From Pseudomonas azotoformans (GTDB lineage Bacteria; Pseudomonadota; Gammaproteobacteria; Pseudomonadales; Pseudomonadaceae): a stretch of 64,000 bases of DNA. The stretch lies in NCBI RefSeq assembly GCF_001579805.1, contig NZ_CP014546.1, positions 1,674,001 through 1,738,000 of the forward strand, given 5' to 3'. Each line of letters opens with the position of its first letter. Within the stretch, counting starts at the first letter, position 1. Under the pieces are notes generated by a model. The model had not been told where the DNA came from, searched no databases, and saw nothing but the letters and a program-made list of their open reading frames with translations. The position numbers were made by a program, and so were the translations under genes. Positions 1 to 64,000 of this stretch are shown piece after piece.

Positions 1-493
1 GCAACTGACCGAAGCCGAGCAGACCCTGGCAGAAGCCAACGTCAACCAATTGCTGGCCGCCAAGCCGCATCTGGCGCTGGAAAACCTGTCGCTGAAAACC
101 ACCCACGGCGAAAGCAAGTTCAATCTGGTGCTGGACCTGGCCAAGCCGACCTCCATGGAGCTGCCACCGGTTGAGTTGGGCAAGCAAATGGTCTCGCTGC
201 TGGACGCCAACCTGACCCTGTCCAAGCCAATGATCGCTGACGTTGCCGCCCTGCAAGCGCAGGTCGGTGGTGTGACCGACCCTAAAGCCATCGAGCAGCA
301 ATCCCAGATGGCGAGCGAGATGGTCAGCGGCATGGCGGTCGGCACACAGCTGGCAACGCTGGTCGGCAGCGACGTGGTCTCCAAGCTGCATTACGCCAAC
401 AATGAAGTGACCTTCAACGGCCAGAAGATGACCGTCGAGCAGTTCATCGGCTTTGTGATGTCCAAGGTCGGTGCGGTCGGCGGCGCGCAGTAA
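1..493 (+). CDS. DUF945 family protein, C-terminal part
   Basis: The window opens inside this reading frame, which runs from base 2 to the TAA at 491-493, so only the last 163 or so residues are present. The visible part is rich in alternating hydrophobic residues and Leu/Lys repeats, and its end (VTFNGQKMTVEQFIG) resembles the C-terminus of YdgA/DUF945 proteins. These are envelope-associated proteins of about 450-500 residues with no settled function. Family assignment is from memory of the pattern. A REPIN follows directly downstream. Confidence 0.6.
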   Translation, partial: QLTEAEQTLAEANVNQLLAAKPHLALENLSLKTTHGESKFNLVLDLAKPTSMELPPVELGKQMVSLLDANLTLSKPMIADVAALQAQVGGVTDPKAIEQQSQMASEMVSGMAVGTQLATLVGSDVVSKLHYANNEVTFNGQKMTVEQFIGFVMSKVGAVGGAQ

Positions 494-520
494 AGATTTC
501 GCCATCGCCCAGAAATAATT

Positions 521-614
521 AATGGGGGAGCGGGGTTGTCCGCGATAAGGGTCAAAAGGCCGGCACTCATGTCGATTAGCCACCCTTCATCGCAGGCAAG
601 GCCGCTCCCCCATT
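521..614. repeat. REPIN: two inverted REP sequences
   Basis: AATGGGGGAGCGG at 521-533 is the exact reverse complement of CCGCTCCCCCATT at 602-614. The internal parts (GGTTGTCCGCGATAAGGG and its partner ending at 600) continue the complementarity imperfectly. The GGGAGCGG-(G/C)TTG-CCGCGA pattern is typical of P. fluorescens REP elements, and two REPs in inverted orientation make a REPIN. It sits after the stop of the DUF945 gene and may also act as a 3' mRNA barrier. Confidence 0.7.
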
Positions 615-633
615 GGTTTTTCAGATTTGTAGG

Positions 634-700
634 GCAATTCTGAACAATTGTTATGAATTGTCCTTTTTCATACAGGCGTCGGGGATAGTTCATACAGGAA
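634..700 (+). promoter_or_regulatory. Putative pga promoter region with phased AATT and direct repeats
   Basis: Three AATT cores start at 636, 646 and 656, exactly 10 bp apart. The inner dyad ACAATT-N6-AATTGT spans 644-661. A 10-mer, TTCATACAGG, occurs twice, at 667-676 and 689-698 (22 bp apart). This lies about 100 bp upstream of the preferred pgaA start and is the only plausible control region of the operon. No regulator can be named from sequence. Confidence 0.4.
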
Positions 701-793
701 AGCTAGGTCGGGTCACGAGACGCCGACACCCTGATGCAAATTGCTCAGGACCACCTATCGTTACAGCTTTCCGTGTGTAAGGAAGCTCACGAT

Positions 794-3275
794 ATGCTGC
801 GAAACCTCCCACTCAGTGCCTCAGGCCGGTTACGGCTGCTCATCGGGGTAACCTTGTGCAGCCAGTTGCTGATGCCCACCTTCGCCATGGCCGACCCGGC
901 TTATGACGCCCTGATCATCCAGGCGCGCAACGGCAATTTCACACCCGCCTTGACTCAACTGCGCCAACTGCCTGCCGAGCGCCAGACGCCAGGCCAGATC
1001 AGCGACCACCTGGTGATTGCCGGTTGGGCCGGCCAGGATGCCGAAGTGCTCAAGGTGTATGAGGCACAGGGTCAGAATCGCAACTTGACCGCCCAGGCCC
1101 TGGCCACGGTCGCGCGCACCTATCGCAACCAGAAGCAGTGGGCGCAGGCCGAGGCGGTCTATCGCAAGGCGTTGCTGCGGGAGCCGAGCAATGTCGACCT
1201 GCAACTGGGGCCTGGCCCTTACCCAGGCTGACGGCGGCAAAGCCAGCGAAGCGGTACAACGCGCTCGCGCGCTGGTGGCTGCCAAACCGGATGATCCGAA
1301 TCGACGCATGGCCCTGGGCTATGCGCTGACCCGCGCGGGCTTGCAGTACGACGCGCTGCACGAATTCGACCAGGCGTTTGTCCGCGCAGGCGACAAGCCG
1401 GAAGTAGCCCGCGAATACGTCGTTGCCTTGCAAAAGGCACGTCTGCCCGAACCTGCATTGCGCCTGTCTGCCCAACGCCCCGGTCTTGTCGACCCGGTGA
1501 CCCAGCGTCGCCTGGAAGGCGACCTGGCCGCCGAGCGCGTGCGCATGGCCGAGTTCGCCACGCGCACCGAGAAAGAACGCTACGTCATCGCCGATCGCGC
1601 CTTGCAGGGCTATGACCAACTCCTCGCCCGCTGGACCCCGGACCCCACGGCCAAAGACGACGTGGTGCGCTGGCGTATCGATCGCCTGGGTGCGCTCAAG
1701 GCGCGGGCGCGCACCGCCGAGGTGATCCGCGAGTACGAAACCCTCCAGGCCGAAGGTGTGCAGTTGCCCACCTATGCGGTGCGTTGGGTGGCCGCGTCCT
1801 ACCTCGACCAGCGCCTGCCGGAAAAGGCGGCGCCGTTGTATCGCCAAGCGCTGAGCGCGCCCGATGCGGACGTGGGCGACCGCGTTGAAGACAGCACCGC
1901 TTTGTTCTATGCCTTGCTCGAAAACGACCAGGTGGACGAAGCGCGGGCCGTCGCCAAGAACCTGGCTGATAGCCAGAAACCCCGGGTTGAACTCAAGGGG
2001 CTGCCCATCGGCAACCCTAACGATGAGTGGATGGACGCCCAACAATTGGCCGCCCAGGCCGGCACCTATGGTTCCGACCTGCCGTCCAGCGAAAAGGCTC
2101 TGGAAGAACTGGTCGGCAAGGCGCCTGGCAGCATCGGCCTGCGCCTGGCGCAAGCCGAGATGTACCGCGCCCGCGACTGGCCACGGCGCGCCGAGCAATC
2201 GCTCAAGGAAACCGAAGCGCAAAGCCCGCGTGACATCGGCCTGGAAATGTCCCAAGGCTTCACCGCCCTGGACCTGCAGGAATGGCGTCAGCTCGACATC
2301 CTCACCGACGACGTGGTCGCCCGTAATCCCGACAACCGCCAAGTGCAGCGCCTCAGTCGCCTGCGCGATGTGCACGACATGGCCGAGTTGCGGGTCGAGG
2401 CCTACACCGGTAAAAGCTTCGGCGGCGGCAACAACGGCGATGCCGGTGCCGTCTCGGGTAGCCGCGACTGGGGCATTGAAAGCCGGATCTACACGCCGCC
2501 CATCGACGAAGACTGGCGCGTGTTCGCCGGTGCCGGCTATGCCACTGCCGACTTTGAAGAAGGCACCGGTCACCACCGTTGGCAAGTCGTTGGCGTAGAA
2601 CGGCGTACCCGCGACATGACCATTGAAGCCGAGGTCTCCAACCACTCCTACGGCGATGGCTCCAAACAAGGCGCTGCCGTGTCGATTGCCCGCGACATCA
2701 ACGACAACTGGCAATACGGCGGCAGCCTCGGCTACCTGCTGTCCACCACGCCGCTGCGGGCGTTGAATGAAGGGATCACGGCCAACGGCGGCAGCGGTTT
2801 TATCCGCTGGCGCGCCAATGAAAGCCGCGAGTGGAAACTGACCCTCAGCCCGTCCCATTTCAGCGACGGCAACGACCGCTTCGAAGCCTTGCTCAGCGGC
2901 CGCGAAGGCCTCTACAGCTCGCCCAAGGTGCAAGTAGACCTGGGCCTGGAAGTGGGTGCCAGCCGCAACAGCAAGGAGGACACGATCTACTTCAATCCGA
3001 AGTCAGACTTCACCGTGTTGCCTGTCCTCAACATCAATCATGTGCTCTATCACCGCTACGAGACCCAGTGGAGTCAGCAGTTCCAGGTCGGTGCGGGTAC
3101 GTATAGCCAGCAGGATTATTCCACCGGTGGCATCGGTCTGGTGGGCTACGGCCAACGCTATCGCTGGAACGATGTGCTGGAAGCCGGCGCCAACCTGAGC
3201 CTGATCAGCCGACCTTACGACGGTGATCGCGAACGCGATCTGCGTCTGCTCGTCGACCTCACTTACCGTTTCTAG
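794..3275 (+). pseudogene. pgaA: PgaA, outer-membrane PNAG export porin (frameshifted as read)
   Basis: PgaA exports poly-beta-1,6-N-acetylglucosamine: a periplasmic TPR region followed by an outer-membrane beta-barrel. The ATG at 794 has AAGGAAG upstream and opens a signal peptide ending near MPTFAMA. An in-frame ATG at 734 lacks this support. TPR-like helices run to about residue 500; from about 2400 the frame reads as barrel strands and ends in an aromatic residue (LTYRF), as outer-membrane barrels do. The frame breaks in the G run at 1207-1210. Upstream reading continues as LGPGPYPG and stops at 1231, while the downstream frame continues the TPR as GLALTQADGG. Removing one G restores a protein of 826 residues, close to the E. 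coli length of about 800. Either a real loss of export or a one-base sequencing error. Confidence 0.85.
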
Positions 3276-3287
3276 AAGAGCCTGACC

Positions 3288-5285
3288 ATGACCGTCCTCA
3301 GCCGTTGCTTGTTGATTCTGGGCGTAATGCTGGCCAGTGCCTGTGCCCAGCAACCCGCGCCTTTCACTCCACCCGCCGAGCGGCCGACACCGGCCAACGA
3401 AGCGCCGTGGCCGAAAAACCATTTCCTGGGCATTGCCTACCACGACGTCGAGGATCGCGACCCCGATCAGGCGGTGGTGGCCGTGCGCACCGAGCGTTTG
3501 ATCGAGCAGTTGGCCTGGCTGCGCGAGAACGGCTACAAGGCGGTCAGCGTCGACCAGATCCTGGCGGCCCGCAACGGTGGGCCTGAGTTGCCGCCCAAGG
3601 CGATCATGCTCAGCTTTGACGATGGCTATTCGAGCTTCTACACCCGTGTGATGCCGATCCTGCGTGCCTATCGCTGGCCGGCCCTGCTGGCGCCGGTGGG
3701 CTACTGGATCGACACGCCGATGAACCAACCGGTGGACTTCGCCGGCCAGCCACGGCCGCGTGGCGAGTTCCTGACCTGGCAGCAGATCCGCGAAGTGTCC
3801 CAATCGGGCCTGGTGGAAATCGCCGCGCACACCGACAACAACCACAAGGGCATCCTGGCCAACCCCCAGGGCAACCTGGAGCCGGCAGCGACCTCGCTGC
3901 GTTTTGATCCGGCCACCGGGCGCTATGAAAGCCAGGCGCAGTTCGATGCGCGGATGCGTGCTGACGTTGCAGCGATCTCCAACAAGATCCAAAAGGTTAC
4001 CGGCAAGAAACCACGGGTGTGGGTGTGGCCTTACGGTGCCGCCAAAGGCACTTCGCTGGCGATCATTGGCGAGCAGGGCTACCAGATGGCCCTGACCCTG
4101 GAAGATGGCCTCGACAGCTCCAGTGACCTGATGAACAGCCCACGCTTCCTGGTCGCCTCCGACCCGGATGGCGAGCATTTCGCCAACAGCATGGTCGCGG
4201 TGCAAGCCAAGGCGCCGATGCGCGTGTTGCATGTGGACTTGGATAACGTCTACGACCCGGATCCGGCTCAACAGGCACGCAACCTCGACCAGCTTGTGCA
4301 GCGCGTGGTGGACATGGGTGCGGGCACTGTGTTCCTGCAAGCCTTCGCCGATCCCAAGGGTGACGGCCTGGTGCATTCGGTGTACTTCCCCAACCGCCAC
4401 TTGCCGGTACGCGCCGACCTGTTCAACCGCGTCTCCTGGCAGTTGCACACCCGTGCCCATGCCAGCGTGTATGCGTGGATGCCGGTTCTCAGCTTCGCCC
4501 TCGACCCCAAGTTGCCCCGCGTAACGCGCTGGGACCCGAAAACCGGCCAGGTCGGCCTCGACCCGGACCAGTACAAGCGCCTGTCGCCGTTCGACCCGCA
4601 GGTGCGCAAGATTATCGGTGAGATCTACGAGGACCTGGCGCGCAACAACGCCATCGACGGCGTGCTGTACCACGACGATGCGGTGTTCAACGATTTCGAA
4701 GATGCCAGCCCCGCCGCGCTCAAGGCCTATGCCGCTGCGGGTCTGCCGGACACCATTGAGGCGCTGCGTGCCGACCCGGCCGTGATGCAGCGTTGGACCC
4801 GCTTCAAGAGCCGCTACCTGATCGACTTCACCAAGGAGCTGACTGCCAAGGTCCGCGCCATCGGTGGGCCGCAAATACTGACCGCGCGCAATATCTTCGC
4901 CGAGCCGATGCTCAACCCCGGCAGCGAAGCCTGGTTTGCGCAGAACCTGGATGATTTCCTGCAGACCTACGACTGGACCGCGCCCATGGCCATGCCGCTG
5001 ATGGAAGGCCAGGAGTACAGCAACTCCAATGCCTGGTTGGAGAAGCTGGTCGCCACGGTCAAGGCGCGCCCCGGTGCCATGGAGCGCACCGTGTTTGAAC
5101 TGCAAGCCAAAGACTGGCGCACCCAGGCCGCACCGGACATCAACGCCAAGCAGATGGCTGAATGGATGGGTGTACTCAAGCGCCAGGGTGTCACGAGTTT
5201 TGGCTACTACCCGGACAACTTCCTGGAAAACTCCCCGGACCTGAAGACTGTGCGTCCGGCCCTTTCCAACCAATGGAACCCTTGA
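3288..5285 (+). CDS. pgaB: PgaB, poly-N-acetylglucosamine N-deacetylase lipoprotein
   Basis: 665 residues. PgaB partially de-N-acetylates PNAG in the periplasm, which is needed for export through PgaA. The N-terminus is a lipoprotein signal with lipobox LASAC (lipidated Cys19). The carbohydrate esterase 4 domain spans roughly 45-290: metal-binding motif SFDDGY at 109-114, later AAHTDNNH and the WPYG motif. The remaining half matches the glycoside-hydrolase-like C-terminal domain (GH153), with YHDD acidic residues near 463-466. It starts 12 bp after pgaA and ends 2 bp before pgaC, so the operon is tightly coupled. Confidence 0.95.
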
Positions 5286-5287
5286 CC

Positions 5288-6628
5288 ATGTTCGACAGAC
5301 TCTTGGCTTTATTCGTGCTGGCATTGGTATTGGGTGTGCCCCTGGGCCTGATCTTCCTGGTCACCGGGCAGTTCCTGATGGACTTTGTGTTTTTCTACCC
5401 GCTGTTCATGTCGGCGTTGTGGATCGCAGGCGGCCTGTATTTCTGGCTGCACTGGGAGCGCCACTGGCCCTGGGAAGAAGACACACCGGCGCCGACCTTG
5501 GCCGGCAACCCGCTGATCTCGATCATCATCCCTTGCTACAACGAAGGGGATAACGCCGCCGACACCATCCATGCGGCACTGGGTCAGCTCTACCCGAACA
5601 TCGAAGTGATCGCGGTGAACGATGGCTCCAAGGACAACACCGCCGCCGTGCTCGACGCCCTGGCGCTGGAGAACCCGCGCCTGCGCGTGCTGCACCTGGC
5701 GCAGAACCAAGGCAAGGCCGTGGCCTTGCGCATGGGCGCCGTGGCGGCGCGCAGCGAGTTCCTGGTGTGCATCGATGGCGACGCGTTGCTGGATAAAAAC
5801 GCGGCGGCCTACATGGTGGCGCCCATGCTGGATAACCCGCGCCTGGGTGCTGTGACCGGCAACCCGCGCATCCGCACACGCTCGACCTTGATCGGCCGCG
5901 TACAGGTCGGTGAATTCTCTTCGATCATCGGCTTGATCAAGCGCACGCAACGGGTGTTTGGCCGGATCTTCACGGTGTCGGGTGTAGTGGTCGCGTTCCG
6001 TAAAAAGGCGCTGGACCGCATCGACTACTGGAGCACCGACATGATCACCGAGGACATCGATGTCAGTTGGAAGCTGCAGCTCGATCACTGGAGCATCTTC
6101 TACGAGCCCCGCGCCCTGTGCTGGATCCTCATGCCCGAAACCGTCGGCGGCCTGTGGAAACAGCGTCTGCGTTGGGCCCAGGGTGGCGCCGAGGTGCTGT
6201 TCAAGAATATCCGTGGCATCTGGCAATGGCGTCATCGCTACCTGTGGCCGCTGTTGTTCGAATACTGCCTGTCCACCGGTTGGGCGTTCACCTTCCTGTT
6301 GTCGGTGATCTTCTGGGGCGTGGGTAAATTTATCCCGCTGCCTCAAGCGATTGCGGTCGACTCCCTGATGCCACCGGCGTTCACCGGCTTGGTATTGGCC
6401 ATGGTGTGTCTGTTGCAGTTTGCCGTGAGCATCATCATCGACCGCCGCTACGAGAAGGACCTGTGGAAAACCCTGTTCTGGACCGTGTGGTACCCGATGG
6501 TGTTCTGGCTGGTCAGCCTGTTTACCACCCTGGTCAGTTTTCCCAAGGTGTTGTTCAACCAGCATCAGAAGCGTGCGCGCTGGGTCAGCCCGGATCGCGG
6601 TATCAAACCCACTGAAGAGGAGGCGTGA
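5288..6628 (+). CDS. pgaC: PgaC, PNAG synthase glycosyltransferase
   Basis: 446 residues from the ATG at 5288, 2 bp after the pgaB stop. An in-frame upstream start lies inside pgaB and is unlikely. Two N-terminal membrane segments (about 5-28 and 32-55) precede a GT2 domain: SIIIPCYNE (78-86), NDGSKD, catalytic DGD (163-165), TED (254-256) and QRLRW (292-296). Further membrane helices follow at about 318-350, 370-395 and 405-430. PgaC polymerises UDP-GlcNAc into PNAG at the inner membrane with PgaD, under cyclic-di-GMP control in E. coli. Confidence 0.96.
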
Positions 6629-6630
6629 TC

Positions 6631-7113
6631 ATGAAACTGGTCAGAACTCGCCAACGGCTGGTGATGTGGATCATCGACGTGCTGTTGACCCTGATGGCCT
6701 GGGCCGGCCTGATTTGGTTGCTGGCACGTGGGATCAGCTCGATGCTGGAGACCCACGATGGCCCGCGTATCGAAGCGCCGATCTTTGCCGCGCTCAATAC
6801 CTTGCAGGTGTACCTGTGGATTGCATTGTTCAACGCCGTGATCCTGGTCACCTGGGCGCGCTACCAGCAACGCAAAGGGCGCAAGTTTGCCCAGCGTCGC
6901 GCCGAGGCCAAGGCGCTCACCGATAAGAACCTGAGCGAGAGCTTCAGTCTGGGCGAAGGTGACTTGGAGCAACTGCGTCGGCCTGGGGTGCTGGTGATCC
7001 ACAACGATGAGGACGGTGGTGTGGCGCAGGTCAAATCCCATGTTTCCCGTGATGTGGAAAAGCCCGGGCTGACCCTGGTGCCTGGCAAGGACCAGAACAA
7101 AGACGCTGGCTAA
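6631..7113 (+). CDS. pgaD: PgaD, PNAG synthase small subunit
   Basis: 160 residues. The ATG at 6631 has a strong GAAGAGGAGG eight bases upstream. A GTG at 6625 is too close to that site. Two membrane helices (about 12-35 and 55-75) are followed by a charged cytoplasmic tail with a coiled-coil-like KFAQRRAEAKAL stretch. PgaD partners PgaC, and in E. coli the pair binds cyclic-di-GMP. Last gene of the pga operon. Confidence 0.9.
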   Translation: MKLVRTRQRLVMWIIDVLLTLMAWAGLIWLLARGISSMLETHDGPRIEAPIFAALNTLQVYLWIALFNAVILVTWARYQQRKGRKFAQRRAEAKALTDKNLSESFSLGEGDLEQLRRPGVLVIHNDEDGGVAQVKSHVSRDVEKPGLTLVPGKDQNKDAG

Positions 7114-7127
7114 GAAACATGCAGGAA

Positions 7128-7156
7128 GATCGTTCCCACGCAAGGTGGGAACGATC
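7128..7156 (+). terminator. Hairpin after pgaD
   Basis: GATCGTTCCCAC (7128-7139) and GTGGGAACGATC (7145-7156) form a perfect 12-bp stem with a 5-base loop, 14 bases after the pgaD stop. The U tract is weak (CCGGTTTAA), so this may work as a 3' mRNA stabiliser or be one of the GATCGTTCCCAC palindromes scattered through pseudomonad genomes. Confidence 0.6.
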
Positions 7157-7479
7157 CGGTTTAATCCCGACAAATGGGATCCAATTCACAAAACCTCCGC
7201 GAACTTTTCTGCTTTTTCCGGTACTAACCTATCTCGGCAATAACTTGATGGCCAACTAATGGCAATTTATAAGTTATCCGACGAATCGCGATCAATAGTG
7301 CTGCCGCTTGTCGGAATAATAATTCCAGTGACAGGCCATGTATCTCTTTGATTATTTTTAGTTGTTATTAATCAACAGCTTGCATGATTAGCTAGTACGA
7401 ATGTGCAACTAACTCTTGTTTTTGAGTTGGTGCAAGTTCGATGTTAGTTTGCCGGCCCTTGATTTTCGATGGATCGAAC
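7157..7479 (+). promoter_or_regulatory. AT-rich leader of the cdiBAI locus
   Basis: This 323-bp gap is clearly more AT-rich than the coding DNA on either side and holds the promoter of the two-partner-secretion locus by position. The best structure is a dyad TTGATTA (7348-7354) / TAATCAA (7369-7375). No convincing -35/-10 pair can be fixed by eye, and I see no small gene in it. Confidence 0.35.
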
Positions 7480-9204
7480 ATGTCTTTGTTACTGCCACGG
7501 ACTCGGTATCTGCTGTGCACTTTCCTGCTCGCCTATTTGAGCCTGAACAGCGCCACGGCCGCTCCTACGCCTGGGGATCAGGACCTGATCCGCGACCGCC
7601 AGAACCGCCTCCTCGAAGAGCAGCGCCGGCGCCTGGAAGAGCTCCAGGACCTGCCCGGCAAAGACACCCAGCCCCAGGCCCCGGCGCTGCCAGCGGACAC
7701 CCGTTGCTTTCCCATCCAGGACATCGAACTCAAGGGCGCCGACAGCCTGTCCGGCGGCGACCGCAGACTGCTGCTCAAACCCTATGTCGGCCAGTGCTTG
7801 GGCGTTGCACAGCTCAATGAATTGCTCAAAGTCATCACTGACTACTACATCGCCAAGGGCTGGGTCACCAGCCGTGCCTACCTGCCGCAACAAGACCTCT
7901 CCAGCGGTCATCTCCAGGTGCTGGTGGTCGAAGGCAAACTCGAAGGTTTGAAGGGCGCACAGGGCAGCAATGTGACTGATCGCGAACTGGCGATGGCGTT
8001 TCCCGGCAAGGTCGGCGAGGCGCTGAACCTGCGGGAAGTCGAGCAACTGGTGGACCAACTCAGCCGCTTGCCCTCCAAGCAGGCGCAGATGGAATTGACC
8101 CCTGGCAGCCAGGTCGGCGGCAGTGAAGTGCGGGTCAAGAACACGCCACAAAAGCCCTGGCGTGCCAGCCTGTCACGCAACAACGACGGCCAGAAAAGTA
8201 CCGGCGAACAGCAATGGGGCGCGGGCCTGGAATGGGACAGCCCGTTAGGCCTGGCCGATCAGCTGATTCTGCGTGGCGGCCACGACGCCATCAGCGACCA
8301 CCAGAAAACCTCGAAAAGCAGCATGCTCTATTACAACCTGCCGTGGGGCTGGTGGAACTTCAGCTACAGCTACAGCGAGAGTGAATACCGCACCTTCGGC
8401 AGGGTCGATGACTTCAAGTTCAAGCAGAACGGCGACAGCCAGAACCACCAACTGCGCGCCGAACGCGTGATCCATCGTGACGATGTGAGCAAAACCTCGG
8501 TCAACGTCGGCCTGACGCACCTGCGCACCAACAACTACGTGCTCGACGCACGCCTGCCGACCAGCAGCAACCGCCTCAGCGAGTTCCAGGTCGGCCTCAC
8601 CCACGGGCGGCGAATCGGCAGTGCCTTCGTCAACCTGGATGTGGGCATGCAAAACGGTATCGGTGCGTTTGATGCGCAAAGCAATCGGCAAGAACGGGAC
8701 GCCCAGGGCAACCTCACGGCGACGCCGCGCTATCGCAAATACACCGCCACCATGAGCTACCTGCAACCCTTTACGTTGTGGGGCGAGTCGTTGAGTTTTT
8801 CCAGCCTCGCCACCGGGCAACGTAGTGAAGACGTCCTGTATTCACCGCAACGCATGAGCCTGGGAGGGTCCTACTCGGTGCGCGGTTTCAAGGACCAGCA
8901 ACTGAACGGCGACAGCGGTGGCTACTGGCGCAACGAAGTGCGCTGGGCGCGACCGGTCACCCTGGACTGGATGCGTCCGGCCTTCGCCGAATACGGCGCC
9001 AGTGTCGGATATGACCAGGGCGTGATTCGCAACGATCGCTACAACGATGACGAGCATGGGCGCGTATCGAGTAATTCCGTCGAGCTGTTCGCCCGCGGCA
9101 AATACGTCAGCACCAGTGTGACCTTTGCCCATTCCCTGGAGCGACCTGGCGTGGTGACCGAGCGCGAAGCGCCGATCTATTTCCGCCTGGATTTCTTCCT
9201 GTAA
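7480..9204 (+). CDS. cdiB: CdiB/ShlB-type two-partner secretion transporter
   Basis: 574 residues from the ATG at 7480. An in-frame ATG 39 bases upstream would spoil the signal peptide. The signal peptide (MSLLLPRTRYLLCTFLL...) ends near residue 30. A Gln/Arg/Glu-rich helix follows (RRRLEELQ), then the N-terminal POTRA domain (CFPIQDIELKGADSL) and a second POTRA. A 16-strand Omp85-type barrel includes the conserved loop motif SVRGF near residue 465 and ends in an aromatic residue (RLDFFL). It exports the adjacent CdiA across the outer membrane. Confidence 0.92.
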   Translation: MSLLLPRTRYLLCTFLLAYLSLNSATAAPTPGDQDLIRDRQNRLLEEQRRRLEELQDLPGKDTQPQAPALPADTRCFPIQDIELKGADSLSGGDRRLLLKPYVGQCLGVAQLNELLKVITDYYIAKGWVTSRAYLPQQDLSSGHLQVLVVEGKLEGLKGAQGSNVTDRELAMAFPGKVGEALNLREVEQLVDQLSRLPSKQAQMELTPGSQVGGSEVRVKNTPQKPWRASLSRNNDGQKSTGEQQWGAGLEWDSPLGLADQLILRGGHDAISDHQKTSKSSMLYYNLPWGWWNFSYSYSESEYRTFGRVDDFKFKQNGDSQNHQLRAERVIHRDDVSKTSVNVGLTHLRTNNYVLDARLPTSSNRLSEFQVGLTHGRRIGSAFVNLDVGMQNGIGAFDAQSNRQERDAQGNLTATPRYRKYTATMSYLQPFTLWGESLSFSSLATGQRSEDVLYSPQRMSLGGSYSVRGFKDQQLNGDSGGYWRNEVRWARPVTLDWMRPAFAEYGASVGYDQGVIRNDRYNDDEHGRVSSNSVELFARGKYVSTSVTFAHSLERPGVVTEREAPIYFRLDFFL

Positions 9205-9234
9205 TTCAACGCCGCTGCCTTGAGATTTAAGAAT

Positions 9235-12200
9235 ATGGATGTTCGCCCTGCTTCTGCCCTGAAAAGCCTGTCCCAACGCGGCCTTGCGCTGGTCCTGGCC
9301 AACGCGCTGTTCTGGCAGCCGCTGCTGGCCAATGCTGACGGCATCGTGGTCAGCGGCCCGGGCACCAGCGTCGGCCAGGCGGGCAACGGCGTACCGGTGG
9401 TGAACATCGCCACGCCCAATGGCAGCGGCTTGTCCCATAACCAGTTCAAGGACTACAACGTCGGCCCCAATGGCGTGATCCTCAACAACGCCACGGGTGC
9501 GCTGCAGAACACCCAACTGGGCGGGATCATCGTCGGCAACGCGAACCTCAAGGGCGGCGCGGCGAACGTCATCCTCAACGAAGTCAACGGCGGCAGCCCC
9601 AGCCAGTTGCGTGGCTATACCGAAGTGGCGGGGCAGTCGGCCAAGGTCATCGTGGCCAACCCTTATGGCATCAGTTGCAACGGCTGCGGGTTTATCAACA
9701 CCCCCAACGTCACGCTGACTACCGGCAAACCGGTGATCGATAAAGTCGGTCGCCTGGACCATTACCAGGTGGATGGCGGCGCCGTGACCATCGACGGCAA
9801 AGGCCTGAACGCCAGCAACGTCGACCGTTTCGAGATCATCACCCGTTCGGCCAAGATCAACGCGCAGATCAACGCACGCGAACTCACCGTGATTGCCGGT
9901 CGTAACGACGTCGATGCGCAAAGCCTTAAAACCACCGCACGTGCCGATGACGGCAGCGCCAAACCTGAACTGGCCATCGACTCCTCGGCGCTTGGCGGCA
10001 TGTACGCCGGCGCCATTAAGCTGGTGGGCACCGAAGCCGGCGTGGGCGTGAAGCTCGACGGTACGCTGGCGGCCAGTGGCGGCGATATCCAACTGGATGC
10101 CAACGGCCACTTGAGCATGGCCCAGGCCGCCGCCAGCGGCGCGGTGGACATCAAGGCCGCCAGCCTCGACGCGAACGGGCCGGTCTACGCCGGCACCACG
10201 CTAAAGGCTAAAACCAAAGGCGAGCTGAAAAACCGCAAAAGCCTTGCTGCTCGCGACAGCATCACCCTGGCCAGCAATGGCCAACTGACCAACAACGGCA
10301 TCATCGAAGCCGGGGTCAACGCCGATAACACGCGCAATGCCGGTGGCGACGTCACGCTCGACAGCCAGAACATCACCAACACCGGCCGGGTGATCGCCAA
10401 TCGCAGCCTCACCGCCACCGCCGCACAAACACTGGATAACCAGGGCGCCACGATGAGTGCCAAGCAGGCGCTGAACGTTACCGCCGCCAGCGTCGACAAC
10501 CGCAACAAGGGCCAACTGCTCAGCGACGGCGCACAGACCCTCACCGTCAGCGGCCTGCTGGACAACAGCCAGGGCGGCATCATCGATAGCACGGGTGCAT
10601 TCACCCTGTACGGCAACCGACTGGACAACAGTGCCGGTAACCTCACGGGCGCAAGCTCCATCACCCTGGATTTACTCGGTGACCTGATCAACCGCAACGG
10701 CAAGCTGGCGAGCGTCGGCCCGCTGCTGGTTCAACGCGCCGCCCATGTGGATAACCAGGGCGGCAAGCTCGCCAGCCAGGGCCTGCTAACCCTGTTTGCC
10801 AACAGTGTCGATAACCAGAGCAGCGGGACGCTGGCCGCCAACGATGGCCTGGCGCTTACCACCACCGGCCTGCTGCAAAACGGCGGCAACGGGCTGATCC
10901 ACAGTGAAAAGGCCGGTGTGACGATCACCGCCGGCACCCTCGCCAACAACGGCGGGCGCATCGCTGCCAAAGCCGGCGATGCGGTGATCGATGCCACCGA
11001 TTTCAACAACGGCAGCGGCACGCTGTTGGCCCGTGATCGCATTCGCCTCAGCGGCTTGAATGTGGATAACGGCGGTGAGATCGCGGCCAACCAGATTGAC
11101 CTGAAGCTGCAAGGCGCCCTGACCAACCGTGGCTTGATCGAGAGCGCCACGACCCTGGATGTCGACACCGCCAGCCTGACCAACAGCGGGCAGATGCGTG
11201 CAGTGGGCCAGGCAGGTAAAACCCGCTACGCCATCGGCGGCTTGCTGAACAACAGCGGCAGCCTGGAAACCGCCAACGACCAGTTGAGCCTCGCCGCCGG
11301 CACCTTCCAGAACACCGGCGGCAAAGTGCTGCACGTGGGCACTGGCGTGCTGGATCTGAGCGGCATCAGCCTCGACGATGTCGGCGGTAGCCTGGTGACC
11401 AATGGCGACCTGACCCTCGACAAAACCCATTGGACCAACAGCACCGCAATCCAGGCCGGACGCTTGACCGTCAATGTCGACAACCTGCAACAGACCGCCA
11501 CCGGCAAACTGCTCGGCACCCGTGCACTGGTCGGCAAAGGCCTGGACTGGACAGTTGGCGGCACCGTCGCCAGCCAAGGCAGCCTCGACCTGTCCGTGGG
11601 CAACCTGCTCAATGACCATGGCCTGATCTTCAGCGGCGGCGACATGAACCTGCGGGTCGAGCGCCTGAAAAACCTCGGCGCCAACATTTACGCCATGGGT
11701 AACCTGCGCGTTGATCGCGACGGCCAGGGTGGGCTGGCGACCAGCATCATCAACAGCTCAGGGACCATTGAGAGCGAGCGCAACCTGACCCTGGCGGCCA
11801 GCACCATCCAGAATATCCGCACTGTGCTCACCACCGAGTCGGGCATCTACAGTGCGTCCATCACCCCCGTTGCCTGTGTCGAGGGCGTGACCGGTGGCGA
11901 CTGTGACGGCGGCAAACAGAACCGTCCGTTCCAGATCACCCAGCGCGAACACCTGATCGTCAAGGAGGCTTCAGCCGCCTCCAGTATCACCTCGGCCGGC
12001 AACATGCTGTTGACCGGCGGTGATCTGCTCAACAGCAGCAGTAGCATCGCCGCCGGCGGTAACCTGAGCGTGCGGGTCAACCAGCTGAGCAACATCGGCC
12101 TGGTGACCCACGACACCCAGCACGACCGTTTCTTCATGTCTGAACGCGAGCGCAAGCCGCAAGGCTGGTACCTCTACGCAGCGAATTTCACCCGCCAGTA

Positions 12201-15200
12201 TTCCGTTGACGGTGCTGGCTACGACGCCAACAACCTCGGCGGTCTTGAAGCAGGCATGGCCGCCTTTATCGGCATGATGCAAAAGGAGCTGGTCGAACTT
12301 GGCAAGACCACCGAACTGTCGCCCACCGACCAACGCTACGCCGCGGTCATCCAGGCAGGCGGCGCTGTGGATGTGGTGGCCCAGGCCCGGTATCGACAAC
12401 ACCGTGGTACGCGGCGGCTACACCTACGTGGGCAGCGGCGCCAATACCCAGGCGCCGGGCTACTCGACCCAGGTTAGCCTCAACCCGCAACTGCCGCCGG
12501 ACGTTGCCCAGCAGCAGGTCAACCCACTCGGCCTGCCGGGCTTCGACCTGCCGACCGGGGAGAACGGGCTGTTCCACCTCAACGACGGTAAGGGCGTGAA
12601 TGGCCTGCCGACCAGCCAGTTCGCGGCTAACCCGCACAAATACCTGATCGAAACCAACCCGCTGTTTACCGACATGCGTCAGTTCCTGGGCTCGGATTAC
12701 ATGCTGACCAAGCTCGGCTACGACCCCGACACGGCGCAGCGCCGCCTCGGTGATGGCTTCTACGAGCAGCGCCTGATCCAGCAAGCCGTGCTCGCCCGCA
12801 CCGGCCAGCGTTTCATCGACGGCCAGACCAGCGATGCCGACCTGTTCAAGCACCTGATGGACAACGCCATCAGCAGCAAAAGCGCGTTGAACCTGTCGGT
12901 CGGCGTGAGCCTCACCGCCGAGCAGGTTGCGGCGCTGACTCACGATATCGTGTGGCTGGAAAACACTACCGTCGCCGGGCAGCAGGTGCTGGTGCCGGTG
13001 CTTTACCTTGCCCAGGCGAGCAACCGCCTGGCGCCGAATGGCGCATTGATTTCCGGCAGCGACGTCCGGCTGATCACCGGCAGCAACCTCAATAACGCCG
13101 GCACCCTGCGCGCCACCGGCAGCCTGTTGGCAAACGCCGGCGGCAACCTCACCAACAGCGGTCTGATGCAAGCCGGTGGGCGCCTCGACCTGCTCAGCGG
13201 CAACACCCTGAGCAACCGTGCCGGCGGCGTGATTGCCGGTGGCGACGTCAACCTCGTCGCCGGTGCCGACCTGCTCAATGAGCGCAGCGTGACCACTCAC
13301 GAAAGCGCGAGTGCCTATCGCACTGAACGCAGCAACTTTATCGACAGTGCCGCGCGTATCGAATCTGCTGATGCACTGGCGTTGAAAGCCGGTGCCAACC
13401 TCAACAACGTCGGCGGCGTGCTCAAAAGTGCTGCGGATACCACGGCACAAGCCGCTGGCGACGTGAATATCATCGCTGCGCAAACGGTTAACAGCAGCGC
13501 CGTCGGCACCCGTTCGAGCTTCAAAAACATTGCACAGCAGGGCTCCGTGGTCGAAGCCGGCCGCGATTTGCACGTGATCGCCGGTCGCGACATCAGCGCC
13601 GTTGCCAGCCAGGTGGAAGCCAAGCGCGATGTGAACCTTGTCGCCACCCGCGACCTCAACGCCATCGCGGCGGCCAACGAGCAACATTCGTCATTCAATT
13701 CGAAAAAAGTCACCCGCATCGAAGACCACGTCCAGCAAGTCTCCAGCGTGATCAAGGCCGGTGGCGACGCCACCCTGAGTGCCGGGCAAGACCTGCAACT
13801 GGTGGCCAGCCAGGTGAATGCCGGTAGCGAGGCTTACCTGGTGTCCGGTAAAAACCTCAGCCTGCGCACCGCCGAAGACCAGGACTACAGCTTCTACAGC
13901 AAGACCAAGAAAACGTCCCAGGGCAAGAAATTCCGCCTCGACGAAACGGACGTTGTGAACAACGTCGGCAGTCTCGTCAGTGCAGGTACTCACAGCACCG
14001 TCGTAGCCGGTGCAGACCTGCTGCTGGCTGGCAGCGCGGTCACCGCCGAGAAAGGCGCGACGCAATTGGTCGCGGGCCAGGACGTGAACATCCTGGCCGT
14101 GAGCAATTCCGACAGCGCCCGCCATGAGCGCAAGGAGAGCAAAAGCAGCTGGGGCGGGCTCAAGTCGAGCAAGGTCCAGGACAAGGTCGACGAAAAACGC
14201 ACCACCGCGATGGGCAGCATGGTCTCCGGCGAAACCGTCACGGTTGCCGCCAAGCGCGACGCTACCGTCACCGGTTCCAACCTGGTCAGCACCGGCGACC
14301 TCGCCGTGCAAGCCGGTCGCGACCTGACCATCGACGCGGCGCAAAACACCTTCGCCCGCACCGACATGCACAAGGAAAAAAATCGCGACCTGACCGGTGT
14401 GCTGACCGGCAACAAGCTCGGTCTGGATGACATGACCGGCAACCAGAAGCTGTATATCAACAGCTCCAAGCACAACGGCACGGCCAATGAGATGACCTTG
14501 ACCGGCAGCACTATTGGCTCGAGTGCGGGCAATGTGTCGTTGACGGCGGGGCGTGAGTTGACGGTGGTGGCCAGTGATCTGGTGAGCACCAAGAACATGG
14601 AGTTGAGTGGTGCCAATGTCACCGTCACCTCGGGTGTGGAGACTGCCAGTCAGACCAGTAAGGACAGTTCGAAAAGTCTGGCAGTAGGCCGTGTTGTCGC
14701 GGGCTCTGTCGTCGATACCGCCAACAGCATTCGCGACGCCGCAGAGGTCGCTCGCAGTGCCGACGACCCGCGCCTCAAAGCGGTAAAAATCGCCCAGGCG
14801 GCGCTGTCGCTCTACAACCTCAATAACCAGGGCGGCGAGCTCAATAAGCAGAGCACCGGCTTCAAGAACAAAACCGGTGGCTCCGCCGGCAACGGTTCGC
14901 TGATCAAGATCGGCACCGAACTGGCTAACACGCGTACCAAGAGCAGCAGCGAATACGCGGCGCAGACCGTTCACCAGAGCAACCTCAACGTCGGGGGCAA
15001 ACTGTCGATCATTGCTGCGGGCGACGCGCCGGGCACGTTGGGTGACCTGACGATTACCGGCAGTACGTTGAAAGCCGACAGCACGTTGCTGTCCGCGAAA
15101 AACAACATCCTGATGCAAAGCGCGCAGAACACCACCGACCGCAAAAACGATGGCTCACGCAATCGCACTGCCATCGGCGCCAGCTTCAACATCGGCGAGC

Positions 15201-17758
15201 AAAATGGCTTCACCCTCGACCTTGGCGCACAAACCGCCAAAAACTTGGGTTCGGGTGGCTCGGTTACCCAGGTCAACACCACGTTGGACAGCGGCTCGCT
15301 GGTACTGCGCAGCGGCCAGGACACCAGCCTGATCGGGGCACAGGTACGGGCTGATCGTATCGATGCCGACATCGGCGGCAACCTCAACATCCTGTCGCGC
15401 CAGGACACCGATACATCCAAGAGCAAGCAGGACAGCGCGGGCTTTGGTGCGAGCATCTGCGTTCCACCGTTCTGCTACGGCTCAACCGTGGCAGCGTCCG
15501 CCAACCTGGCGGCGTCGAAGATGAACAGCGACTACCAGGCTGTCACCGACCAGAGCGGTTTCTATGCCGGCAAAGGTGGCTACACCATCGACGTGGCCAA
15601 GAACACCACTTTGCAAGGTGCAGTGATTGCGAGTGAAGCCACCGCCGATAGAAACCTGTTGCTGACAGATCGACTGCTGGTCAGCGACATCAAGAACAAA
15701 AGCGAGATTGAGAGCAAATCGGCGGGCGTGAGCGTCTCCGGTTCATACAGTGGCGGCGTGGGCACGCTGACTCCAGGTGCCCTGTATGGCATGGCGCTTA
15801 ATGATTCGGATCACAGCTATACGCGCAGCGCTGTCAGCGAAGGCGCGATCCTAGTGCGCAACCCCGAGGGCGCTAACGACCTCGTCGGTTTGAACCGCGA
15901 CACAGCGAATGCTAACCAGCGCCTCGACAAGCCTGATGAAAAGGCCATGCAAGAGCGCATGGACTTGGTCAAAAGCTCGATGGAGTTGACCAAGGGGATT
16001 GGCGACGCGATTGCTGCGGCGAGGATCAAGGCCGCTGACGACCCTAATAGCGACGTCAACAAAGCGACCCGAGAAAAGCTCGTGCAGGAAGGGGTTGCTA
16101 ACCCGACGCGGGATCAGATCAACCAACGTGCCCAGCAGGATTATGGCGTAGGGAGCAGCTTCCAGAAGGCCAGCCAGGCGGTAACGGCTGTGGTGCAAGC
16201 GGCCATGGGCGGTAGCGTCGGGGGCGCGTTGGCGGGGGCGGCGGCGCCGTATCTGGCAGAAACAATCAGGGACAGGACCAAGGGCGACCCCACAGCCAAT
16301 CTGATGGCCCATGCGGTACTGGGTGCTGTGCTCGCCAAGGCTGGCGGTAACTCAGCACTTGCTGGCGCAGCCGGTGCTGTGGCGGCGGAAGAAACCGCCA
16401 GGCTGATCAAGGAGCATCTGTATGGCGTCGTCAGTAATGAAAGCCTGACCCAAGAGCAAAAACAGACAATCGCCAGTCTTTCGACCTTGGCGGGTGGCCT
16501 TTCTGGATCGCTGACCGGCAAGGGCGCGCTGGATGCGGTGGCAGCGGCGCAGGTTGGGAAAAACGCGGTTGAAAATAACCTGTTGAGCCCGGCTAACGAG
16601 TCTTTGCTACAAAAGGCTCGCGACGCGATCAAGCACAAAAAGTACACCATCGAGGACGCAAAGACGCTTATCGCGCTCGATCAGCAAGATCAGATTTCAG
16701 ATGCCTTGGTTGAGCGCCTGCGCCGCAATTCAGACTCGATGTCGGCTGCCGATAAAGCCGCAGCACAGGCATACCTCACGGATTACGCAAACGCACTCGT
16801 TGCGGCGTATGGACAGGGTGAGGCTGATCGCCGCATCTACGCGCTTATGCGGCCCGGTCCTCTGCGACAAAGCAACGATGTGGCGTACGCGGCTGGGAGC
16901 TTCAATAAAGACGCTTCGCTAGAACGGCTCTATCCCGGCGATTTGTTGGCGCAGATGAACCGCTTTCCTAGCGAAAACGAACAGCTTTACCGCGACGCGC
17001 AACAGAAAATGCTCATTAACCAGCACTACGAAGGGGAGGCTGCAATTGGCACGCCTGCTTTGTATGTGCTGGGCGGGGGCGTGGGGTTGGCTGTACGGTT
17101 GGTGACCGCTGAGAGCGGCGTATTGCAGATCACTTATGGTGGCGTGCAGGCCTATAACGGTGACTCAAGCGACGGCGCCAAGAACATTTTCCTTGGGGCT
17201 TTGAACGCATCGGCTGCCGGTTTGCCGAGCGTGTTTAAAGGACAGTCGGTCGCCGGGTCTACTAAAGGTGTGGTAGCCAAGAATGAGAATGCTTTTGGGG
17301 GGCAGGGTGACTGGGAAACGAGTGTTCTGGTCGAAAGAAATGTTATACCGGCGACCCCAAAACCAATGGTTGATGCCGATGTTGTCACCCTCGCCAACGT
17401 TAACTATGGGCGTAGTCCTTTCTCAGAACTGAACGGCGCAATCGGCGAAGCGCGTGGATGGCACCAGACATTGGACTCCGGCCAGATAGGCGTCTCCGGT
17501 CCCGGAAAAGCATCGCTACCCGGTGCAGATTTCATTACGTATGATCCGTCGATTCGTTCACTGATTGTTTGGGACGCTAAGTATCGAGCGGAAGGGGGAC
17601 GTTATCCTTCATCGGTGCCGGCTTCAAAACTGCAGGCCTGGCAAACCGAGATCGTAAATTCGGTCAAAAATATGCCAGAGGGACCGCATAAAACGGCAGC
17701 TGAAAATGCACTCAAGGCTGGCAGGGTCGAAGGCAAAATATTCAAATGGCCGCAATAA
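9235..17758 (+). pseudogene. cdiA: CdiA filamentous haemagglutinin with C-terminal toxin (frameshifted as read)
   Basis: Contact-dependent inhibition effector, about 2,840 residues if the break is repaired. Start ATG 9235 lies 30 bp after cdiB. The signal peptide is followed by a TPS secretion domain (VANPYGI, CNGCGFIN near residues 140-155), long haemagglutinin beta-helix repeats, and a less repetitive receptor-binding-like stretch around 11.8-12.4 kb. A second repeat block precedes the pretoxin with VENN encoded at 16568-16579. After VENN come a hydrophobic entry-like segment (YVLGGGVGLAVRLV) and a terminal domain of about 130 residues containing GADFITYDP and IVWDAKYR, which suggests a PD-(D/E)XK-type nuclease (inference). 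The frame breaks between 12379 and 12392: upstream reading stops at 12477, and the second frame takes over with GIDNTVVRGGYTYVG. A net extra base explains it. Either a lesion or a sequencing error. Confidence 0.88.
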
Positions 17759-17775
17759 TTCTGGAGGGTGTGGTG

Positions 17776-18264
17776 ATGATTCCTTGGTCGTTGTTGCTTG
17801 AGCAAAAAGCAGGTGATGTCCTTGATACATCCGGAGCGGCACTTTCACTCATCGATGAGGGTGTTTATGGAACTTGCGATAATCAATTTTGCTTGGCCGA
17901 CACCGTTAACGAGGATGGTCAGGACAAACTCCGATTAGTTTCTTTTTACTGGGCAACCAGCGAGGCAGCGTTTCGTCGAGCCTATTTCAGAGAAGTTGAA
18001 CGTGATGACATGGCTGTCAGTAGTCCCCCTGCGGAATTGATACCAAAGACGGCAGGCACGACCTATGGTCAAATCAAGCAAGCGTTGAAGGCCGTGGGGG
18101 ACGTTATGGAACATGCCTCTTACCGCATAATGTCCGATGGTGCCTTTGTTCACAAAAGCCTCGAGAACGCGTCAGTGGTCTACTATTTTCGCTCGACAGA
18201 CATATTGGATGACGAGCTGCCCTATGCCATTTTGTGGAAATGTCGCGGGCTTGGTAACTATTAA
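17776..18264 (+). CDS. cdiI: CdiI, putative immunity protein of the cdiA toxin
   Basis: 162 residues; ATG 17776 has GGAGGG eight bases upstream. It begins 18 bp after cdiA on the same strand, the position of the cognate immunity gene in a cdiBAI locus. It is a soluble, acidic protein without a signal or membrane segment, as expected for a cytosolic inhibitor of a nuclease. I do not recognise its family; the role is inferred from position. Confidence 0.7.
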   Translation: MIPWSLLLEQKAGDVLDTSGAALSLIDEGVYGTCDNQFCLADTVNEDGQDKLRLVSFYWATSEAAFRRAYFREVERDDMAVSSPPAELIPKTAGTTYGQIKQALKAVGDVMEHASYRIMSDGAFVHKSLENASVVYYFRSTDILDDELPYAILWKCRGLGNY

Positions 18265-18275
18265 AAAGCAGCAGG

Positions 18276-18340
18276 GGAAAATAGGGGGCAGAACACGATT
18301 ACTGCTAAAACTTATATTGGTGGTCTGACCCCTATTTTCC
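18276..18340. repeat. Hairpin element, family A (GGGGTCAGACCAC type)
   Basis: Arms at 18276-18296 and 18320-18340 are complementary at 19 of 21 positions, around a 23-base loop. The right arm reads GTGGTCTGACCCCTATTTT. The same sequence flanks the decayed transposase at 20505-20518 and 21404-21425. The element lies between the stop of cdiI and the point where a foreign toxin tail begins at 18341. I read it as a non-autonomous palindromic element related to the RAYT transposase. Confidence 0.7.
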
Positions 18341-18579
18341 ACATTGACCTTGCGAATAGTAAGCCCGTTATTGCAGCTGGTGAGGTGAAAATTGTGCGCG
18401 GGGAAGTTAAATATATAGATAATACTTCTGAGCATTATGAACCTTCCGGTCGCGCTGCACAGATCGCAGCAGAAAATGCGTTCTCTCAAAAAGGACTTGA
18501 TGTGACTGGTAAATACATAGAAAAAGTCTGGGTGCCAGATCTTGGTAATCCAAGAAAAGTTGCTTGGGTGCCAAAATGA
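18341..18579 (+). pseudogene. Orphan toxin C-terminal fragment (cassette 2)
   Basis: An open frame without its own start runs from the hairpin arm to the stop at 18577-18579. It encodes about 78 residues, including AAGEVKIVRGEVKYID, SEHYEPSGRAA and GKYIEKVW. The (S/E)HY.PSG-AA-(G)KYIEK pattern is that of the last part of polymorphic toxin domains. No secretion or repeat region is attached, so it is a displaced CdiA-CT tail. Its stop overlaps the start of the next gene (ATGA). Confidence 0.6.
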
Positions 18580-18938
18580 ATGACATTATTAAACAGTTTG
18601 ATATTCTTTGTGATGTGGCTATGGCCGCTTTTAGTGAAGAGCTGGAAATTTCCTATGAGATGTCATTGTTAAATATTTTAGAGTTTGTAAAAAAACATCC
18701 GGACTATAGAGAGTGGTTTATAGATAGATTTAAACTGATTTTAACATCTAGGAACTCGCCATTTGAAGCTGTGGCATTTTGCATGCGTGAGTTGCTGTGG
18801 CCTGAAATAAAAGAATTTGTAATTTCAAAAATGAACCCTTCAGAAGATCCTCGTAGTGAGGCCCTTCGAAGTATATTGACCGCATATGATGAGTTTTGGC
18901 CGGATTCGGATCTTTATAGTTATTATAGTATGAGTTAG
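18576..18938 (+). CDS. Putative orphan immunity protein (cassette 2)
   Basis: 120 residues, acidic and helical, with no signal or membrane segment. Its ATG at 18576 overlaps the stop of the toxin tail by ATGA, which suggests translational coupling and pairs it with that fragment as immunity. The gene is far richer in A+T than cdiA. Family not recognised; the role comes from position. Confidence 0.6.
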   Translation: MNDIIKQFDILCDVAMAAFSEELEISYEMSLLNILEFVKKHPDYREWFIDRFKLILTSRNSPFEAVAFCMRELLWPEIKEFVISKMNPSEDPRSEALRSILTAYDEFWPDSDLYSYYSMS

Positions 18939-18951
18939 TTTGTGTAAAAAT

Positions 18952-19015
18952 AAAGGGGGCGGATTTATTTAAATGTGACGCTGATCGGTAGGCTATTAAT
19001 AAATCTGTCTCCTTT
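18952..19015. repeat. Hairpin element, family B (GGATTTATT type)
   Basis: Arms AAAGGGGGCGGATTTATT (18952-18969) and AATAAATCTGTCTCCTTT (18998-19015). The three departures from perfect complementarity are all G opposite T, so an RNA copy of the + strand would pair along all 18 positions. It stands exactly between the second immunity gene and the third toxin tail. A weaker copy is at 22214-22255. Confidence 0.65.
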
Positions 19016-19229
19016 AATTCTGATACCTTTGCAGGCCGTGTTGAAGGCCTACGACAATATGCCAAAAGTACCATGTGCCGACTCTGATCCTGCTTTACGC
19101 GATGCTTTGCAAGCGGCGTTGGATTCAGGAAAAGCCAAGGTTCAAGGTGTAACAGTCAAAGTCGGTGTTCCCGCTTCCAGTAAAACAGGTATAGCAGAAT
19201 TTAAGGTGGAACCATGGACCAAGAAGTAA
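19016..19229 (+). pseudogene. Orphan toxin C-terminal fragment (cassette 3)
   Basis: The open frame reads through from the hairpin and ends at 19229. It encodes about 70 residues, including LQAVLKAYDNMPKVP and a Val/Lys-rich end (VKVGVPASSKTGIAEF). There is no ribosome-binding site or start near the hairpin, and the next gene overlaps its end by 16 bases, as toxin and immunity genes often do. I read it as a displaced toxin tail; the fold is not recognised. Confidence 0.5.
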
Positions 19230-20212
19230 TTCAGTGCGAGCGTTCGGGCGTAAACTCGGAATGGCCCTCCTACAAAAGTGTGCTGGGGCGCATAGTCAAG
19301 GGGCCACACGTCTCAGATGAATACGAGTTGAATGGCATCCGTGAATATGTTGAGCGCGGCGATGCATTTGCGAAGCCATCAATGCCTGTACCGAATAGTG
19401 ACAACGTTACGCGTAGTAGCTCCGAATGGATGGCCGTCACACGAGCCCACAAGGTATTGGCAAACGCACCAGATAATCCGCAATGGCTTCTGGAATTGGC
19501 CCATTGGCTGCGCTATTACCAAGTAGGAATTTGGCAGTTGTTCTTCTGGGCGGGCCAGTTCGACATTATTGCCAAAGCGGCAGGCAATGATCGACGCCGC
19601 CAAAACTACAGCATCCAAACCGCCACCAATATGATGGCCGCCATGGCGGTCCTAGGCTGGAAGGATGCCGTCATCCATCAGGGCTATCTCACCCATGCGG
19701 CTCTCAACCGTGGGCATCAATTAGTGATTGAGTACGAAGAGCAACACCGCCGCGCCCAAGCCTTTATGCTGCGCATGTTTGCCGATTGGGTGGGCGATGT
19801 CTCGCATCAATGGCCTGCTTATGCTTACGACGAACCCATCTACGAAGCCTTGTTGACCAAGTGGCGCACTCCAAGCCCCGACGATCTGATGCCCTGCCTG
19901 TTGGCCGCGTGTGACCGCCACACTTGGCAAACCGGCAAAGAGAGCCAGAAGAATTCCTACGACTTCAATCGGGACTGGCACTTGGAGCGCGTGCCAGTGG
20001 AAATTCTCTATATTCTGCGCCTGCGCCAGTGGGAAGGTTTAGCCAATCCGCAGAAGATTGATCATCCGCTGCTGGCCGCGCCCTTTGACCAATTGCCGCC
20101 CGAGCAACCAGTGCCTGAGTTGGACGAGTTGATGCGAGGTGTGCTCAAACGCGCGAGGGAAGACTGGCCAAAGTACGATGAAGTGTTGTCGTTGCCAGCA
20201 TTGAGGAGTTGA
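19214..20212 (+). CDS. Putative orphan immunity protein (cassette 3)
   Basis: 332 residues, rich in Trp, His and Tyr, mostly helical, with no signal or membrane segment. The ATG at 19214 lies inside the end of the preceding toxin fragment, with AAGGTGGA upstream. GC content is higher than in the cassette before it, so it has a different origin. Size is large for an immunity protein. I do not recognise the family; the role rests on the overlap and the cassette context. Confidence 0.6.
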   Translation: MDQEVIQCERSGVNSEWPSYKSVLGRIVKGPHVSDEYELNGIREYVERGDAFAKPSMPVPNSDNVTRSSSEWMAVTRAHKVLANAPDNPQWLLELAHWLRYYQVGIWQLFFWAGQFDIIAKAAGNDRRRQNYSIQTATNMMAAMAVLGWKDAVIHQGYLTHAALNRGHQLVIEYEEQHRRAQAFMLRMFADWVGDVSHQWPAYAYDEPIYEALLTKWRTPSPDDLMPCLLAACDRHTWQTGKESQKNSYDFNRDWHLERVPVEILYILRLRQWEGLANPQKIDHPLLAAPFDQLPPEQPVPELDELMRGVLKRAREDWPKYDEVLSLPALRS

Positions 20213-20325
20213 ATGGTGCAAAAGGTTGAGGCTCAGGCTAAAGCTTTCATTCGGTCCAATGGTTTCGATAGCATTGTTAGTACTGGGACAAGAACCCCAT
20301 GAGTGCAGCAGATATAGAATTATAG
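20213..20325 (+). pseudogene. Remnant toxin tail and truncated immunity start (cassette 4)
   Basis: An ATG directly after the previous stop opens 29 codons (MVQKVEAQAKAFIRSNGF...) ending TGA at 20300-20302. That stop overlaps another ATG at 20299, which reads MSAADIEL and stops at 20323-20325. The ATGA overlap repeats the arrangement of cassette 2, so this looks like a toxin tail fused to a broken immunity gene. Short and therefore tentative. Confidence 0.35.
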
Positions 20326-20702
20326 TTTTACGCGTGTCCTGATAAAATGCTATCTATAAATCAGCGACATGCTGAAGTCATGGATAGGATGTCTCGGAAT
20401 GGTGCTCCTTTAGGGTTTGCAGGTCTTTAGCTTCCGGCTACCCCGAGTTGTGGCGACGGGTTAGTCGCTACTTATACGGTTAAAATTCCCATCACAGGGG
20501 GATCGGGGTCAGACCACGTTTTCAGCGAAATCCATACAAGGGTTTAACTTTTTTTGTGATGTTTCATTAACGTATATAATGGTTTTCGCTATTTATAACG
20601 ACTTGTGCTCTTTAAAAATTTTATTTAGTTGAAATCATTATTTTTTCTTTGCTTTTGTTGCAGGCGACTAAGCTGACCTCTTTCAGAAATCAAGGGGTTG
20701 TT
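20326..20702. other. Decayed DNA and left flank of the transposase
   Basis: No intact gene is visible. A short open stretch at about 20346-20430 (INQRHAEVMDRMSRNGAP) may be further toxin debris. The family A arm GGGGTCAGACCACG is at 20505-20518, and strongly AT-rich DNA follows to the transposase start at 20703. Confidence 0.4.
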
Positions 20703-21387
20703 ATGGCTCGTTGTCCTCGGTTGTTGGTACCAGGTCTTCCGCTGCACATCATTCAGCGCGGAAATAATCGTTCGGTTTGTTTCTATTCAGAAGATGATTG
20801 AATTTTTTTAGATCCACCTCTTATAGCTTTTGTCGGAAACTCATGATTGCAAAATTCACGCGTGGTGTCTCATGACGAATCACGTGCATGTATTACTGAC
20901 TCCAACTACCCATCTTGGTGCTGGTTCGTTAATGAAAGGGCTTGGTCAGCGTTATGTCCAAAATATAAATCGTACTTATCAACGCACAGGTACTCTGTGG
21001 GAAGGTCGTTATCTTTCTTGTATCGTGCAGCACGAAAGCTATTTGATGGCCTGTTATCGGTATATAGAAATGAATCCCGTCAGAGCGGGAATGGTGGATC
21101 ATCCCGCTGAGTATCGTTGGATGAGCTACCGTGCAAATGCATAGCTGGAACCTTCAGCCCTTATAACGCCTCATGATTGTTATAAAGAATTGGGTAGTAA
21201 TGTCGATCAGAGAACTGAGGCGTATCGTCGTCTCTTCAAGGATGAGCTTCAGCAAGAAGTAATCGACCAAATCAGAGGTGCTACAAATAGACATTACGTG
21301 TTCGGAACGGGAAAGTATTCGTCGCAGATAGCACAAGCTTTGGGTAAGCGAACCGTTAGAGGATTCGCTGGTCGCCCAAAGAGATGA
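20703..21387 (+). pseudogene. Decayed RAYT (REP-associated tyrosine transposase, Y1/IS200-like)
   Basis: RAYTs are single-copy HUH nucleases linked to REP palindromes. The ATG at 20703 starts MARCPRLLVPGLPLHIIQRGNN, the typical N-terminus, but TGA follows at 20799. The middle has a shifted frame with two further stops, then resumes as ETHDCKIHAWCLMTNHVHVLLTP with the HUH motif HVH. The Tyr region YVQNINRTYQRTGTLWEGRY follows. A TAG at 21142 interrupts the C-terminal part, which ends at 21387. It is inactive as read. Family A hairpin arms flank it on both sides. Confidence 0.85.
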
Positions 21388-21403
21388 CTTTCAAATGTCA
21401 ATG

Positions 21404-21425
21404 GTGGTCTGACCTCTATTTCCCC
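21404..21425. repeat. Right family A arm beside the transposase
   Basis: GTGGTCTGACCTCTATTTCCCC is the near-perfect inverse of GGGGTCAGACCACG at 20505-20518 and matches the right arm of the hairpin at 18320-18340. Toxin-tail-like sequence begins at the next base, as after the 18340 arm. Confidence 0.6.
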
Positions 21426-21495
21426 GGATCAACACCAAGGTGGCATCCACCGCGCCGGAAGCGTAGCGCGAGAAATTTTCTCAGACAAAAAATAG
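21426..21495 (+). pseudogene. Orphan toxin tail (cassette 5)
   Basis: A startless frame of about 22 codons reads DQHQGGIHRAGSVAREIFSDKK before TAG at 21493. HQGGIH-like ends occur in HNH-type polymorphic toxins. It begins at the hairpin arm and stops 10 bp before the next immunity gene. Short, so identification is tentative. Confidence 0.35.
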
Positions 21496-21505
21496 AGAGG
21501 TGGTA

Positions 21506-21901
21506 ATGGAGAACTTTGAAGCCCTGATGCGCAAGAAAAAAGATGAGCATTTTTTAGATGGGCTCGTTGTTGTGGAGGAAGCTGTTTTACGTGCGATCCA
21601 AGCAGCTTTTCAGGATGTCCCCGAAGATTATTTGGCATTCTTAAGAACGTTCGGAGCTGGGGAGATTGACGATGCGGGCATCATGCTTTATGGCGGCTTT
21701 TTAGAGGCTGATGAAATTTTTGATGCAGGTACAGCGATAGCGCTACGGGATATTCGATTTTTCGGAGATGACATGCAGGGACGGTGTTTCGGCTTCGATG
21801 TGAGCGAGAACTGGGCTGTGGTAGAGGTAGACTCTTCTGACATGAGTGTTAGAAAGTTATGTGATAAATTTTCTTATTTTTTATATGGTTTGCTGAGTTG
21901 A
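21506..21901 (+). CDS. SUKH (SMI1/KNR4) family immunity protein
   Basis: 131 residues; ATG 21506 with AGAGAGG upstream. The PEDYLAFLRTFGAGEI block and the later GFDVSENWAVVEVDSS stretch are the conserved features of SUKH proteins, a common immunity fold against nuclease toxins in bacterial polymorphic toxin systems. It lies in the orphan immunity bank of the CDI locus. The partner toxin is reduced to the short tail upstream. Confidence 0.7.
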   Translation: MENFEALMRKKKDEHFLDGLVVVEEAVLRAIQAAFQDVPEDYLAFLRTFGAGEIDDAGIMLYGGFLEADEIFDAGTAIALRDIRFFGDDMQGRCFGFDVSENWAVVEVDSSDMSVRKLCDKFSYFLYGLLS

Positions 21902-22025
21902 GCTGTTGTGCATAGGAAAGCCGAAAATCTGACTTTGAAAAAATGATAAAAAAGGCGGCAATCCCCCGCAGATAAATTAGTCGGATTGTTGGAGGTTGCG
22001 GGCTCGTAGCGGAGAGCAATTAGAC

Positions 22026-22199
22026 GTGGACTATTCGAGAATAATTGATCTTATCGAAGAGTCGGATTTCGTTGGGTTTGCTGATTATGGTGACGGGATT
22101 GCTGATGAGTGGATTTGTAAAGCTGAAACTTGTCTTGGGTTGAAATTGCAATATGGCTTGCAGTTGATTAATGAATATGAAGAAAAGCGCGGTCTGTAA
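22026..22199 (+). pseudogene. Truncated SUKH-like immunity fragment
   Basis: 57 codons from a GTG with GGAGAG upstream. The sequence DEWICKAETCLGLKLQYGLQLINEYEE matches the N-terminal SUKH pattern (I-x-x-AE-x-x-LG-x-x-LP-x-x-(Y/F)). It stops before the remainder of the fold. The 120 bases upstream hold only a startless open stretch (DKLVGLLEVAGS) that may be another toxin end. Confidence 0.5.
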
Positions 22200-22213
22200 G
22201 GTGGGTAAAGTGT

Positions 22214-22255
22214 AAAGAGGATGGACTTATTTATTTTAATAGGTCTGTTCCTTGT
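22214..22255. repeat. Hairpin element, family B, diverged copy
   Basis: AAAGAGGATGGACTTATT (22214-22231) and AATAGGTCTGTTCCTTG (22238-22254) form an imperfect dyad that resembles the family B hairpin at 18952-19015. Most mismatches are G opposite T. It separates the SUKH fragment from the next gene. Confidence 0.45.
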
Positions 22256-22276
22256 TCTCGAAGGAAAGAGACGGTA

Positions 22277-22495
22277 ATGCGAAGAAATGAACCTTGGTGG
22301 GTCGCTGTCTATCTTCCTTGCGCCTGTGCGTTCGGCTTATTATTTATGTGTGTGTCCTTTCAGGTTGCCGGGTATTGGGTGAGTGGTGGCGAGGACGTGG
22401 TCTTGCTTATAAGAGAGAATATGCCGCTTTATCTGAAAATGGCTGGAGTTGGCTTTATTCTAGGTTTTGTCTTGTGGTTGTCTAATGTTCGTTGA
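22277..22495 (+). CDS. Small two-helix membrane protein, possible immunity protein
   Basis: 72 residues with GAAGGAAAGAG ahead of the ATG. Two membrane segments (about 8-32 and 50-69) are separated by an acidic loop (GGEDVVLLIREN). It stands right after a family B hairpin at the end of the immunity array. A membrane immunity protein against a pore-forming toxin would fit, but no homologue is recognised. Confidence 0.5.
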   Translation: MRRNEPWWVAVYLPCACAFGLLFMCVSFQVAGYWVSGGEDVVLLIRENMPLYLKMAGVGFILGFVLWLSNVR

Positions 22496-22547
22496 ATGTC
22501 GGATTTACTTGATTTATAGATGCTTTTTACCTCTTCAAGGATGATCA

Positions 22548-23333
22548 ATGAAATCCGTAAAATACTCGCTCCTGGCCTTCCTCATGTCCTGCCTGGTGGC
22601 CGGCTGGGGCCTGGTGTATGTCGGCCGTATCAAGTGGGGTATCTGGGTCGCCGTGTTGCTGTATGGCGGTTTCGCGTTGTTGGGGGCGCTGGGGTTGGTC
22701 GCTACCCCCATTGGGCTGTACGGGCTATTTGCCTTCTTGATCACCGTCAAACTGGGCTCAGCCATCCTGTCCGCCGTGCTGGCTCGTCGCTACAACGGAC
22801 CGCCCAATGTGCCACGCAAGCGTTTCCACGTCCTTTACGTCGGGGTGATGGTAATTGTGGTACTGATGCTCGATGTATTGCGGGTACCCCTGCTGGGGTT
22901 CAAAAATTACTACATCCCATCCGGATCGATGGTGCCGACGCTGTCCATTGGCGACTACATTCTGACGGACCTGCGCGCCGGTCCGCCCAAGGTGGGGGAT
23001 ATCGTGGTGTACCGCTGGAATGGCACTGAAGCGGTCAAGCGCGTGGCCGGTGTTGCTGGGGACACGTTAGCCCTGGTGAACGGTGAACTGATCCACAACG
23101 GCGAAAACCTCGGGTTGTTTCATGCACCGGCAAACCGCGTAAAAGGGCCTGAATCCCTTGAAATGGCACCGGTGACGGTCGAGCCAGGGCACCTCTTTTT
23201 GCTGGGCGACAACCGCTGGAGCAGCAACGACAGCCGCTTCATGGGCCAGGTCGCGGTTGAGGACGTGGTGGGCAAGGTGACGGGCATCTGGTTCTCAAAT
23301 GAGCGGGCGCGTATCGGGACGACGTTCCCATGA
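22548..23333 (+). CDS. lepB: Signal peptidase I family protein
   Basis: 261 residues. Type I signal peptidases cleave exported preproteins at the outer face of the inner membrane. Two to three N-terminal membrane helices (about 8-27, 31-52, 56-78) and one at 96-115 precede the catalytic domain. YIPSGSMVPT carries the nucleophile Ser127, AVKRVAG the general base Lys164, and GDNRWSSNDSRF is box E. It is divergent and is grouped with small membrane genes, so it is probably a second, specialised LepB and not the housekeeping enzyme next to lepA and rnc. RBS AAGGA at 22537. Confidence 0.85.
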   Translation: MKSVKYSLLAFLMSCLVAGWGLVYVGRIKWGIWVAVLLYGGFALLGALGLVATPIGLYGLFAFLITVKLGSAILSAVLARRYNGPPNVPRKRFHVLYVGVMVIVVLMLDVLRVPLLGFKNYYIPSGSMVPTLSIGDYILTDLRAGPPKVGDIVVYRWNGTEAVKRVAGVAGDTLALVNGELIHNGENLGLFHAPANRVKGPESLEMAPVTVEPGHLFLLGDNRWSSNDSRFMGQVAVEDVVGKVTGIWFSNERARIGTTFP

Positions 23334-23740
23334 GCCTTTCGAGTGGGGCGTGTCGGATTGTGCAGTGGCTGTGCCTGCTGGTGATGTGCGGCAGCGCCAG
23401 CGTATTCATATTGGCCTGGCTCAACCTCGACCGCAGCTCGTCAGTGCTGGGCGTGGCGGCCGGCGCCTTTGTGTGGTGCGGCATTGGCCTGTTGTTCGCG
23501 TTTGTGTTTGAGCGGTCTCGCACTGTCGCAGCCACGCTCCGGTTTATGTTGACTCGGACAGTGGCGCTGCTGATGCTTGCGGCGGCTGCGGCCTATCTGG
23601 TTGGCCTGCTGTGGGTCGAGCCGGAACGCGATTTTATGGAGTCTCAGTTAAAAGGGGCATCGTGCGGCAAGTACACGGGTGTGATTGAAAAAGGGTGGGA
23701 GCAAATCTGCGCTGATTCAAAGCAGCCGCAAACGCCTTGA
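23330..23740 (+). CDS. Membrane protein of unknown function
   Basis: 136 residues. The ATG at 23330 overlaps the lepB stop (ATGA), so the two are translationally coupled. Three membrane helices (about 12-32, 40-60, 72-93) are followed by a periplasmic-looking tail with two Cys (GASCGKYT, EQICADS). Family not recognised; possibly an accessory to the peptidase. Confidence 0.6.
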   Translation: MSLSSGACRIVQWLCLLVMCGSASVFILAWLNLDRSSSVLGVAAGAFVWCGIGLLFAFVFERSRTVAATLRFMLTRTVALLMLAAAAAYLVGLLWVEPERDFMESQLKGASCGKYTGVIEKGWEQICADSKQPQTP

Positions 23741-23809
23741 AGCTGGCTGGGCTTGGATAGGCAGTCGGTTTGGTCCTTTTGATTTTTCAATGTTCGTTGA
23801 GCGTTTTTG

Positions 23810-24118
23810 ATGATGAATCGATATGCAGGAAAGCCCTTTCTCCGTCTTCTTGAATGCTATGTCCTGTCGGCCATTGGTGCGCTGTCCGACCAGCAACGCG
23901 CCGATTTGACGGCACTCGAACCCAAATTGCACGAACTGTATGGGACGCAGGGCAGTTGGTCTGATGTCGTCGCCTCTCAGATGGAGTTTCCGACCTCCTT
24001 GGAGGAAAAAATCCGTGCTGTTTGGCGCACAAATTCGGCAAAATTCGCCCAGGCCGGTGTGCCAATCAACGGCGAAGACTTTGCCAGAAACTTTGTCGAT
24101 ACCAATTTTCCGTCTTAA
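23810..24118 (+). CDS. Conserved hypothetical protein
   Basis: 102 residues, soluble. A helical N-terminus (GKPFLRLLECYVLSAIGAL) is followed by DQQRADLTALEPKLHELYG and an acidic C-terminus. An alternative start is the ATG at 23813; no strong RBS distinguishes them. It stands alone between the LepB pair and the RDD genes. No function can be assigned. Confidence 0.55.
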   Translation: MMNRYAGKPFLRLLECYVLSAIGALSDQQRADLTALEPKLHELYGTQGSWSDVVASQMEFPTSLEEKIRAVWRTNSAKFAQAGVPINGEDFARNFVDTNFPS

Positions 24119-24135
24119 AGCTGGAGCAACACCGC

Positions 24136-24609
24136 ATGGACGCAAGCAACACCGCTAAACGCCCGACCATCCTGGCCAGCATCGGCCGCCGCCTGGCCGC
24201 GCGCCTCATCGACTGCGTCATCGCCGTGCTGATTTTTTTCATCCTCAAATTCGCCGCTGGGGCGCTGTCTGCCTACGTTCCTGCGGTGACGCCCAAGGCG
24301 GGTTTTCTTTCCGCGTTTTTTGCGGCCTTCGCCTACTTCCTGCTGGCTGATGCGCTCCCCAACGGCCAGAGCCTGGGTAAGCGCCTGCTGAGCATTGCCA
24401 CCGTCGACCGCAAGACCCGTAAAGGCTGCAGCATTTCCCAATCATTCACGCGTAACTCCGGCGCGCTGGTGGTCATCGATTGGGTGTGGATCTTCATGGA
24501 GTCCAGGACGCGCCTGGGCGACATGTTCGCCAAGACCATCGTGATCCAGACCGGCAACCTGACGAGCGTGCGCGGCCTGGCGGATATTTATGACAATGGC
24601 CGGGGATAA
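24136..24609 (+). CDS. RDD family membrane protein 1
   Basis: 157 residues from ATG 24136 with CTGGAGC upstream. The N-terminal RRLAARLIDC motif (Arg-Asp of RDD), two to three membrane helices and the DALPNGQSLGKRLLSI motif define the RDD family, whose members are small integral membrane proteins of mostly unknown transport-related role. The end (RLGDMFAKTIVI) is shared with the next gene. Confidence 0.8.
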   Translation: MDASNTAKRPTILASIGRRLAARLIDCVIAVLIFFILKFAAGALSAYVPAVTPKAGFLSAFFAAFAYFLLADALPNGQSLGKRLLSIATVDRKTRKGCSISQSFTRNSGALVVIDWVWIFMESRTRLGDMFAKTIVIQTGNLTSVRGLADIYDNGRG

Positions 24610-24616
24610 GCACGTT

Positions 24617-25051
24617 ATGGACGATTCAGTATCGGCTGCACAAACCTGGGACCTAGCCAGTCCGTTCCGGCGGTTGCTCGGCTATTTCATCGATATGGCC
24701 GTGGTGTTTTTCCTGCTGTTTTTGATGCGCAACCTGGACTACGCCTATCTCTATTTGCACTCGCTGGCGGGTCCGATGTTGTTTACTGGCTTGCGCTATG
24801 TGCTGATGTTCTCAGCCTTCGGGTACCTTTTGTTTTGCGATGCGTTACCCAACGGCCAGAGCCTGGGTAAGCGGGTATGCCGCACGGCGGTGGTGGGTTA
24901 CCCGTATCCAATGAACTGCACGCTGTTCCAGTCGTTTTTGCGCAATGTGCCGAAGCTGCTGTTCAGTGTTCTGGACGGTCTTTTTGCACTGTTCGGTTTG
25001 CGCCGTCGCTTGGGCGATATGTTGGCCAAGACGATTGTGATCAACACGTGA
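24617..25051 (+). CDS. RDD family membrane protein 2
   Basis: 144 residues. It repeats the architecture of the preceding gene, with FRRLLGYFIDM, DALPNGQSLGKRV and RRLGDMLAKTIVI, so the two arose by tandem duplication and diverged. The ATG at 24617 has GGGGA about ten bases upstream; an earlier ATG at 24596 lies inside the previous gene. Likely co-transcribed with it. Confidence 0.8.
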   Translation: MDDSVSAAQTWDLASPFRRLLGYFIDMAVVFFLLFLMRNLDYAYLYLHSLAGPMLFTGLRYVLMFSAFGYLLFCDALPNGQSLGKRVCRTAVVGYPYPMNCTLFQSFLRNVPKLLFSVLDGLFALFGLRRRLGDMLAKTIVINT

Positions 25052-25311
25052 GCAGGACGGGGAGGGTGCAGCCGTGGCCGGTTAGTAGAATGAGGCCGGC
25101 TGGCAAACCTTTTTATTTATCGCGTAAAGGCCAATAGCCACTATCGTTTTTGTTTTCCTGACAAAGCCTTAGGAGATTTCGCCAGAGGCTTGCACGCAAG
25201 CGCCAGGAAAACGGCGCTGCCAGGGCGTCAAAACAGCTTGAGAACGCCTTTCAACTCCGTAAAATGCCGCGATTGTTTAAGGCTCGATACTTTTCAGGGA
25301 CGAATTCATAC

Positions 25312-25893
25312 ATGCGTGTGTTTGCCGTATTGCTCGTGGCCTGCCTTATGGCGGGCTGTGCTTCCAAGCCGGATTACTACATCTCCCCGGCGCCTGTGAC
25401 CATTCCCAAGACTGCGACCTACTGGCTCGACACCTTCGACGTCGAGGTGGTGGGCAAGAACGAGCGCTTCCTGCCGGATGACAAAGTGCGCCAGCAACTC
25501 GGTGTCGATCTGGTCGACCGCCTGCTCAAGTCCAAGCGCTACGCCAGCAGCAAGGACAAGGCCGATTACCTGCTGGATGTGAACGTCATCTATACCCGGC
25601 GCATACAAGACACCCAAGGCGGTTTCATGACGGCCATCGTCGATGACAAGACCATCCTCGCCAGTGTCGACTTCAACTACCAGGTCAAGATCAAGAAAGC
25701 CGGCGCCGAGGTGCTGCATTTCTCTCAAGCTCGCCAAGGGCTGATGCCTGGCGGGTACAAGGGCGACTGGCAGAACATGAAAACCATGGCAGGGGTGCTG
25801 ACCAATTCCGGCAACTCCAGCGTCGAGACCTTTTACACCGGTTTGTTGAGCCGATTCATCGTTGACGACCTGCGTGGCATTCCGTCCCGCTAG
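25312..25893 (+). CDS. Putative lipoprotein of the CsgG-like cluster
   Basis: 193 residues with a lipoprotein signal and lipobox LMAGC (Cys16). The mature part starts ASKPDYYISPAP and is predicted alpha/beta (RFLPDDKVRQQLGVDLVDRLL). It leads a same-strand run of four lipoprotein genes and is 40 bp ahead of the CsgG-like gene. Function not known; a partner of the following outer-membrane lipoproteins is likely. Confidence 0.7.
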   Translation: MRVFAVLLVACLMAGCASKPDYYISPAPVTIPKTATYWLDTFDVEVVGKNERFLPDDKVRQQLGVDLVDRLLKSKRYASSKDKADYLLDVNVIYTRRIQDTQGGFMTAIVDDKTILASVDFNYQVKIKKAGAEVLHFSQARQGLMPGGYKGDWQNMKTMAGVLTNSGNSSVETFYTGLLSRFIVDDLRGIPSR

Positions 25894-25933
25894 CGTCAGC
25901 TGCCGCACCCGTTTTCCCACTTAGGAGCACCCT

Positions 25934-26614
25934 GTGAAAACACTGTCCAAAATCCTGCTGTCCGGCTTCACCGCCGCAGCGCTGCTGACCGTGGCCGGTT
26001 GCGCCACGGAGAGCAACCGCGCCATGCCGGTGGAACAAGTCGCCAGCGCCAACGTCGCCTATTCCGGCGTGCGTGTACCGATTGCCGTGGGCAAGTTCGA
26101 CAACCGCTCCAGCTACATGCGCGGCATCTTCTCCGACGGTGTTGACCGCCTCGGCGGCCAGGCCAAGACCATCCTGATCACCCACCTGCAGCAGACCAAC
26201 CGCTTCAGCGTGCTGGACCGCGACAACATGGGCGAGATCTCCCAGGAAGCCGCGATCAAAGGCACTGTGCAGAAACTCAAGGGTGCTGACTACGTGGTGA
26301 CGGGCGACGTGACCGAGTTTGGCCGCAAAGAAACCGGCGACCGCCAGCTGTTCGGCATCCTTGGCCGTGGCAAGACCCAAGTGGCCTACGCCAAAGTCGC
26401 GTTGAACATCGTCAACATCAGCACCTCCGAAGTGGTGTATTCCACCCAGGGCGCCGGTGAGTACGCGCTGTCCAACCGCGAAGTGATCGGCTTCGGCGGC
26501 ACCGCCAGCTACGACTCCACCCTCAATGGCAAGGTCCTCGACCTGGCCATGCGTGAAGCCATCAACCGCCTTGTCGACGGCATCAACGCCGGCGCATGGA
26601 ACCCACGCAACTGA
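25934..26614 (+). CDS. CsgG/HfaB family outer-membrane lipoprotein
   Basis: 226 residues from a GTG with TAGGAG upstream. Lipobox TVAGC gives Cys23. The sequence RVPIAVGKFDNRSSYMRG, the QTNRFSVLDRDNM segment and GADYVVTGDVTEFG match the CsgG fold, which in curli systems forms a nonameric secretion pore. No curli subunit gene is near. Here it is followed by DUF4810 and DUF799 genes, a three-gene set conserved in many proteobacteria. Confidence 0.85.
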   Translation: MKTLSKILLSGFTAAALLTVAGCATESNRAMPVEQVASANVAYSGVRVPIAVGKFDNRSSYMRGIFSDGVDRLGGQAKTILITHLQQTNRFSVLDRDNMGEISQEAAIKGTVQKLKGADYVVTGDVTEFGRKETGDRQLFGILGRGKTQVAYAKVALNIVNISTSEVVYSTQGAGEYALSNREVIGFGGTASYDSTLNGKVLDLAMREAINRLVDGINAGAWNPRN

Positions 26615-26643
26615 TCAGCAGCACCTCAAGGAGCAGTACAAGG

Positions 26644-27006
26644 ATGAGCAAGGCAGTCAAGTTGGCGCTGATGCTGACAGCAGTGGCGACGGTCGCCGGG
26701 TGCCAGACGGCGCCCCAGCCGCTGTACCAATGGGAAAGCTACCAGCCGCAGGTTTACGAGTACTTCAAGGGCGAGCCCAAGGAGGCGCAGGTCGAGGCGC
26801 TGGAGCGGGATCTGCAGAAGATCAACGCCAGTGGCCGCAAGGCCCCGCCGGGTTACCACGCCCACCTGGGCATGCTGTACCTGAGCATGGGCAAGGATGA
26901 CCAGATGGTGCAGGAATTCCGCACCGAGAAGGCACTGTTCCCTGAGTCTGCCTCGTACATGGACTTTTTGCTGAAAAACGCCAAGACCGGAGTCGCCACT
27001 AAATGA
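26644..27006 (+). CDS. DUF4810 family lipoprotein
   Basis: 120 residues; lipobox TVAGC (Cys20). The mature start PQPLYQWESYQPQVYEYF and the TPR-like end (GYHAHLGMLYLSMGKDDQMVQEFRTEKALFPES) are characteristic of DUF4810. ATG 26644 has GGAG ten bases upstream. Its stop overlaps the next start (ATGA), so the two proteins are made together. Confidence 0.85.
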   Translation: MSKAVKLALMLTAVATVAGCQTAPQPLYQWESYQPQVYEYFKGEPKEAQVEALERDLQKINASGRKAPPGYHAHLGMLYLSMGKDDQMVQEFRTEKALFPESASYMDFLLKNAKTGVATK

Positions 27007-27653
27007 GCCTGTTGAAACTCACTGGCGCCTTGCTGGCCCTGGCCTTGCTCGGCGGTTGCGCAGCCCCCAAGACCATTGATTACACGGCCTACAAACAAGC
27101 ACGACCGAAGTCGATCCTGGTCCTGCCGCCGATCAATGAATCGCCGGAAGTACAGGCGTCCTACAGCATGGTCTCGCAAGTGACCTACCCGTTGGCCGAA
27201 GCCGGCTACTACGTGTTGCCGATTGCCCTGGTGGACGAAACCTTCCGCCAGAACGGCCTGACCACCGCCAACGATATCCAGGCGGTGCCACCGGCGAAGC
27301 TGCATGACATCTTTGGTGCGGATTCGGCGCTGTACATCACCGTGACCAATTACGGCACCAAGTACATGCTGATCTCCAGCGACACCTCCGTGACGGCCTC
27401 GGCCAAACTGGTCGACCTGCGCACCGGCACCACCCTGTGGACCGGCTCGGCGCATGCGTCCAGCGAGGAAGGCAACAACAACGGCGGCGGCATCGTCGGC
27501 ATGCTGATCACGGCGGCGGTCAAGCAAGTGATCAACAGTTCTACCGACGCGGCGCATCCGATTGCCGGTATCACCAGTGCGCGCCTGCTGTCGCCGGGCC
27601 AGCGCGCGGGGATCCTGTACGGTCCGCGTAACCCGAAATACGGCACTGACTGA
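27003..27653 (+). CDS. DUF799/GNA1162 family lipoprotein
   Basis: 216 residues; lipobox LLGGC (Cys19). The conserved SILVLPPINESPEVQASYS and GADSALYITVTNYGTKY motifs identify the GNA1162 family, whose fold resembles TolB N-terminal and CsgG-like domains. The C-terminal part has a Gly/Asn-rich loop (EGNNNGGGIVGM). Translationally coupled to the DUF4810 gene and last of the cluster. Confidence 0.87.
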   Translation: MSLLKLTGALLALALLGGCAAPKTIDYTAYKQARPKSILVLPPINESPEVQASYSMVSQVTYPLAEAGYYVLPIALVDETFRQNGLTTANDIQAVPPAKLHDIFGADSALYITVTNYGTKYMLISSDTSVTASAKLVDLRTGTTLWTGSAHASSEEGNNNGGGIVGMLITAAVKQVINSSTDAAHPIAGITSARLLSPGQRAGILYGPRNPKYGTD

Positions 27654-27660
27654 TTGAACG

Positions 27661-27694
27661 GTTCGGCGGGGCAGGTGTTTCTGTCCCGCCGAAC
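27661..27694 (+). terminator. Terminator hairpin of the lipoprotein cluster
   Basis: GTTCGGCGGGGCAG (27661-27674) pairs with CTGTCCCGCCGAAC (27681-27694) over 14 bp with one G-T pair and a 6-base loop, eight bases after the last stop. The following T run is short (GGTTTAA). Confidence 0.7.
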
Positions 27695-27765
27695 GGTTTA
27701 ACCCGAACAGCCAGCGCCTTGCGTCTGACCTTGTGAACGGATCATTCATTCACGAGGTTCAGCCC

Positions 27766-29418
27766 ATGTCCCGTCCTCTGCTCTTCCTGCGTCCTGCTGC
27801 CCAGGGCTTTGCCGTTACCTTGCTGGTGACGCTGGCCGGTTGTGGGCTGTCCTCTTCCCACGATGTGGCCAAGCCTGACGAAGCGGCGCCAGTCTCCGAG
27901 CTGCAAAGCGCTCCAGTGCAAGGCGCGCTGGTTAAACGCATGCCGATGCCTGCACCTTTGAGCGCACGAAGGGTGATGCAGGAGTCCGTGGCAATGGACT
28001 ACCGCAGCGAACCCCGCGAACAGTACGAAAACCTACCGGACAACCCGGTGCATCGCGTGGCTGAAACGCCGGTTTCAACCTTCAGCGTGGATGTCGACAC
28101 CGGCAGCTACGCCAACGTAAGACGCTTCCTCAACCAAGGCAGCCTGCCGCCCGAAGGCGCTGTACGACTGGAGGAAATGGTCAACTACTTCCCCTACCAC
28201 TACGCGCTGCCCACCGACGGCTCGCCCTTTGGCGTAACCGCCGAAGTGGCCGCCACACCGTGGAACCCTCACACCCAGTTGCTGCGCATCGGCATCAAGG
28301 CCTCCGACCGCGCCGTGGCGCAATTGGCGCCGGCCAACCTGGTGTTCCTGGTGGACGTATCCGGCTCCATGGACCGTCGCGAAGGTTTGCCGCTGGTCAA
28401 AAGCACCCTGAAACTGCTGGTTGATCAATTGCGCGATCAAGACCGTGTTTCTTTGGTGGTCTACGCCGGGGAGTCCCGTGTAGTGCTCAAGCCTACTTCG
28501 GGTCGTGACAAAGAGAAGATCCGCAACGCCATCGACCAACTCACTGCCGGCGGTTCAACGGCGGGTGCGTCGGGTATTGAGCTGGCCTACCAGATGGCCC
28601 GCGAAGGGTTTATCGACAAGGGCATCAACCGCATCCTGCTGGCCACCGACGGTGACTTCAACGTGGGTATCAGCGACTTCGACAGCCTCAAGCAAATGGC
28701 GGTTGAGCAGCGTAAAAGCGGCGTTTCCCTGACCACCCTCGGCTTTGGTGTGGATAACTACAACGAACATCTGATGGAACAGCTGGCCGATGCGGGCGAC
28801 GGTAACTACGCCTACATCGACAACCTGCGCGAAGCGCGCAAAGTACTGGTGGACCAACTCAGTTCGACCCTGGCGATCGTGGCCCGTGACGTGAAATTGC
28901 AGGTGGAATTCAACCCGGCGCGCGTCAGCGAATATCGCCTGCTGGGCTATGAAAACCGCGCCTTGAAGCGTGAGGACTTCAACAACGACAAGGTCGACGC
29001 GGGTGAAGTCGGGGCCGGGCATACGGTCACTGCGCTGTACGAAATTGTGCCCAAGGGCGAGAAGGGTTGGCTGGAGCCCTTGCGCTACGCTGCTGCGCCG
29101 GCCGCCGAGGATAAATCCACTGAGCTGGCGATGCTGCGTGTGCGCTACAAGCCGGCGGCGGGTGGCGACAGCCAGTTGATCGAGCAGCCCATCAGCGCTG
29201 TGTCGAGCAAGGCCAGCGATGACCTGCGTTTCGCCGCCGCAGTGGCGGCCTTCGCTCAACAACTCAAGGGCGATGGCCGCTACACTGGCAGCATGAGCCT
29301 GCAGGACACCGCCGCACTGGCCCGCTCGGCCCGAGGCGACGACCCCTTCGGGCTGCGTAATGAGTTTGTGCAACTGGTGGAATTGGCCCAGAGCCTTAAA
29401 CCTGTGGCCAAACCGTGA
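27766..29418 (+). CDS. VWA domain lipoprotein (YfbK-like)
   Basis: 550 residues from ATG 27766. Lipobox TLAGC (Cys26). An N-terminal von Willebrand-associated domain (about 80-175; FSVDVDTGSYANVRRFL, VNYFPY) precedes the VWA domain with MIDAS DVSGSM (197-202), later SIS-like TAGASG and TDGDFN. A C-terminal DUF3520-type region includes YKPAAGG and ends at the RSARGDDPFGLRNEFVQLV helix. It precedes an ECF sigma/anti-sigma pair by 22 bp and may be co-regulated with it. Metal-dependent protein-protein contact in the periplasm is the family expectation; the partner is unknown. Confidence 0.88.
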   Translation: MSRPLLFLRPAAQGFAVTLLVTLAGCGLSSSHDVAKPDEAAPVSELQSAPVQGALVKRMPMPAPLSARRVMQESVAMDYRSEPREQYENLPDNPVHRVAETPVSTFSVDVDTGSYANVRRFLNQGSLPPEGAVRLEEMVNYFPYHYALPTDGSPFGVTAEVAATPWNPHTQLLRIGIKASDRAVAQLAPANLVFLVDVSGSMDRREGLPLVKSTLKLLVDQLRDQDRVSLVVYAGESRVVLKPTSGRDKEKIRNAIDQLTAGGSTAGASGIELAYQMAREGFIDKGINRILLATDGDFNVGISDFDSLKQMAVEQRKSGVSLTTLGFGVDNYNEHLMEQLADAGDGNYAYIDNLREARKVLVDQLSSTLAIVARDVKLQVEFNPARVSEYRLLGYENRALKREDFNNDKVDAGEVGAGHTVTALYEIVPKGEKGWLEPLRYAAAPAAEDKSTELAMLRVRYKPAAGGDSQLIEQPISAVSSKASDDLRFAAAVAAFAQQLKGDGRYTGSMSLQDTAALARSARGDDPFGLRNEFVQLVELAQSLKPVAKP

Positions 29419-29440
29419 ATAAAGGGAGTTAGCCGTCGAT

Positions 29441-30013
29441 ATGCCCGCTCCAGACGTCCTACCCAGCGACGAATCACTGCTGGCCCGATACCGAACCGGC
29501 GACAGCGCCGCGTTCGAAGCCTTGTACGCCCGGCACCGCCAGGGCCTGTACCGATTCCTTGTGTCCTTGAGCAACAAGACCGAACTGGCCGAGGAAATCT
29601 ACCAGGAAACCTGGCTCAGCCTGATCCGCAGCGCCACCCAGCCACAAGGCCGGGCGAGTTTTCGTACTTGGTTGTTCCAGATCGCCCGCAATCGCCTGAT
29701 CGATTACTGGCGCAAGCACGGCATCCACAACCCGCTGCACGACAGCTACGACGAGCAACTGCACGCCCAGGCCGACGACAGTGCCGGCCCCGAGCAGCAG
29801 CTGAGCCTGAGTCGCGACCAGGCGCGGCTCGACGCTGCGCTGCAAGACCTGCCCGAGGACCAGCGCGAAGTCTTCCTGCTGCGCCTGCACGGCGACCTCG
29901 AAGTGCCGCAAATCGCCGCCCTCACTGGCGCCCCGCTGGAAACCGTCAAAAGCCGCCTGCGTTACGCCCAGCAGAAACTGCGCCGCCTGCTGGCCGAGGA
30001 GATACCCGCATGA
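29441..30013 (+). CDS. ECF-type RNA polymerase sigma factor
   Basis: 190 residues. Region 2 includes YARHRQGLYRFL, AEEIYQETWLSLIRS and FRTWLFQIARNRLIDYWR. Region 4 includes LPEDQREVFLLRLHGDLEVPQIAALTGAPLETVKSRLRYAQ. It directs transcription of a stress or envelope regulon. Its stop overlaps the start of the next gene by ATGA, the usual layout for a sigma factor and its regulator. Confidence 0.95.
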   Translation: MPAPDVLPSDESLLARYRTGDSAAFEALYARHRQGLYRFLVSLSNKTELAEEIYQETWLSLIRSATQPQGRASFRTWLFQIARNRLIDYWRKHGIHNPLHDSYDEQLHAQADDSAGPEQQLSLSRDQARLDAALQDLPEDQREVFLLRLHGDLEVPQIAALTGAPLETVKSRLRYAQQKLRRLLAEEIPA

Positions 30014-30603
30014 CCGACTCCCGACACACCCCGGACCCCGACGACATGCTGCTCCAGCACATGCGTCAACACAGCACCGGCGAGCCGCCCGCGTCCCTCG
30101 ACGCCTTCATCCTCAACACCGCCCGCCGCGAAGCCCCGGCACCGCAACCGAACCTGTGGCAACGCTGGCTGCAAGCCTGCCAACGGCCACGCTGGCAAAT
30201 GGCATTCGCCACGGTTGCAAGCTTGGCGCTGATGATCGGCGTGGTGATGCGCTCACCTGTGCCGCAACCCGAAATCTCCACAGCGACCTTCTCCGCGCTG
30301 CATGAGCAAGCCGCGCCTGCCGCTGCGCCGCCAATGTCCGCACCTGCGCCCGTGGCCCGACTGGCCATCGCGCCCAATGCCGAACGTGCGCAAGTTATGG
30401 GATCGATGGCGGATGAGTCGAGCGCCAAGCTGAGTAAGCGCGCGCCGGTGGCGTTGCCTTCGTTGGAGGAGGGGCTGCAGGAAATCATCAACCTGCGTGA
30501 CGTTGGGGAGACCAGAGCGGCAGATGAGAAGCTGTTGGCCCTGCATCAGCGCTTTCCGGAGGTGGACTTGCCGGCGCGGTTGGAGGCGTTGCAGAAACAC
30601 TGA
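30010..30603 (+). CDS. Putative anti-sigma factor, single-pass membrane protein
   Basis: 197 residues. The cytoplasmic N-terminus (about 1-60) is followed by a membrane helix (about 68-85; MAFATVASLALMIGVVM) and a periplasmic part rich in Ala/Pro. A C-terminal helix (LEEGLQEIINLRDVGETRAADEKLLALHQRFP) ends it. ATGA overlap with the sigma gene and this topology indicate the sigma regulator. No zinc-binding HxxxCxxC motif is present, so it is not a classical ZAS protein. Confidence 0.75.
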   Translation: MTDSRHTPDPDDMLLQHMRQHSTGEPPASLDAFILNTARREAPAPQPNLWQRWLQACQRPRWQMAFATVASLALMIGVVMRSPVPQPEISTATFSALHEQAAPAAAPPMSAPAPVARLAIAPNAERAQVMGSMADESSAKLSKRAPVALPSLEEGLQEIINLRDVGETRAADEKLLALHQRFPEVDLPARLEALQKH

Positions 30604-30620
30604 ATCGTCGCCCACAAAAA

Positions 30621-30650
30621 AGCCCCAGGCCTTTCGACCTGGGGCTTTTT
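30621..30650 (+). terminator. Rho-independent terminator after the anti-sigma gene
   Basis: AGCCCCAGG (30621-30629) and CCTGGGGCT (30638-30646) form a 9-bp GC-rich stem followed by TTTTT to 30650; preceding A residues make it bidirectional. It marks the end of the core genes before the island. Confidence 0.92.
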
Positions 30651-30659
30651 CAGCATATC

Positions 30660-30683
30660 TGGTGCCCCGGCGCCGTTTGAACC
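30660..30683. other. Candidate left attachment-site remnant of the island
   Basis: TGGTGCCCCGGCGCC followed by GTTTGAACC resembles the 3' end of tRNA-Arg at 50387-50411 (TGGTGCACCCGGCGG then ATTCGAACC), about 20 of 25 positions in the same orientation. It falls directly after the terminator that ends the core genes. The match is too degenerate for a recent att duplication and part of it is generic T-arm sequence, so this is only a candidate boundary. Confidence 0.35.
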
Positions 30684-30734
30684 TGTAGGTAGTGTCCCCG
30701 TGTTTAAAGGGCTTTGTCTTCTTGTTGTTTCAAA

Positions 30735-30755
30735 GGGATACACCAGGGGATACAC
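30735..30755. repeat. Doublet word GGGATACAC x2 at the left island end
   Basis: GGGATACAC occurs at 30735-30743 and 30747-30755, 12 bp apart. It resembles the GGTACA doublet beside the integrase (50255 and 50267, also 12 bp apart). Integrase arm-binding sites are one explanation. Confidence 0.55.
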
Positions 30756-31179
30756 GGCGCTGTCTGCTGGGGTGTTTTTGGCCCGTTTCACGCTGGCTGA
30801 AAAAGCCGTCTAAGTTCGTTGTTCCATCCCCGACGAACGGTAACGTCATCACCATCACCATCACCATCACCACTCCTCTGATGGTTCAGTCCATAAGTGG
30901 CCCGCTTATCTCGCTCCTCACGTTTGGGGAGTCATCGCCACACTTTTGCGGCGATGGTGCTGGCGCCGTGTAGCAGTTCCACCACACAGAGGCATTCTTG
31001 CCAATCCCCCGCGCCAGCACTACCCCGAATCAGGGTAGTGGATGATTAAATGAACGAAAAATTTCCCGAATGCTCAAATTTCATGATAGGAGATGCTGAG
31101 CGGTAGTAGTCTGCCGCTGTATCTGGATGTATTCTGCGCTACGTTTTTTGGTGGCAGTATGATGGCGCTCTGATTTGCA
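30756..31179. other. Gene-free island edge with hairpin and hexamer repeat
   Basis: No convincing gene is visible. A CATCAC hexamer is tandemly repeated at about 30847-30873. A perfect 8-bp hairpin CACTACCC (31018-31025) / GGGTAGTG (31033-31040) follows, then AT-rich DNA. Confidence 0.4.
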
Positions 31180-31316
31180 TCGTTGAGGCTTGTAAGCATT
31201 CTCTTACGTCTCATTGAGCCGATTGCTTACCGTCACCAGTCTCCAAATAGACTACGCTGGCCTTACGCCAGAAAAACGCAGGACGGTCGCTCTTTTAAAG
31301 AACGGCCGTTTTTTGC
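31180..31316 (+). ncRNA. Possible structured small RNA or leader ending in a terminator
   Basis: Three dyads follow in order: GTAAG (31190) / CTTAC (31202); CTGGC / GCCAG near 31257-31271; and ACGGTCG (31283-31289) / CGGCCGT (31303-31309) with inner TCTTT/AAAGA pairs and TTTTT after it. The last is a good intrinsic terminator although no gene ends upstream, so it either ends a short RNA or attenuates the operon at 31364. No promoter could be fixed by eye. Confidence 0.35.
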
Positions 31317-31363
31317 CGATGATGTAAATAGACCAAGCACACCAGGGTGGACCAGGAGGGGAA

Positions 31364-31561
31364 ATGCACACTACTAAATCCTCAGCACAGAAACGCAAAG
31401 CTTTGTATGAGTCGCTTGTAGGCACCGCTGACACCCAGCGCGAGACTCAGGCTCACAGCCTTCAAGGCTCCAATCGAGATTTCGAGCTTTACAGCGCACT
31501 CGATTACTCGATCCAAACCACAGTAGCTACTGATACCAGAGCGATTGCACGGACTGCATAA
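31364..31561 (+). CDS. Small hypothetical protein upstream of the serine protease
   Basis: 65 residues with a strong AGGAGGGG seven bases before the ATG. Hydrophilic, with a basic N-terminus (KSSAQKRKALYESLVG). It ends 5 bp before the protease gene and must be co-transcribed with it. No family recognised; a partner, substrate or regulator of the protease is possible. Confidence 0.6.
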   Translation: MHTTKSSAQKRKALYESLVGTADTQRETQAHSLQGSNRDFELYSALDYSIQTTVATDTRAIARTA

Positions 31562-31566
31562 CCCGT

Positions 31567-32472
31567 ATGCCCAACATGAACGATGTACTCCGTGAGATTC
31601 AGCAAGAAGCTGGAGCTCACGGAGATGCGGCTGCCGATATCGTCAGGCGTAAATATCTCGCAGCGCTAACCAAGCATACCGGACGCAACACCATTGCTTA
31701 TTACTCCGGCTTCTTGACCTCGAATCCCAACAATCCTCACCTCTCTGTGAATGATGTCGACAAGAACTCGTTCATGGCGGCTGTGCATGGTTTTGATTTC
31801 GAGAAAGGGCTTGATCTGATTCTGCACACCCCTGGTGGTGACATTGGTGCAACTGAATCACTGGTCGATTATCTCCACCAGCTATTCGATAAAAATATTC
31901 GGGTGCTTGTGCCGCAGATAGCGATGTCTGCCGGAACAATGATCGCGTGCTCTGCCAAAGAGATCATCATGGGCAAGCAGTCGAGCCTTGGCCCCATCGA
32001 TCCTCAAATCAGAGGTATCCCTGCTATTGGCGTCCTAGCCGAGCTGGATAAGGCTGCGAAAGACATCGAAGAAAACCCCCATAAGATCGAGATATGGCGG
32101 GTTATTTTGAATAAATACAATCCGACTCTCATCGTTAGCTGTGAACAAGCGATCGAATGGGCGAAAGAATTTGTTGAGTCTTGGCTCACAAGCACAATGT
32201 TTGAAGGTGACGCTCAGGGGCCTGAAAAGGCTGCCCGGGTGATCTCGCTGCTCAGTGAGTTTGATCACACCCGAAATCACAGCCGTCACTTCAATATGAA
32301 CAAATGTCGGGACATTGGTTTAAACGTCACGGCCATGGAAGACGACGATAATCTTCAAGATTTACTGTTATCTGTTCACCACTGCTATATGCATGTAATG
32401 GATGGGGGGCGGATCGCAAAAATGGTTGAAAATCACCTTGGTATGGGGCAGATCCGAATCATTACCGCCTGA
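31567..32472 (+). CDS. SDH-family (SppA/ClpP-class) serine protease
   Basis: 301 residues, no signal peptide or membrane helix, so cytosolic. The fold is that of serine dehydrogenase proteinases (PF01972): LILHTPGGD (84-92) supplies the oxyanion Gly pair, and QIAMSAGTMIAC places the nucleophile Ser121. SSLGPIDPQI follows. Such proteases process proteins as oligomers, and relatives are found among phage-defence cargo. The second ATG (31576) is an alternative start. Here it forms a two-gene unit with the 65-residue protein in an island. A defence role is inference. Confidence 0.82.
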   Translation: MPNMNDVLREIQQEAGAHGDAAADIVRRKYLAALTKHTGRNTIAYYSGFLTSNPNNPHLSVNDVDKNSFMAAVHGFDFEKGLDLILHTPGGDIGATESLVDYLHQLFDKNIRVLVPQIAMSAGTMIACSAKEIIMGKQSSLGPIDPQIRGIPAIGVLAELDKAAKDIEENPHKIEIWRVILNKYNPTLIVSCEQAIEWAKEFVESWLTSTMFEGDAQGPEKAARVISLLSEFDHTRNHSRHFNMNKCRDIGLNVTAMEDDDNLQDLLLSVHHCYMHVMDGGRIAKMVENHLGMGQIRIITA

Positions 32473-32495
32473 GTTTCCGGCGGATTTTATGAATT

Positions 32496-32524
32496 AAAGC
32501 TTGCAGTTATGCAGGCTTTTTTTT
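32496..32524 (+). terminator. Terminator after the SDH protease
   Basis: AAAGC-T-TGCA (32496-32505) pairs with TGCA-G-GCTTT (32510-32519) around a 4-base loop, followed by eight T. Confidence 0.88.
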
Positions 32525-32562
32525 CGTCCGAAAACTTTCCAGTTCTGAGATATCCGGCCATA

Positions 32563-32653
32563 AGGTAGACCAAATTGGATAGTGGACTATCCGCCTGACC
32601 TCCCAATACGGTAGGTCAGGTTCCGGTAACCACCTGAATCTCGCAGGCGGTCT
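32563..32653. repeat. Nested palindromes between cargo modules
   Basis: GTAGACC near 32564 is inverted as GGTCTAC near 32647. Inside it lie GGATAG-TGGA-CTATCC (about 32576-32591) and CTGACCT...AGGTCAG (about 32595-32619). No gene fits this 220-bp gap; these look like protein-binding or recombination sites. Confidence 0.5.
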
Positions 32654-32696
32654 ACAACCGCATTTCCCTGATAACACGCCTTGGCTCAGCTCCCCG

Positions 32697-32927
32697 TTAA
32701 AGGGCGCGCCGGGCGTCCTTCGTGAGCTGGTCGAGCGCCTGCTCCTCGAATGCCGCCGCCATTGCGCTGGCCTTCCTGACGATCAGCAGCGCCAGTTCCG
32801 GCGGAAACACCACCTTGTCGGCTGGTAGATAATCACAATCAATAACGGACACTTTTCGTTCCTTCGGCTGTTGGTTATCCGGGATTTTAATCGGACCATC
32901 GTGTTTTTTTGCTCTATTAATTTTCAT
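32697..32927 (-). CDS. Small hypothetical protein coupled to the HNH gene
   Basis: 76 residues with a basic N-terminus (MKINRAKKHDGPIKIP) and a helical C-terminus (ELALLIVRKASAMAAAFEEQALDQL). Its ATG at 32927 lies 11 bp inside the end of the HNH gene, so it is translated with it. No family recognised; a small partner protein of the nuclease is possible. Confidence 0.6.
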   Translation of the reverse strand: MKINRAKKHDGPIKIPDNQQPKERKVSVIDCDYLPADKVVFPPELALLIVRKASAMAAAFEEQALDQLTKDARRAL

Positions 32928-34026
32928 ATCTTAATAGATAAGGAGTGAGCTTTTCCGCTATCAATCGGCAAAGCTTTTTGTACTGAGCGTCAGTTAAAGC
33001 TTCACCTTTATTTGCACCGCAGTTTTGAAACGCAAACTCAACAGCTTCAGATAAAACACGATCTCTCTCTCTGGCTTCTGACATCGCTAATGCAACAGGT
33101 ATCACTGCTTCAAGGCACTGTTGCATTTTGATTGGGTCGTATCTCTCATAATTGTATGTTGCGTAGACATCCTCCAGGCTCAACGGTATACGAACATTCA
33201 ATGAAAGCTCTGTCCCTGTGATGGGATCGATCGCGTAACTCTTGGAGATGGCGCGCCCAGTATATTTTTCTGATAGGCACACGACCATTCGCTGTATACC
33301 AAAGTACTCCACATAACCCAGAAGAAGCCCAGACTCGGGGTCTCCTTGAATGGCTACGCAGTGCAAGGGGGTATTAATAGGGCGGTTCTCGACTAATTCC
33401 TGCTCATTGTAGTAGCCGAAGCACGGGCTGCCATCGTGCCGAAGGTACTCGATAGCCTGCTCGCATGTGTTAGATGCGATGCCGGCGCTGTACGCCAAGC
33501 CCAGCGCGGATTTAACGAGCGATTTACCAGATTTTGGGCCACCAAAGTCAAGGTTAAATTCCAGCATTCCGGATAAGTACTCATCTGTAGGCAGCAATTC
33601 GGAAGCCAATTTTTCTATATCTATGGTCGGATGTTTTCTTTTTACGCCCTGCAGAATTGACTTGGCTTCTTTGATGTCTCGGGCAAGTATTCTAATGCTC
33701 GTTTTGCCATCACTTGTCGATTCTTCAAAGCTTACTTTAGATGGTGACATTCCCCCTTTGCTGTGAAGTATTAGAGATCTACCTTCTGTGGTTGTGAATG
33801 TTTGCGAAGGAGGATTTCCTCGTTCTCTTTGAATGAAGAATATTAGACACAGTGGATTCAACTGCTTGCTGAGCTCCGTGTCCCATTCATCACCTGTAGT
33901 GCTGTTACAGTTCCTGCATAGAAAGCCTTTTATTTTTCTCCTGCCACCTATGCTATTGGGGATGACGTGCTCTCTCGAGTCATTCTCAGTGGTTATATTG
34001 ATCTCGCATAAGCTGCAAAAATCCAT
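32917..34026 (-). CDS. HNH endonuclease domain protein
   Basis: 369 residues. The N-terminal HNH domain reads CSLCEINITTENDSREHVIP...GFLCRNCNSTTGDEWD: two CxxC zinc pairs around EHVIPNSIGG, with the catalytic His in EHVIP. Residues 60-369 form an unrecognised helical and beta domain that may sense or bind a target. AT-rich relative to the core genes. The gene and its 76-residue partner form an isolated minus-strand module, consistent with an anti-phage nuclease, although that role is inference. Confidence 0.75.
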   Translation of the reverse strand: MDFCSLCEINITTENDSREHVIPNSIGGRRKIKGFLCRNCNSTTGDEWDTELSKQLNPLCLIFFIQRERGNPPSQTFTTTEGRSLILHSKGGMSPSKVSFEESTSDGKTSIRILARDIKEAKSILQGVKRKHPTIDIEKLASELLPTDEYLSGMLEFNLDFGGPKSGKSLVKSALGLAYSAGIASNTCEQAIEYLRHDGSPCFGYYNEQELVENRPINTPLHCVAIQGDPESGLLLGYVEYFGIQRMVVCLSEKYTGRAISKSYAIDPITGTELSLNVRIPLSLEDVYATYNYERYDPIKMQQCLEAVIPVALAMSEARERDRVLSEAVEFAFQNCGANKGEALTDAQYKKLCRLIAEKLTPYLLRYEN

Positions 34027-34674
34027 CTACGAATCTCCGTTCTCGGTGACCTTGTTAGCGAGTGTAGCCTCCAGTGCGTTCCAGCTCCTTGACTGTTCCG
34101 GACGAGCAAGTATTCCCTAGACGAGCTTCAATCCTCAGTTTGCTGGGCGTCACGTTGCAGGCGCTGGAATCCACGCAAAAGGGGCGGTTTGGCCCTGGTT
34201 GTCGGCGAAAATCCGTCTAGGGCCTGTCTAGTATTGCCTGGCGCGCTAAGGATTTGTCTGGCCCGGTATTTCGCCACCCCATCCCGCCAGCGAGGGCCTG
34301 GATATCCATTTCACAGCAGCCTTGACGGCCACCTCTTAAATTCTTGACGAGGCTGGTGCTGGCCAAGCTGCGAGAATGCCCGCAAAGCCTTTCCACGCTT
34401 GGCTTTGAACGATCCGGTTGCTGGTGGCGCCAGATAAACCCGTCAAGACCTGTCAAGAATTTCGTCAAGGCTGGTCAAGGATGACGGTCGCGTTTGCCCG
34501 GTTCGACCGTGTGCCACTTGTCCCTCAAGTGACTGTCTCGGCTAGCCCCTTTTTCTGGACGGGGTAGCTATCCGGCCTCATGCCCGATCTGCCGCCAGCC
34601 TTTACTGGCTTTGGCCCGCGGGCCGAGTTGGATGAGCTGCGGCGTCTCCAGCCGTCCAGAGCCTGTCCAGAATC
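34027..34674. repeat. Gene-free gap with GTCNAG-type doublet words
   Basis: No gene is visible in 648 bp. GTCTAG occurs at 34215 and 34226. GTCAAG occurs at 34442, 34452, 34464 and 34474 (steps 10, 12, 10), with its inverse CTTGAC at 34321 and 34343. GTCCAG occurs at 34654 and 34665. Hairpins include CACTT...AAGTG near 34509-34525 and GCTAGCCCC...GGGGTAGC near 34541-34570. Confidence 0.6.
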
Positions 34675-34907
34675 CTAGCCTGAGTCACGACTGCCCAGGC
34701 TGCCGGCGACGGTCAGCTCAGCAATGCCCTTGCGAATGAACACCAGGTTCTCGTCTAGCGTTTCCAGCGCGCCGCGCACGTTGTTGGCAATGTCGGCCGA
34801 TCCGCGTGCTCGACCCAGTTGGAAAGCTCCTCCACCGCGGCGCCCAGGGCGAGTTGGTTTTGATTCAGGCGGTCGAACAGGCTGGCGATCAGTTTGGTGT
34901 CCGTCAT
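34675..34907 (-). pseudogene. Small conserved island protein, frameshifted as read
   Basis: The frame from ATG 34907 (GGAG upstream) reads MTDTKLIASLFDRLNQNQLALG and LSNWVEHADRP. It goes out of register near 34808, and the other frame continues as GSADIANNVRGALETLDENLVFIRKGIAEL to the stop at 34675. Inserting one G in GAGCACGCGG restores WVEQRGSADIANNV. The protein would be about 77 residues of unknown function. A lesion or a sequencing error. Confidence 0.65.
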
Positions 34908-35300
34908 GGTGGCTCTCCGTGTTTCGAAAGAGCGTAGCACCGGCGCAGTGAATGCCCGTAATCACCTTTACGTGGTTGCGTCTGCCGGCGGCAAAGTGGC
35001 CTGGCGATGTGATACGGGATTTCCCCGCATCTGCCCGCCCATAGGGGCCGCTGCGGGTTCTCAGGCGGCCACGCTCGCCGAATCTGTCTCATGCCTGTCT
35101 CACATTCGCCAGCGATTCGGTAAAGGGCAGGTAAAAGTAGGCGGGCAGAAAGCGCCGTATCCGTCTGGGGTCTGTCAGGGGTATCAGCTGCCACGCTGCG
35201 CCTGTTTGACGGGCTAGCCACGCGATAAGCCTCAGACGCCCACCCGGCGTGGGTCTGGTCTGATGGCTGCCTCGCATTCCGTCAAAGTGTGGTCAAAGTG
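34908..35300. repeat. Gap with CTGTCTCA and GTCAAAGTG doublets
   Basis: No gene is visible between the small pseudogene and the next gene. CTGTCTCA occurs at 35084 and 35095, and GTCAAAGTG at 35281 and 35292, both 11 bp apart. The second doublet runs a few bases into the end of the following gene. GC-rich palindromic stretches lie around 35020-35075. Confidence 0.55.
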
Positions 35301-36030
35301 GCGAGCCAGGCTTTACACGCATTGCGAAGCGCCGGGGGGCCGTATGGGTCTCTAAAGCCACACCCCACGCCTCTACCACCTCATCAGAGGAGAGCAGCCC
35401 GGTTGAGCTGACGCTTCCAGTCGCTTGGATCGTTATGTCCCCCAGCACGGCCATGTAGGCGGCAATGGTTTGTGGCAGAACCAGAAAACCGGAACCATGG
35501 CTGTCGTGAACCATTAGTTCACCCCGGCCGAGTGAAACACTATGGAGAAGCGCCCGATAAGTTCGATGGGTGAATTTGGACAGTTCCTGATAGAAAACTC
35601 TGCGTTCAGTAGCCGCTTCCACTCCATCTAAAGCTTCGATCAGCTTCCGGATTTCGCCATGAGAAATCGTGTCGTTCGCGTACCATTTCTTCAAAGCCAC
35701 TTCGGCCTTTGGAGATTCCACGTGCAAATAGCGCATCACGTCGATCGCTTCAACTGCGTCACGGAAGACTCGCGCAACTGGCCGGTGCCGTGTCTCCTTC
35801 AGTAAGGCCACGCAGTCCAAGAGTGATGCCAGTAAGTCCATGGTGATTAGCCAAGTAGCCTTCTGCAGTGACTGCTCGTCGCGATGGTATTTCAGTGTGT
35901 GCGGCCTAAGGCGTTTGATGATTTCACGAAGCAGGGCATCGCATTCCCTGAGGAACTGGAACTGGGCTTCGTGCTCGTACGGGTTGTCGTAGGCCTCCTG
36001 GGGATGTCGACCCCAAACGATGCTGGGCAT
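35293..36030 (-). CDS. Hypothetical helical protein, possibly DUF5677/HEPN-like
   Basis: 245 residues from ATG 36030; an in-frame start at 36060 is possible. It is predicted to be largely alpha-helical and has no signal or membrane segment. The blocks RPVARVFRDAVEAIDVMRYL and FYQELSKFTHRTYRALLH resemble the R...H helices of DUF5677/HEPN-type proteins, which often occur in defence loci, but this is a weak resemblance. A single-gene module between two repeat-filled gaps. Confidence 0.6.
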   Translation of the reverse strand: MPSIVWGRHPQEAYDNPYEHEAQFQFLRECDALLREIIKRLRPHTLKYHRDEQSLQKATWLITMDLLASLLDCVALLKETRHRPVARVFRDAVEAIDVMRYLHVESPKAEVALKKWYANDTISHGEIRKLIEALDGVEAATERRVFYQELSKFTHRTYRALLHSVSLGRGELMVHDSHGSGFLVLPQTIAAYMAVLGDITIQATGSVSSTGLLSSDEVVEAWGVALETHTAPRRFAMRVKPGSPL

Positions 36031-36412
36031 ACTGTTCTCACTGAAGGTTTCGATAACCAATCATCGGTGTTTCCCCTGTGGGGGTAAACGCCTATACCGA
36101 TCGTCCAGACAATATGCCGGTCGCCCTGCAGGTTGCCAGGCTAAATGCCTGTGTTTTGGTGGAAACCTCAGTGGAAACCTTCCATCTCCGACCATAACCT
36201 TTGATAACGGAGATACGCCAGCGCCTCTCCGGCTTTACGACTTGATCGCGAAAGGTCGGCGGGCGGTGCGGTTCGCGCGCAATGGTGGCTGCGAACTGTG
36301 TGCGAACCACCGGTGCGAACTGACGCGCGCGCATGCCATAGTGCTCGCTAACTTAAAGGCTTATCCACCTCTGGAGGCATTTTGTTAACCAATGATTTCA
36401 AGGAAGGTAACT
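36031..36412. repeat. Gap with GTGGAAACCT and TGCGAAC words
   Basis: GTGGAAACCT is repeated exactly at 36159-36168 and 36171-36180. TGCGAAC occurs at 36290, 36301 and 36314, with its inverse (GTTCGC) at 36271. TATACCGATCGT at 36093-36104 recurs at 37113-37124 on the other side of the next gene. No gene is visible. Confidence 0.6.
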
Positions 36413-36964
36413 ATGTTCGCGGGCGCTAACGTTGGTGAAGTCTATAGAAAAACCTTTGAGCTGCTTTCTGAAGAAAATGATCGAGGTGCGGTTCTGCTGA
36501 GCGGAGTAATAACCGACGGCATTTTGGATGAGATGATTAAGGCGCGACTAATTGGCTTGCCCTCGGCTCGTAAGGGAACGCTCAGATTCCAATACGCGGC
36601 AAAGATAGACCTAGCGTTCTCCCTAGGCTTGATTTCGTTGGAAATGCTCACGCTGCTGCATAGTTTGCGTAATGCAAGAAATACTTTTGCTCATGAGGTG
36701 GTGAATAGCCTCAACGACGCTGCTATCTCTGGAGCTATCAAATCGGTGTTCGATGCGGTACCGAGCCTTTATGAAGGTTTCATGAGTAACTGGATTGCAA
36801 ATTTGCAAGCCACTCTACGAGGCGTAGGCGTTGTGGACGAGGCGGTGATCGCTAGCGTTTCTCCCGGCGACAGGGCCAGATTCAACAACTATTTAGCACT
36901 GATTGCAGCTCGGCTTCATGAGGCGTCAATCAAGGTCGAGAAGCTGATTTTCTCGGGAATTTAG
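36413..36964 (+). CDS. MltR-like protein
   Basis: 183 residues. The ATG at 36413 has AAGGAAGG six bases upstream and is preferred over the ATG at 36392. The pattern LLSGVITDGILDEMIKARL and LLHSLRNARNTFAHEV matches the MltR (mannitol repressor-like) family, whose members include HEPN-like helical proteins without DNA-binding motifs. No mannitol genes are nearby. It is flanked by a 12-bp direct repeat and is probably mobile cargo. Confidence 0.65.
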   Translation: MFAGANVGEVYRKTFELLSEENDRGAVLLSGVITDGILDEMIKARLIGLPSARKGTLRFQYAAKIDLAFSLGLISLEMLTLLHSLRNARNTFAHEVVNSLNDAAISGAIKSVFDAVPSLYEGFMSNWIANLQATLRGVGVVDEAVIASVSPGDRARFNNYLALIAARLHEASIKVEKLIFSGI

Positions 36965-37462
36965 CTTTGCTCGGAACTATCCACAGCGGTAGCTGACGGT
37001 TCGCGCCATGGCGGCCGCGATCATCGCGTCCGAGCTAGCCATGTACTCACATCCGAGCGTACTAGCGTGCGAACCTCCGTTAGAACTTGCGGCCGGCCCG
37101 CATTGGCGTCCGTATACCGATCGTGAGTACCTGGCTGCGTACCAACTCCAGACAGTCGCTCCTGCCCGCACCCTGTGTGCGTGAAGACACTGCGTGAACC
37201 CCTGGCGGGGGAGAGCTTCGCGCATTGACCAGGTACGCGACGGACGTGTGCGACGAACTGCGCGAAGCACGCCGAGGGAGCTGGGCCCCAGCCTTCCGTG
37301 GGGTTGTTCTGCAAATTGGTCACTGATGGTGGTCACCGCGCTTGGTCACCACCCTGGCTCCGGCGTGAATCAACGCCAAACCGTGGATACCAGAGTGGAT
37401 ACCGCCCGATCGGAGCAGAGGCAGCGGTTAAATCAAAACTCACCGTGATCGGGCTCTATTCT
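36965..37462. repeat. Gap with GGTCAC and GTGGATACC words
   Basis: GGTCAC occurs at 37318, 37331 and 37344, a strict 13-bp period. GTGGATACC occurs at 37383 and 37395. The copy of TATACCGATCGT is at 37113-37124. The stretch 37395-37445 reappears in diverged form at 38341-38391 beyond the next gene. No gene is seen in this 498-bp gap. Confidence 0.65.
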
Positions 37463-38164
37463 TTATCCGCCGTTCAAGTCGGCATTCAACTGCGCCCAGA
37501 TGTCGTGAAGTTCATCCTCGTAGGTATCGCCGAATGCTACACGTGCCGCTACGAGAGTAGCTATTGCATCAAGTCGCTCCTGAAATTCAACGATCGGAAT
37601 TAGAACCTCTTCTGGAATGTGATCTACATGAACCCATTGGCCATGCTGTTTCTTCTTCGACGAGCCGTATCTTGACCAAGTATCCGCTATCTCGAGTTGG
37701 CCCATTTCATCGATCAGGTGACCTAAGGCCACCGGAGGCGCTGGGAGATCGAGCAAGTCACCGTAATCTAGAAGATGCTGATGGAGCTTTTGAAGATTAT
37801 GACGACCTAGATCTCGCATCAATTCATCGCTCGGCTCATGCTGGGGTCGCCCGAGCTCTTTACGCATGTACGAAATATTGGTCAGCCATGACAGCAAGCC
37901 TTTCAACAATAATTCGATGGCGTGTCTCTGGAGGTAGAAGGCGGGTAGTCCTATTTCATCCAAAGTGCCTGTCGCACGTCCCTGTTCGATCAGCAGGGAT
38001 GCTGAGTGGTGGTAGGCTTCGAAGTAATTCGGGTGACGCCAAAACCCACCAATCCTAGCCACGCCCGCTTCAAGATCACTTTTCCTTTGCTCAACACTCT
38101 TACCCCCAATCATTACTTTTTGGGTGTCGAGATTGGCGTGAAAAGGCTCATCAAATTTCGCCAT
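37463..38164 (-). CDS. HEPN-like hypothetical protein
   Basis: 233 residues, soluble. A helical core with YHHSASLLIEQ, LPAFYLQRHAIELLLKGLLSWL and later RHNLQKLHQHLLDYGDLL resembles HEPN-type helical bundles (AIELLLKGLL is typical of the abortive-infection and nucleotidyltransferase partner group), though I see no clear Rx4-6H RNase motif. It forms a single-gene module flanked on both sides by related repeats. Defence function is inference. Confidence 0.6.
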   Translation of the reverse strand: MAKFDEPFHANLDTQKVMIGGKSVEQRKSDLEAGVARIGGFWRHPNYFEAYHHSASLLIEQGRATGTLDEIGLPAFYLQRHAIELLLKGLLSWLTNISYMRKELGRPQHEPSDELMRDLGRHNLQKLHQHLLDYGDLLDLPAPPVALGHLIDEMGQLEIADTWSRYGSSKKKQHGQWVHVDHIPEEVLIPIVEFQERLDAIATLVAARVAFGDTYEDELHDIWAQLNADLNGG

Positions 38165-38934
38165 GCTCTGCTCTCCTATTGGCTGATTGCTGCCGTACGC
38201 TTATTCGGCCGAGCTGTTGACAATAGTCAAGGTTTAGCGAGGTCGCACGGTTTTCAGGCAGCGATTAATTTGATGATTGGTAACCGGGCAGGGTGGTTAC
38301 TCTTGGTGGTTACCAAAGTGGTTACTGCATCATCAAACGGTGGATACCGTCCGATCTGGTCAGCGCCAGCGACTTAACAAAACTTAACCTTTTTCAGGTC
38401 GAGAACTTGTCAAAACTTGACATCAAGCGCGCACCAGAACCTGACAAAACCTGACATTGGTTCGAGTGCGGGGCCTAGCGCGATGTTGAGAAATGTTGAC
38501 ATCGGATCGGCCTGGAGTCGATGAGAGCGCTCGCGGCCTGTTAGCAGAAGTTAGTCTCTTGAGAGGTTGGCCAGCCTATAACCCTGTTAACAATTATCAA
38601 GATTGGCGGGAGCCGGGCGACTCCGTGACGGAGATCCCTTTGATGGATAGTAGCCAGGGCGGGGTGGTTACTTTGGGTGGTTACCCGCGTGGTCTCCATG
38701 GCAGCTACGAACTGGTTGTCTTATGATCATGTCGGCCTCGTTGGGCGTCGGACGGCCTGGCAAATGTTGGCGTAAAATCTATGATTGGTGTTGGTAATCA
38801 TCATAGTGCTGAGGGTGAGATTTTTCACTGGCATGCTTTGGCAATATGGGAAGGGCTGGTCAGTGTACAAAGAGCAGCATTTCAGACTTTTTGGCTTAAG
38901 TGCTTTAATTTTTATATAGGGGCTAGAGTATTCG
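38165..38934. repeat. Repeat-rich gap: GTGGTTAC words and four 10-bp doublets
   Basis: GTGGTTAC occurs at 38293, 38306 and 38318 and again at 38664 and 38677; its partial inverse GGTAACC is at 38279. Between them are four doublets with exact 10-bp spacing: AACTTAAC-type (38372, 38382), AACTTG (38404, 38414), AACCTGAC (38438, 38448) and ATGTTGA (38483, 38493). No gene is visible in 770 bp. The last 200 bases are AT-rich and include the promoter side of the next gene. Confidence 0.7.
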
Positions 38935-39489
38935 ATGGAAAGTATATTTGGCTTTTTTGAGAATCTTTTAAAAAATTTCACATGGGGGCGCTTAACCTTT
39001 CTTGCCTTTGCTCTTTTGCTAGCCGGGGGTGGGCTTTTTGTTTATGAGGCTTATACGGGAACCTTTAAGTTAAATCGAATCAGCGCCGAGCTGAAAATCG
39101 TCGAATCAATCGTTGAGTTGGAAAAAAAAGTAGAAAGCCTTCCTGATAGCTCACCAAGTAAGCGATATTTCGACAGGCTCATGTCGGAAGCGGGAAAAAC
39201 CCCGATGGAGTTCAATTTTCAACCAGGCTTTCCGGCGCAGAAGCTGGAACGTATATTCTTCCAATGCTTGCCTTGGGCTATGCTGTTGGTACTAATTTTC
39301 TTCACGACATCAACCGGACGTAGTTCCGCTATCGCGGGTGTGATCGTGATCGGCAGCCCAATAGTTATTTTGGGGTATAACCTTCCCATGCTTGAGGAAG
39401 CTTGGGTTGTTAACTATTTGTATCCATGGGGGACATTGGTTTCAATATTGGCGTTTATTCTGGTATGGCAGCGCCGCAAGAAAGCCTGA
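38935..39489 (+). CDS. Membrane protein of unknown function
   Basis: 184 residues with four likely membrane helices: about 20-37, 108-123, 128-145 and 160-178. A coiled-coil-like stretch lies between the first and second (LKIVESIVELEKKVESLP). AGGGGC precedes the ATG at 38935. The DNA is AT-rich relative to the core. No family recognised; it stands alone in the cargo region and ends before a strong terminator. Confidence 0.6.
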   Translation: MESIFGFFENLLKNFTWGRLTFLAFALLLAGGGLFVYEAYTGTFKLNRISAELKIVESIVELEKKVESLPDSSPSKRYFDRLMSEAGKTPMEFNFQPGFPAQKLERIFFQCLPWAMLLVLIFFTTSTGRSSAIAGVIVIGSPIVILGYNLPMLEEAWVVNYLYPWGTLVSILAFILVWQRRKKA

Positions 39490-39639
39490 CTGGAAGCTCA
39501 CTTTACTTTTTCTTATCGAGTGGCTGAGGTAGAGCAATGCCTGGGTGAAATGGGTAGCGTCGATAAAGCATCCCAACGATGCCGCCAGCGAAACAGACGA
39601 TTTGGTCTGAGTGAGACCATATCGTCTGTCTCAAAGCGT

Positions 39640-39671
39640 GACAGAGCCGCCCGAAGGCGGCCCTGTCTTTT
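39640..39671. terminator. Bidirectional terminator
   Basis: GACAG-A-GCCGCC (39640-39651) pairs with GGCGGC-C-CTGTC (39656-39667) around CGAA, followed by TTTT. It lies between two converging genes and can serve both. Confidence 0.85.
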
Positions 39672-39673
39672 CG

Positions 39674-40099
39674 CTACAGCGTGGTGGGGAGAATGTCTAA
39701 AACACCGTCACCGCTGGTTGATATACGGTAGCTTTTTGCCTTTCCGCCGGTGACCGTTGTTTCTCGCTCTTGCCTCTCGGCACCCATCCCGCAGATGCCG
39801 CTTCCATGGTAGGCCGCACCGACAACAACAGCGCCCGCTGGGACGTGGAGAGCAACTCTCTCTCCAGGCTTGAGTAAGGCCGCCACTTTACCGTCTACGA
39901 AAAGACCAACCGAGCAAAGGCTTCCCGTATGACCCGAGTCTCGGGTCACCGACAAAGTGCCTGTACCAGGTGTCTCTTTCTGATAGGCAAAAACCCGATC
40001 AGGCGGCACCGCAACAGCATTTGTCATGGGCACCGGGGAAGTGGCGCATCCTGCCACCAGAGCGGCAAACAGGGCTATTGTTACAGCGGTCTTAAGCAT
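39674..40099 (-). CDS. Putative lipoprotein next to phage-type genes
   Basis: 141 residues with lipobox LVAGC (Cys18) and AAGGAGCTCTC ahead of the ATG. The mature domain is beta-rich with two further Cys (LCSVGLFVDGKV, GSGICGMG). It is the last gene of the minus-strand satellite operon, next to a tail-assembly homologue. Small lipoproteins in this position in lambdoid phages can block superinfection, but no homology is claimed. Confidence 0.65.
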   Translation of the reverse strand: MLKTAVTIALFAALVAGCATSPVPMTNAVAVPPDRVFAYQKETPGTGTLSVTRDSGHTGSLCSVGLFVDGKVAALLKPGERVALHVPAGAVVVGAAYHGSGICGMGAERQERETTVTGGKAKSYRISTSGDGVLDILPTTL

Positions 40100-40142
40100 G
40101 AGAGCTCCTTTTCATGAGAAGCAACAATAGCACCGTGTAAGG

Positions 40143-40745
40143 TCAGACTTGATCCTCGGCATAAATGGCGGCGCTGATGATCGCGCCGCCCCACCGCCGG
40201 CGGCCAATGCAAAGCGGTACCGGGTTGCCCGAGGCTGTGGTGTTTTTCGCTGATCCGAATGCATACCCGGGCACGTTCTCCGGCGCCGCGCTGGTCTTGA
40301 GACCACCAGCCTGTGGGCTGAGCATTTGGATAATGCCGCCGATGGACATTGCAGCGCCTGCCGAATACAGAAAAGGTGACGCAGCAGCGAACGGCGTGAA
40401 AGACAGCACGTATGCTGCTGCAATCAATATCCCGCCGACAATTGTCTGAAGCGAACCCGCGCGTTTACTACCTGTAATTACTGGTGCAATGGTGATGTCG
40501 CCGGTTCCGTTGTAGTTCAACTCCTTCTCGCCAATATTCCGTTTTTCGCGGAACACGGCGAACTCTAAACCTCGGGATTTGGCGTTCGATATAAAACGCT
40601 CAAATCCGGGTATCTGAACGCACAAGGCTTTGACTGCTTCCGCTGGGGAGCGTACTGCCAGTGGATAAGATTTTCCGAATTGTCGAAGGGCTCCGCGAAG
40701 TTTGAAGTTGATGACGGGCGTGTATTCGATCACTGATGCGGCCAT
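40143..40745 (-). CDS. Lambda tail assembly protein I homologue
   Basis: 200 residues. The start INFKLRGALRQFGKSYPLAVRSPAEAVKALCVQIPGFERF, a central hydrophobic region (IVGGILIAAAYVLSFTPFAAASPFLYSAGAAMSIGG) and the end SGNPVPLCIGRRRWGGAIISAAIYAEDQ match lambda protein I, which helps assemble the tail tip. No other tail, head or lysis gene is in the window, so it is a lone structural-type gene in a satellite-like island. It could be a remnant or a helper-phage interference gene. Confidence 0.85.
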   Translation of the reverse strand: MAASVIEYTPVINFKLRGALRQFGKSYPLAVRSPAEAVKALCVQIPGFERFISNAKSRGLEFAVFREKRNIGEKELNYNGTGDITIAPVITGSKRAGSLQTIVGGILIAAAYVLSFTPFAAASPFLYSAGAAMSIGGIIQMLSPQAGGLKTSAAPENVPGYAFGSAKNTTASGNPVPLCIGRRRWGGAIISAAIYAEDQV

Positions 40746-40757
40746 GATCTATTTCTC

Positions 40758-41138
40758 CTACTTGTCGTTGGTGGTGTGGGTTGGTACTTCGGCGCCGATC
40801 TGCATGGCGAGCATCATTCGGGATGCCATGGCGTCGTCACGGATCGCCTTTTCGCGGCGCGGGTCAGGGTTCCACGCCCAGCAATGGATCGCCTGGTAGG
40901 CGCGAGCCCCGCTGAATGTCCCGCGCAAAAGGTCGGCCGAGATCCTTCCCTCGTCCTCTGTGAAAAATGGCCCGTCGATGGTCACCTTCTGCCCATCACG
41001 GACGTGTTGCACTTCCCATACGAGGTAGCCGCCATTCATGTTTGGGGCGTCTGCAAAATCCATGATCTTGCACGCTTCCGCGAAGCGCTCCCGGTACGTG
41101 GGTGCCTGGCTCGTTGTGTTGCTGTCTTGGTCTGTCAT
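40758..41138 (-). CDS. Hypothetical protein
   Basis: 126 residues, soluble. YRERFAEACKIMDFADAPNMNGGYLVWEVQHVRDG and FTEDEGRISADLLRGTFSGARAY suggest a compact alpha/beta protein. ATG 41138 overlaps the stop of the upstream gene (ATGA), part of a chain of coupled minus-strand genes. Not recognised. Confidence 0.6.
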   Translation of the reverse strand: MTDQDSNTTSQAPTYRERFAEACKIMDFADAPNMNGGYLVWEVQHVRDGQKVTIDGPFFTEDEGRISADLLRGTFSGARAYQAIHCWAWNPDPRREKAIRDDAMASRMMLAMQIGAEVPTHTTNDK

Positions 41139-41851
41139 GTTTCCTCTATGCGCTGCTGGCGCTGGTCATGGGCAGGTGCCCGGTGGTGTTGCTCGGTGTC
41201 GCGCCACGTTTTCGTGATTCGCAAAACGTGGCGCGGAAAATAGTCAGTTGCCGACAATGCTGAGGGCTGGTGGCAGCTTTGGGCCGAACGGCGCACCAGG
41301 GCGAATGGGTCGGGTAGTTGGTCTTCTGGGCATTCCCTGATGAACCGGATCATGGCGGCGTGGCAGGCGCGATACAGCGGGCCACCGGCGCCCCATTCGT
41401 CGCTCTTGCGGTCGGCGCTGTCCTCTAGCTGGGATAGGTAGGCCACTCCGCGAAGGCTGGTGTCACCGTCTGCGCCGGGCTGTTGGCGATGTACTGGGTT
41501 GACGCCCAGCAGGTCGCACATCTGGTCGAATCCCAGCGCCTGCGCCAGCCCCTCACGGTCGAACATCAGTGATTGGCCAAACCCCGCAAGTGCGCTCCAC
41601 GCTCCGCTGCGGGTGGCCTCCTGGTGTTCACGGGCCTGCTCCTCCAATTCAGCAATGGCCTGCCGGGTGAAGGGGAGGAATGCTTTCAACTTACCCGCTT
41701 GCCGGCGTAGGGCTCGCCGTTCACCGCGGATAACGTCGAGCTGGTCAGCAATGGCGCGACATATTCGCCGGGTGGAGATGAGCTGCGTGGCGGCGCTGAT
41801 GCCGGATTTCATACCGATGTTGCACAAGCGGGTGATAAGGCTGGGCGTCAT
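41135..41851 (-). CDS. Hypothetical protein of the satellite operon
   Basis: 238 residues from ATG 41851, which has GGAGG upstream and overlaps the previous stop (ATGA). A longer frame exists upstream without support. Arg/Ala-rich helical N-terminal half (RRALRRQAGKLKAFLPFTRQAIAELEEQAREHQEA, coiled-coil-like), then a less regular C-terminus. Not recognised. Confidence 0.6.
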   Translation of the reverse strand: MTPSLITRLCNIGMKSGISAATQLISTRRICRAIADQLDVIRGERRALRRQAGKLKAFLPFTRQAIAELEEQAREHQEATRSGAWSALAGFGQSLMFDREGLAQALGFDQMCDLLGVNPVHRQQPGADGDTSLRGVAYLSQLEDSADRKSDEWGAGGPLYRACHAAMIRFIRECPEDQLPDPFALVRRSAQSCHQPSALSATDYFPRHVLRITKTWRDTEQHHRAPAHDQRQQRIEET

Positions 41852-42156
41852 TGGTGCGCCTCCATAGGTGTGGCGTCGTAGCTGGCGCGCAGTTGGACGC
41901 CAGCCGTGCAATAGCGGCCGGTGGGCGCGTAGCAGCTCCGACAAACCATAATGTGGGTGAGGTACTGGTCACGGGCTTGCCGCCATTCGGGCGTGGCGGT
42001 GGCTGCGCTGGCGTGTGGGCTTGTGATGAGCCGGGGAGTGCGCTCGACAGGGTTGGCCAGCACCAGGCGCGGGCGAGGCCGGCTATCCACTTTTGGCGAG
42101 TCGACTCCGGCGATAGCTGGCGGCATGTGATCGAGCAGACCGGAAAGGAGGCTCAT
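41848..42156 (-). CDS. Hypothetical protein of the satellite operon
   Basis: 102 residues. The N-terminus is unstructured (Pro/Arg-rich), followed by EWRQARDQYLTHIMVCRSCYAPTGRYCTAG with a CxxC...C cluster that might bind zinc. It overlaps neighbours on both sides by ATGA, which supports translation. Not recognised. Confidence 0.55.
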   Translation of the reverse strand: MSLLSGLLDHMPPAIAGVDSPKVDSRPRPRLVLANPVERTPRLITSPHASAATATPEWRQARDQYLTHIMVCRSCYAPTGRYCTAGVQLRASYDATPMEAHQ

Positions 42157-42515
42157 GCCGTCACCTCGCCCCGATCACTACTGATCCAATGTTCCTGTGA
42201 TTTCGAAAACACCGGCAACAGCGGCAACAATGGCAACAGCCCCGTAAACCGTGGCCTCCAGGCGTTACCGATGCTGCCAAACTGTTGCCACCGGTTTTTT
42301 ACCGGCAACAGTGATAACCAAATGAAGGGAAAGTGCGGGGCTCTTATGTTGAAAATGAGGTGTGCGTTGCCAGTTGTTGCCAATTTTTTTATAGGGTGGC
42401 AACGGCTGTAAGCCACGCCACACAAGGCCGTTGCCGGTGTTGCCACTGTTGCCAGTGATTCTAGGTTCCTGTGAACTTGGGCAATCTGGATTGCTGGTCT
42501 TTGAGTGACGTTCAT
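42153..42515 (-). CDS. Doubtful ORF over the GGCAAC repeat region
   Basis: 120 codons that start and stop with ATGA overlaps to its neighbours, which argues for translation. The composition is odd (TVATPATAL, LLPLLPLLPVF) because the DNA consists largely of GTTGCC/GGCAAC repeats. It could be a chance frame through a regulatory or replication site. Confidence 0.3.
   Translation of the reverse strand: MNVTQRPAIQIAQVHRNLESLATVATPATALCGVAYSRCHPIKKLATTGNAHLIFNIRAPHFPFIWLSLLPVKNRWQQFGSIGNAWRPRFTGLLPLLPLLPVFSKSQEHWISSDRGEVTA
42214..42453. repeat. Period-9 GGCAAC array in inverted halves, possible iterons
   Basis: GGCAACA occurs at 42214, 42223 and 42232 (period 9). The inverse GTTGCC occurs at 42430, 42439 and 42448 (period 9), and again at 42366 and 42375. 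In the middle a hairpin CTGTTGCC-A-CCGG (42282-42294) / CCGGCAACAG (42302-42311) surrounds a T-rich loop. It lies just downstream of the primase and helicase-like genes, the place where satellites such as P4 keep origin iterons or crr sites. The origin role is inference. Confidence 0.6.
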
Positions 42516-44305
42516 ACGCCACCGCCTTCACGATCCATGATGTCCGGATCGATCACATAGAGACGAGCCTGGCCACCACCAGGGAGTCGGTAGTTTTTGG
42601 TTTTACGCTCGTTGTCACGGCGTGCGAGGACGTTAGCGCTCTCCAGAGCCTTGATGATGCGAGATAGGCCATAGCCGTGCGCCGCCTCGATGAGCGCCGG
42701 CTTGTTGAACAGGTACAGGCGGTTGGTGCCCACCAGCTCCCAGTAACCGGCCCGGTTGAAAACCTTGGTGTCAGGCGTTTGATCGTCGACATCTGAAAAG
42801 CGGCTGCTACCGTGGCGGTCGATAAAGTCCAAGATGCCGGCCAGGATCTGGCGGTCTTCGGCGTTGCCGCTGCCAACCCGGCTGAGCCATTCGCCATACA
42901 GCAAGCGGCAGTCGGCGAGGGCGGTACCAGGTACCCAAGGTAGCAGGCCATACGCGATTGCCATTTCACCGGCTAGTGCGATCACGGCGAACCGATCAGC
43001 CACTCGGCCGGCCTGGGCGTTGTCTTCCACAAAACTGGCGCGTACCCCGGCAAAGTCTTCCAGTAGGCCGGCCCGGTCGTCGCTCTCGAGCAGTTTCTCG
43101 ACAAAGGCTGGCCCAAGGTGGCCGTGGTGGGCGCCGACCGCTACGGTGAGCTGCCGGTGAAAGTCCGCTCCCTCAAGCCCGTGCAATTCGTCGAAGGCTC
43201 GGTGCGTGCGGGTACCGGCGTTAACGTCGACCATGCGCAACTCGGCGCCAGCGTGTGCGGCATTGCCGGATATGGCCGCGTGTTCAGAGAGTGAGCGCTC
43301 GCCGCTGGAGAGTGTCAGCAGGCGCCAGCTCAATTTGGCGCGGCCTTCGCGCTCACGGGTCATGGTGCCTTTGCCCTGGCCGTTGGCGAGGGAATACGCC
43401 ATTTCCTGTACGCGCTTGGGGTCGGCGCGCTTGATCTCATCCAAGGGCAGGATGGTGTCATTCCGGCTCGATGCCTCGATCTCCAGGCCGCCCTTGGTCA
43501 TGTCCCAACTGGCGGCGAACACGCCCGGGTCGCCCCATACCGACGATCCGATCAGTTGTGCCAGTGACTTGCCGCTTGAGCTGTCGCCCACCAGATGAAC
43601 ACCACCGCCCAGCACACCCACCAAACTCAGCAACGGGCCTGCCAGCGAGCAGCCGATCGCCAGCGTCAGTACCGGGTTGCCCGCGCACTTGGCAGCCACC
43701 TCTGATTGCCACAGCGCCAGCTCGCCACGCCGGCTGAAAAGTACCTGAGCCTTGTTGCTGGCCTGGTACCGCACATTGGCGCTACCGATGGTTCGCCCAG
43801 GCAGCACAAACGCGCCCGACTCATGCCAACCCGGCCGGCTGGTGGTGGCAAACACCTCTGCAGGATGCTGGTCGAGCAGGTACTCCATGAACGTGCCGCG
43901 CTTCTTGAGGGCGATAATGACGCCCATCCCGAACAAGGCACGCCGGGCGTCCTCGCCGCTGCCGCCGAACACTTCCATGGCGATGATCCATTCCTTGATG
44001 CCGCCCTCTGTGACTAGGCGTAGCAGCCGGCCCTCGCTGCCATCGTCGCTGTTGGTGGTGCGGGCGACGACGGTGACGGGGCTGGAGATCCACTCATCAG
44101 TGATAGGCCGGTCGCCGGTATCTCCCTCGGCGTCGTCCTGGTCAGCGGCGGCGCGCTTGAAGCTATGCCAGTAAACGCCCGGGCGCAGCTTGCGGCCCTT
44201 CTCATTGATCACCCAATGCTCATACACCGCCCAGCAGGGGCGATCTGGCGCAATGGTCGCGGCGTCCGGCCGAAGATTGATCACGTTGGTGTCAGGCTTG
44301 GACAT
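42512..44305 (-). CDS. DUF927 family ATPase, replication helicase-like
   Basis: 597 residues from ATG 44305, which overlaps the end of the primase gene; a longer frame reading further into that gene is rejected. Walker A GDSSSGKS (240-247), Walker B-like DTILPLDEIKRAD and a C-terminal winged-helix-like part (YGLSRIIKALESANVLARRDNERKTKNYRLPG) are visible. DUF927 proteins pair with Toprim primases in satellites, phages and integrative elements and are thought to act as replicative helicases. Confidence 0.85.
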   Translation of the reverse strand: MSKPDTNVINLRPDAATIAPDRPCWAVYEHWVINEKGRKLRPGVYWHSFKRAAADQDDAEGDTGDRPITDEWISSPVTVVARTTNSDDGSEGRLLRLVTEGGIKEWIIAMEVFGGSGEDARRALFGMGVIIALKKRGTFMEYLLDQHPAEVFATTSRPGWHESGAFVLPGRTIGSANVRYQASNKAQVLFSRRGELALWQSEVAAKCAGNPVLTLAIGCSLAGPLLSLVGVLGGGVHLVGDSSSGKSLAQLIGSSVWGDPGVFAASWDMTKGGLEIEASSRNDTILPLDEIKRADPKRVQEMAYSLANGQGKGTMTREREGRAKLSWRLLTLSSGERSLSEHAAISGNAAHAGAELRMVDVNAGTRTHRAFDELHGLEGADFHRQLTVAVGAHHGHLGPAFVEKLLESDDRAGLLEDFAGVRASFVEDNAQAGRVADRFAVIALAGEMAIAYGLLPWVPGTALADCRLLYGEWLSRVGSGNAEDRQILAGILDFIDRHGSSRFSDVDDQTPDTKVFNRAGYWELVGTNRLYLFNKPALIEAAHGYGLSRIIKALESANVLARRDNERKTKNYRLPGGGQARLYVIDPDIMDREGGGV

Positions 44306-45173
44306 GGGCGAGTTTCCAGTTGGCGAGGTCGTTGAAGTCGGTGAGGTCATCGGGAGCGCCTTCCGGCCACTCAGGGAAAGCCACTTGACCACCCACGGCC
44401 GCCGCTGCTGCGTTTGCCGCTGCGCGCCCCGGGTTGCCATCGGTGAGCCGGTCGTCGTCGCCGGCGATGACGATTGGTTGGCCCGGGTATCGAGCGCGAA
44501 GTGCTATCGCCGCCGGGATCAAGTTGCCCGCGTTCATGGCAGCGGCAACGACGTAGCCGCCGTGCTGGTGGAGGCTGGCGGCCGTCGCCCACCCTTCGCA
44601 GATGCAAAGCACAGAACCTGGCTGGATGATGCCCAGCGGCGAATAGGTGCCCTTGATCCGGCCGCCGAATAGGAAGCGCTTGTCGCCGTCCGGCCCGATC
44701 CTTTGCAGGTTGACCAAGCGCCCATCCAGGTACAGCGGGATCAGCAGGTCAGCGCCACGCTGGCGCAGGCCGTAGGAGCGAACTGCCTTGGCTACCAGAT
44801 ACGGGTGGTCGGGTGAGGCGCGGCGCGCATTGCGCCACCAGTGGTTGGCCTTCTCGGCGGCCTGCTGCTGGCGCTGGTGTTGCTCGGCTTCGCGCTGGCG
44901 CCGGGCTTGGTCAACTCGCTCGCGGATCTGGGCCGCCTCGCGGGCGTCCACCGGTTCGCGACTACACCAGGTGCTGGCGGCGCCGGCTTTCCAACTGCCG
45001 AACGCGCCGGATGCGATGCCGTCCAGGTACAGCACATACCAGCCGTTGAGCGAGCCAGGCTTATCCTCCGGCACACGGAATCGGTGGATTGCACCGTCGG
45101 GCTCTGGTAGCCAGTCGAGAGGGCCATAGACGGCCTGGAGCGCATCACGGAATTGGATCGTTGCGTCTGTCAT
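44292..45173 (-). CDS. Toprim domain primase-like protein
   Basis: 293 residues. The N-terminal region (1-110) has WYVLYLDG and FGSWKAGAAS; a linker coiled coil follows (ARRQREAEQHQRQQQAAEKA). The Toprim domain has VLCICEGWATAASL (catalytic Glu) and IVIAGDDDRLTDGNPG (DxD). The end DLTDFNDLANW is typical of phage and plasmid Toprim primases. With the overlapping DUF927 gene it forms the replication module of the element. Confidence 0.87.
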   Translation of the reverse strand: MTDATIQFRDALQAVYGPLDWLPEPDGAIHRFRVPEDKPGSLNGWYVLYLDGIASGAFGSWKAGAASTWCSREPVDAREAAQIRERVDQARRQREAEQHQRQQQAAEKANHWWRNARRASPDHPYLVAKAVRSYGLRQRGADLLIPLYLDGRLVNLQRIGPDGDKRFLFGGRIKGTYSPLGIIQPGSVLCICEGWATAASLHQHGGYVVAAAMNAGNLIPAAIALRARYPGQPIVIAGDDDRLTDGNPGRAAANAAAAAVGGQVAFPEWPEGAPDDLTDFNDLANWKLAHVQA

Positions 45174-45397
45174 GCGGCCCCCTTCGGCGGGGTAAACCGC
45201 TTGGCCAAGTGCTCCAGTTTCTGAGTCAGGCGCTCCAGCTCATTGCAGTGGTGGCCTTGATCGCCTTCCGAGATACGCAGCTCCAGGAAGCCGACCAGCG
45301 TTTCCACCAGCAGGGCATAGCTGGTGGTGTCGATGTGGGCGCCCGTGGCGGGCGGCACGCTGCTCCCCTTGCGCTTGATTGGGGTCACGTTACCCAT
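45170..45397 (-). CDS. Small hypothetical protein
   Basis: 75 residues from ATG 45397 with GGGAGG upstream. Basic start (GNVTPIKRKGSS), then a helical region (YALLVETLVGFLELRISEGDQGHHCNELERLTQKLEHLAKRF) with a coiled-coil look. Overlaps the primase start by ATGA. Not recognised. Confidence 0.6.
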   Translation of the reverse strand: MGNVTPIKRKGSSVPPATGAHIDTTSYALLVETLVGFLELRISEGDQGHHCNELERLTQKLEHLAKRFTPPKGAA

Positions 45398-45677
45398 GAC
45401 TGACCTCCCGGCGATCAGCGCCAGCAAAGGCCCGGCAAACTTGACCGTTGTTCACACCGTGCCAGCGGGTAATGTCGTCGATTGAATCAACCAGGCAGGC
45501 CGTCACCTGAGCGCCAGCACTACGCATAACTACGCGCCCGCACTCTGCGTCGGCCTCGCTCAAGAACGGCCCTAGCAAAGCCTTGGGCACCTTCGGGTGG
45601 GTGACGAACCAAAGCTCTGTGGCTTTTTTCGGGCAAGCCGATCCCGTCGACGCAGATGCGCCGTTTTGAATTTTCAT
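45390..45677 (-). CDS. Small hypothetical protein
   Basis: 95 residues, alpha/beta (TELWFVTHPKVPKALLGPFLSEADAECGRVVMRSAGAQVTACLVDSIDDITRWHG). The end overlaps the following gene by a few bases. Ribosome-binding site AAGAGGTTAAGC upstream. Not recognised. Confidence 0.6.
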   Translation of the reverse strand: MKIQNGASASTGSACPKKATELWFVTHPKVPKALLGPFLSEADAECGRVVMRSAGAQVTACLVDSIDDITRWHGVNNGQVCRAFAGADRREVSHG

Positions 45678-45783
45678 GCTTAACCTCTTAGGTCAGGGCG
45701 TCGGCGCTGCGCGTCAGTACACGGCTGCTGAAAGAAAAAAGTGAGGCTGATAAATAGGATCGAGGGTGAGCGCTCTGGCTGGT

Positions 45784-46101
45784 TCATAGGGCTACCCCGC
45801 GGTACGGCTGATCGCCGCCCAGATCGTCCGATCCGAATAGGGCTTGATTGACGGCTTTCCGGCTATCAAGCATGCGGTCGTGTTCCTCATGCGTACCGAT
45901 CTCCGCCGCCACCCATTCAGGAAGCTCCTTGCGCCGACGCATTTCGTTGAGGTGCGTCCACCAGCGAGTTGCGTAACGTCGCTCCGCGGCGATGAACTCG
46001 GCCAGCGAGGCGCTTTGTTCGTCCAGCAGGTAGTGGGGTAACGGCAGCTGAGAGGCTGATGACGGGCTGCTCGTGTTGCGGGCCTCGCTGGCGTTGATCA
46101 T
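45784..46101 (-). CDS. Small hypothetical protein
   Basis: 105 residues; unstructured Ser-rich start followed by a helical part (EFIAAERRYATRWWTHLNEMRRRKELPEWVAAEIGTHEEHDRMLD). ATG 46101 overlaps the stop of the upstream frame by ATGA. Not recognised. Confidence 0.6.
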   Translation of the reverse strand: MINASEARNTSSPSSASQLPLPHYLLDEQSASLAEFIAAERRYATRWWTHLNEMRRRKELPEWVAAEIGTHEEHDRMLDSRKAVNQALFGSDDLGGDQPYRGVAL

Positions 46102-46577
46102 TCCGCACCTCCGGAATGCTCCAGCTTGCGAACGATGGTCATGTGGGCGTTGTAGCGGGCAAGGCGAACTGAAAGTGAGGAGTTTGCGCGGAGGGCGCTC
46201 AGGGCCATGCGGCGGTGAGCAAATGCGCGAATCGCAGACGGATTTAGGGCAGGCATACGTGGAGCTCCTAACGTAAAGAGGGAGCTGCCACGTTCGTTAC
46301 CAAGCGAATGGGTGGCAGCTGTGCGCAGGTTGGTAAACCGGGACGTTAGGAACCCGGCAGGCACGAATGCCTCCCACGCACAGCCGCCATAACACTTAAC
46401 TGCGGGCACAAAAAAAGCGCCTGCAATCGTAATGGGGGCGCTGTTGCGCCTAACGTTCAGCGGGTTACCAAGCCCGATCGCTGAATTTGCAGCGACGGGC
46501 AAACCATACCGACGAGCGCGATTGCTTGCAACAAAAGATATCGACCGTTTGTCACTGATCATGAGCATAGCTGTCAT
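46098..46577 (-). CDS. Ash-family ORF overlying an RNA regulatory region
   Basis: The full frame encodes 159 residues with blocks typical of the Phage_ASH family: GAFFVPAVKCYGGCAWE, AGFLTSRFTNLRTA and SLGNERGSSLFTLGAP. Each block lies on one of the elements of a complementary RNA system described at 46266-46474, so the protein conservation may reflect the RNA. A shorter gene of 52 residues from ATG 46256 has a strong TAGGAG eight bases upstream and is the more believable protein; it couples to the next gene by ATGA. The longer frame also overlaps the end of the KilA-N gene by ATGA. Confidence 0.5.
   Translation of the reverse strand: MTAMLMISDKRSISFVASNRARRYGLPVAANSAIGLGNPLNVRRNSAPITIAGAFFVPAVKCYGGCAWEAFVPAGFLTSRFTNLRTAATHSLGNERGSSLFTLGAPRMPALNPSAIRAFAHRRMALSALRANSSLSVRLARYNAHMTIVRKLEHSGGAE
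46266..46474 (-). ncRNA. P4-type immunity RNA region (seqA, seqB, seqC)
   Basis: Read on the minus strand, seqA is 46474-46449, seqB 46350-46328 and seqC in two blocks at 46305-46296 and 46274-46267. On the plus strand CCTAACGT occurs at 46267 and 46449 with the inverse ACGTTAGG at 46343. GTTACCAAGC occurs at 46296 and 46464, with the partly inverse TTGGTAA at 46330. So seqB can pair with either seqA or seqC. A hairpin AGCTGCCAC (46283-46291) / GTGGCAGCT (46312-46320) lies inside seqC. In phage P4 the CI RNA carries seqB and causes early termination of the replication operon; the same layout is inferred here. seqC also covers the Shine-Dalgarno site for ATG 46256. Confidence 0.6.
46409..46442 (-). 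terminator. Intrinsic terminator between seqA and seqB
   Basis: On the minus strand AGCGCC (46442-46437) pairs with GGCGCT (46421-46416) and is followed by seven T (46416-46410). It stands between seqA and seqB of the putative immunity RNA, where an RNA-controlled termination switch would need it. Confidence 0.75.
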
Positions 46578-47248
46578 GCGGCATCACTCCGAAGGTGCTT
46601 GGCCGTCAGGCTTTGGACGTAGCGCAACAGGGATGCTTTGCGGGCTGCGAAGTCCTTGCCCTGGCCGATCAGCAACACGTCGCGGATCTCGATCAAGGTA
46701 ACCAGCACCAGCTCATGGGCGCTGAGCTCATCGCGATTGCGGCCGGCGAATTGTCCGGTGATCGCCTGGTTGATCAGTTTGGCTTCGTTGATGAAGTGGT
46801 GGCGCTGGGGAGTCTTGCCACTCTCCTCATGAGCGATTGCCAGAGCCTCACACAGACCGCGATAGCCGACGGCCGACTGTTGCCGCGCCTGCTGCCAATT
46901 ACCTTGATCGCTGCGTACCAAGGCGTCGATCTGTTCGTCGCACCAGATTTCAAAGTCCACTGAGAGCCAGCGGGCGAACTTCACTGCCAGCTTGGGGTGG
47001 AGCCAGGTGCCGCTGGTGGAGGTGTTGCCGCGCCGGGTCTTCACCAGAGTAATGTGTGATTTTCCCACATTACTTTTTTCCATTCGCTCAGACAGCCGAT
47101 TGATGTATTCCTTGGTCGAGTCGAGGCGTAACCATTGCGCAGGCTCTCTGCCAAAGCGCTCCGCTATCTCCGTTGCATGGAGCCAGCCGTCAGCATTGAA
47201 GCGCACGGCCTGGCCTTCGTAGTCGAAGGGAATTATGCGGGCTGTCAT
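46574..47248 (-). CDS. KilA-N domain protein
   Basis: 224 residues. The KilA-N DNA-binding domain spans about 1-110: FNADGWLHATEIAERFGREPAQWLRLDSTKEYI and later TSGTWLHPKLAVKFARWLSVDFEIWCDEQI. A helical C-terminus follows (GYRGLCEALAIAHEESGKTPQRHHF). Such proteins act as phage-type regulators or antirepressors. Coupled by short overlaps to genes on both sides. Confidence 0.88.
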   Translation of the reverse strand: MTARIIPFDYEGQAVRFNADGWLHATEIAERFGREPAQWLRLDSTKEYINRLSERMEKSNVGKSHITLVKTRRGNTSTSGTWLHPKLAVKFARWLSVDFEIWCDEQIDALVRSDQGNWQQARQQSAVGYRGLCEALAIAHEESGKTPQRHHFINEAKLINQAITGQFAGRNRDELSAHELVLVTLIEIRDVLLIGQGKDFAARKASLLRYVQSLTAKHLRSDAA

Positions 47249-47550
47249 GCCGCCACCTTCGCGCCAGGTTCAGCGATTAGTGTGTAGACGGCAACACCAC
47301 GGTGGATACGGCCCCACTCGTCCGTCATCGTGATGCGGCTGGTGATGATCTTGTAGCCGGCATTGCGCAAGTCGCAGATACGAGCACCAGGACGGCAGAT
47401 GTTCAGTTCGCGCATGATGGTGAACGTATCAGCAGGCCCCTTACGAAGACGCGGAACAAGCCGTACTAGTTGGGCGTGGTTACTGGTATCGTAGAGGTGA
47501 GTTTTTTCTGGGCTGGCCTTATTGGGTTGGCCTTTTTTTTGGTCGGCCAT
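47245..47550 (-). CDS. Small winged-helix-like phage protein
   Basis: 101 residues. TFTIMRELNICRPGARICDLRNAGYKIITSRI reads as a helix-turn-helix followed by a wing, the pattern of the helix-turn-helix proteins common in phages and satellites of proteobacteria. The N-terminus is basic and disordered. It directly follows the AlpA gene (1 bp) and overlaps KilA-N by ATGA. Confidence 0.65.
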   Translation of the reverse strand: MADQKKGQPNKASPEKTHLYDTSNHAQLVRLVPRLRKGPADTFTIMRELNICRPGARICDLRNAGYKIITSRITMTDEWGRIHRGVAVYTLIAEPGAKVAA

Positions 47551-47811
47551 TTATGCCGCCTCCCCTCGCAAGGCGATGCGCTGGCGCACCCAGGCGTGGA
47601 CCTCAGCCAGCACAAAGCCAACTGGCGAACCACGCGACTTACTGTTGCTCAGCGGCACAGGACGGGGGAAGGTCGGGTCGTCTTTGAGGCGTTTGTAGAC
47701 AGTGGCGCGGGCGAGGCCGGTGATGACTTCTACTTCAGGGAAACGAATGATGGTATTCGCAGGATCGAACCCTGTAGCGGAGGCAACTTCAAGTTGACGT
47801 AGGTTGCTCAT
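47551..47811 (-). CDS. AlpA family transcriptional regulator
   Basis: 86 residues. IIRFPEVEVITGLARATVYKRLKDDPTFPRPVPLS...GFVLAEVHAWVRQRIA is the AlpA/CP4-57 regulatory pattern: a MerR-like helix-turn-helix followed by the Pro-rich linker and a C-terminal helix. Members activate integrase or excision and head the early operon of P4-like elements, as here. Its upstream gap holds the operon promoter by position. Confidence 0.9.
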   Translation of the reverse strand: MSNLRQLEVASATGFDPANTIIRFPEVEVITGLARATVYKRLKDDPTFPRPVPLSNSKSRGSPVGFVLAEVHAWVRQRIALRGEAA

Positions 47812-47907
47812 ATCTGTTTCCCGTTATTGATGAGGACGGGAACAGGTTAAGGAGATAGGTGAACGCCTTCGATCCGAGTTTAGGCGGGTGGAAGTTTCCG
47901 GAAGGTT

Positions 47908-48807
47908 TCAGCTTGAGAAAGTTTCCGGATTGGTCCTCGCCCGAGAGGCCGCTTCGACGGCTACCAGAGACTTAATCTCTGACAGATCGCGCATCAGCCC
48001 ATCGGCTAGCGGCGCCACAGTCTTGCGTAAGTTGCTCTCTCCCGCGTCATATCTGCTGATCGCAGCAGACATTATGCGATCGGGAATATCGTTGTCTGTT
48101 TCCATCTCCCAGATTCTTAAGTCAAGGTAAGGCAGCAACCCATAGCGTGCCCACCGGTCGTAGAGGGGCTTGCCTCTTTTTGGGCTTGATTTTTTTTGGC
48201 CGGCTCTAGCGCCTCTCAGCCATGTGGAAAATGCTTCTTTTAGAGCGGCATCTGAAGCGCCAAGGTCAACCTGGACGATAGGAATCTCATTCCCGCCTCC
48301 ACTGTAATGGCTGCCCTCTTCATCGTAATAGTTCAGCGACAACGGCGACGTAGCGTGTTCAACAGAATCCCACACCGAAATGGAGCTAGGGTTAATCGCC
48401 GCCCATCTTTTGCTGATCCCTTTTGCTGCTCTGCCGTTCCGCTCTGCTTCTAGGTCTCTGGTCCCTTGCCATACCAAGTCCATGACGCGTACTGATCTGA
48501 TTGGCTGATTGTCGGCATGGGCCATCCACTCACTGATTTTTCCCTTTGAAGGGCTGTCGACAGGTCTTTCTCTAACACGCTTAGCTGACTCATTTATGGT
48601 CAGTGCCCAGAACTCTAGAGCAAATTCCAGCCACTGTTGTTCGCCGTGCTGAGAGATCCTTTCGTTGTAGAGGGGGTGTAACACGAGTAAGTCGTGACGG
48701 CGTTCTACTTGCTCGAGCCACTCAGCGGCACCAAATGATTCGCACCCCTGGTATTTAGAGAGATCGAACCACTCGGGCAAGTCGTTTATTCGATCAATCT
48801 TTGCCAT
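47908..48807 (-). CDS. DUF6387 family protein
   Basis: 299 residues. The N-terminus INDLPEWFDLSKYQGCESFGAAEWLEQVERR matches DUF6387, a family found beside P4-type integrases. The middle has WDSVEHATSPLSLNYYDEEG and the C-terminus LYDRWARYGLLPYLDLRIWE. No known catalytic motif. It lies between the integrase and alpA, a spot often taken by variable genes. Function unknown. Confidence 0.75.
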   Translation of the reverse strand: MAKIDRINDLPEWFDLSKYQGCESFGAAEWLEQVERRHDLLVLHPLYNERISQHGEQQWLEFALEFWALTINESAKRVRERPVDSPSKGKISEWMAHADNQPIRSVRVMDLVWQGTRDLEAERNGRAAKGISKRWAAINPSSISVWDSVEHATSPLSLNYYDEEGSHYSGGGNEIPIVQVDLGASDAALKEAFSTWLRGARAGQKKSSPKRGKPLYDRWARYGLLPYLDLRIWEMETDNDIPDRIMSAAISRYDAGESNLRKTVAPLADGLMRDLSEIKSLVAVEAASRARTNPETFSS

Positions 48808-48982
48808 CCTTCTGCCCTCCCAGGCGACCGCATATTGGATAGATCGGGCTCATAGGCGAAGAGGTCGTCTACCTATCGCTCCGTCGCATTAGGCCCATTA
48901 GGGCCGTCTTATGAATACTGGCTATCTGGACAGTGGTGGCTTTCAGTCTATATCTGTCTGTGTGCGCATTGGAAGGTCAGCG

Positions 48983-50218
48983 TCAGGCCCGCTTGATCGC
49001 CACGACATTACCCTTGGCCAAGGTGTCTAGATGGTCGGCATACCATTGCATCATGGTGGCACGCTGGGCCAGATACTGGGCTTTGTTGTAAACACCCGCT
49101 ATGCCTTGCTTGATATGCGATAGCTGCGCCTCGATGTGGTTTTCGTCAAACCCGTGCTCGTTCAGAATCGTCGAGGCGATATGACGGAAACCGTGCCCGG
49201 TCTGGCGGCCTTCATAGCCGAGACGACGTAGAGCCATCAGAAAGACCGTGTTGCTGCGGGGCTTGGTGGTGTCGCTCCGACCAGGGAACAACATCGGGTA
49301 GGCACCAGTGATCACCTGCAGATTTCGCAGTAGCTCGACTGCCTGGATTGGCAGCGGCACTAGGTGTTCGCGTCGGCGTTTCATGCGCTCGGCCGGGATC
49401 GACCACAGAGCTTTATTTAGATCGAATTCCGACCATCGCGCTTCGCGCAGTTCAGACGGTCGACAGGCGAGCATGGAAAGCAGGTGCAATCCTATCCTCA
49501 CGTCAGCGGTGCCGTATGCCCTGATCGCGCGCAAGAGAGCGGGAAGCTCATCGGGGGATACATGGGCATAGTTCTCGGCAGGCTTGGTCAGCAGGAATTT
49601 ATGCAGCCCCTCCAGCGGGTTGTGAGTGGCTCGGCCTGTTACTCGGGCCAGGTCGTAAATCTCCCGGCACATGCCGCGTACGCGGCTGGTCTGTTCAATG
49701 ATGCCCTTCTGTTCCATGGAGCGCAGGAACTCCATCCACTCCATGGGCAGGATCTCACGATAGATACGCTTACCGAATACCGGGAAGACGTGGAGTTCGA
49801 GCGCGCCAATCATTCGCACGGCGGTACCGGCTGTCCAGCTCAAGCGCTTGGACGCGTACCATTCCCGCGCTAGCGCTTCGAAGGTCTGGCTAGAGGCTTC
49901 AGCCTCTGCGGTCTTTCTGGCTCGCTTGGTGGCAAGGGGGTCTCCGCCCTTGGCGGCGTCCTCTCTCAGCACAGCCGCTTTCTGTCGGGCCTGTGAGCCG
50001 GATAGCTGGTGGGCGCCCGCGCCATAGCCGCCCAAGCCAAGCCATGACCACTTGCCGTCTGGCTTTTTGTAGCGCAATTGCCAAGACTTGTTACCGTCTG
50101 GGCGCACTCGCAGATACAGAGCGTTGCCGTCCAGCTCCCGGTATTCCTTGGCTTCTGGCTCCAGGGTGGCTAGCACGGTGTCGGCTAAAGGGCGGCGTTT
50201 TATCTCGCTGCGCTTCAT
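48983..50218 (-). CDS. int: P4-type tyrosine integrase
   Basis: 411 residues from ATG 50218 (GAGGGG upstream; an earlier TTG at 50242 is less likely). N-terminal DUF4102 arm-binding domain (LYLRVRPDGNKSWQLRYK), core-binding SAM-like domain (SQTFEALAREWYASK) and catalytic domain with Arg253 (ACRPSELREARW), HGFR (342-345), His368 and Tyr377 in GVYNKAQYL. It integrates and excises the island at the adjacent tRNA-Arg. Its 5' end faces the tRNA, the standard layout. Confidence 0.95.
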   Translation of the reverse strand: MKRSEIKRRPLADTVLATLEPEAKEYRELDGNALYLRVRPDGNKSWQLRYKKPDGKWSWLGLGGYGAGAHQLSGSQARQKAAVLREDAAKGGDPLATKRARKTAEAEASSQTFEALAREWYASKRLSWTAGTAVRMIGALELHVFPVFGKRIYREILPMEWMEFLRSMEQKGIIEQTSRVRGMCREIYDLARVTGRATHNPLEGLHKFLLTKPAENYAHVSPDELPALLRAIRAYGTADVRIGLHLLSMLACRPSELREARWSEFDLNKALWSIPAERMKRRREHLVPLPIQAVELLRNLQVITGAYPMLFPGRSDTTKPRSNTVFLMALRRLGYEGRQTGHGFRHIASTILNEHGFDENHIEAQLSHIKQGIAGVYNKAQYLAQRATMMQWYADHLDTLAKGNVVAIKRA

Positions 50219-50254
50219 GTTTCTTGTACCCCTCAGTTTCAATTATTTTAAAAG

Positions 50255-50278
50255 GTACATGAAGGGGTACACGAAGGG
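50255..50278. repeat. GGTACA doublet between integrase and tRNA
   Basis: GGTACATGAAG and GGTACACGAAG start at 50255 and 50267, 12 bp apart. An inverse copy (GTACCCC) is inside the integrase leader near 50227. Arm-type binding sites for the integrase are expected just here. The same spacing recurs in the island's word doublets. Confidence 0.6.
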
Positions 50279-50386
50279 AAGATATAGGGAGAGCCAAGGA
50301 GAGATAGCCAGAAACAAGAAAGCCCGCACTAGGCGGGCTTCTTGAGGTGATTCGTAGACTGTCTGAGACAGGTCTAAACAGCTATA

Positions 50387-50463
50387 TGGTGCACCCGGCG
50401 GGATTCGAACCCACGACCCCTGCCTTCGGAGGGCAGTACTCTATCCAGCTGAGCTACGGATGC
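50387..50463 (-). tRNA. tRNA-Arg (anticodon CCG)
   Basis: 77 bases. On the minus strand it reads GCATCCGTAGCTCAGCTGG at the 5' end, has the anticodon stem-loop CTGCC-CTCCGAA-GGCAG (anticodon CCG), the T arm GGGTTCGAATCCC, and encodes the terminal CCA at 50389-50387. The acceptor stem GCATCCG/CGGGTGC is complete, with wobble. Its 3' end is the right boundary of the island. Confidence 0.96.
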
Positions 50464-50834
50464 TTGTGCGGGCGACATCATACCCATGTCGACCTTGGGC
50501 GTCCATGCTGGTCTTTGGGCGTTCACGTGTAGGAATTTGCCGTACAGAGGCCCTAAGCCGGGCACCACCGATCAGGGCGCAGGAACCCGACCCCTCTACG
50601 ATGATCAGATAAATCCGATAGATGCGTCGTTTTTGTTCTTTTTTTCGAACAGACTATTGCCCTGCACCCCCATTGATCCTAGGATTCGTTTGAGATTTCA
50701 AACGCTCTGTCTCCCGCGTGCGCTTTCACTCCTTTTGCGCGCTGGGGCTGATTTCCCTGACGGCAGCCCACAAGGCGCCTTTCAACAACTCTAATTCGCT
50801 CCGCGCGCGCGCGGTGCTGTTAAGGAAAGCCGAC
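50464..50834. other. Gap upstream of gabD
   Basis: No gene is visible. A perfect 7-bp dyad CGTTTGA (50687-50693) / TCAAACG (50698-50704) lies about 130 bp before gabD and could be an operator or a 5' UTR hairpin. The promoter for tRNA-Arg must also lie in the first part, on the minus strand. Confidence 0.4.
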
Positions 50835-52277
50835 ATGCAGCTTAAAGATGCCCAGTTGTTCCGCCAGCAAGCCTTTATCGATGGCGCTTGGGTCGATGCG
50901 GACAACGGTCAAACGATCAAGGTCAACAACCCTGCCACGGGCGAGATTCTCGGCACCGTGCCAAAGATGGGCGCCGCTGAAACCCGCCGCGCCATCGAAG
51001 CCGCCGACAAGGCGTTGCCGGCTTGGCGTGCACTGACCGCCAAGGAGCGCGCCAACAAGCTGCGCCGCTGGTTTGAACTGCTGATCGAAAACCAGGACGA
51101 CCTCGGTCGCCTGATGACCCTCGAACAAGGAAAACCGCTGGCCGAAGCCAAGGGCGAAATCGTCTACGCCGCGTCCTTTATCGAGTGGTTCGCCGAAGAA
51201 GCCAAGCGCATCTATGGCGACGTAATCCCTGGCCACCAGCCCGACAAGCGCCTGATCGTGATCAAGCAGCCGATTGGCGTGACCGCTGCGATCACCCCGT
51301 GGAACTTCCCGGCTGCGATGATCACCCGTAAAGCCGGCCCGGCCCTGGCCGCCGGTTGCACCATGGTGATCAAGCCGGCTTCGCAAACTCCGTTCTCGGC
51401 CCTGGCCCTGGTTGAGCTGGCGCACCGTGCCGGTATCCCGAAAGGCGTCCTGAGCGTGGTGACCGGCAGCGCCGGCGACATCGGCGGCGAGCTGACCAGC
51501 AACCCGATCGTGCGTAAATTGTCCTTCACCGGCTCGACCGAAATCGGTCGCCAGCTGATGGCCGAATGCGCCAAGGACATCAAGAAAGTCTCCCTGGAGC
51601 TGGGCGGCAACGCGCCGTTCATCGTGTTTGACGACGCGGACCTGGATAAGGCCGTCGAAGGCGCGATCATTTCCAAGTACCGCAACAACGGCCAGACCTG
51701 CGTCTGCGCCAACCGCCTGTACATCCAGGATTCGGTGTACGACGCCTTTGCTGAAAAACTCAAGGTTGCAGTGGCCAAGCTCAAGATCGGCAACGGTCTG
51801 GAGGAAGGCACCACCACCGGCCCGCTGATCGACGAAAAAGCCGTGGCCAAGGTGCAGGAACACATTGCCGACGCCCTGAAAAAAGGCGCCACGCTGCTGG
51901 CCGGTGGCAAGGTGATGGAAGGCAATTTCTTCGAGCCGACCATCCTGACCAACGTGCCGAAAGACGCTGCTGTCGCCAAGGAAGAAACCTTTGGCCCGCT
52001 GGCGCCGCTGTTCCGTTTCAAGGACGAAGCCGAAGTGATCGCGATGTCCAACGACACCGAGTTCGGCCTGGCCTCCTACTTCTATGCCCGCGACCTGGGC
52101 CGTGTGTTCCGTGTGGCTGAAGCCCTGGAATACGGCATGGTCGGCGTGAACACCGGGTTGATCTCCAACGAAGTGGCGCCGTTCGGCGGCATCAAGGCCT
52201 CGGGCCTGGGCCGTGAAGGCTCCAAGTACGGGATCGAGGATTACCTGGAAATCAAATACCTCTGCCTGGGCATCTAA
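50835..52277 (+). CDS. gabD: Succinate-semialdehyde dehydrogenase GabD
   Basis: 480 residues from ATG 50835 with AAGGAAAG upstream. It oxidises succinate semialdehyde to succinate with NADP, the second step of GABA breakdown. Aldehyde dehydrogenase motifs: TPWNFPAAMITRK (154-166), FTGSTEIGR, catalytic Glu255 in LELGG and Cys289 in GQTCVCANR. Length and sequence match GabD I. It precedes gabT with a 185-bp gap. Confidence 0.95.
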   Translation: MQLKDAQLFRQQAFIDGAWVDADNGQTIKVNNPATGEILGTVPKMGAAETRRAIEAADKALPAWRALTAKERANKLRRWFELLIENQDDLGRLMTLEQGKPLAEAKGEIVYAASFIEWFAEEAKRIYGDVIPGHQPDKRLIVIKQPIGVTAAITPWNFPAAMITRKAGPALAAGCTMVIKPASQTPFSALALVELAHRAGIPKGVLSVVTGSAGDIGGELTSNPIVRKLSFTGSTEIGRQLMAECAKDIKKVSLELGGNAPFIVFDDADLDKAVEGAIISKYRNNGQTCVCANRLYIQDSVYDAFAEKLKVAVAKLKIGNGLEEGTTTGPLIDEKAVAKVQEHIADALKKGATLLAGGKVMEGNFFEPTILTNVPKDAAVAKEETFGPLAPLFRFKDEAEVIAMSNDTEFGLASYFYARDLGRVFRVAEALEYGMVGVNTGLISNEVAPFGGIKASGLGREGSKYGIEDYLEIKYLCLGI

Positions 52278-52462
52278 TCCGTCCGGCAAGGCATTGCAGT
52301 AAACGCAGAGGGCACGAGAGCGCTGACCCTTTGCGTGTTTCACCCCGTTATTCGTAGTGGCCGGGAACGCTGTGGCAGTCGATCATCGCATGCTGCCGCA
52401 GTTGCCTCCCCGCCACGTATTCCTTGGACCACGCCACCCGATGAGTGGCGAATGAGGACTTT

Positions 52463-53740
52463 ATGAGCAAGACCAACGCATCCCTGATGAAACGCCGCGA
52501 AGCCGCTGTACCCCGCGGTGTTGGCCAGATTCACCCGATCTTCGCCGAATCCGCGAAGAACGCCACCGTGACCGACGTTGAAGGTCGCGAGTTCATCGAC
52601 TTCGCCGGCGGTATCGCCGTGCTGAACACCGGCCACGTGCACCCGAAAATCATCGCGGCCGTGACCGAGCAACTGAACAAGCTGACGCACACCTGCTTCC
52701 AGGTACTGGCCTACGAGCCTTACGTGGAACTGTGCGAAAAAATCAACGCCAAGGTCCCAGGTGATTTCGCCAAGAAAACCCTGCTGGTCACCACCGGTTC
52801 CGAAGCCGTCGAAAACGCCGTGAAAATCGCCCGTGCCGCCACTGGCCGTGCTGGTGTGATCGCCTTCACCGGCGCCTACCACGGCCGCACCATGATGACC
52901 CTGGGCCTGACCGGTAAAGTCGTGCCTTACTCGGCCGGCATGGGCCTGATGCCAGGCGGCGTGTTCCGCGCGCTGTTCCCGAACGAACTGCACGGTGTGA
53001 GCGACGACGATTCCATCGCCAGCATCGAACGCATCTTCAAGAACGATGCCGAGCCGCGTGATATCGCTGCCATCATCATCGAGCCGGTGCAGGGCGAAGG
53101 CGGTTTCTACGTCGCGCCTAAATCCTTCATGAAGCGCCTGCGTGAACTGTGCGACAAGCACGGCATCCTGCTGATCGCTGACGAAGTGCAGACCGGTGCC
53201 GGTCGTACGGGCACCTTCTTCGCCATGGAACAGATGGGCGTTGCCGCCGACCTGACCACCTTCGCCAAGTCCATCGCTGGTGGTTTCCCGCTGGCGGGTG
53301 TGTGCGGCAAGGCCGAGTACATGGACGCTATCGCGCCAGGCGGCCTGGGCGGCACCTACGCCGGTAGCCCGATCGCTTGCGCCGCGGCCCTGGCCGTGAT
53401 GGAAGTGTTCGAAGAAGAGCACCTGCTGGACCGCTGCAAGGCTGTCGGCGAGCGTCTGGTGACTGGCCTCAAGGCTATCCAGGCCAAGTACCCGGTGATT
53501 GGCGAAGTGCGTGCTTTGGGCGCGATGATCGCGGTCGAGCTGTTCGAAGGTGGCGACAGCCACAAGCCAAACGCCGCTGCCGTTGCCGCCGTGGTGGCCA
53601 AGGCGCGTGACAAGGGCCTGATCCTGCTGAGCTGCGGCACCTATGGCAACGTGTTGCGCGTGCTGGTCCCGCTGACCTCGCCGGACGAGCAGTTGGACAA
53701 AGGCCTGGCGATCATCGAAGAGTGCTTCTCCGAGCTGTAA
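52463..53740 (+). CDS. gabT: 4-aminobutyrate aminotransferase GabT
   Basis: 425 residues from ATG 52463. It transfers the amino group of GABA to 2-oxoglutarate using pyridoxal phosphate. TTGSEAVENAVKIAR, the GAYHGRT loop, IADEVQTGAGRTG (Asp240) and FAKSIAGGFP with the PLP Lys269 are all present. Works with GabD; the pair feeds GABA carbon into the TCA cycle. Confidence 0.96.
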   Translation: MSKTNASLMKRREAAVPRGVGQIHPIFAESAKNATVTDVEGREFIDFAGGIAVLNTGHVHPKIIAAVTEQLNKLTHTCFQVLAYEPYVELCEKINAKVPGDFAKKTLLVTTGSEAVENAVKIARAATGRAGVIAFTGAYHGRTMMTLGLTGKVVPYSAGMGLMPGGVFRALFPNELHGVSDDDSIASIERIFKNDAEPRDIAAIIIEPVQGEGGFYVAPKSFMKRLRELCDKHGILLIADEVQTGAGRTGTFFAMEQMGVAADLTTFAKSIAGGFPLAGVCGKAEYMDAIAPGGLGGTYAGSPIACAAALAVMEVFEEEHLLDRCKAVGERLVTGLKAIQAKYPVIGEVRALGAMIAVELFEGGDSHKPNAAAVAAVVAKARDKGLILLSCGTYGNVLRVLVPLTSPDEQLDKGLAIIEECFSEL

Positions 53741-53765
53741 GCGGAGGCTGACCTGATCGACAGGA

Positions 53766-53790
53766 AAAACCCGCTTCGGCGGGTTTTTTT
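53766..53790 (+). terminator. Rho-independent terminator of gabDT
   Basis: AAACCCGC (53767-53774) and GCGGGTTT (53779-53786) flank a TTCG tetraloop, followed by a T run to 53790, 26 bases after the gabT stop. Confidence 0.95.
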
Positions 53791-53879
53791 ATGCCCATCG
53801 CCGCACATTCAGGCCGTGTTCATTGTACGTAGGCGTCTGCATTGACTAAGGTGCAAGCATTGCCGATGGAGCGTGCTGG

Positions 53880-55088
53880 ATGACTGCTGTTGATTTACCC
53901 GCTGTACCCCGCGTGTTGATTGCCGAGGCGGACCCTTGGTCGCGGGACCTGCTCAAGCAAGTGTTGTTGAATGTGCGCTGCGACGCGCGGCTGGATGTGT
54001 GTGCCGATGGTCAACAGGCGGCGACGTTGCTGCGGGAGAAAGCCTACGACCTGATCCTGGCCGATTGGGAGCTGCCGGGCATTGACGGCTTGAGCCTGCT
54101 GCGTAATGTGCGCCAGAAGCGCCGCTCGCCTGCGCTGCCGTTCATTCTGCTGAGCAGTCGCAATGACAGCGCCAGCGTGCGCGAAGCCTTGCCCCTGGCG
54201 CCCACGGCGTACCTGACCAAACCCCTGAATATGGAAGGGCTGACCCAGCGCCTGCAAGACCTGCTGCTCAATGAAGGCGAAACGGTGTACTGCGAGATTG
54301 CGCCGTTGTCACCGGGCATAACCTTGCCGGTGTTCCTTGAGCGCCGCCGCGAAGCGTCCGATGGCGCACCCTTGCGAGTCGATGTGAAAGCCGCCGTGCA
54401 ACACAGCCTCGGGCCCGAAGGCCTGGACCTCACGCGCCTGGAAGACCGGGTGCGCATGGACCCGCAAATCACCGCCGTGCTGATCGCCGCAGCCAACAGC
54501 GCCGGCCATCACGGCAACCCCGTGCAAACCCTGCCTGCTGCCTTGCAAAAGCTGGTGCCGGGGCAAAGCATGAACTTGATTCTTGGTCTGGCGCTCAAGC
54601 ACAACGTGGTGCTAGGTGACCCGGCTCTGGTGGCCTATGCCGAGCGCCATTGGCAACTGTCCCAGGACACCGCCGACTACGCCCGGCGCCTGGCACGCAT
54701 GTTGGAGCTGGACCACGAACGCTGTTACAGCGCCGGTATCCTCCATCGGCTCGGTGACCTGGCGTTGTTGCGCTGCCTGGAAGACTGGCGCCAGGGCGGC
54801 GGTGCGCTGGATGACGAAGCGATTGGTGAATCGCTCTACACCTTTGGTGCCGCCTATGGTTCGGCACTGCGCGCGCGTTGGCGTTTGCCGCTGGAACTGC
54901 GCCAATTGATCGCGGCGATTTATTCGTTGGAGGGCGGTGTGTATGCCAGGGATGCACTGGTGGTGAACCTGGCGGCGCAGATGGCGCGTTTGACGGAACA
55001 TGAAGGCTTGGAAGAGCTGGCCAGGGGCAAGACTGCGCGATTGCTCAAGGTCGGCTTGGCGGAGCTGACGCGGATCCGTAAGGCGTAG
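53880..55088 (+). CDS. Response regulator with receiver and HDOD domains
   Basis: 402 residues. The receiver domain (about 10-130) has phosphoacceptor Asp in ILADWELPG, ILLSS and the conserved Lys in YLTKPLN. The HDOD domain (about 155-400) has AVLIAAANSAGHHG, LGLALKHNVV and the HD-like HRLGDLALLRCLE. HDOD regulators act in signalling, often near cyclic-di-GMP genes as here. No partner kinase is adjacent. It converges on the diguanylate cyclase downstream. Confidence 0.88.
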   Translation: MTAVDLPAVPRVLIAEADPWSRDLLKQVLLNVRCDARLDVCADGQQAATLLREKAYDLILADWELPGIDGLSLLRNVRQKRRSPALPFILLSSRNDSASVREALPLAPTAYLTKPLNMEGLTQRLQDLLLNEGETVYCEIAPLSPGITLPVFLERRREASDGAPLRVDVKAAVQHSLGPEGLDLTRLEDRVRMDPQITAVLIAAANSAGHHGNPVQTLPAALQKLVPGQSMNLILGLALKHNVVLGDPALVAYAERHWQLSQDTADYARRLARMLELDHERCYSAGILHRLGDLALLRCLEDWRQGGGALDDEAIGESLYTFGAAYGSALRARWRLPLELRQLIAAIYSLEGGVYARDALVVNLAAQMARLTEHEGLEELARGKTARLLKVGLAELTRIRKA

Positions 55089-55090
55089 CG

Positions 55091-56092
55091 TCAGCCCGCA
55101 ACGACGCGATTTTTGCCCAGTCGCTTAGCCTCGTACATCGCCGCATCGGCGCGGGCGAACAGGCTGTCCAGGGTCGAGTCTTGCTCCGTGAGGCTGGCCA
55201 GGCCCTGACTGATGGTCACGCTGAACGCCTGGCCCTCATAGCTGAAACTCAGCTCCTGTATCTCCCTGCCCAGCCGCTCCGCCACTTGCAAGGCCATCTC
55301 CGGCGCGCAACCGGGCAATACGGCAGCGAACTCTTCGCCGCCAATGCGCCCGAACAGGTCGCCACGGCGTAATACCCCGCGGCCGCTCTCGGCGATACGG
55401 CGCAACACCTGATCACCTTCCAGGTGGCCATAGCTGTCGTTGACGTCCTTGAAGTCGTCGATGTCCAGCAGCAGGAAGGCCAGCGGCGCACCTTGGGCAC
55501 AGGCCGTATCGAAGGCTTGGTTGGCACACTCGAAGAAATGCCGACGGTTGCTGCTCTGGGTCAGCACATCGGTGGTGGCCAGGCGGTGCAGCTCCAACTC
55601 CATCTGTTTCTTATCGGTGATGTCTTCGGCCATGCCCACCACGATCAACGGCTCGCCGGGCTCGACCTGCTGGTTGATGTAGCACTTGTCGCTCAGCCAG
55701 CGGATCTGCCCGTCGGCGGTGATGATGCGGTACTCGCGGTCCTCCACGGCGCCTTGTTCCAGCACGCGGGCCAGGCTGTGCTCGGCGTAGTCGAGGTCTT
55801 CGGGGTGAATGCTGTTGCGCCATTCACGATGGTCGGCGAGCAGCAGGCCCGCGGAACGGCCGAAAACGCGTTCATAGGCCGGGCTCACATACAGCACGCG
55901 GCGTGTTTCCCAATCGATGGCCCACAGCACGGCGTTCACGCTCACCAGCATCGAACTCAACAGCTGCTCACGCTCGCTCAACCGCTCGACTTCACCCTGG
56001 GCATGCACCAGCGCCAACAGGGTCGCGGCGGCAGCCGGACGCGGATGTTCAGCGGTGGGCGGATCGGGCAAGTAGGGATTTTCGTGAACCAT
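55091..56092 (-). CDS. PAS-GGDEF diguanylate cyclase
   Basis: 333 residues from ATG 56092. PAS domain about 45-160 (AVLWAIDWETRRVLYVSPAYERVFG...EYRIITADGQIRWL). The GGDEF domain has the active site RIGGEEF (251-255) with an inhibitory I-site RRGD (242-245) five residues before it, so it is probably an active, product-inhibited cyclase. It makes cyclic-di-GMP, which activates PgaCD. Soluble; its signal is unknown. It lies only 2 bp from the end of the HDOD gene, converging. Confidence 0.93.
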   Translation of the reverse strand: MVHENPYLPDPPTAEHPRPAAAATLLALVHAQGEVERLSEREQLLSSMLVSVNAVLWAIDWETRRVLYVSPAYERVFGRSAGLLLADHREWRNSIHPEDLDYAEHSLARVLEQGAVEDREYRIITADGQIRWLSDKCYINQQVEPGEPLIVVGMAEDITDKKQMELELHRLATTDVLTQSSNRRHFFECANQAFDTACAQGAPLAFLLLDIDDFKDVNDSYGHLEGDQVLRRIAESGRGVLRRGDLFGRIGGEEFAAVLPGCAPEMALQVAERLGREIQELSFSYEGQAFSVTISQGLASLTEQDSTLDSLFARADAAMYEAKRLGKNRVVAG

Positions 56093-56280
56093 CGGCACAA
56101 CTCTCTCTGGGCGCGCCGCAGGCTGGAGCAGCGGTCACTACAAGGGGCCACCATGATGGCGAAGTGTTCATTGAGAGAGGGGAATTGCAGTGAAGTTCCG
56201 TCAACAGGACCGATTGCCGGTGCCCGGTAAATGACGCCAAAAAGCTGATAGGTGGGAGAGCAAGCCCTCCCACCGCACCA

Positions 56281-57465
56281 TCAGACCGCCGCAGGACGCA
56301 GCGAATAAGTCTTCAATTGGTGAGCAAAATCCCGCAGGGACTGGATGCCGCTGGCCTCGGCCTCATGCACCCATTCCTTGATCGCCGCGAGCATATCGTG
56401 GCCATTGGAACTGGTCTTGAGCCAGATCTGCTGCAGCGCCAGGCGCTTTTCGTAGATCACTTTCAGGGCCTGGCTGTGTTCCAGCATGCTCTGGATACGC
56501 ACATGGTGGCGGTCATCCAGCAAACTGGTTTCCCGCGACAGCAGGCGCTTGGCACGGTGGAATTGGTGGCGAACGGAGTGATCGACCTTTTCCAGCTCCT
56601 GCTTGACCAGTGGGCCGATAACCAACTTGCGGTACTGGGCCATGATCTGGAAGCGGTTGTTGAGGATCGCCATGGCGGTGTCCATGTCCAGGTGGCCCTT
56701 GCCTTCCACGCGGTGGGCGATGGGCGCGACGCGTTGCACCTTGGCCAGGCGCAGGAAGCTAAAGACCTTGATCCAGGCCCAGCCCATGTCGAATTCCCAC
56801 TTCTTCACCGACAGTTTGGCGGAGTTGGGGTAGGTGTGATGGTTGTTATGCAGCTCTTCGCCACCGACGATGATGCCCCATGGCACCAGGTTGGTCGCCG
56901 CGTCACGGCATTCGAAATTGCGATAACCCACGGCATGGCCCAGACCGTTGATCACACCAGCGGCCCAGAACGGAATCCACATCATCTGGATCGCCCAGAT
57001 GGTGATGCCGATGGTGCCGAACAGCAGCAGGTCGATCACGCCCATGATTGCCACGCCCAGCAGCGGGTAGGGCGTGTAAATTTTACGTTCGATCCAGTCT
57101 TCCGGGCAGTTCTTGCCGTAGATGCGCAGGGTCTCGGGGTTTTCGGCCTCGGCGCGGTACAGCTCGGCGCCTTTGCGCATCACAGTGGACAGGCCCTTGA
57201 TGACCGGGCTGTGCGGGTCGTCGACGGTTTCGCACTTGGCGTGGTGCTTGCGGTGGATGGCGGTCCACTCGCGGGTGTTCTGCGCCGTGGTCAACCACAG
57301 CCAGAAGCGGAAAAAGTGTTTCAGGCCGGCATTGAGCTCCAGGGAGCGATGGGCTGAATAGCGATGCAGATAGACTGTGACCGCAACGATGGTCACGTGG
57401 GTCATCAACAGAGTGACCGCCACCAGTTGCCAGGCTGACAGGTCAAGAAAACCGTTGTACCACAT
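56281..57465 (-). CDS. desA: DesA, phospholipid/fatty acid delta-9 desaturase
   Basis: 394 residues from ATG 57465; a longer frame to 57504 is less likely. It introduces double bonds into membrane acyl chains using oxygen. Histidine boxes HRYSAH (34-39), HRKHH (71-75) and HNNHH hold the diiron centre; membrane helices lie at about 10-32 and 120-165. A helical C-terminal extension follows. The P. aeruginosa DesA gene (PA0286) has the same neighbour, a PAS-GGDEF-EAL gene read divergently. DesB is the alternative, but synteny favours DesA. Confidence 0.88.
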   Translation of the reverse strand: MWYNGFLDLSAWQLVAVTLLMTHVTIVAVTVYLHRYSAHRSLELNAGLKHFFRFWLWLTTAQNTREWTAIHRKHHAKCETVDDPHSPVIKGLSTVMRKGAELYRAEAENPETLRIYGKNCPEDWIERKIYTPYPLLGVAIMGVIDLLLFGTIGITIWAIQMMWIPFWAAGVINGLGHAVGYRNFECRDAATNLVPWGIIVGGEELHNNHHTYPNSAKLSVKKWEFDMGWAWIKVFSFLRLAKVQRVAPIAHRVEGKGHLDMDTAMAILNNRFQIMAQYRKLVIGPLVKQELEKVDHSVRHQFHRAKRLLSRETSLLDDRHHVRIQSMLEHSQALKVIYEKRLALQQIWLKTSSNGHDMLAAIKEWVHEAEASGIQSLRDFAHQLKTYSLRPAAV

Positions 57466-57631
57466 AGGCTGTATGGCCCTCAGATAAAGAAAAGAACAGC
57501 TCACGCATTATCACTAAGCCTACAGAGAAAACCAGCCGCCCTTTCAGATAGGAGTGACTGGATGTTTCTTATTCTATAATCCGCAGCCTTTGTAGGGCGA
57601 TTCTGTTTTTTTGGTAAGGATTACTGACCAT

Positions 57632-59548
57632 ATGCTGTTTTCATACCGAGGTGCCCTACGTGCGGGGCTGGTATACCTGCTGGTTTCCGTTCTGTGGATC
57701 GGCGTAACCCAGCGCCTATTGATCGAGTTTCTCGATAACCCGAGTGAGCTGAACCACTGGCTGCAGGTGCGCGGCTATGTATGGGTGGCGCTCAGCGCTC
57801 TGGCGATTTACCTGATCTGCGCTCGGTTTGCCCGGGCCCATCAGCTGCAACAGCCCTTGAAAGAAAACCGTGAACGCCTGCGCCAGGCCGCCGCCGTGTT
57901 CGATTGCACCCGCGAAGGCGTGTTGGTCACCGACGCACAGGGGCTGATCGTGCACGTCAACCGGGCGTTCATGGAGATCACCGGCTACAGCCGCGAAGAC
58001 GTCATGGGGCATCAGCCCAGCCTGTTCAAGTCCGGTCGCCATTCGTCGAATTTCTATCAACAGATGTTCCAGAGCCTGGAGCGCACCGGCGAATGGAGCG
58101 GTGAAATCTGGAACCGCCGTAAAAGCGGTGAGATTTATCCACAGTGGCAGACCATTCGGGTCATTCACGATGACCAAGGGCAGGTCAGCCATTACGTCGC
58201 GGTGTTTTCCGACATCAGCGCCATCAAGGACTCCGAGCACGAACTGGCCCACCTCGCGCACCACGATCCGCTGACGGACCTGCCCAACCGCCTGCTGTTC
58301 ACCGACCGCGCCGAGCAGGCGCTGGCCTCGGCGCAGATCCACAAGCGCGGTTGCGCCCTGCTGTTGCTGGACCTGGACCACTTCAAGATCATCAACGACA
58401 GCCTGGGCCATAACGTCGGCGACCAGTTGCTCAAGCTGGTGGGCGAACGCCTCAAGGCGCTGTTTGGCCCTGGCGTTACGCTGGCGCGCCTGGGGGGAGA
58501 TGAGTTCGCGGTGCTGGCGGAAAGTTGTCCACAGGTGGCCCAGGCGGCGGGCCTGGCGCAGCGCATGCTGGACGCGATGAAACAGCCCTTTATCTTCGAC
58601 GGCCACCAGCTGTTTATCAGCGCCAGTATCGGGATAAGCCTGTTCCCCAACGATGCCCTGAGCGCCGAGCAGTTGCTGCGTAACGCCGATTCCGCGCTGT
58701 TCAAGGCCAAGAGCGCCGGCCGCGAAGGCTACGCCTTGTACACCGAGGAGCTGACTGCCCACGCGCAAAATCGCGTGGAAGTCGCCAGCGAGCTGCGCCG
58801 CGCCCTCGAACAGCAGGAGCTCTGCGTCTATTACCAACCCGTGCACGACCTGCACAGCAGCCGTCTGATCGGCGTCGAAGCGCTGGTGCGCTGGCAGCAC
58901 CCGGAGCGCGGCCTGGTACCGCCGGGGGAATTTATCCCGATCGCCGAGCGCACCGGGTTGATTGCCGAGATCGATGCGTGGGTGATGGACCAGGCGTGTC
59001 GGCAGATGTGCCAATGGCTGGCTGATGGCGCCCCGCTGAGTTTTATCGCCATCAATGTGTCCAGCCGTCTGTTTGCGCGGCGTGAGCTGTATGAACAGGT
59101 CGCCCAGGTGCTGCATGACACGGGTCTGGATCCGGCCTTCCTCGAGCTGGAAGTCACCGAGAGCGCGGTGATGGAAGACCCGGAGGTCGCGCTGGAGCAG
59201 ATGCACCGTCTCCGGGAGTTGGGGCTGCGCCTGGCGATCGATGATTTTGGTACGGGTTATTCGTCGCTGCTGCGCCTTAAGCGCCTGCCGGTGCAGAAGC
59301 TCAAGATCGACCAGGGCTTTGTTGCCGGGTTGCCCGGGGACGAAGATGACGCGGCCATCGTGCGCGTGGTGATCGCCCTGGCTAAAAGCATGGGCATGCA
59401 GGTGCATGCCGAGGGGATCGAGCAGGTCGAACAGGCGCGGTTTCTGTTGGATCAGGACTGCGATATGGGGCAGGGGTATTGGTTTGGCCGGCCGATGCCG
59501 GCGCAGGAAATTGATTGGTCGCGGGCCCCCGTAATCGGACAGGCATGA
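57632..59548 (+). CDS. Membrane PAS-GGDEF-EAL cyclic-di-GMP enzyme (PipA-like)
   Basis: 638 residues from ATG 57632. Two N-terminal membrane helices (about 10-30 and 48-65) precede a PAS domain (about 85-200, FDCTREGVLVTDAQG). GGDEF follows (GGDEF at 288-292, without an RxxD I-site), then EAL (EAL at 416-418, later LEVTESAVM, IDDFGTGYSS and HAEGIE). EAL catalytic motifs look complete, so it is probably a phosphodiesterase with a GTP-sensing or active GGDEF. By synteny it corresponds to P. aeruginosa PA0285 (PipA). Confidence 0.9.
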   Translation: MLFSYRGALRAGLVYLLVSVLWIGVTQRLLIEFLDNPSELNHWLQVRGYVWVALSALAIYLICARFARAHQLQQPLKENRERLRQAAAVFDCTREGVLVTDAQGLIVHVNRAFMEITGYSREDVMGHQPSLFKSGRHSSNFYQQMFQSLERTGEWSGEIWNRRKSGEIYPQWQTIRVIHDDQGQVSHYVAVFSDISAIKDSEHELAHLAHHDPLTDLPNRLLFTDRAEQALASAQIHKRGCALLLLDLDHFKIINDSLGHNVGDQLLKLVGERLKALFGPGVTLARLGGDEFAVLAESCPQVAQAAGLAQRMLDAMKQPFIFDGHQLFISASIGISLFPNDALSAEQLLRNADSALFKAKSAGREGYALYTEELTAHAQNRVEVASELRRALEQQELCVYYQPVHDLHSSRLIGVEALVRWQHPERGLVPPGEFIPIAERTGLIAEIDAWVMDQACRQMCQWLADGAPLSFIAINVSSRLFARRELYEQVAQVLHDTGLDPAFLELEVTESAVMEDPEVALEQMHRLRELGLRLAIDDFGTGYSSLLRLKRLPVQKLKIDQGFVAGLPGDEDDAAIVRVVIALAKSMGMQVHAEGIEQVEQARFLLDQDCDMGQGYWFGRPMPAQEIDWSRAPVIGQA

Positions 59549-59557
59549 CGCGATCAA

Positions 59558-59587
59558 TGTGGGAGCCGGGCAAGCCCGGCTCCCACA
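59558..59587. terminator. REP-like palindrome after the GGDEF-EAL gene
   Basis: TGTGGGAGCCGGG (59558-59570) and CCCGGCTCCCACA (59575-59587) form a perfect 13-bp stem with loop CAAG, 10 bases after the stop. Nearly the same palindrome follows cysA at 63832-63863. No T tract. Confidence 0.7.
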
Positions 59588-59650
59588 GGGTTCAGTGGCA
59601 CCCATAAAGAAGTATTTTCGAGCTGAAAGCTGTTGCAACCCCACGCCCCA

Positions 59651-59703
59651 CCAGAAAATTCTTTCTGGTTATATAAACATTCTTAAATAGTATTTTTAAG
59701 AAT
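59651..59703 (+). promoter_or_regulatory. Putative CysB-responsive control region of oscA-sbp-cysTWA
   Basis: A dyad ATTCTTAAA (59679-59687) / TTTAAGAAT (59695-59703) sits 80-105 bp upstream of oscA in AT-rich DNA. ATTCTTAAATAGTATT-like sequences are seen ahead of sulfur-starvation genes of pseudomonads, where CysB acts. A 7-bp hairpin CCAGAAA/TTTCTGG (59651-59668) lies just before it. CysB binding is inference. Confidence 0.5.
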
Positions 59704-59783
59704 ATCCGCGCTTATCTACTATCGCTCTCACGCCGCAAGCAGTGCCGCCACTGCGAGGCACTATTCATTTCAGGAGCGAGACC

Positions 59784-59966
59784 ATGAGCGCATCTCTACG
59801 TAGCGTCGACGGCCAGGACGAAGCAGCCATTTTGCGTGAGATCCAGAGCGCCTTGCGCGATCTGCGGTTTGGCGCGGTGGAAATCACTGTGCACAACGCG
59901 CAAGTGGTACAGATCGAACGCAAAGAAAAATTCCGTTTGCAGAACCCGGGTAACAAACCGAGCTAA
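59784..59966 (+). CDS. oscA: OscA, sulfur-starvation small protein (DUF2292)
   Basis: 60 residues from ATG 59784 with CAGGAGCGAG upstream. The sequence ILREIQSALRDLRFGAVEITVHNAQVVQIERKEKFRL is the DUF2292/YezD pattern. In pseudomonads this gene precedes sbp and is named oscA, needed for growth on organosulfur compounds under chromate stress. It lies 67 bp before sbp, in one unit. Confidence 0.87.
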   Translation: MSASLRSVDGQDEAAILREIQSALRDLRFGAVEITVHNAQVVQIERKEKFRLQNPGNKPS

Positions 59967-60033
59967 GCACTGACGGCGATAGACCCGCACTTAATAAGAA
60001 AAAGCCAACACCCCAGAATTTTCAGGAGCTTCT

Positions 60034-61044
60034 ATGTCGTCGATTCGCCGTTATGCCCTGGCCGCCCTGGCCAGCGCCGTGTTTGCAGGTTCCGCCGTTG
60101 CCAAGGACTACGAGTTGCTCAACGTCTCGTACGACCCGACCCGTGAGCTGTACCAGGACTACAACGCTGAGTTCACCAACTTCTGGAAACAGTCCCACCC
60201 AGGTGACAACGTCAAGATCCAGCAATCCCACGGTGGTTCGGGCAAGCAAGGCCGCGCGGTGATCGACGGCCTGCGCGCCGACGTGGTCACCCTGGCCCTG
60301 GCCGGTGACATCGACGAAATCGCCAAGCTGGGCAAGACCCTGCCGGAAAACTGGCAGACCCGCTTGCCGGACGCCAGTACGCCGTACACCTCGACCATCG
60401 TGTTCCTGGTGCGCAAGGGCAACCCTAAAGGCATCAAGGATTGGGGCGACCTGATCAAGAAAGACGTGTCCGTGATCACCCCGAACCCGAAAACCTCCGG
60501 CGGCGCCCGCTGGAACTTCCTCGCCGCCTGGGCCTACGGCCTGAAAGCCGGTGGCAGCGAAGCCAAGGCCCAGGAATACGTGAAAGAACTGTTCAAGCAC
60601 GTACCTGTGCTGGACACCGGCGCTCGCGGTTCAACCATCACTTTCGTCAACAACGGTCAGGGTGACGTGTTGCTGGCCTGGGAAAACGAGGCGTTCCTGG
60701 CTCTGAAAGAAGATGGTGGCGCTGACAAGTTCGATATCGTCGTGCCGTCCCTGTCGATCCTCGCGGAGCCGCCAGTGGCCGTGGTCGACAAGAACGCCGA
60801 GAAAAAGGGCAACACCGAAATCGCCACTGAATACCTGAAACACCTGTACAGCCCGGCTGGCCAGGAGATTGCGGCGAAGAACTTCTACCGCCCACGCGAT
60901 GCAAAAGTGGCCGCCAAATACGCCCAGCAGTTCCCGAAACTGGACCTGGTGACTATCGACAAAGACTTCGGCGGCTGGAAAACTGCCCAGCCGAAATTCT
61001 TTAACGACGGTGGCGTGTTCGACCAGATTTACACCGCGCAGTAA
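60034..61044 (+). CDS. sbp: Sulfate-binding protein Sbp
   Basis: 336 residues. Signal peptide [23 protein letters not shown], then [21 protein letters not shown], a sulfate-binding family start. [25 protein letters not shown] and [17 protein letters not shown] are the ligand-loop segments. Periplasmic receptor that delivers sulfate or thiosulfate to CysTWA. AGGAGCTTCT precedes the ATG. Confidence 0.95.
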
Positions 61045-61121
61045 GCCGAGCAACAACCCGCCCACGGAGCCCGCATTCACCTGCGGGTTTTGTGTGTCAG
61101 TTCCCTTAACCAAGGACTCTT

Positions 61122-61940
61122 ATGTCGCGTCGTATCTCCCCCGTCATACCCGGCTTCGGGCTGACGCTGGGCTACACCGTGGTGTACCTCAGCCTGATCG
61201 TACTCATCCCCCTCGCGGCGATGTTTGTACACGCCGCTCAACTCACCTGGGATCAGTTCTGGAACATCATCTCCGCACCGCGCGTGCTGGCGGCGTTGCA
61301 ACTGAGCTTCAGCACCGCGCTGTACGCCGCGTTGATCAACGGCGTGATCGGTACGCTGCTGGCCTGGGTGCTGGTGCGCTACACCTTCCCCGGCCGCAAG
61401 GTCATCGATGCGATGATCGACCTGCCATTCGCCTTGCCCACCGCTGTCGCCGGGATCGCGCTGACCGCGCTGTACACGCCTAACGGCCTGGTGGGCCAGT
61501 TCGCCGCCGACCTGGGCTTCAAGATCGCCTACACCCCGTTGGGTATCACCCTGGCGCTGACCTTCGTCACGCTGCCGTTCGTGGTGCGCACGGTGCAGCC
61601 GGTACTGGCCGATATCCCCCGGGAAGTCGAAGAAGCCGCCGCCTGCCTGGGCGCCAAGCCGTTGCAGGTGTTCCGTCACATCCTGGTGCCCGCGTTGCTG
61701 CCCGCCTGGTTGACCGGTTTCGCCCTGGCGTTTGCCCGTGGCGTCGGTGAGTACGGTTCGGTGATCTTCATCGCTGGCAACATGCCGATGAAAACCGAGA
61801 TCCTGCCGCTGCTGATCATGGTCAAGCTCGACCAATACGACTACCGCGGCGCCACGTCCATCGGCGTGTTGATGCTGGTGGTTTCCTTTGTCCTGCTGCT
61901 GCTGATCAACTTGTTGCAGCGGCGCATCGAACGTCCATAA
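61122..61940 (+). CDS. cysT: Sulfate ABC transporter permease CysT
   Basis: 272 residues, six membrane helices (about 15-38, 60-85, 98-120, 135-155, 190-210, 240-262). The EAA loop [19 protein letters not shown] contacts CysA. It forms the inner-membrane channel with CysW. AAGGACTCTT precedes the ATG; a 77-bp gap follows sbp. Confidence 0.95.
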
Positions 61941-61953
61941 GGAGGCGCGGAAC

Positions 61954-62826
61954 ATGTCCCAATCGTCTATTTCCGCCGCGTCCTCGGCCAACGCCGCCCG
62001 TCGTGGCAGTGCTGCATCGCGACGTATCCTGATCGGCCTTGGCTGGCTGGTGTTTGCGCTGTTTTTGCTGTTGCCGCTGTTTATCGTGGTGACCCAAGGC
62101 CTGAAGAACGGCCTCGGCGCGTTTTTTACCGCGATCCTTGAGCCCGACGCGTTGTCGGCGCTGAAGCTCACGGTGATCGCCGTGGTGATTTCGGTGCCGC
62201 TCAACCTGGTGTTCGGCGTCAGCGCCGCGTGGTGCGTGAGCAAGTACTCGTTCCGTGGCAAAAGCATCCTGGTGACGCTCATCGATTTGCCGTTCTCGGT
62301 GTCGCCGGTGATCGCCGGCCTGGTCTATGTGCTGATGTTCGGCGCCCAGGGCTTCTTTGGCCCGTGGCTGCAGGACCATGACATCCAGATCGTATTCGCC
62401 TTGCCCGGCATCGTGCTGGCAACCATCTTCGTCACCGTGCCCTTCGTGGCCCGTGAACTGATCCCGCTGATGCAGGAGCAGGGCACCCAGGAAGAAGAGG
62501 CCGCGCGCCTGCTCGGTGCCAATGGCTGGCAGATGTTCTGGCATGTGACCGTGCCGAACATCAAATGGGGTTTGATCTACGGCGTGGTGCTGTGTACCGC
62601 ACGGGCCATGGGTGAGTTCGGCGCGGTGTCGGTGGTGTCCGGCCACATTCGCGGCGTAACCAACACCCTGCCGCTGCACGTCGAGATTCTCTACAACGAA
62701 TACAACCACGTTGCCGCGTTTGCGGTGGCGAGTCTGTTGCTGATCCTGGCGCTCTTCATCCTGCTGCTCAAGCAGTGGAGCGAGAACCGTATAAACCGCC
62801 TGCGCGCCGGTGCGGCTGAGGAATAA
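61954..62826 (+). CDS. cysW: Sulfate ABC transporter permease CysW
   Basis: 290 residues with six membrane helices and the EAA motif [19 protein letters not shown]. It is the second channel subunit. AAGGAGGCGCGG precedes the ATG, 13 bp after cysT. The N-terminus carries a Ser/Ala-rich extension ([18 protein letters not shown]). Confidence 0.95.
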
Positions 62827-62829
62827 TTC

Positions 62830-63810
62830 ATGTCGATCGAAGTCCGTAATGTCAGCAAGAACTTCAATGCCTTCAAGGCCCTGAACAGCATCAACCTGGA
62901 CATCCAGAGTGGCGAGCTGGTGGCGTTGCTTGGCCCGTCCGGCTGCGGCAAGACCACCTTGCTGCGTATCATCGCCGGCCTGGAAACCCCGGATGACGGC
63001 AGCATCGTGTTCCACGGTGAAGACGTCTCCGGCCACGACGTGCGTGATCGCAACGTCGGCTTCGTGTTCCAGCACTACGCGTTGTTCCGCCACATGACCG
63101 TGTTCGACAACGTGGCGTTCGGCCTGCGCATGAAACCGAAGAACCAGCGCCCGAGCGAAAGCCAGATCGCGGTCAAGGTGCATGAGCTGTTGAACATGGT
63201 GCAGCTGGATTGGTTGTCGGATCGCTACCCGGAGCAGCTGTCAGGTGGCCAGCGCCAACGTATCGCCCTGGCCCGTGCCCTGGCGGTGGAACCTAAAGTG
63301 CTGCTGCTCGACGAACCCTTCGGCGCCCTCGACGCCAAGGTGCGTAAAGAATTGCGCCGCTGGCTGGCGCGTCTGCACGAAGACATCAACCTGACCTCGG
63401 TGTTCGTGACCCACGACCAGGAAGAGGCCATGGAAGTCGCTGACCGCATCGTGGTGATGAACAAGGGGGTGATTGAGCAGATCGGTTCACCGGGTGACGT
63501 CTACGAAAACCCGGCCAGCGATTTCGTTTATCACTTCCTGGGTGATTCGAACCGTTTGCACCTGGGCGAAGATAAACACGTGCTGTTCCGCCCGCATGAA
63601 GTGTCGTTGTCGCGGCATGAGCTGGAAGACCATCACGCGGCTGAAGTGCGTGATATTCGCCCGCTGGGTGCGACCACGCGTGTGACCTTGAAGGTCGAAG
63701 GCCAGAACGAACTGATCGAAGCCGAAGTGGTGAAAGACCACGATAGCCTGACCGGTCTGGCGCGCGGCGAGACGCTGTTCTTCAAGCCAAAGGTCTGGCA
63801 AAAAGCCTAA
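62830..63810 (+). CDS. cysA: Sulfate ABC transporter ATP-binding protein CysA
   Basis: 326 residues. Walker [10 protein letters not shown] (35-43), Q-loop FQHYALF, signature LSGGQRQR (137-144), Walker B LLLDEP and switch His in [15 protein letters not shown]. The C-terminal regulatory domain (from about 235) is TOBE-like. It drives sulfate uptake with CysTW. 3 bp after cysW; end of the operon. Confidence 0.97.
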
Positions 63811-63831
63811 GCTTAAAAACACTGCATAACC

Positions 63832-63863
63832 CTGTGGGAGCTGGGCAAGCCCGGCTCCCACAG
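63832..63863. terminator. REP-like hairpin after cysA
   Basis: CTGTGGGAGCTGGG (63832-63845) and CCCGGCTCCCACAG (63850-63863) form a 14-bp stem with one G-T pair and loop CAAG, 21 bases after the cysA stop. It lies between converging genes and is nearly the same as 59558-59587. Confidence 0.75.
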
Positions 63864-63880
63864 TGGATCTTCATTAATCT

Positions 63881-64000
63881 TCAAACCGTGGCACGTTTTT
63901 CTCTTGCGGCCACCGGACCCGAACGCTCCTCGATCTGCTGCTTGAGGTCATGGCGCAACCCCAGCAAAAACGCCAACTCCGCCACCACAAACAACGGCCC
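63881..64000 (-). CDS. C-terminal part of an unidentified membrane protein
   Basis: On the minus strand a frame enters from the right edge and ends with TGA at 63883-63881. The 39 visible residues are a hydrophobic segment (GPLFVVAELAFLLGL) followed by a charged tail (RHDLKQQIEERSGPVAAREKRATV). Too little remains to name it. Confidence 0.5.
   Translation of the reverse strand, partial: GPLFVVAELAFLLGLRHDLKQQIEERSGPVAAREKRATV

Follow-up and report, generated by a model that had tools for sequence, protein, structure and literature searches.

Processing by RNase P, which yields a free trans-acting RNA of about 77 nt, is a trait of the C4 RNA family. This family of antisense RNAs was described by Weinberg in 2010 (PMC2864571). 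In phage P4, the CI and seqA RNAs lie inside the eta frame, which is coupled to an upstream alpA homolog and is translated, and this translation prevents termination, according to the available text of PMC10111431. The record of phage P1 annotates the corresponding elements a1, b1, c4, a2, b2 and icd. IsrK of Salmonella Gifsy-1 is described as a structural homolog of P4 SeqA (PMC4825925, available text), and Acinetobacter baumannii carries multi-copy C4-like sRNAs with variable a' (PMC5320573, available text).

We analysed a window of 64,000 nt from Pseudomonas azotoformans, whose minus strand carries a frame of 159 codons with repeats and their inverse beneath it. We hold with high confidence that this locus is a C4/CI antisense immunity cassette that lies within a nested frame of the eta/kil type, on an integrative element of Pseudomonas.

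Anatomy of the cassette and its surroundings

On the minus strand, the elements follow one another in the order KilA-N gene, start of the 159-aa frame, b1-a1, T-tailed hairpin, C4 (a', b'), b2-a2 and ATG 46256. The KilA-N domain gene (46574..47248, minus strand; Pfam KilA-N, 74.7 bits) overlaps with its stop the start of the long eta-like frame (46098..46577, minus strand, from the ORF list) in an ATGA (46577/46574), and from this overlap we infer translational coupling of the long frame, which spans the whole RNA cassette, to the upstream gene. The last 52 codons of the frame form a nested kil-like ORF in the same frame (46098..46256, minus strand), with a ribosome site overlapping a2, and the next gene of the operon (45784..46101, minus strand, from the ORF list; weak match to PHROG 38072) again begins in a 4-nt overlap. 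Toprim (44292-45173) and DUF927 (42512-44440) genes follow downstream on the same strand (together 42512..45173; Pfam) and are presumed to serve replication and to be controlled by the switch.

Direct reading placed CCTAACGT at 46267 and 46449 with its inverse ACGTTAGG at 46343, and GTTACCAAGC at 46296 and 46464 with a partial inverse, TTGGTAA, at 46330; the repeat, inverse and terminator coordinates of the first-pass annotation were all exact. Neither CCTAACGT nor ACGTTAGG has other copies within the 64-kb window. The C4 model of Rfam (RF01695) matched 46394-46308 on the minus strand with 85.1 bits against a gathering score of 45, over model positions 1-87, and this RNA (46308..46394), whose structure shows covariation in relatives, holds a' at 46343-46350 and b' at 46330-46336. 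Ahead of it, the c4-a1b1 target/leader (RF03163; 46509-46457, minus strand) scored 57.7 bits, above gathering, with b1 at 46465-46471, and is followed by a1 (46449..46456), which is part of seqA and the exact complement of a'. The isrK model (RF01394; 46496-46410, minus strand) matched marginally, with 50.5 bits against a gathering score of 50. A terminator had been placed between seqA and seqB, and a T-tailed hairpin of the isrK/seqA type, with a T7 tail, indeed stands at 46442-46410 between a1 and C4. Behind C4, the second target (46266..46303, minus strand), recognised by pairing, consists of b2 (46297-46303) and a2 (46274-46266); a2 overlaps the Shine-Dalgarno sequence AGGAG (46269-46265) ahead of ATG 46256, as had been claimed for seqC. 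The cassette RNA is a C4/CI-type antisense immunity RNA, of a family already represented in Rfam. When the 254-nt region was shuffled at constant base composition, the C4 loop stretch had an exact complement of at least 8 nt on both sides in 6 of 100,000 cases, and the fold of the 250-nt RNA had a z of -6.67, with none of 200 dinucleotide shuffles equally low.

A generic scan reported no promoter and no terminator at the cassette, probably because the terminator loop is longer than the 3-8 nt that the scan allows and because the promoter is a weak consensus match. The probable internal promoter, TTGCAA-N17-TATGGT (46503..46531, minus strand), lies 137 nt before C4 and was recognised from a pattern in related cassettes. 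Of 40 kil-type cassettes, 11 carried the stricter pattern TTGC[AG][CT]-N15-18-TA[GC]N[CA]T, each time at -137, and of 83 other cassettes 14 carried it; shuffles averaged 0.1 in either group. The copy in the window does not match the strict pattern.

The element adjoins tRNA-Arg, with integrase, DUF6387, AlpA, HTH_39 and KilA-N genes on one side of the cassette and the Toprim and DUF927 genes on the other (Pfam). Further left lie a tail assembly protein (phrog_32, 40143-40745) and a phage lipoprotein, and with this tail assembly protein left of Toprim/DUF927, the element could be a prophage instead of a satellite. As to an attachment site, no exact repeat of at least 14 nt of the tRNA-Arg region was found elsewhere in the window, and the cassette gave no similarity match to E. 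coli DNA. A gabT RNA motif (RF01738, 69.2 bits), which is listed for Pseudomonas in the available text of PMC2864571, lies at 52356-52417.

The first-pass annotation had recognised the layout of the phage P4 CI RNA, and the models bear this out, with C4 and isrK matching the CI and seqA regions of P4 itself (74.9 and 60.8 bits; c4-a1b1 at 44.1 bits falls below its 46.7). Phage P1 matched C4 (68.8 bits) and c4-a1b1 (51.0 bits), with isrK at 35.1 bits, below 50. As in the window, the long frame of P4 spans seqA, CI and seqC, has a nested ORF behind a2/seqC, and overlaps with its start, by 4 nt, the stop codon of a DNA-binding-protein gene upstream, as seen in the P4 record and in five E. coli relatives. 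However, the upstream partner is AlpA in P4 and KilA-N in the window, C4 lies in another codon register, and the P4 products match the Ash and Icd-like families, whereas the long and nested ORFs of the window match neither. The immI region of P1/P7 (c4-icd-ant) shares the order a1/b1, C4, a2/b2, with a2/b2 ahead of the first ORF, but the P1 record shows no gene over the RNA and an antirepressor after icd, while the window has a KilA-N gene upstream. The isrK-orf45-anrP region of Gifsy-1 likewise has a seqA-type leader RNA; there IsrK activates orf45 translation in trans, whereas the antisense C4 of the window is a presumed repressor.

Covariation of the pairing addresses and a model of the switch

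The fetched loci contained 132 C4 cassettes, of which 123 were kept after nine duplicates had been removed; 20 a1b1 loci (L049-L068), which overlap L031-L048 or are without C4, were left out of the set. Over 39 sequences and 27 pairs, 98.1% of the cells in the C4 helices were paired, and two-sided changes occurred in 14 of the 27 pairs, which none of 500 shuffles reached. These changes fell in helices P1 (9 of 17 pairs) and P2 (5 of 5), with none in the five pairs of P3 among the same 39 sequences.

The claim that seqB pairs with seqA upstream and with seqC downstream is upheld by exact complements in the window and by covariation among 67 types of a'. In the relatives, a1 and a2 change in step with a', as b1 and b2 do with b'. 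An exact complement of a' of at least 6 nt was present upstream in 52 and downstream in 53 of the 67 distinct a' sequences, compared with 15% for swapped partners, so the compensatory changes that the first-pass annotation had named as a check are present. For b', the complement was found upstream in 64 and downstream in 66 of the 67 (swapped partners 29% and 18%), and none of 5000 shuffles reached the address covariation over the 67 a' types. Cognate addresses satisfied the joint criterion in 24 of 27 mobile types and 43 of 55 of the other types, with cross-matches at 0.7-3.4%; both the address and the cross-match tests took a' and b' from fixed offsets and so score cassettes too low where the loops are of unusual length. 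The kil-type list contains the same a' with different b', and the reverse, hence the address has two parts. When the 18 C4 RNAs of the P. azotoformans genome were paired in a matrix with all 18 targets, cognate pairs averaged -31.1 kcal/mol against -22.4 kcal/mol upstream and -24.0 against -17.9 kcal/mol downstream, neither difference being reached in 10,000 permutations; the own target ranked first for 16 of the 18 upstream and for 9 downstream.

By analogy with P1 and P4, we suggest how the cassette may work. In the quiescent state, the internal promoter (46531-46503) would give rise to a short leader, and the C4 RNA (46394-46308) would be excised. Through a' and b' it would bind a1b1 on newly made transcripts, which would favour termination at 46442-46410, and by binding a2b2 it would cover the ribosome site of the 52-aa kil-like ORF. 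The downstream genes would remain off, and an element arriving with the same address would likewise be shut down. In the active state, transcription from upstream would arrive with ribosomes that have passed through the KilA-N gene and reinitiate where the two genes overlap in ATGA; by translating the long frame they would block the RNA structures and the terminator, and the downstream genes would be read. The long frame would matter mainly by its openness, and its amino acids over the RNA would largely be a by-product. A killing function of the kil-like product is putative, as the ORF did not match the Icd-like family NF033153 (0 families at E 0.1).

The same pairing would be equally good within one molecule, which is the strength of a purely cis-acting leader, where C4 pairs with a1b1 or a2b2 of its own transcript and neither free RNA nor immunity results; the related IsrK leader does switch between two structures of one transcript (PMC4825925, available text). 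Such a leader is a credible minority view that we regard as unlikely, because P1/P7 C4 and P4 CI are described as processed antisense RNAs (PMC5320573 and PMC4825925, available text), the C4-type RNAs of A. baumannii are described as highly expressed and apparently processed (PMC5320573, available text), and in the minimum-energy fold of the window RNA the C4 part folds on itself into its hairpins.

The long frame and the Ash family

The first-pass annotation had taken the 159-aa ORF for a member of the Ash family, an assignment that did not hold. The ORF matched no family in Pfam, NCBIfam or PHROGs, and with PF10554 in view (cut-off 26 bits) 0 families were returned even at E 10; its likeness to Ash was seen by eye, unscored, over a1b1 and the terminator, in the same register. 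PF10554 had no match in the whole P. azotoformans genome. Among candidates of 0.55-1.75 times the query length, 668 homologous proteins were found, and none of the best 120 of these carried a Pfam domain.

We then compared selection along the frame, using the ratio of third-position divergence to the mean of first- and second-position divergence as well as dN/dS. The Pseudomonas set comprised 19 frames, the window and the 18 of 80 loci in which the frame is open over the whole stretch, and the enterobacterial set 76 frames, left from 81 after removal of duplicates and odd lengths. In Pseudomonas, the third-position ratio was 1.09 before the RNA, 1.28 over a1b1 and the terminator, 0.50 in a 5-codon spacer, 1.11 over C4, 1.43 over b2a2 and 1.85 in kil, with dN/dS values of 0.67, 0.70, 2.11, 0.83, 0.58 and 0.35 in the same order; the bootstrap ranges of dN/dS nearly meet or overlap (a1b1 0.39-1.15, C4 0.52-1.37, kil 0.21-0.52). 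The enterobacterial ratios were 0.80 before the RNA, 0.85 over seqA, 1.19 in the spacer, 1.14 over C4, 0.70 over seqC and 4.03 in kil, and dN/dS was 1.19, 0.91, 0.54, 0.76, 1.17 and 0.16, with bootstrap ranges of 0.11-0.22 for kil and 0.46-1.39 for C4. Eight P4/E. coli frames gave dN/dS of 0.86 for seqA, 0.66 for C4 and 0.33 for kil. Constraint on the RNA depresses synonymous change and thereby raises dN/dS; in the part preceding the RNA, however, a third-position excess is absent as well. These patterns suggest that the kil-like ORF is under purifying selection in the relatives and that a1b1 and C4 are without clear protein-type selection; the proposed dN/dS comparison before and after ATG 46256, like the check on compensatory changes, thus did not refute the first-pass proposal.

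The pattern also weighs on the reading of the long frame as a genuine conserved Ash-type protein, with the RNA features taking second place. In favour of this reading, the frame stays open for 159 codons, its 668 homologues are of similar length within the range of candidates searched, and b2a2 shows a mild third-position excess in Pseudomonas. Yet there is little or no such excess over a1b1, C4 or the part before the RNA in either group, where kil stands out, the C4 register differs between the window and the enterobacterial loci and P4, and the RNA persists in cassettes in which the frame is closed. We find this reading barely credible. By coordinates, C4 position 1 falls on a first codon base in the window and on a third codon base in all 80 enterobacterial loci and in P4, while at the isrK match the window and P4 frames read the same register. 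Because the C4 register differs and both frames are open, the two lineages read the C4 half of one RNA as different peptides.

From -120 to 45 nt past C4, 30 of 40 kil-type cassettes keep register 0 open (2.9 in base-composition shuffles), as do 15 of 83 others (4.6 in shuffles), compared with 9 and 6 of the 40 and 13 and 3 of the 83 for registers 1 and 2; as the cassettes are related and the shuffles preserve base composition only, these figures are not independent tests. They suggest selection for an open long frame in mobile elements. Openness as a mere by-product of the RNA was not favoured in view of this preference for register 0 in the kil-type cassettes, an argument that relatedness weakens. 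The frame in the register of kil was open through a1b1 in 26 of the 40 kil-type cassettes, and the other two frames in 13 and 7; in the remaining 14 the kil frame closes before the end of a1b1, and the long frame and kil as one conserved fused protein were rejected. In seven kil-type cassettes (L006, L007, L012, L016, L021, L030 and L089) the long frame crosses kil in another register and extends 486-498 nt beyond C4.

Selection on kil is also relevant to the possibility that the locus is a decayed prophage relic with no present function. The lack of an attachment-site repeat of the tRNA region in the window would fit a relic, as would the tail assembly protein being the sole recognisable structural gene among ten ORFs scanned leftward. 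The pairing elements are nevertheless all intact, relatives show purifying selection on the kil-like ORF, and at least 16 homologues among the best 120 of 668 share 89% identity or more along the full length. A relic is accordingly quite improbable, and a functional cassette is the reading we retain.

In P4, PF10554 (Phage_ASH) matches residues 37-161 of Eta, a stretch that begins with a1b1, ends shortly after the kil start and thus covers seqA, CI and seqC, and NF033153 (Icd-like) matches residues 161-208 as well as P1 Icd. We take P4 Kil to be 65 aa long, which places the kil start within the Eta frame. The eight E. coli proteins scanned all match PF10554 over the RNA elements. The proposal that the conserved Ash blocks fall on the RNA elements is therefore borne out in P4 and these E. 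coli proteins, and fails for the window, whose ORF has no Ash match. Among the 40 E. coli matches listed, eleven small replicons (H72-H82) named only 'ash family protein' align with the P4 query at 307-423 or 307-425, and H70 and H71 at 307-466, where C4 occupies 306-393 of the query. In L208 and L209, the 'ash family protein' has 39 aa, C4 makes up 84 of its 120 nt, and the match covers Ash model positions 49-86 and 49-87. Of 5426 complete E. coli genomes, 2819 carry sequence that resembles the P4 eta region in at least one part. C4 was present in 12 of 12 and 80 of 80 Eta-similar loci, which is not an unbiased rate since these loci were found via similarity to P4 Eta, the viral relatives being the best 80 of 332. 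A survey without similarity preselection matched PF10554 in 1 of 369 genomes of the class, and this single locus (L213) has C4; none of 14 control genomes matched.

The position of PF10554 on the RNA of P4 and E. coli, the codon pattern and the register difference together support the idea that Ash conservation is mainly RNA conservation. The suggestion that the family is partly an RNA mistaken for a protein thus fits the conservation signal (dN/dS 0.66-0.91 over a1b1/C4), not necessarily translation, as the long frame is probably translated, as reported for P4 Eta. This reading of Ash is not stated in the available text of PMC2864571, PMC5320573, PMC10111431, PMC4825925, PMC8628076, PMC13294457 or PMC8951638, from a search that covered few subscription journals, and in the text available for PMC13294457 (AntiFam) Phage_ASH, antisense and Rfam are absent. 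PF10554 and the product name 'ash family protein' meanwhile serve as evidence for genes. PMC8628076, in its available text, uses PF10554 (version.10) as the profile of the P4 epsilon gene for detecting P4-like satellites; version.14 matches the frame over the P4 CI/seqA RNA, and P4 epsilon (L149 889-1176) matches PF25738 Derepression. The P4 record also annotates a 137-aa 'cI gene product' (L149 1169-1585) over the end of the Eta frame, with the CI RNA included.

C4 cassettes and DUF6124 across Pseudomonas genomes

C4 was found in 275 of 298 genomes of the genus with at most 14 candidates scored per genome. The P. azotoformans genome has 18 C4 matches, and eight other Pseudomonas genomes, searched more deeply, have 21-47 each. 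A C4 lies within 600 nt upstream of DUF6124 genes on the same strand in 12 of 13 cases in P. azotoformans, 27 of 29 in G010 and 37 of 43 in G062, where chance would give about 0.001-0.002 per gene; conversely, such a DUF6124 follows 12 of the 18, 27 of the 36 and 36 of the 47 C4 matches. DUF6124 occurs in 1 of 274 genomes of the class sample, namely that of P. azotoformans, and its AlphaFold model shows two helices (mean pLDDT 78, shallow alignment). Outside the window, the P. azotoformans genome holds 17 further C4 cassettes (L031, L033-L048), behind which stand DUF6124 in 12 and DUF3077 in 3, one being the same gene, giving 14 of 17. The window cassette is the only kil-type one found in this genome. 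By Pfam, ten hand-picked ORFs flanking these loci are transport, metabolic, regulatory or repair genes. L047 and L048 show, by eye, a transposase-like ORF, so not every C4 copy need be stable, and L044 holds two C4-like copies in tandem, of which the second is degenerate. Four a1b1-like elements of the genome (at 718746, 1837924, 6546519 and 219550; L060, L062, L063 and L068) have no C4 behind them, and one adjoins a DUF3077 fragment; they could be orphan targets or decayed cassettes.

As in A. baumannii, this genome has many C4 copies with variable a'; what sets it apart is a1b1 ahead of 16 of the 18 C4 and DUF6124/DUF3077 behind 14 of the 18. The DUF6124-C4 link was not found in the available text of the literature searched, which included few subscription journals. 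Trans-immunity by a chromosomal C4 bank was not supported: of 459 pairs between dispersed C4s of P. azotoformans and mobile-element targets, 3 matched, fewer than the 24 of 702 in which mobile C4s fit one another's targets, and over all dispersed types 35 of 1485 pairs matched mobile targets.

On balance we lean towards the view that Pseudomonas has domesticated the C4 switch as a private leader of DUF6124 and some DUF3077 genes, and that the Ash domain is chiefly the translated shadow of the C4 RNA. If this is true, the chromosome is a bank of largely insulated antisense switches whose design is shared with phage immunity, in which the targets flanking each cassette match that cassette's address of two parts (a', b'). 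Such a multi-copy bank would allow direct tests, within a single cell, of how specific the addresses of antisense immunity are.
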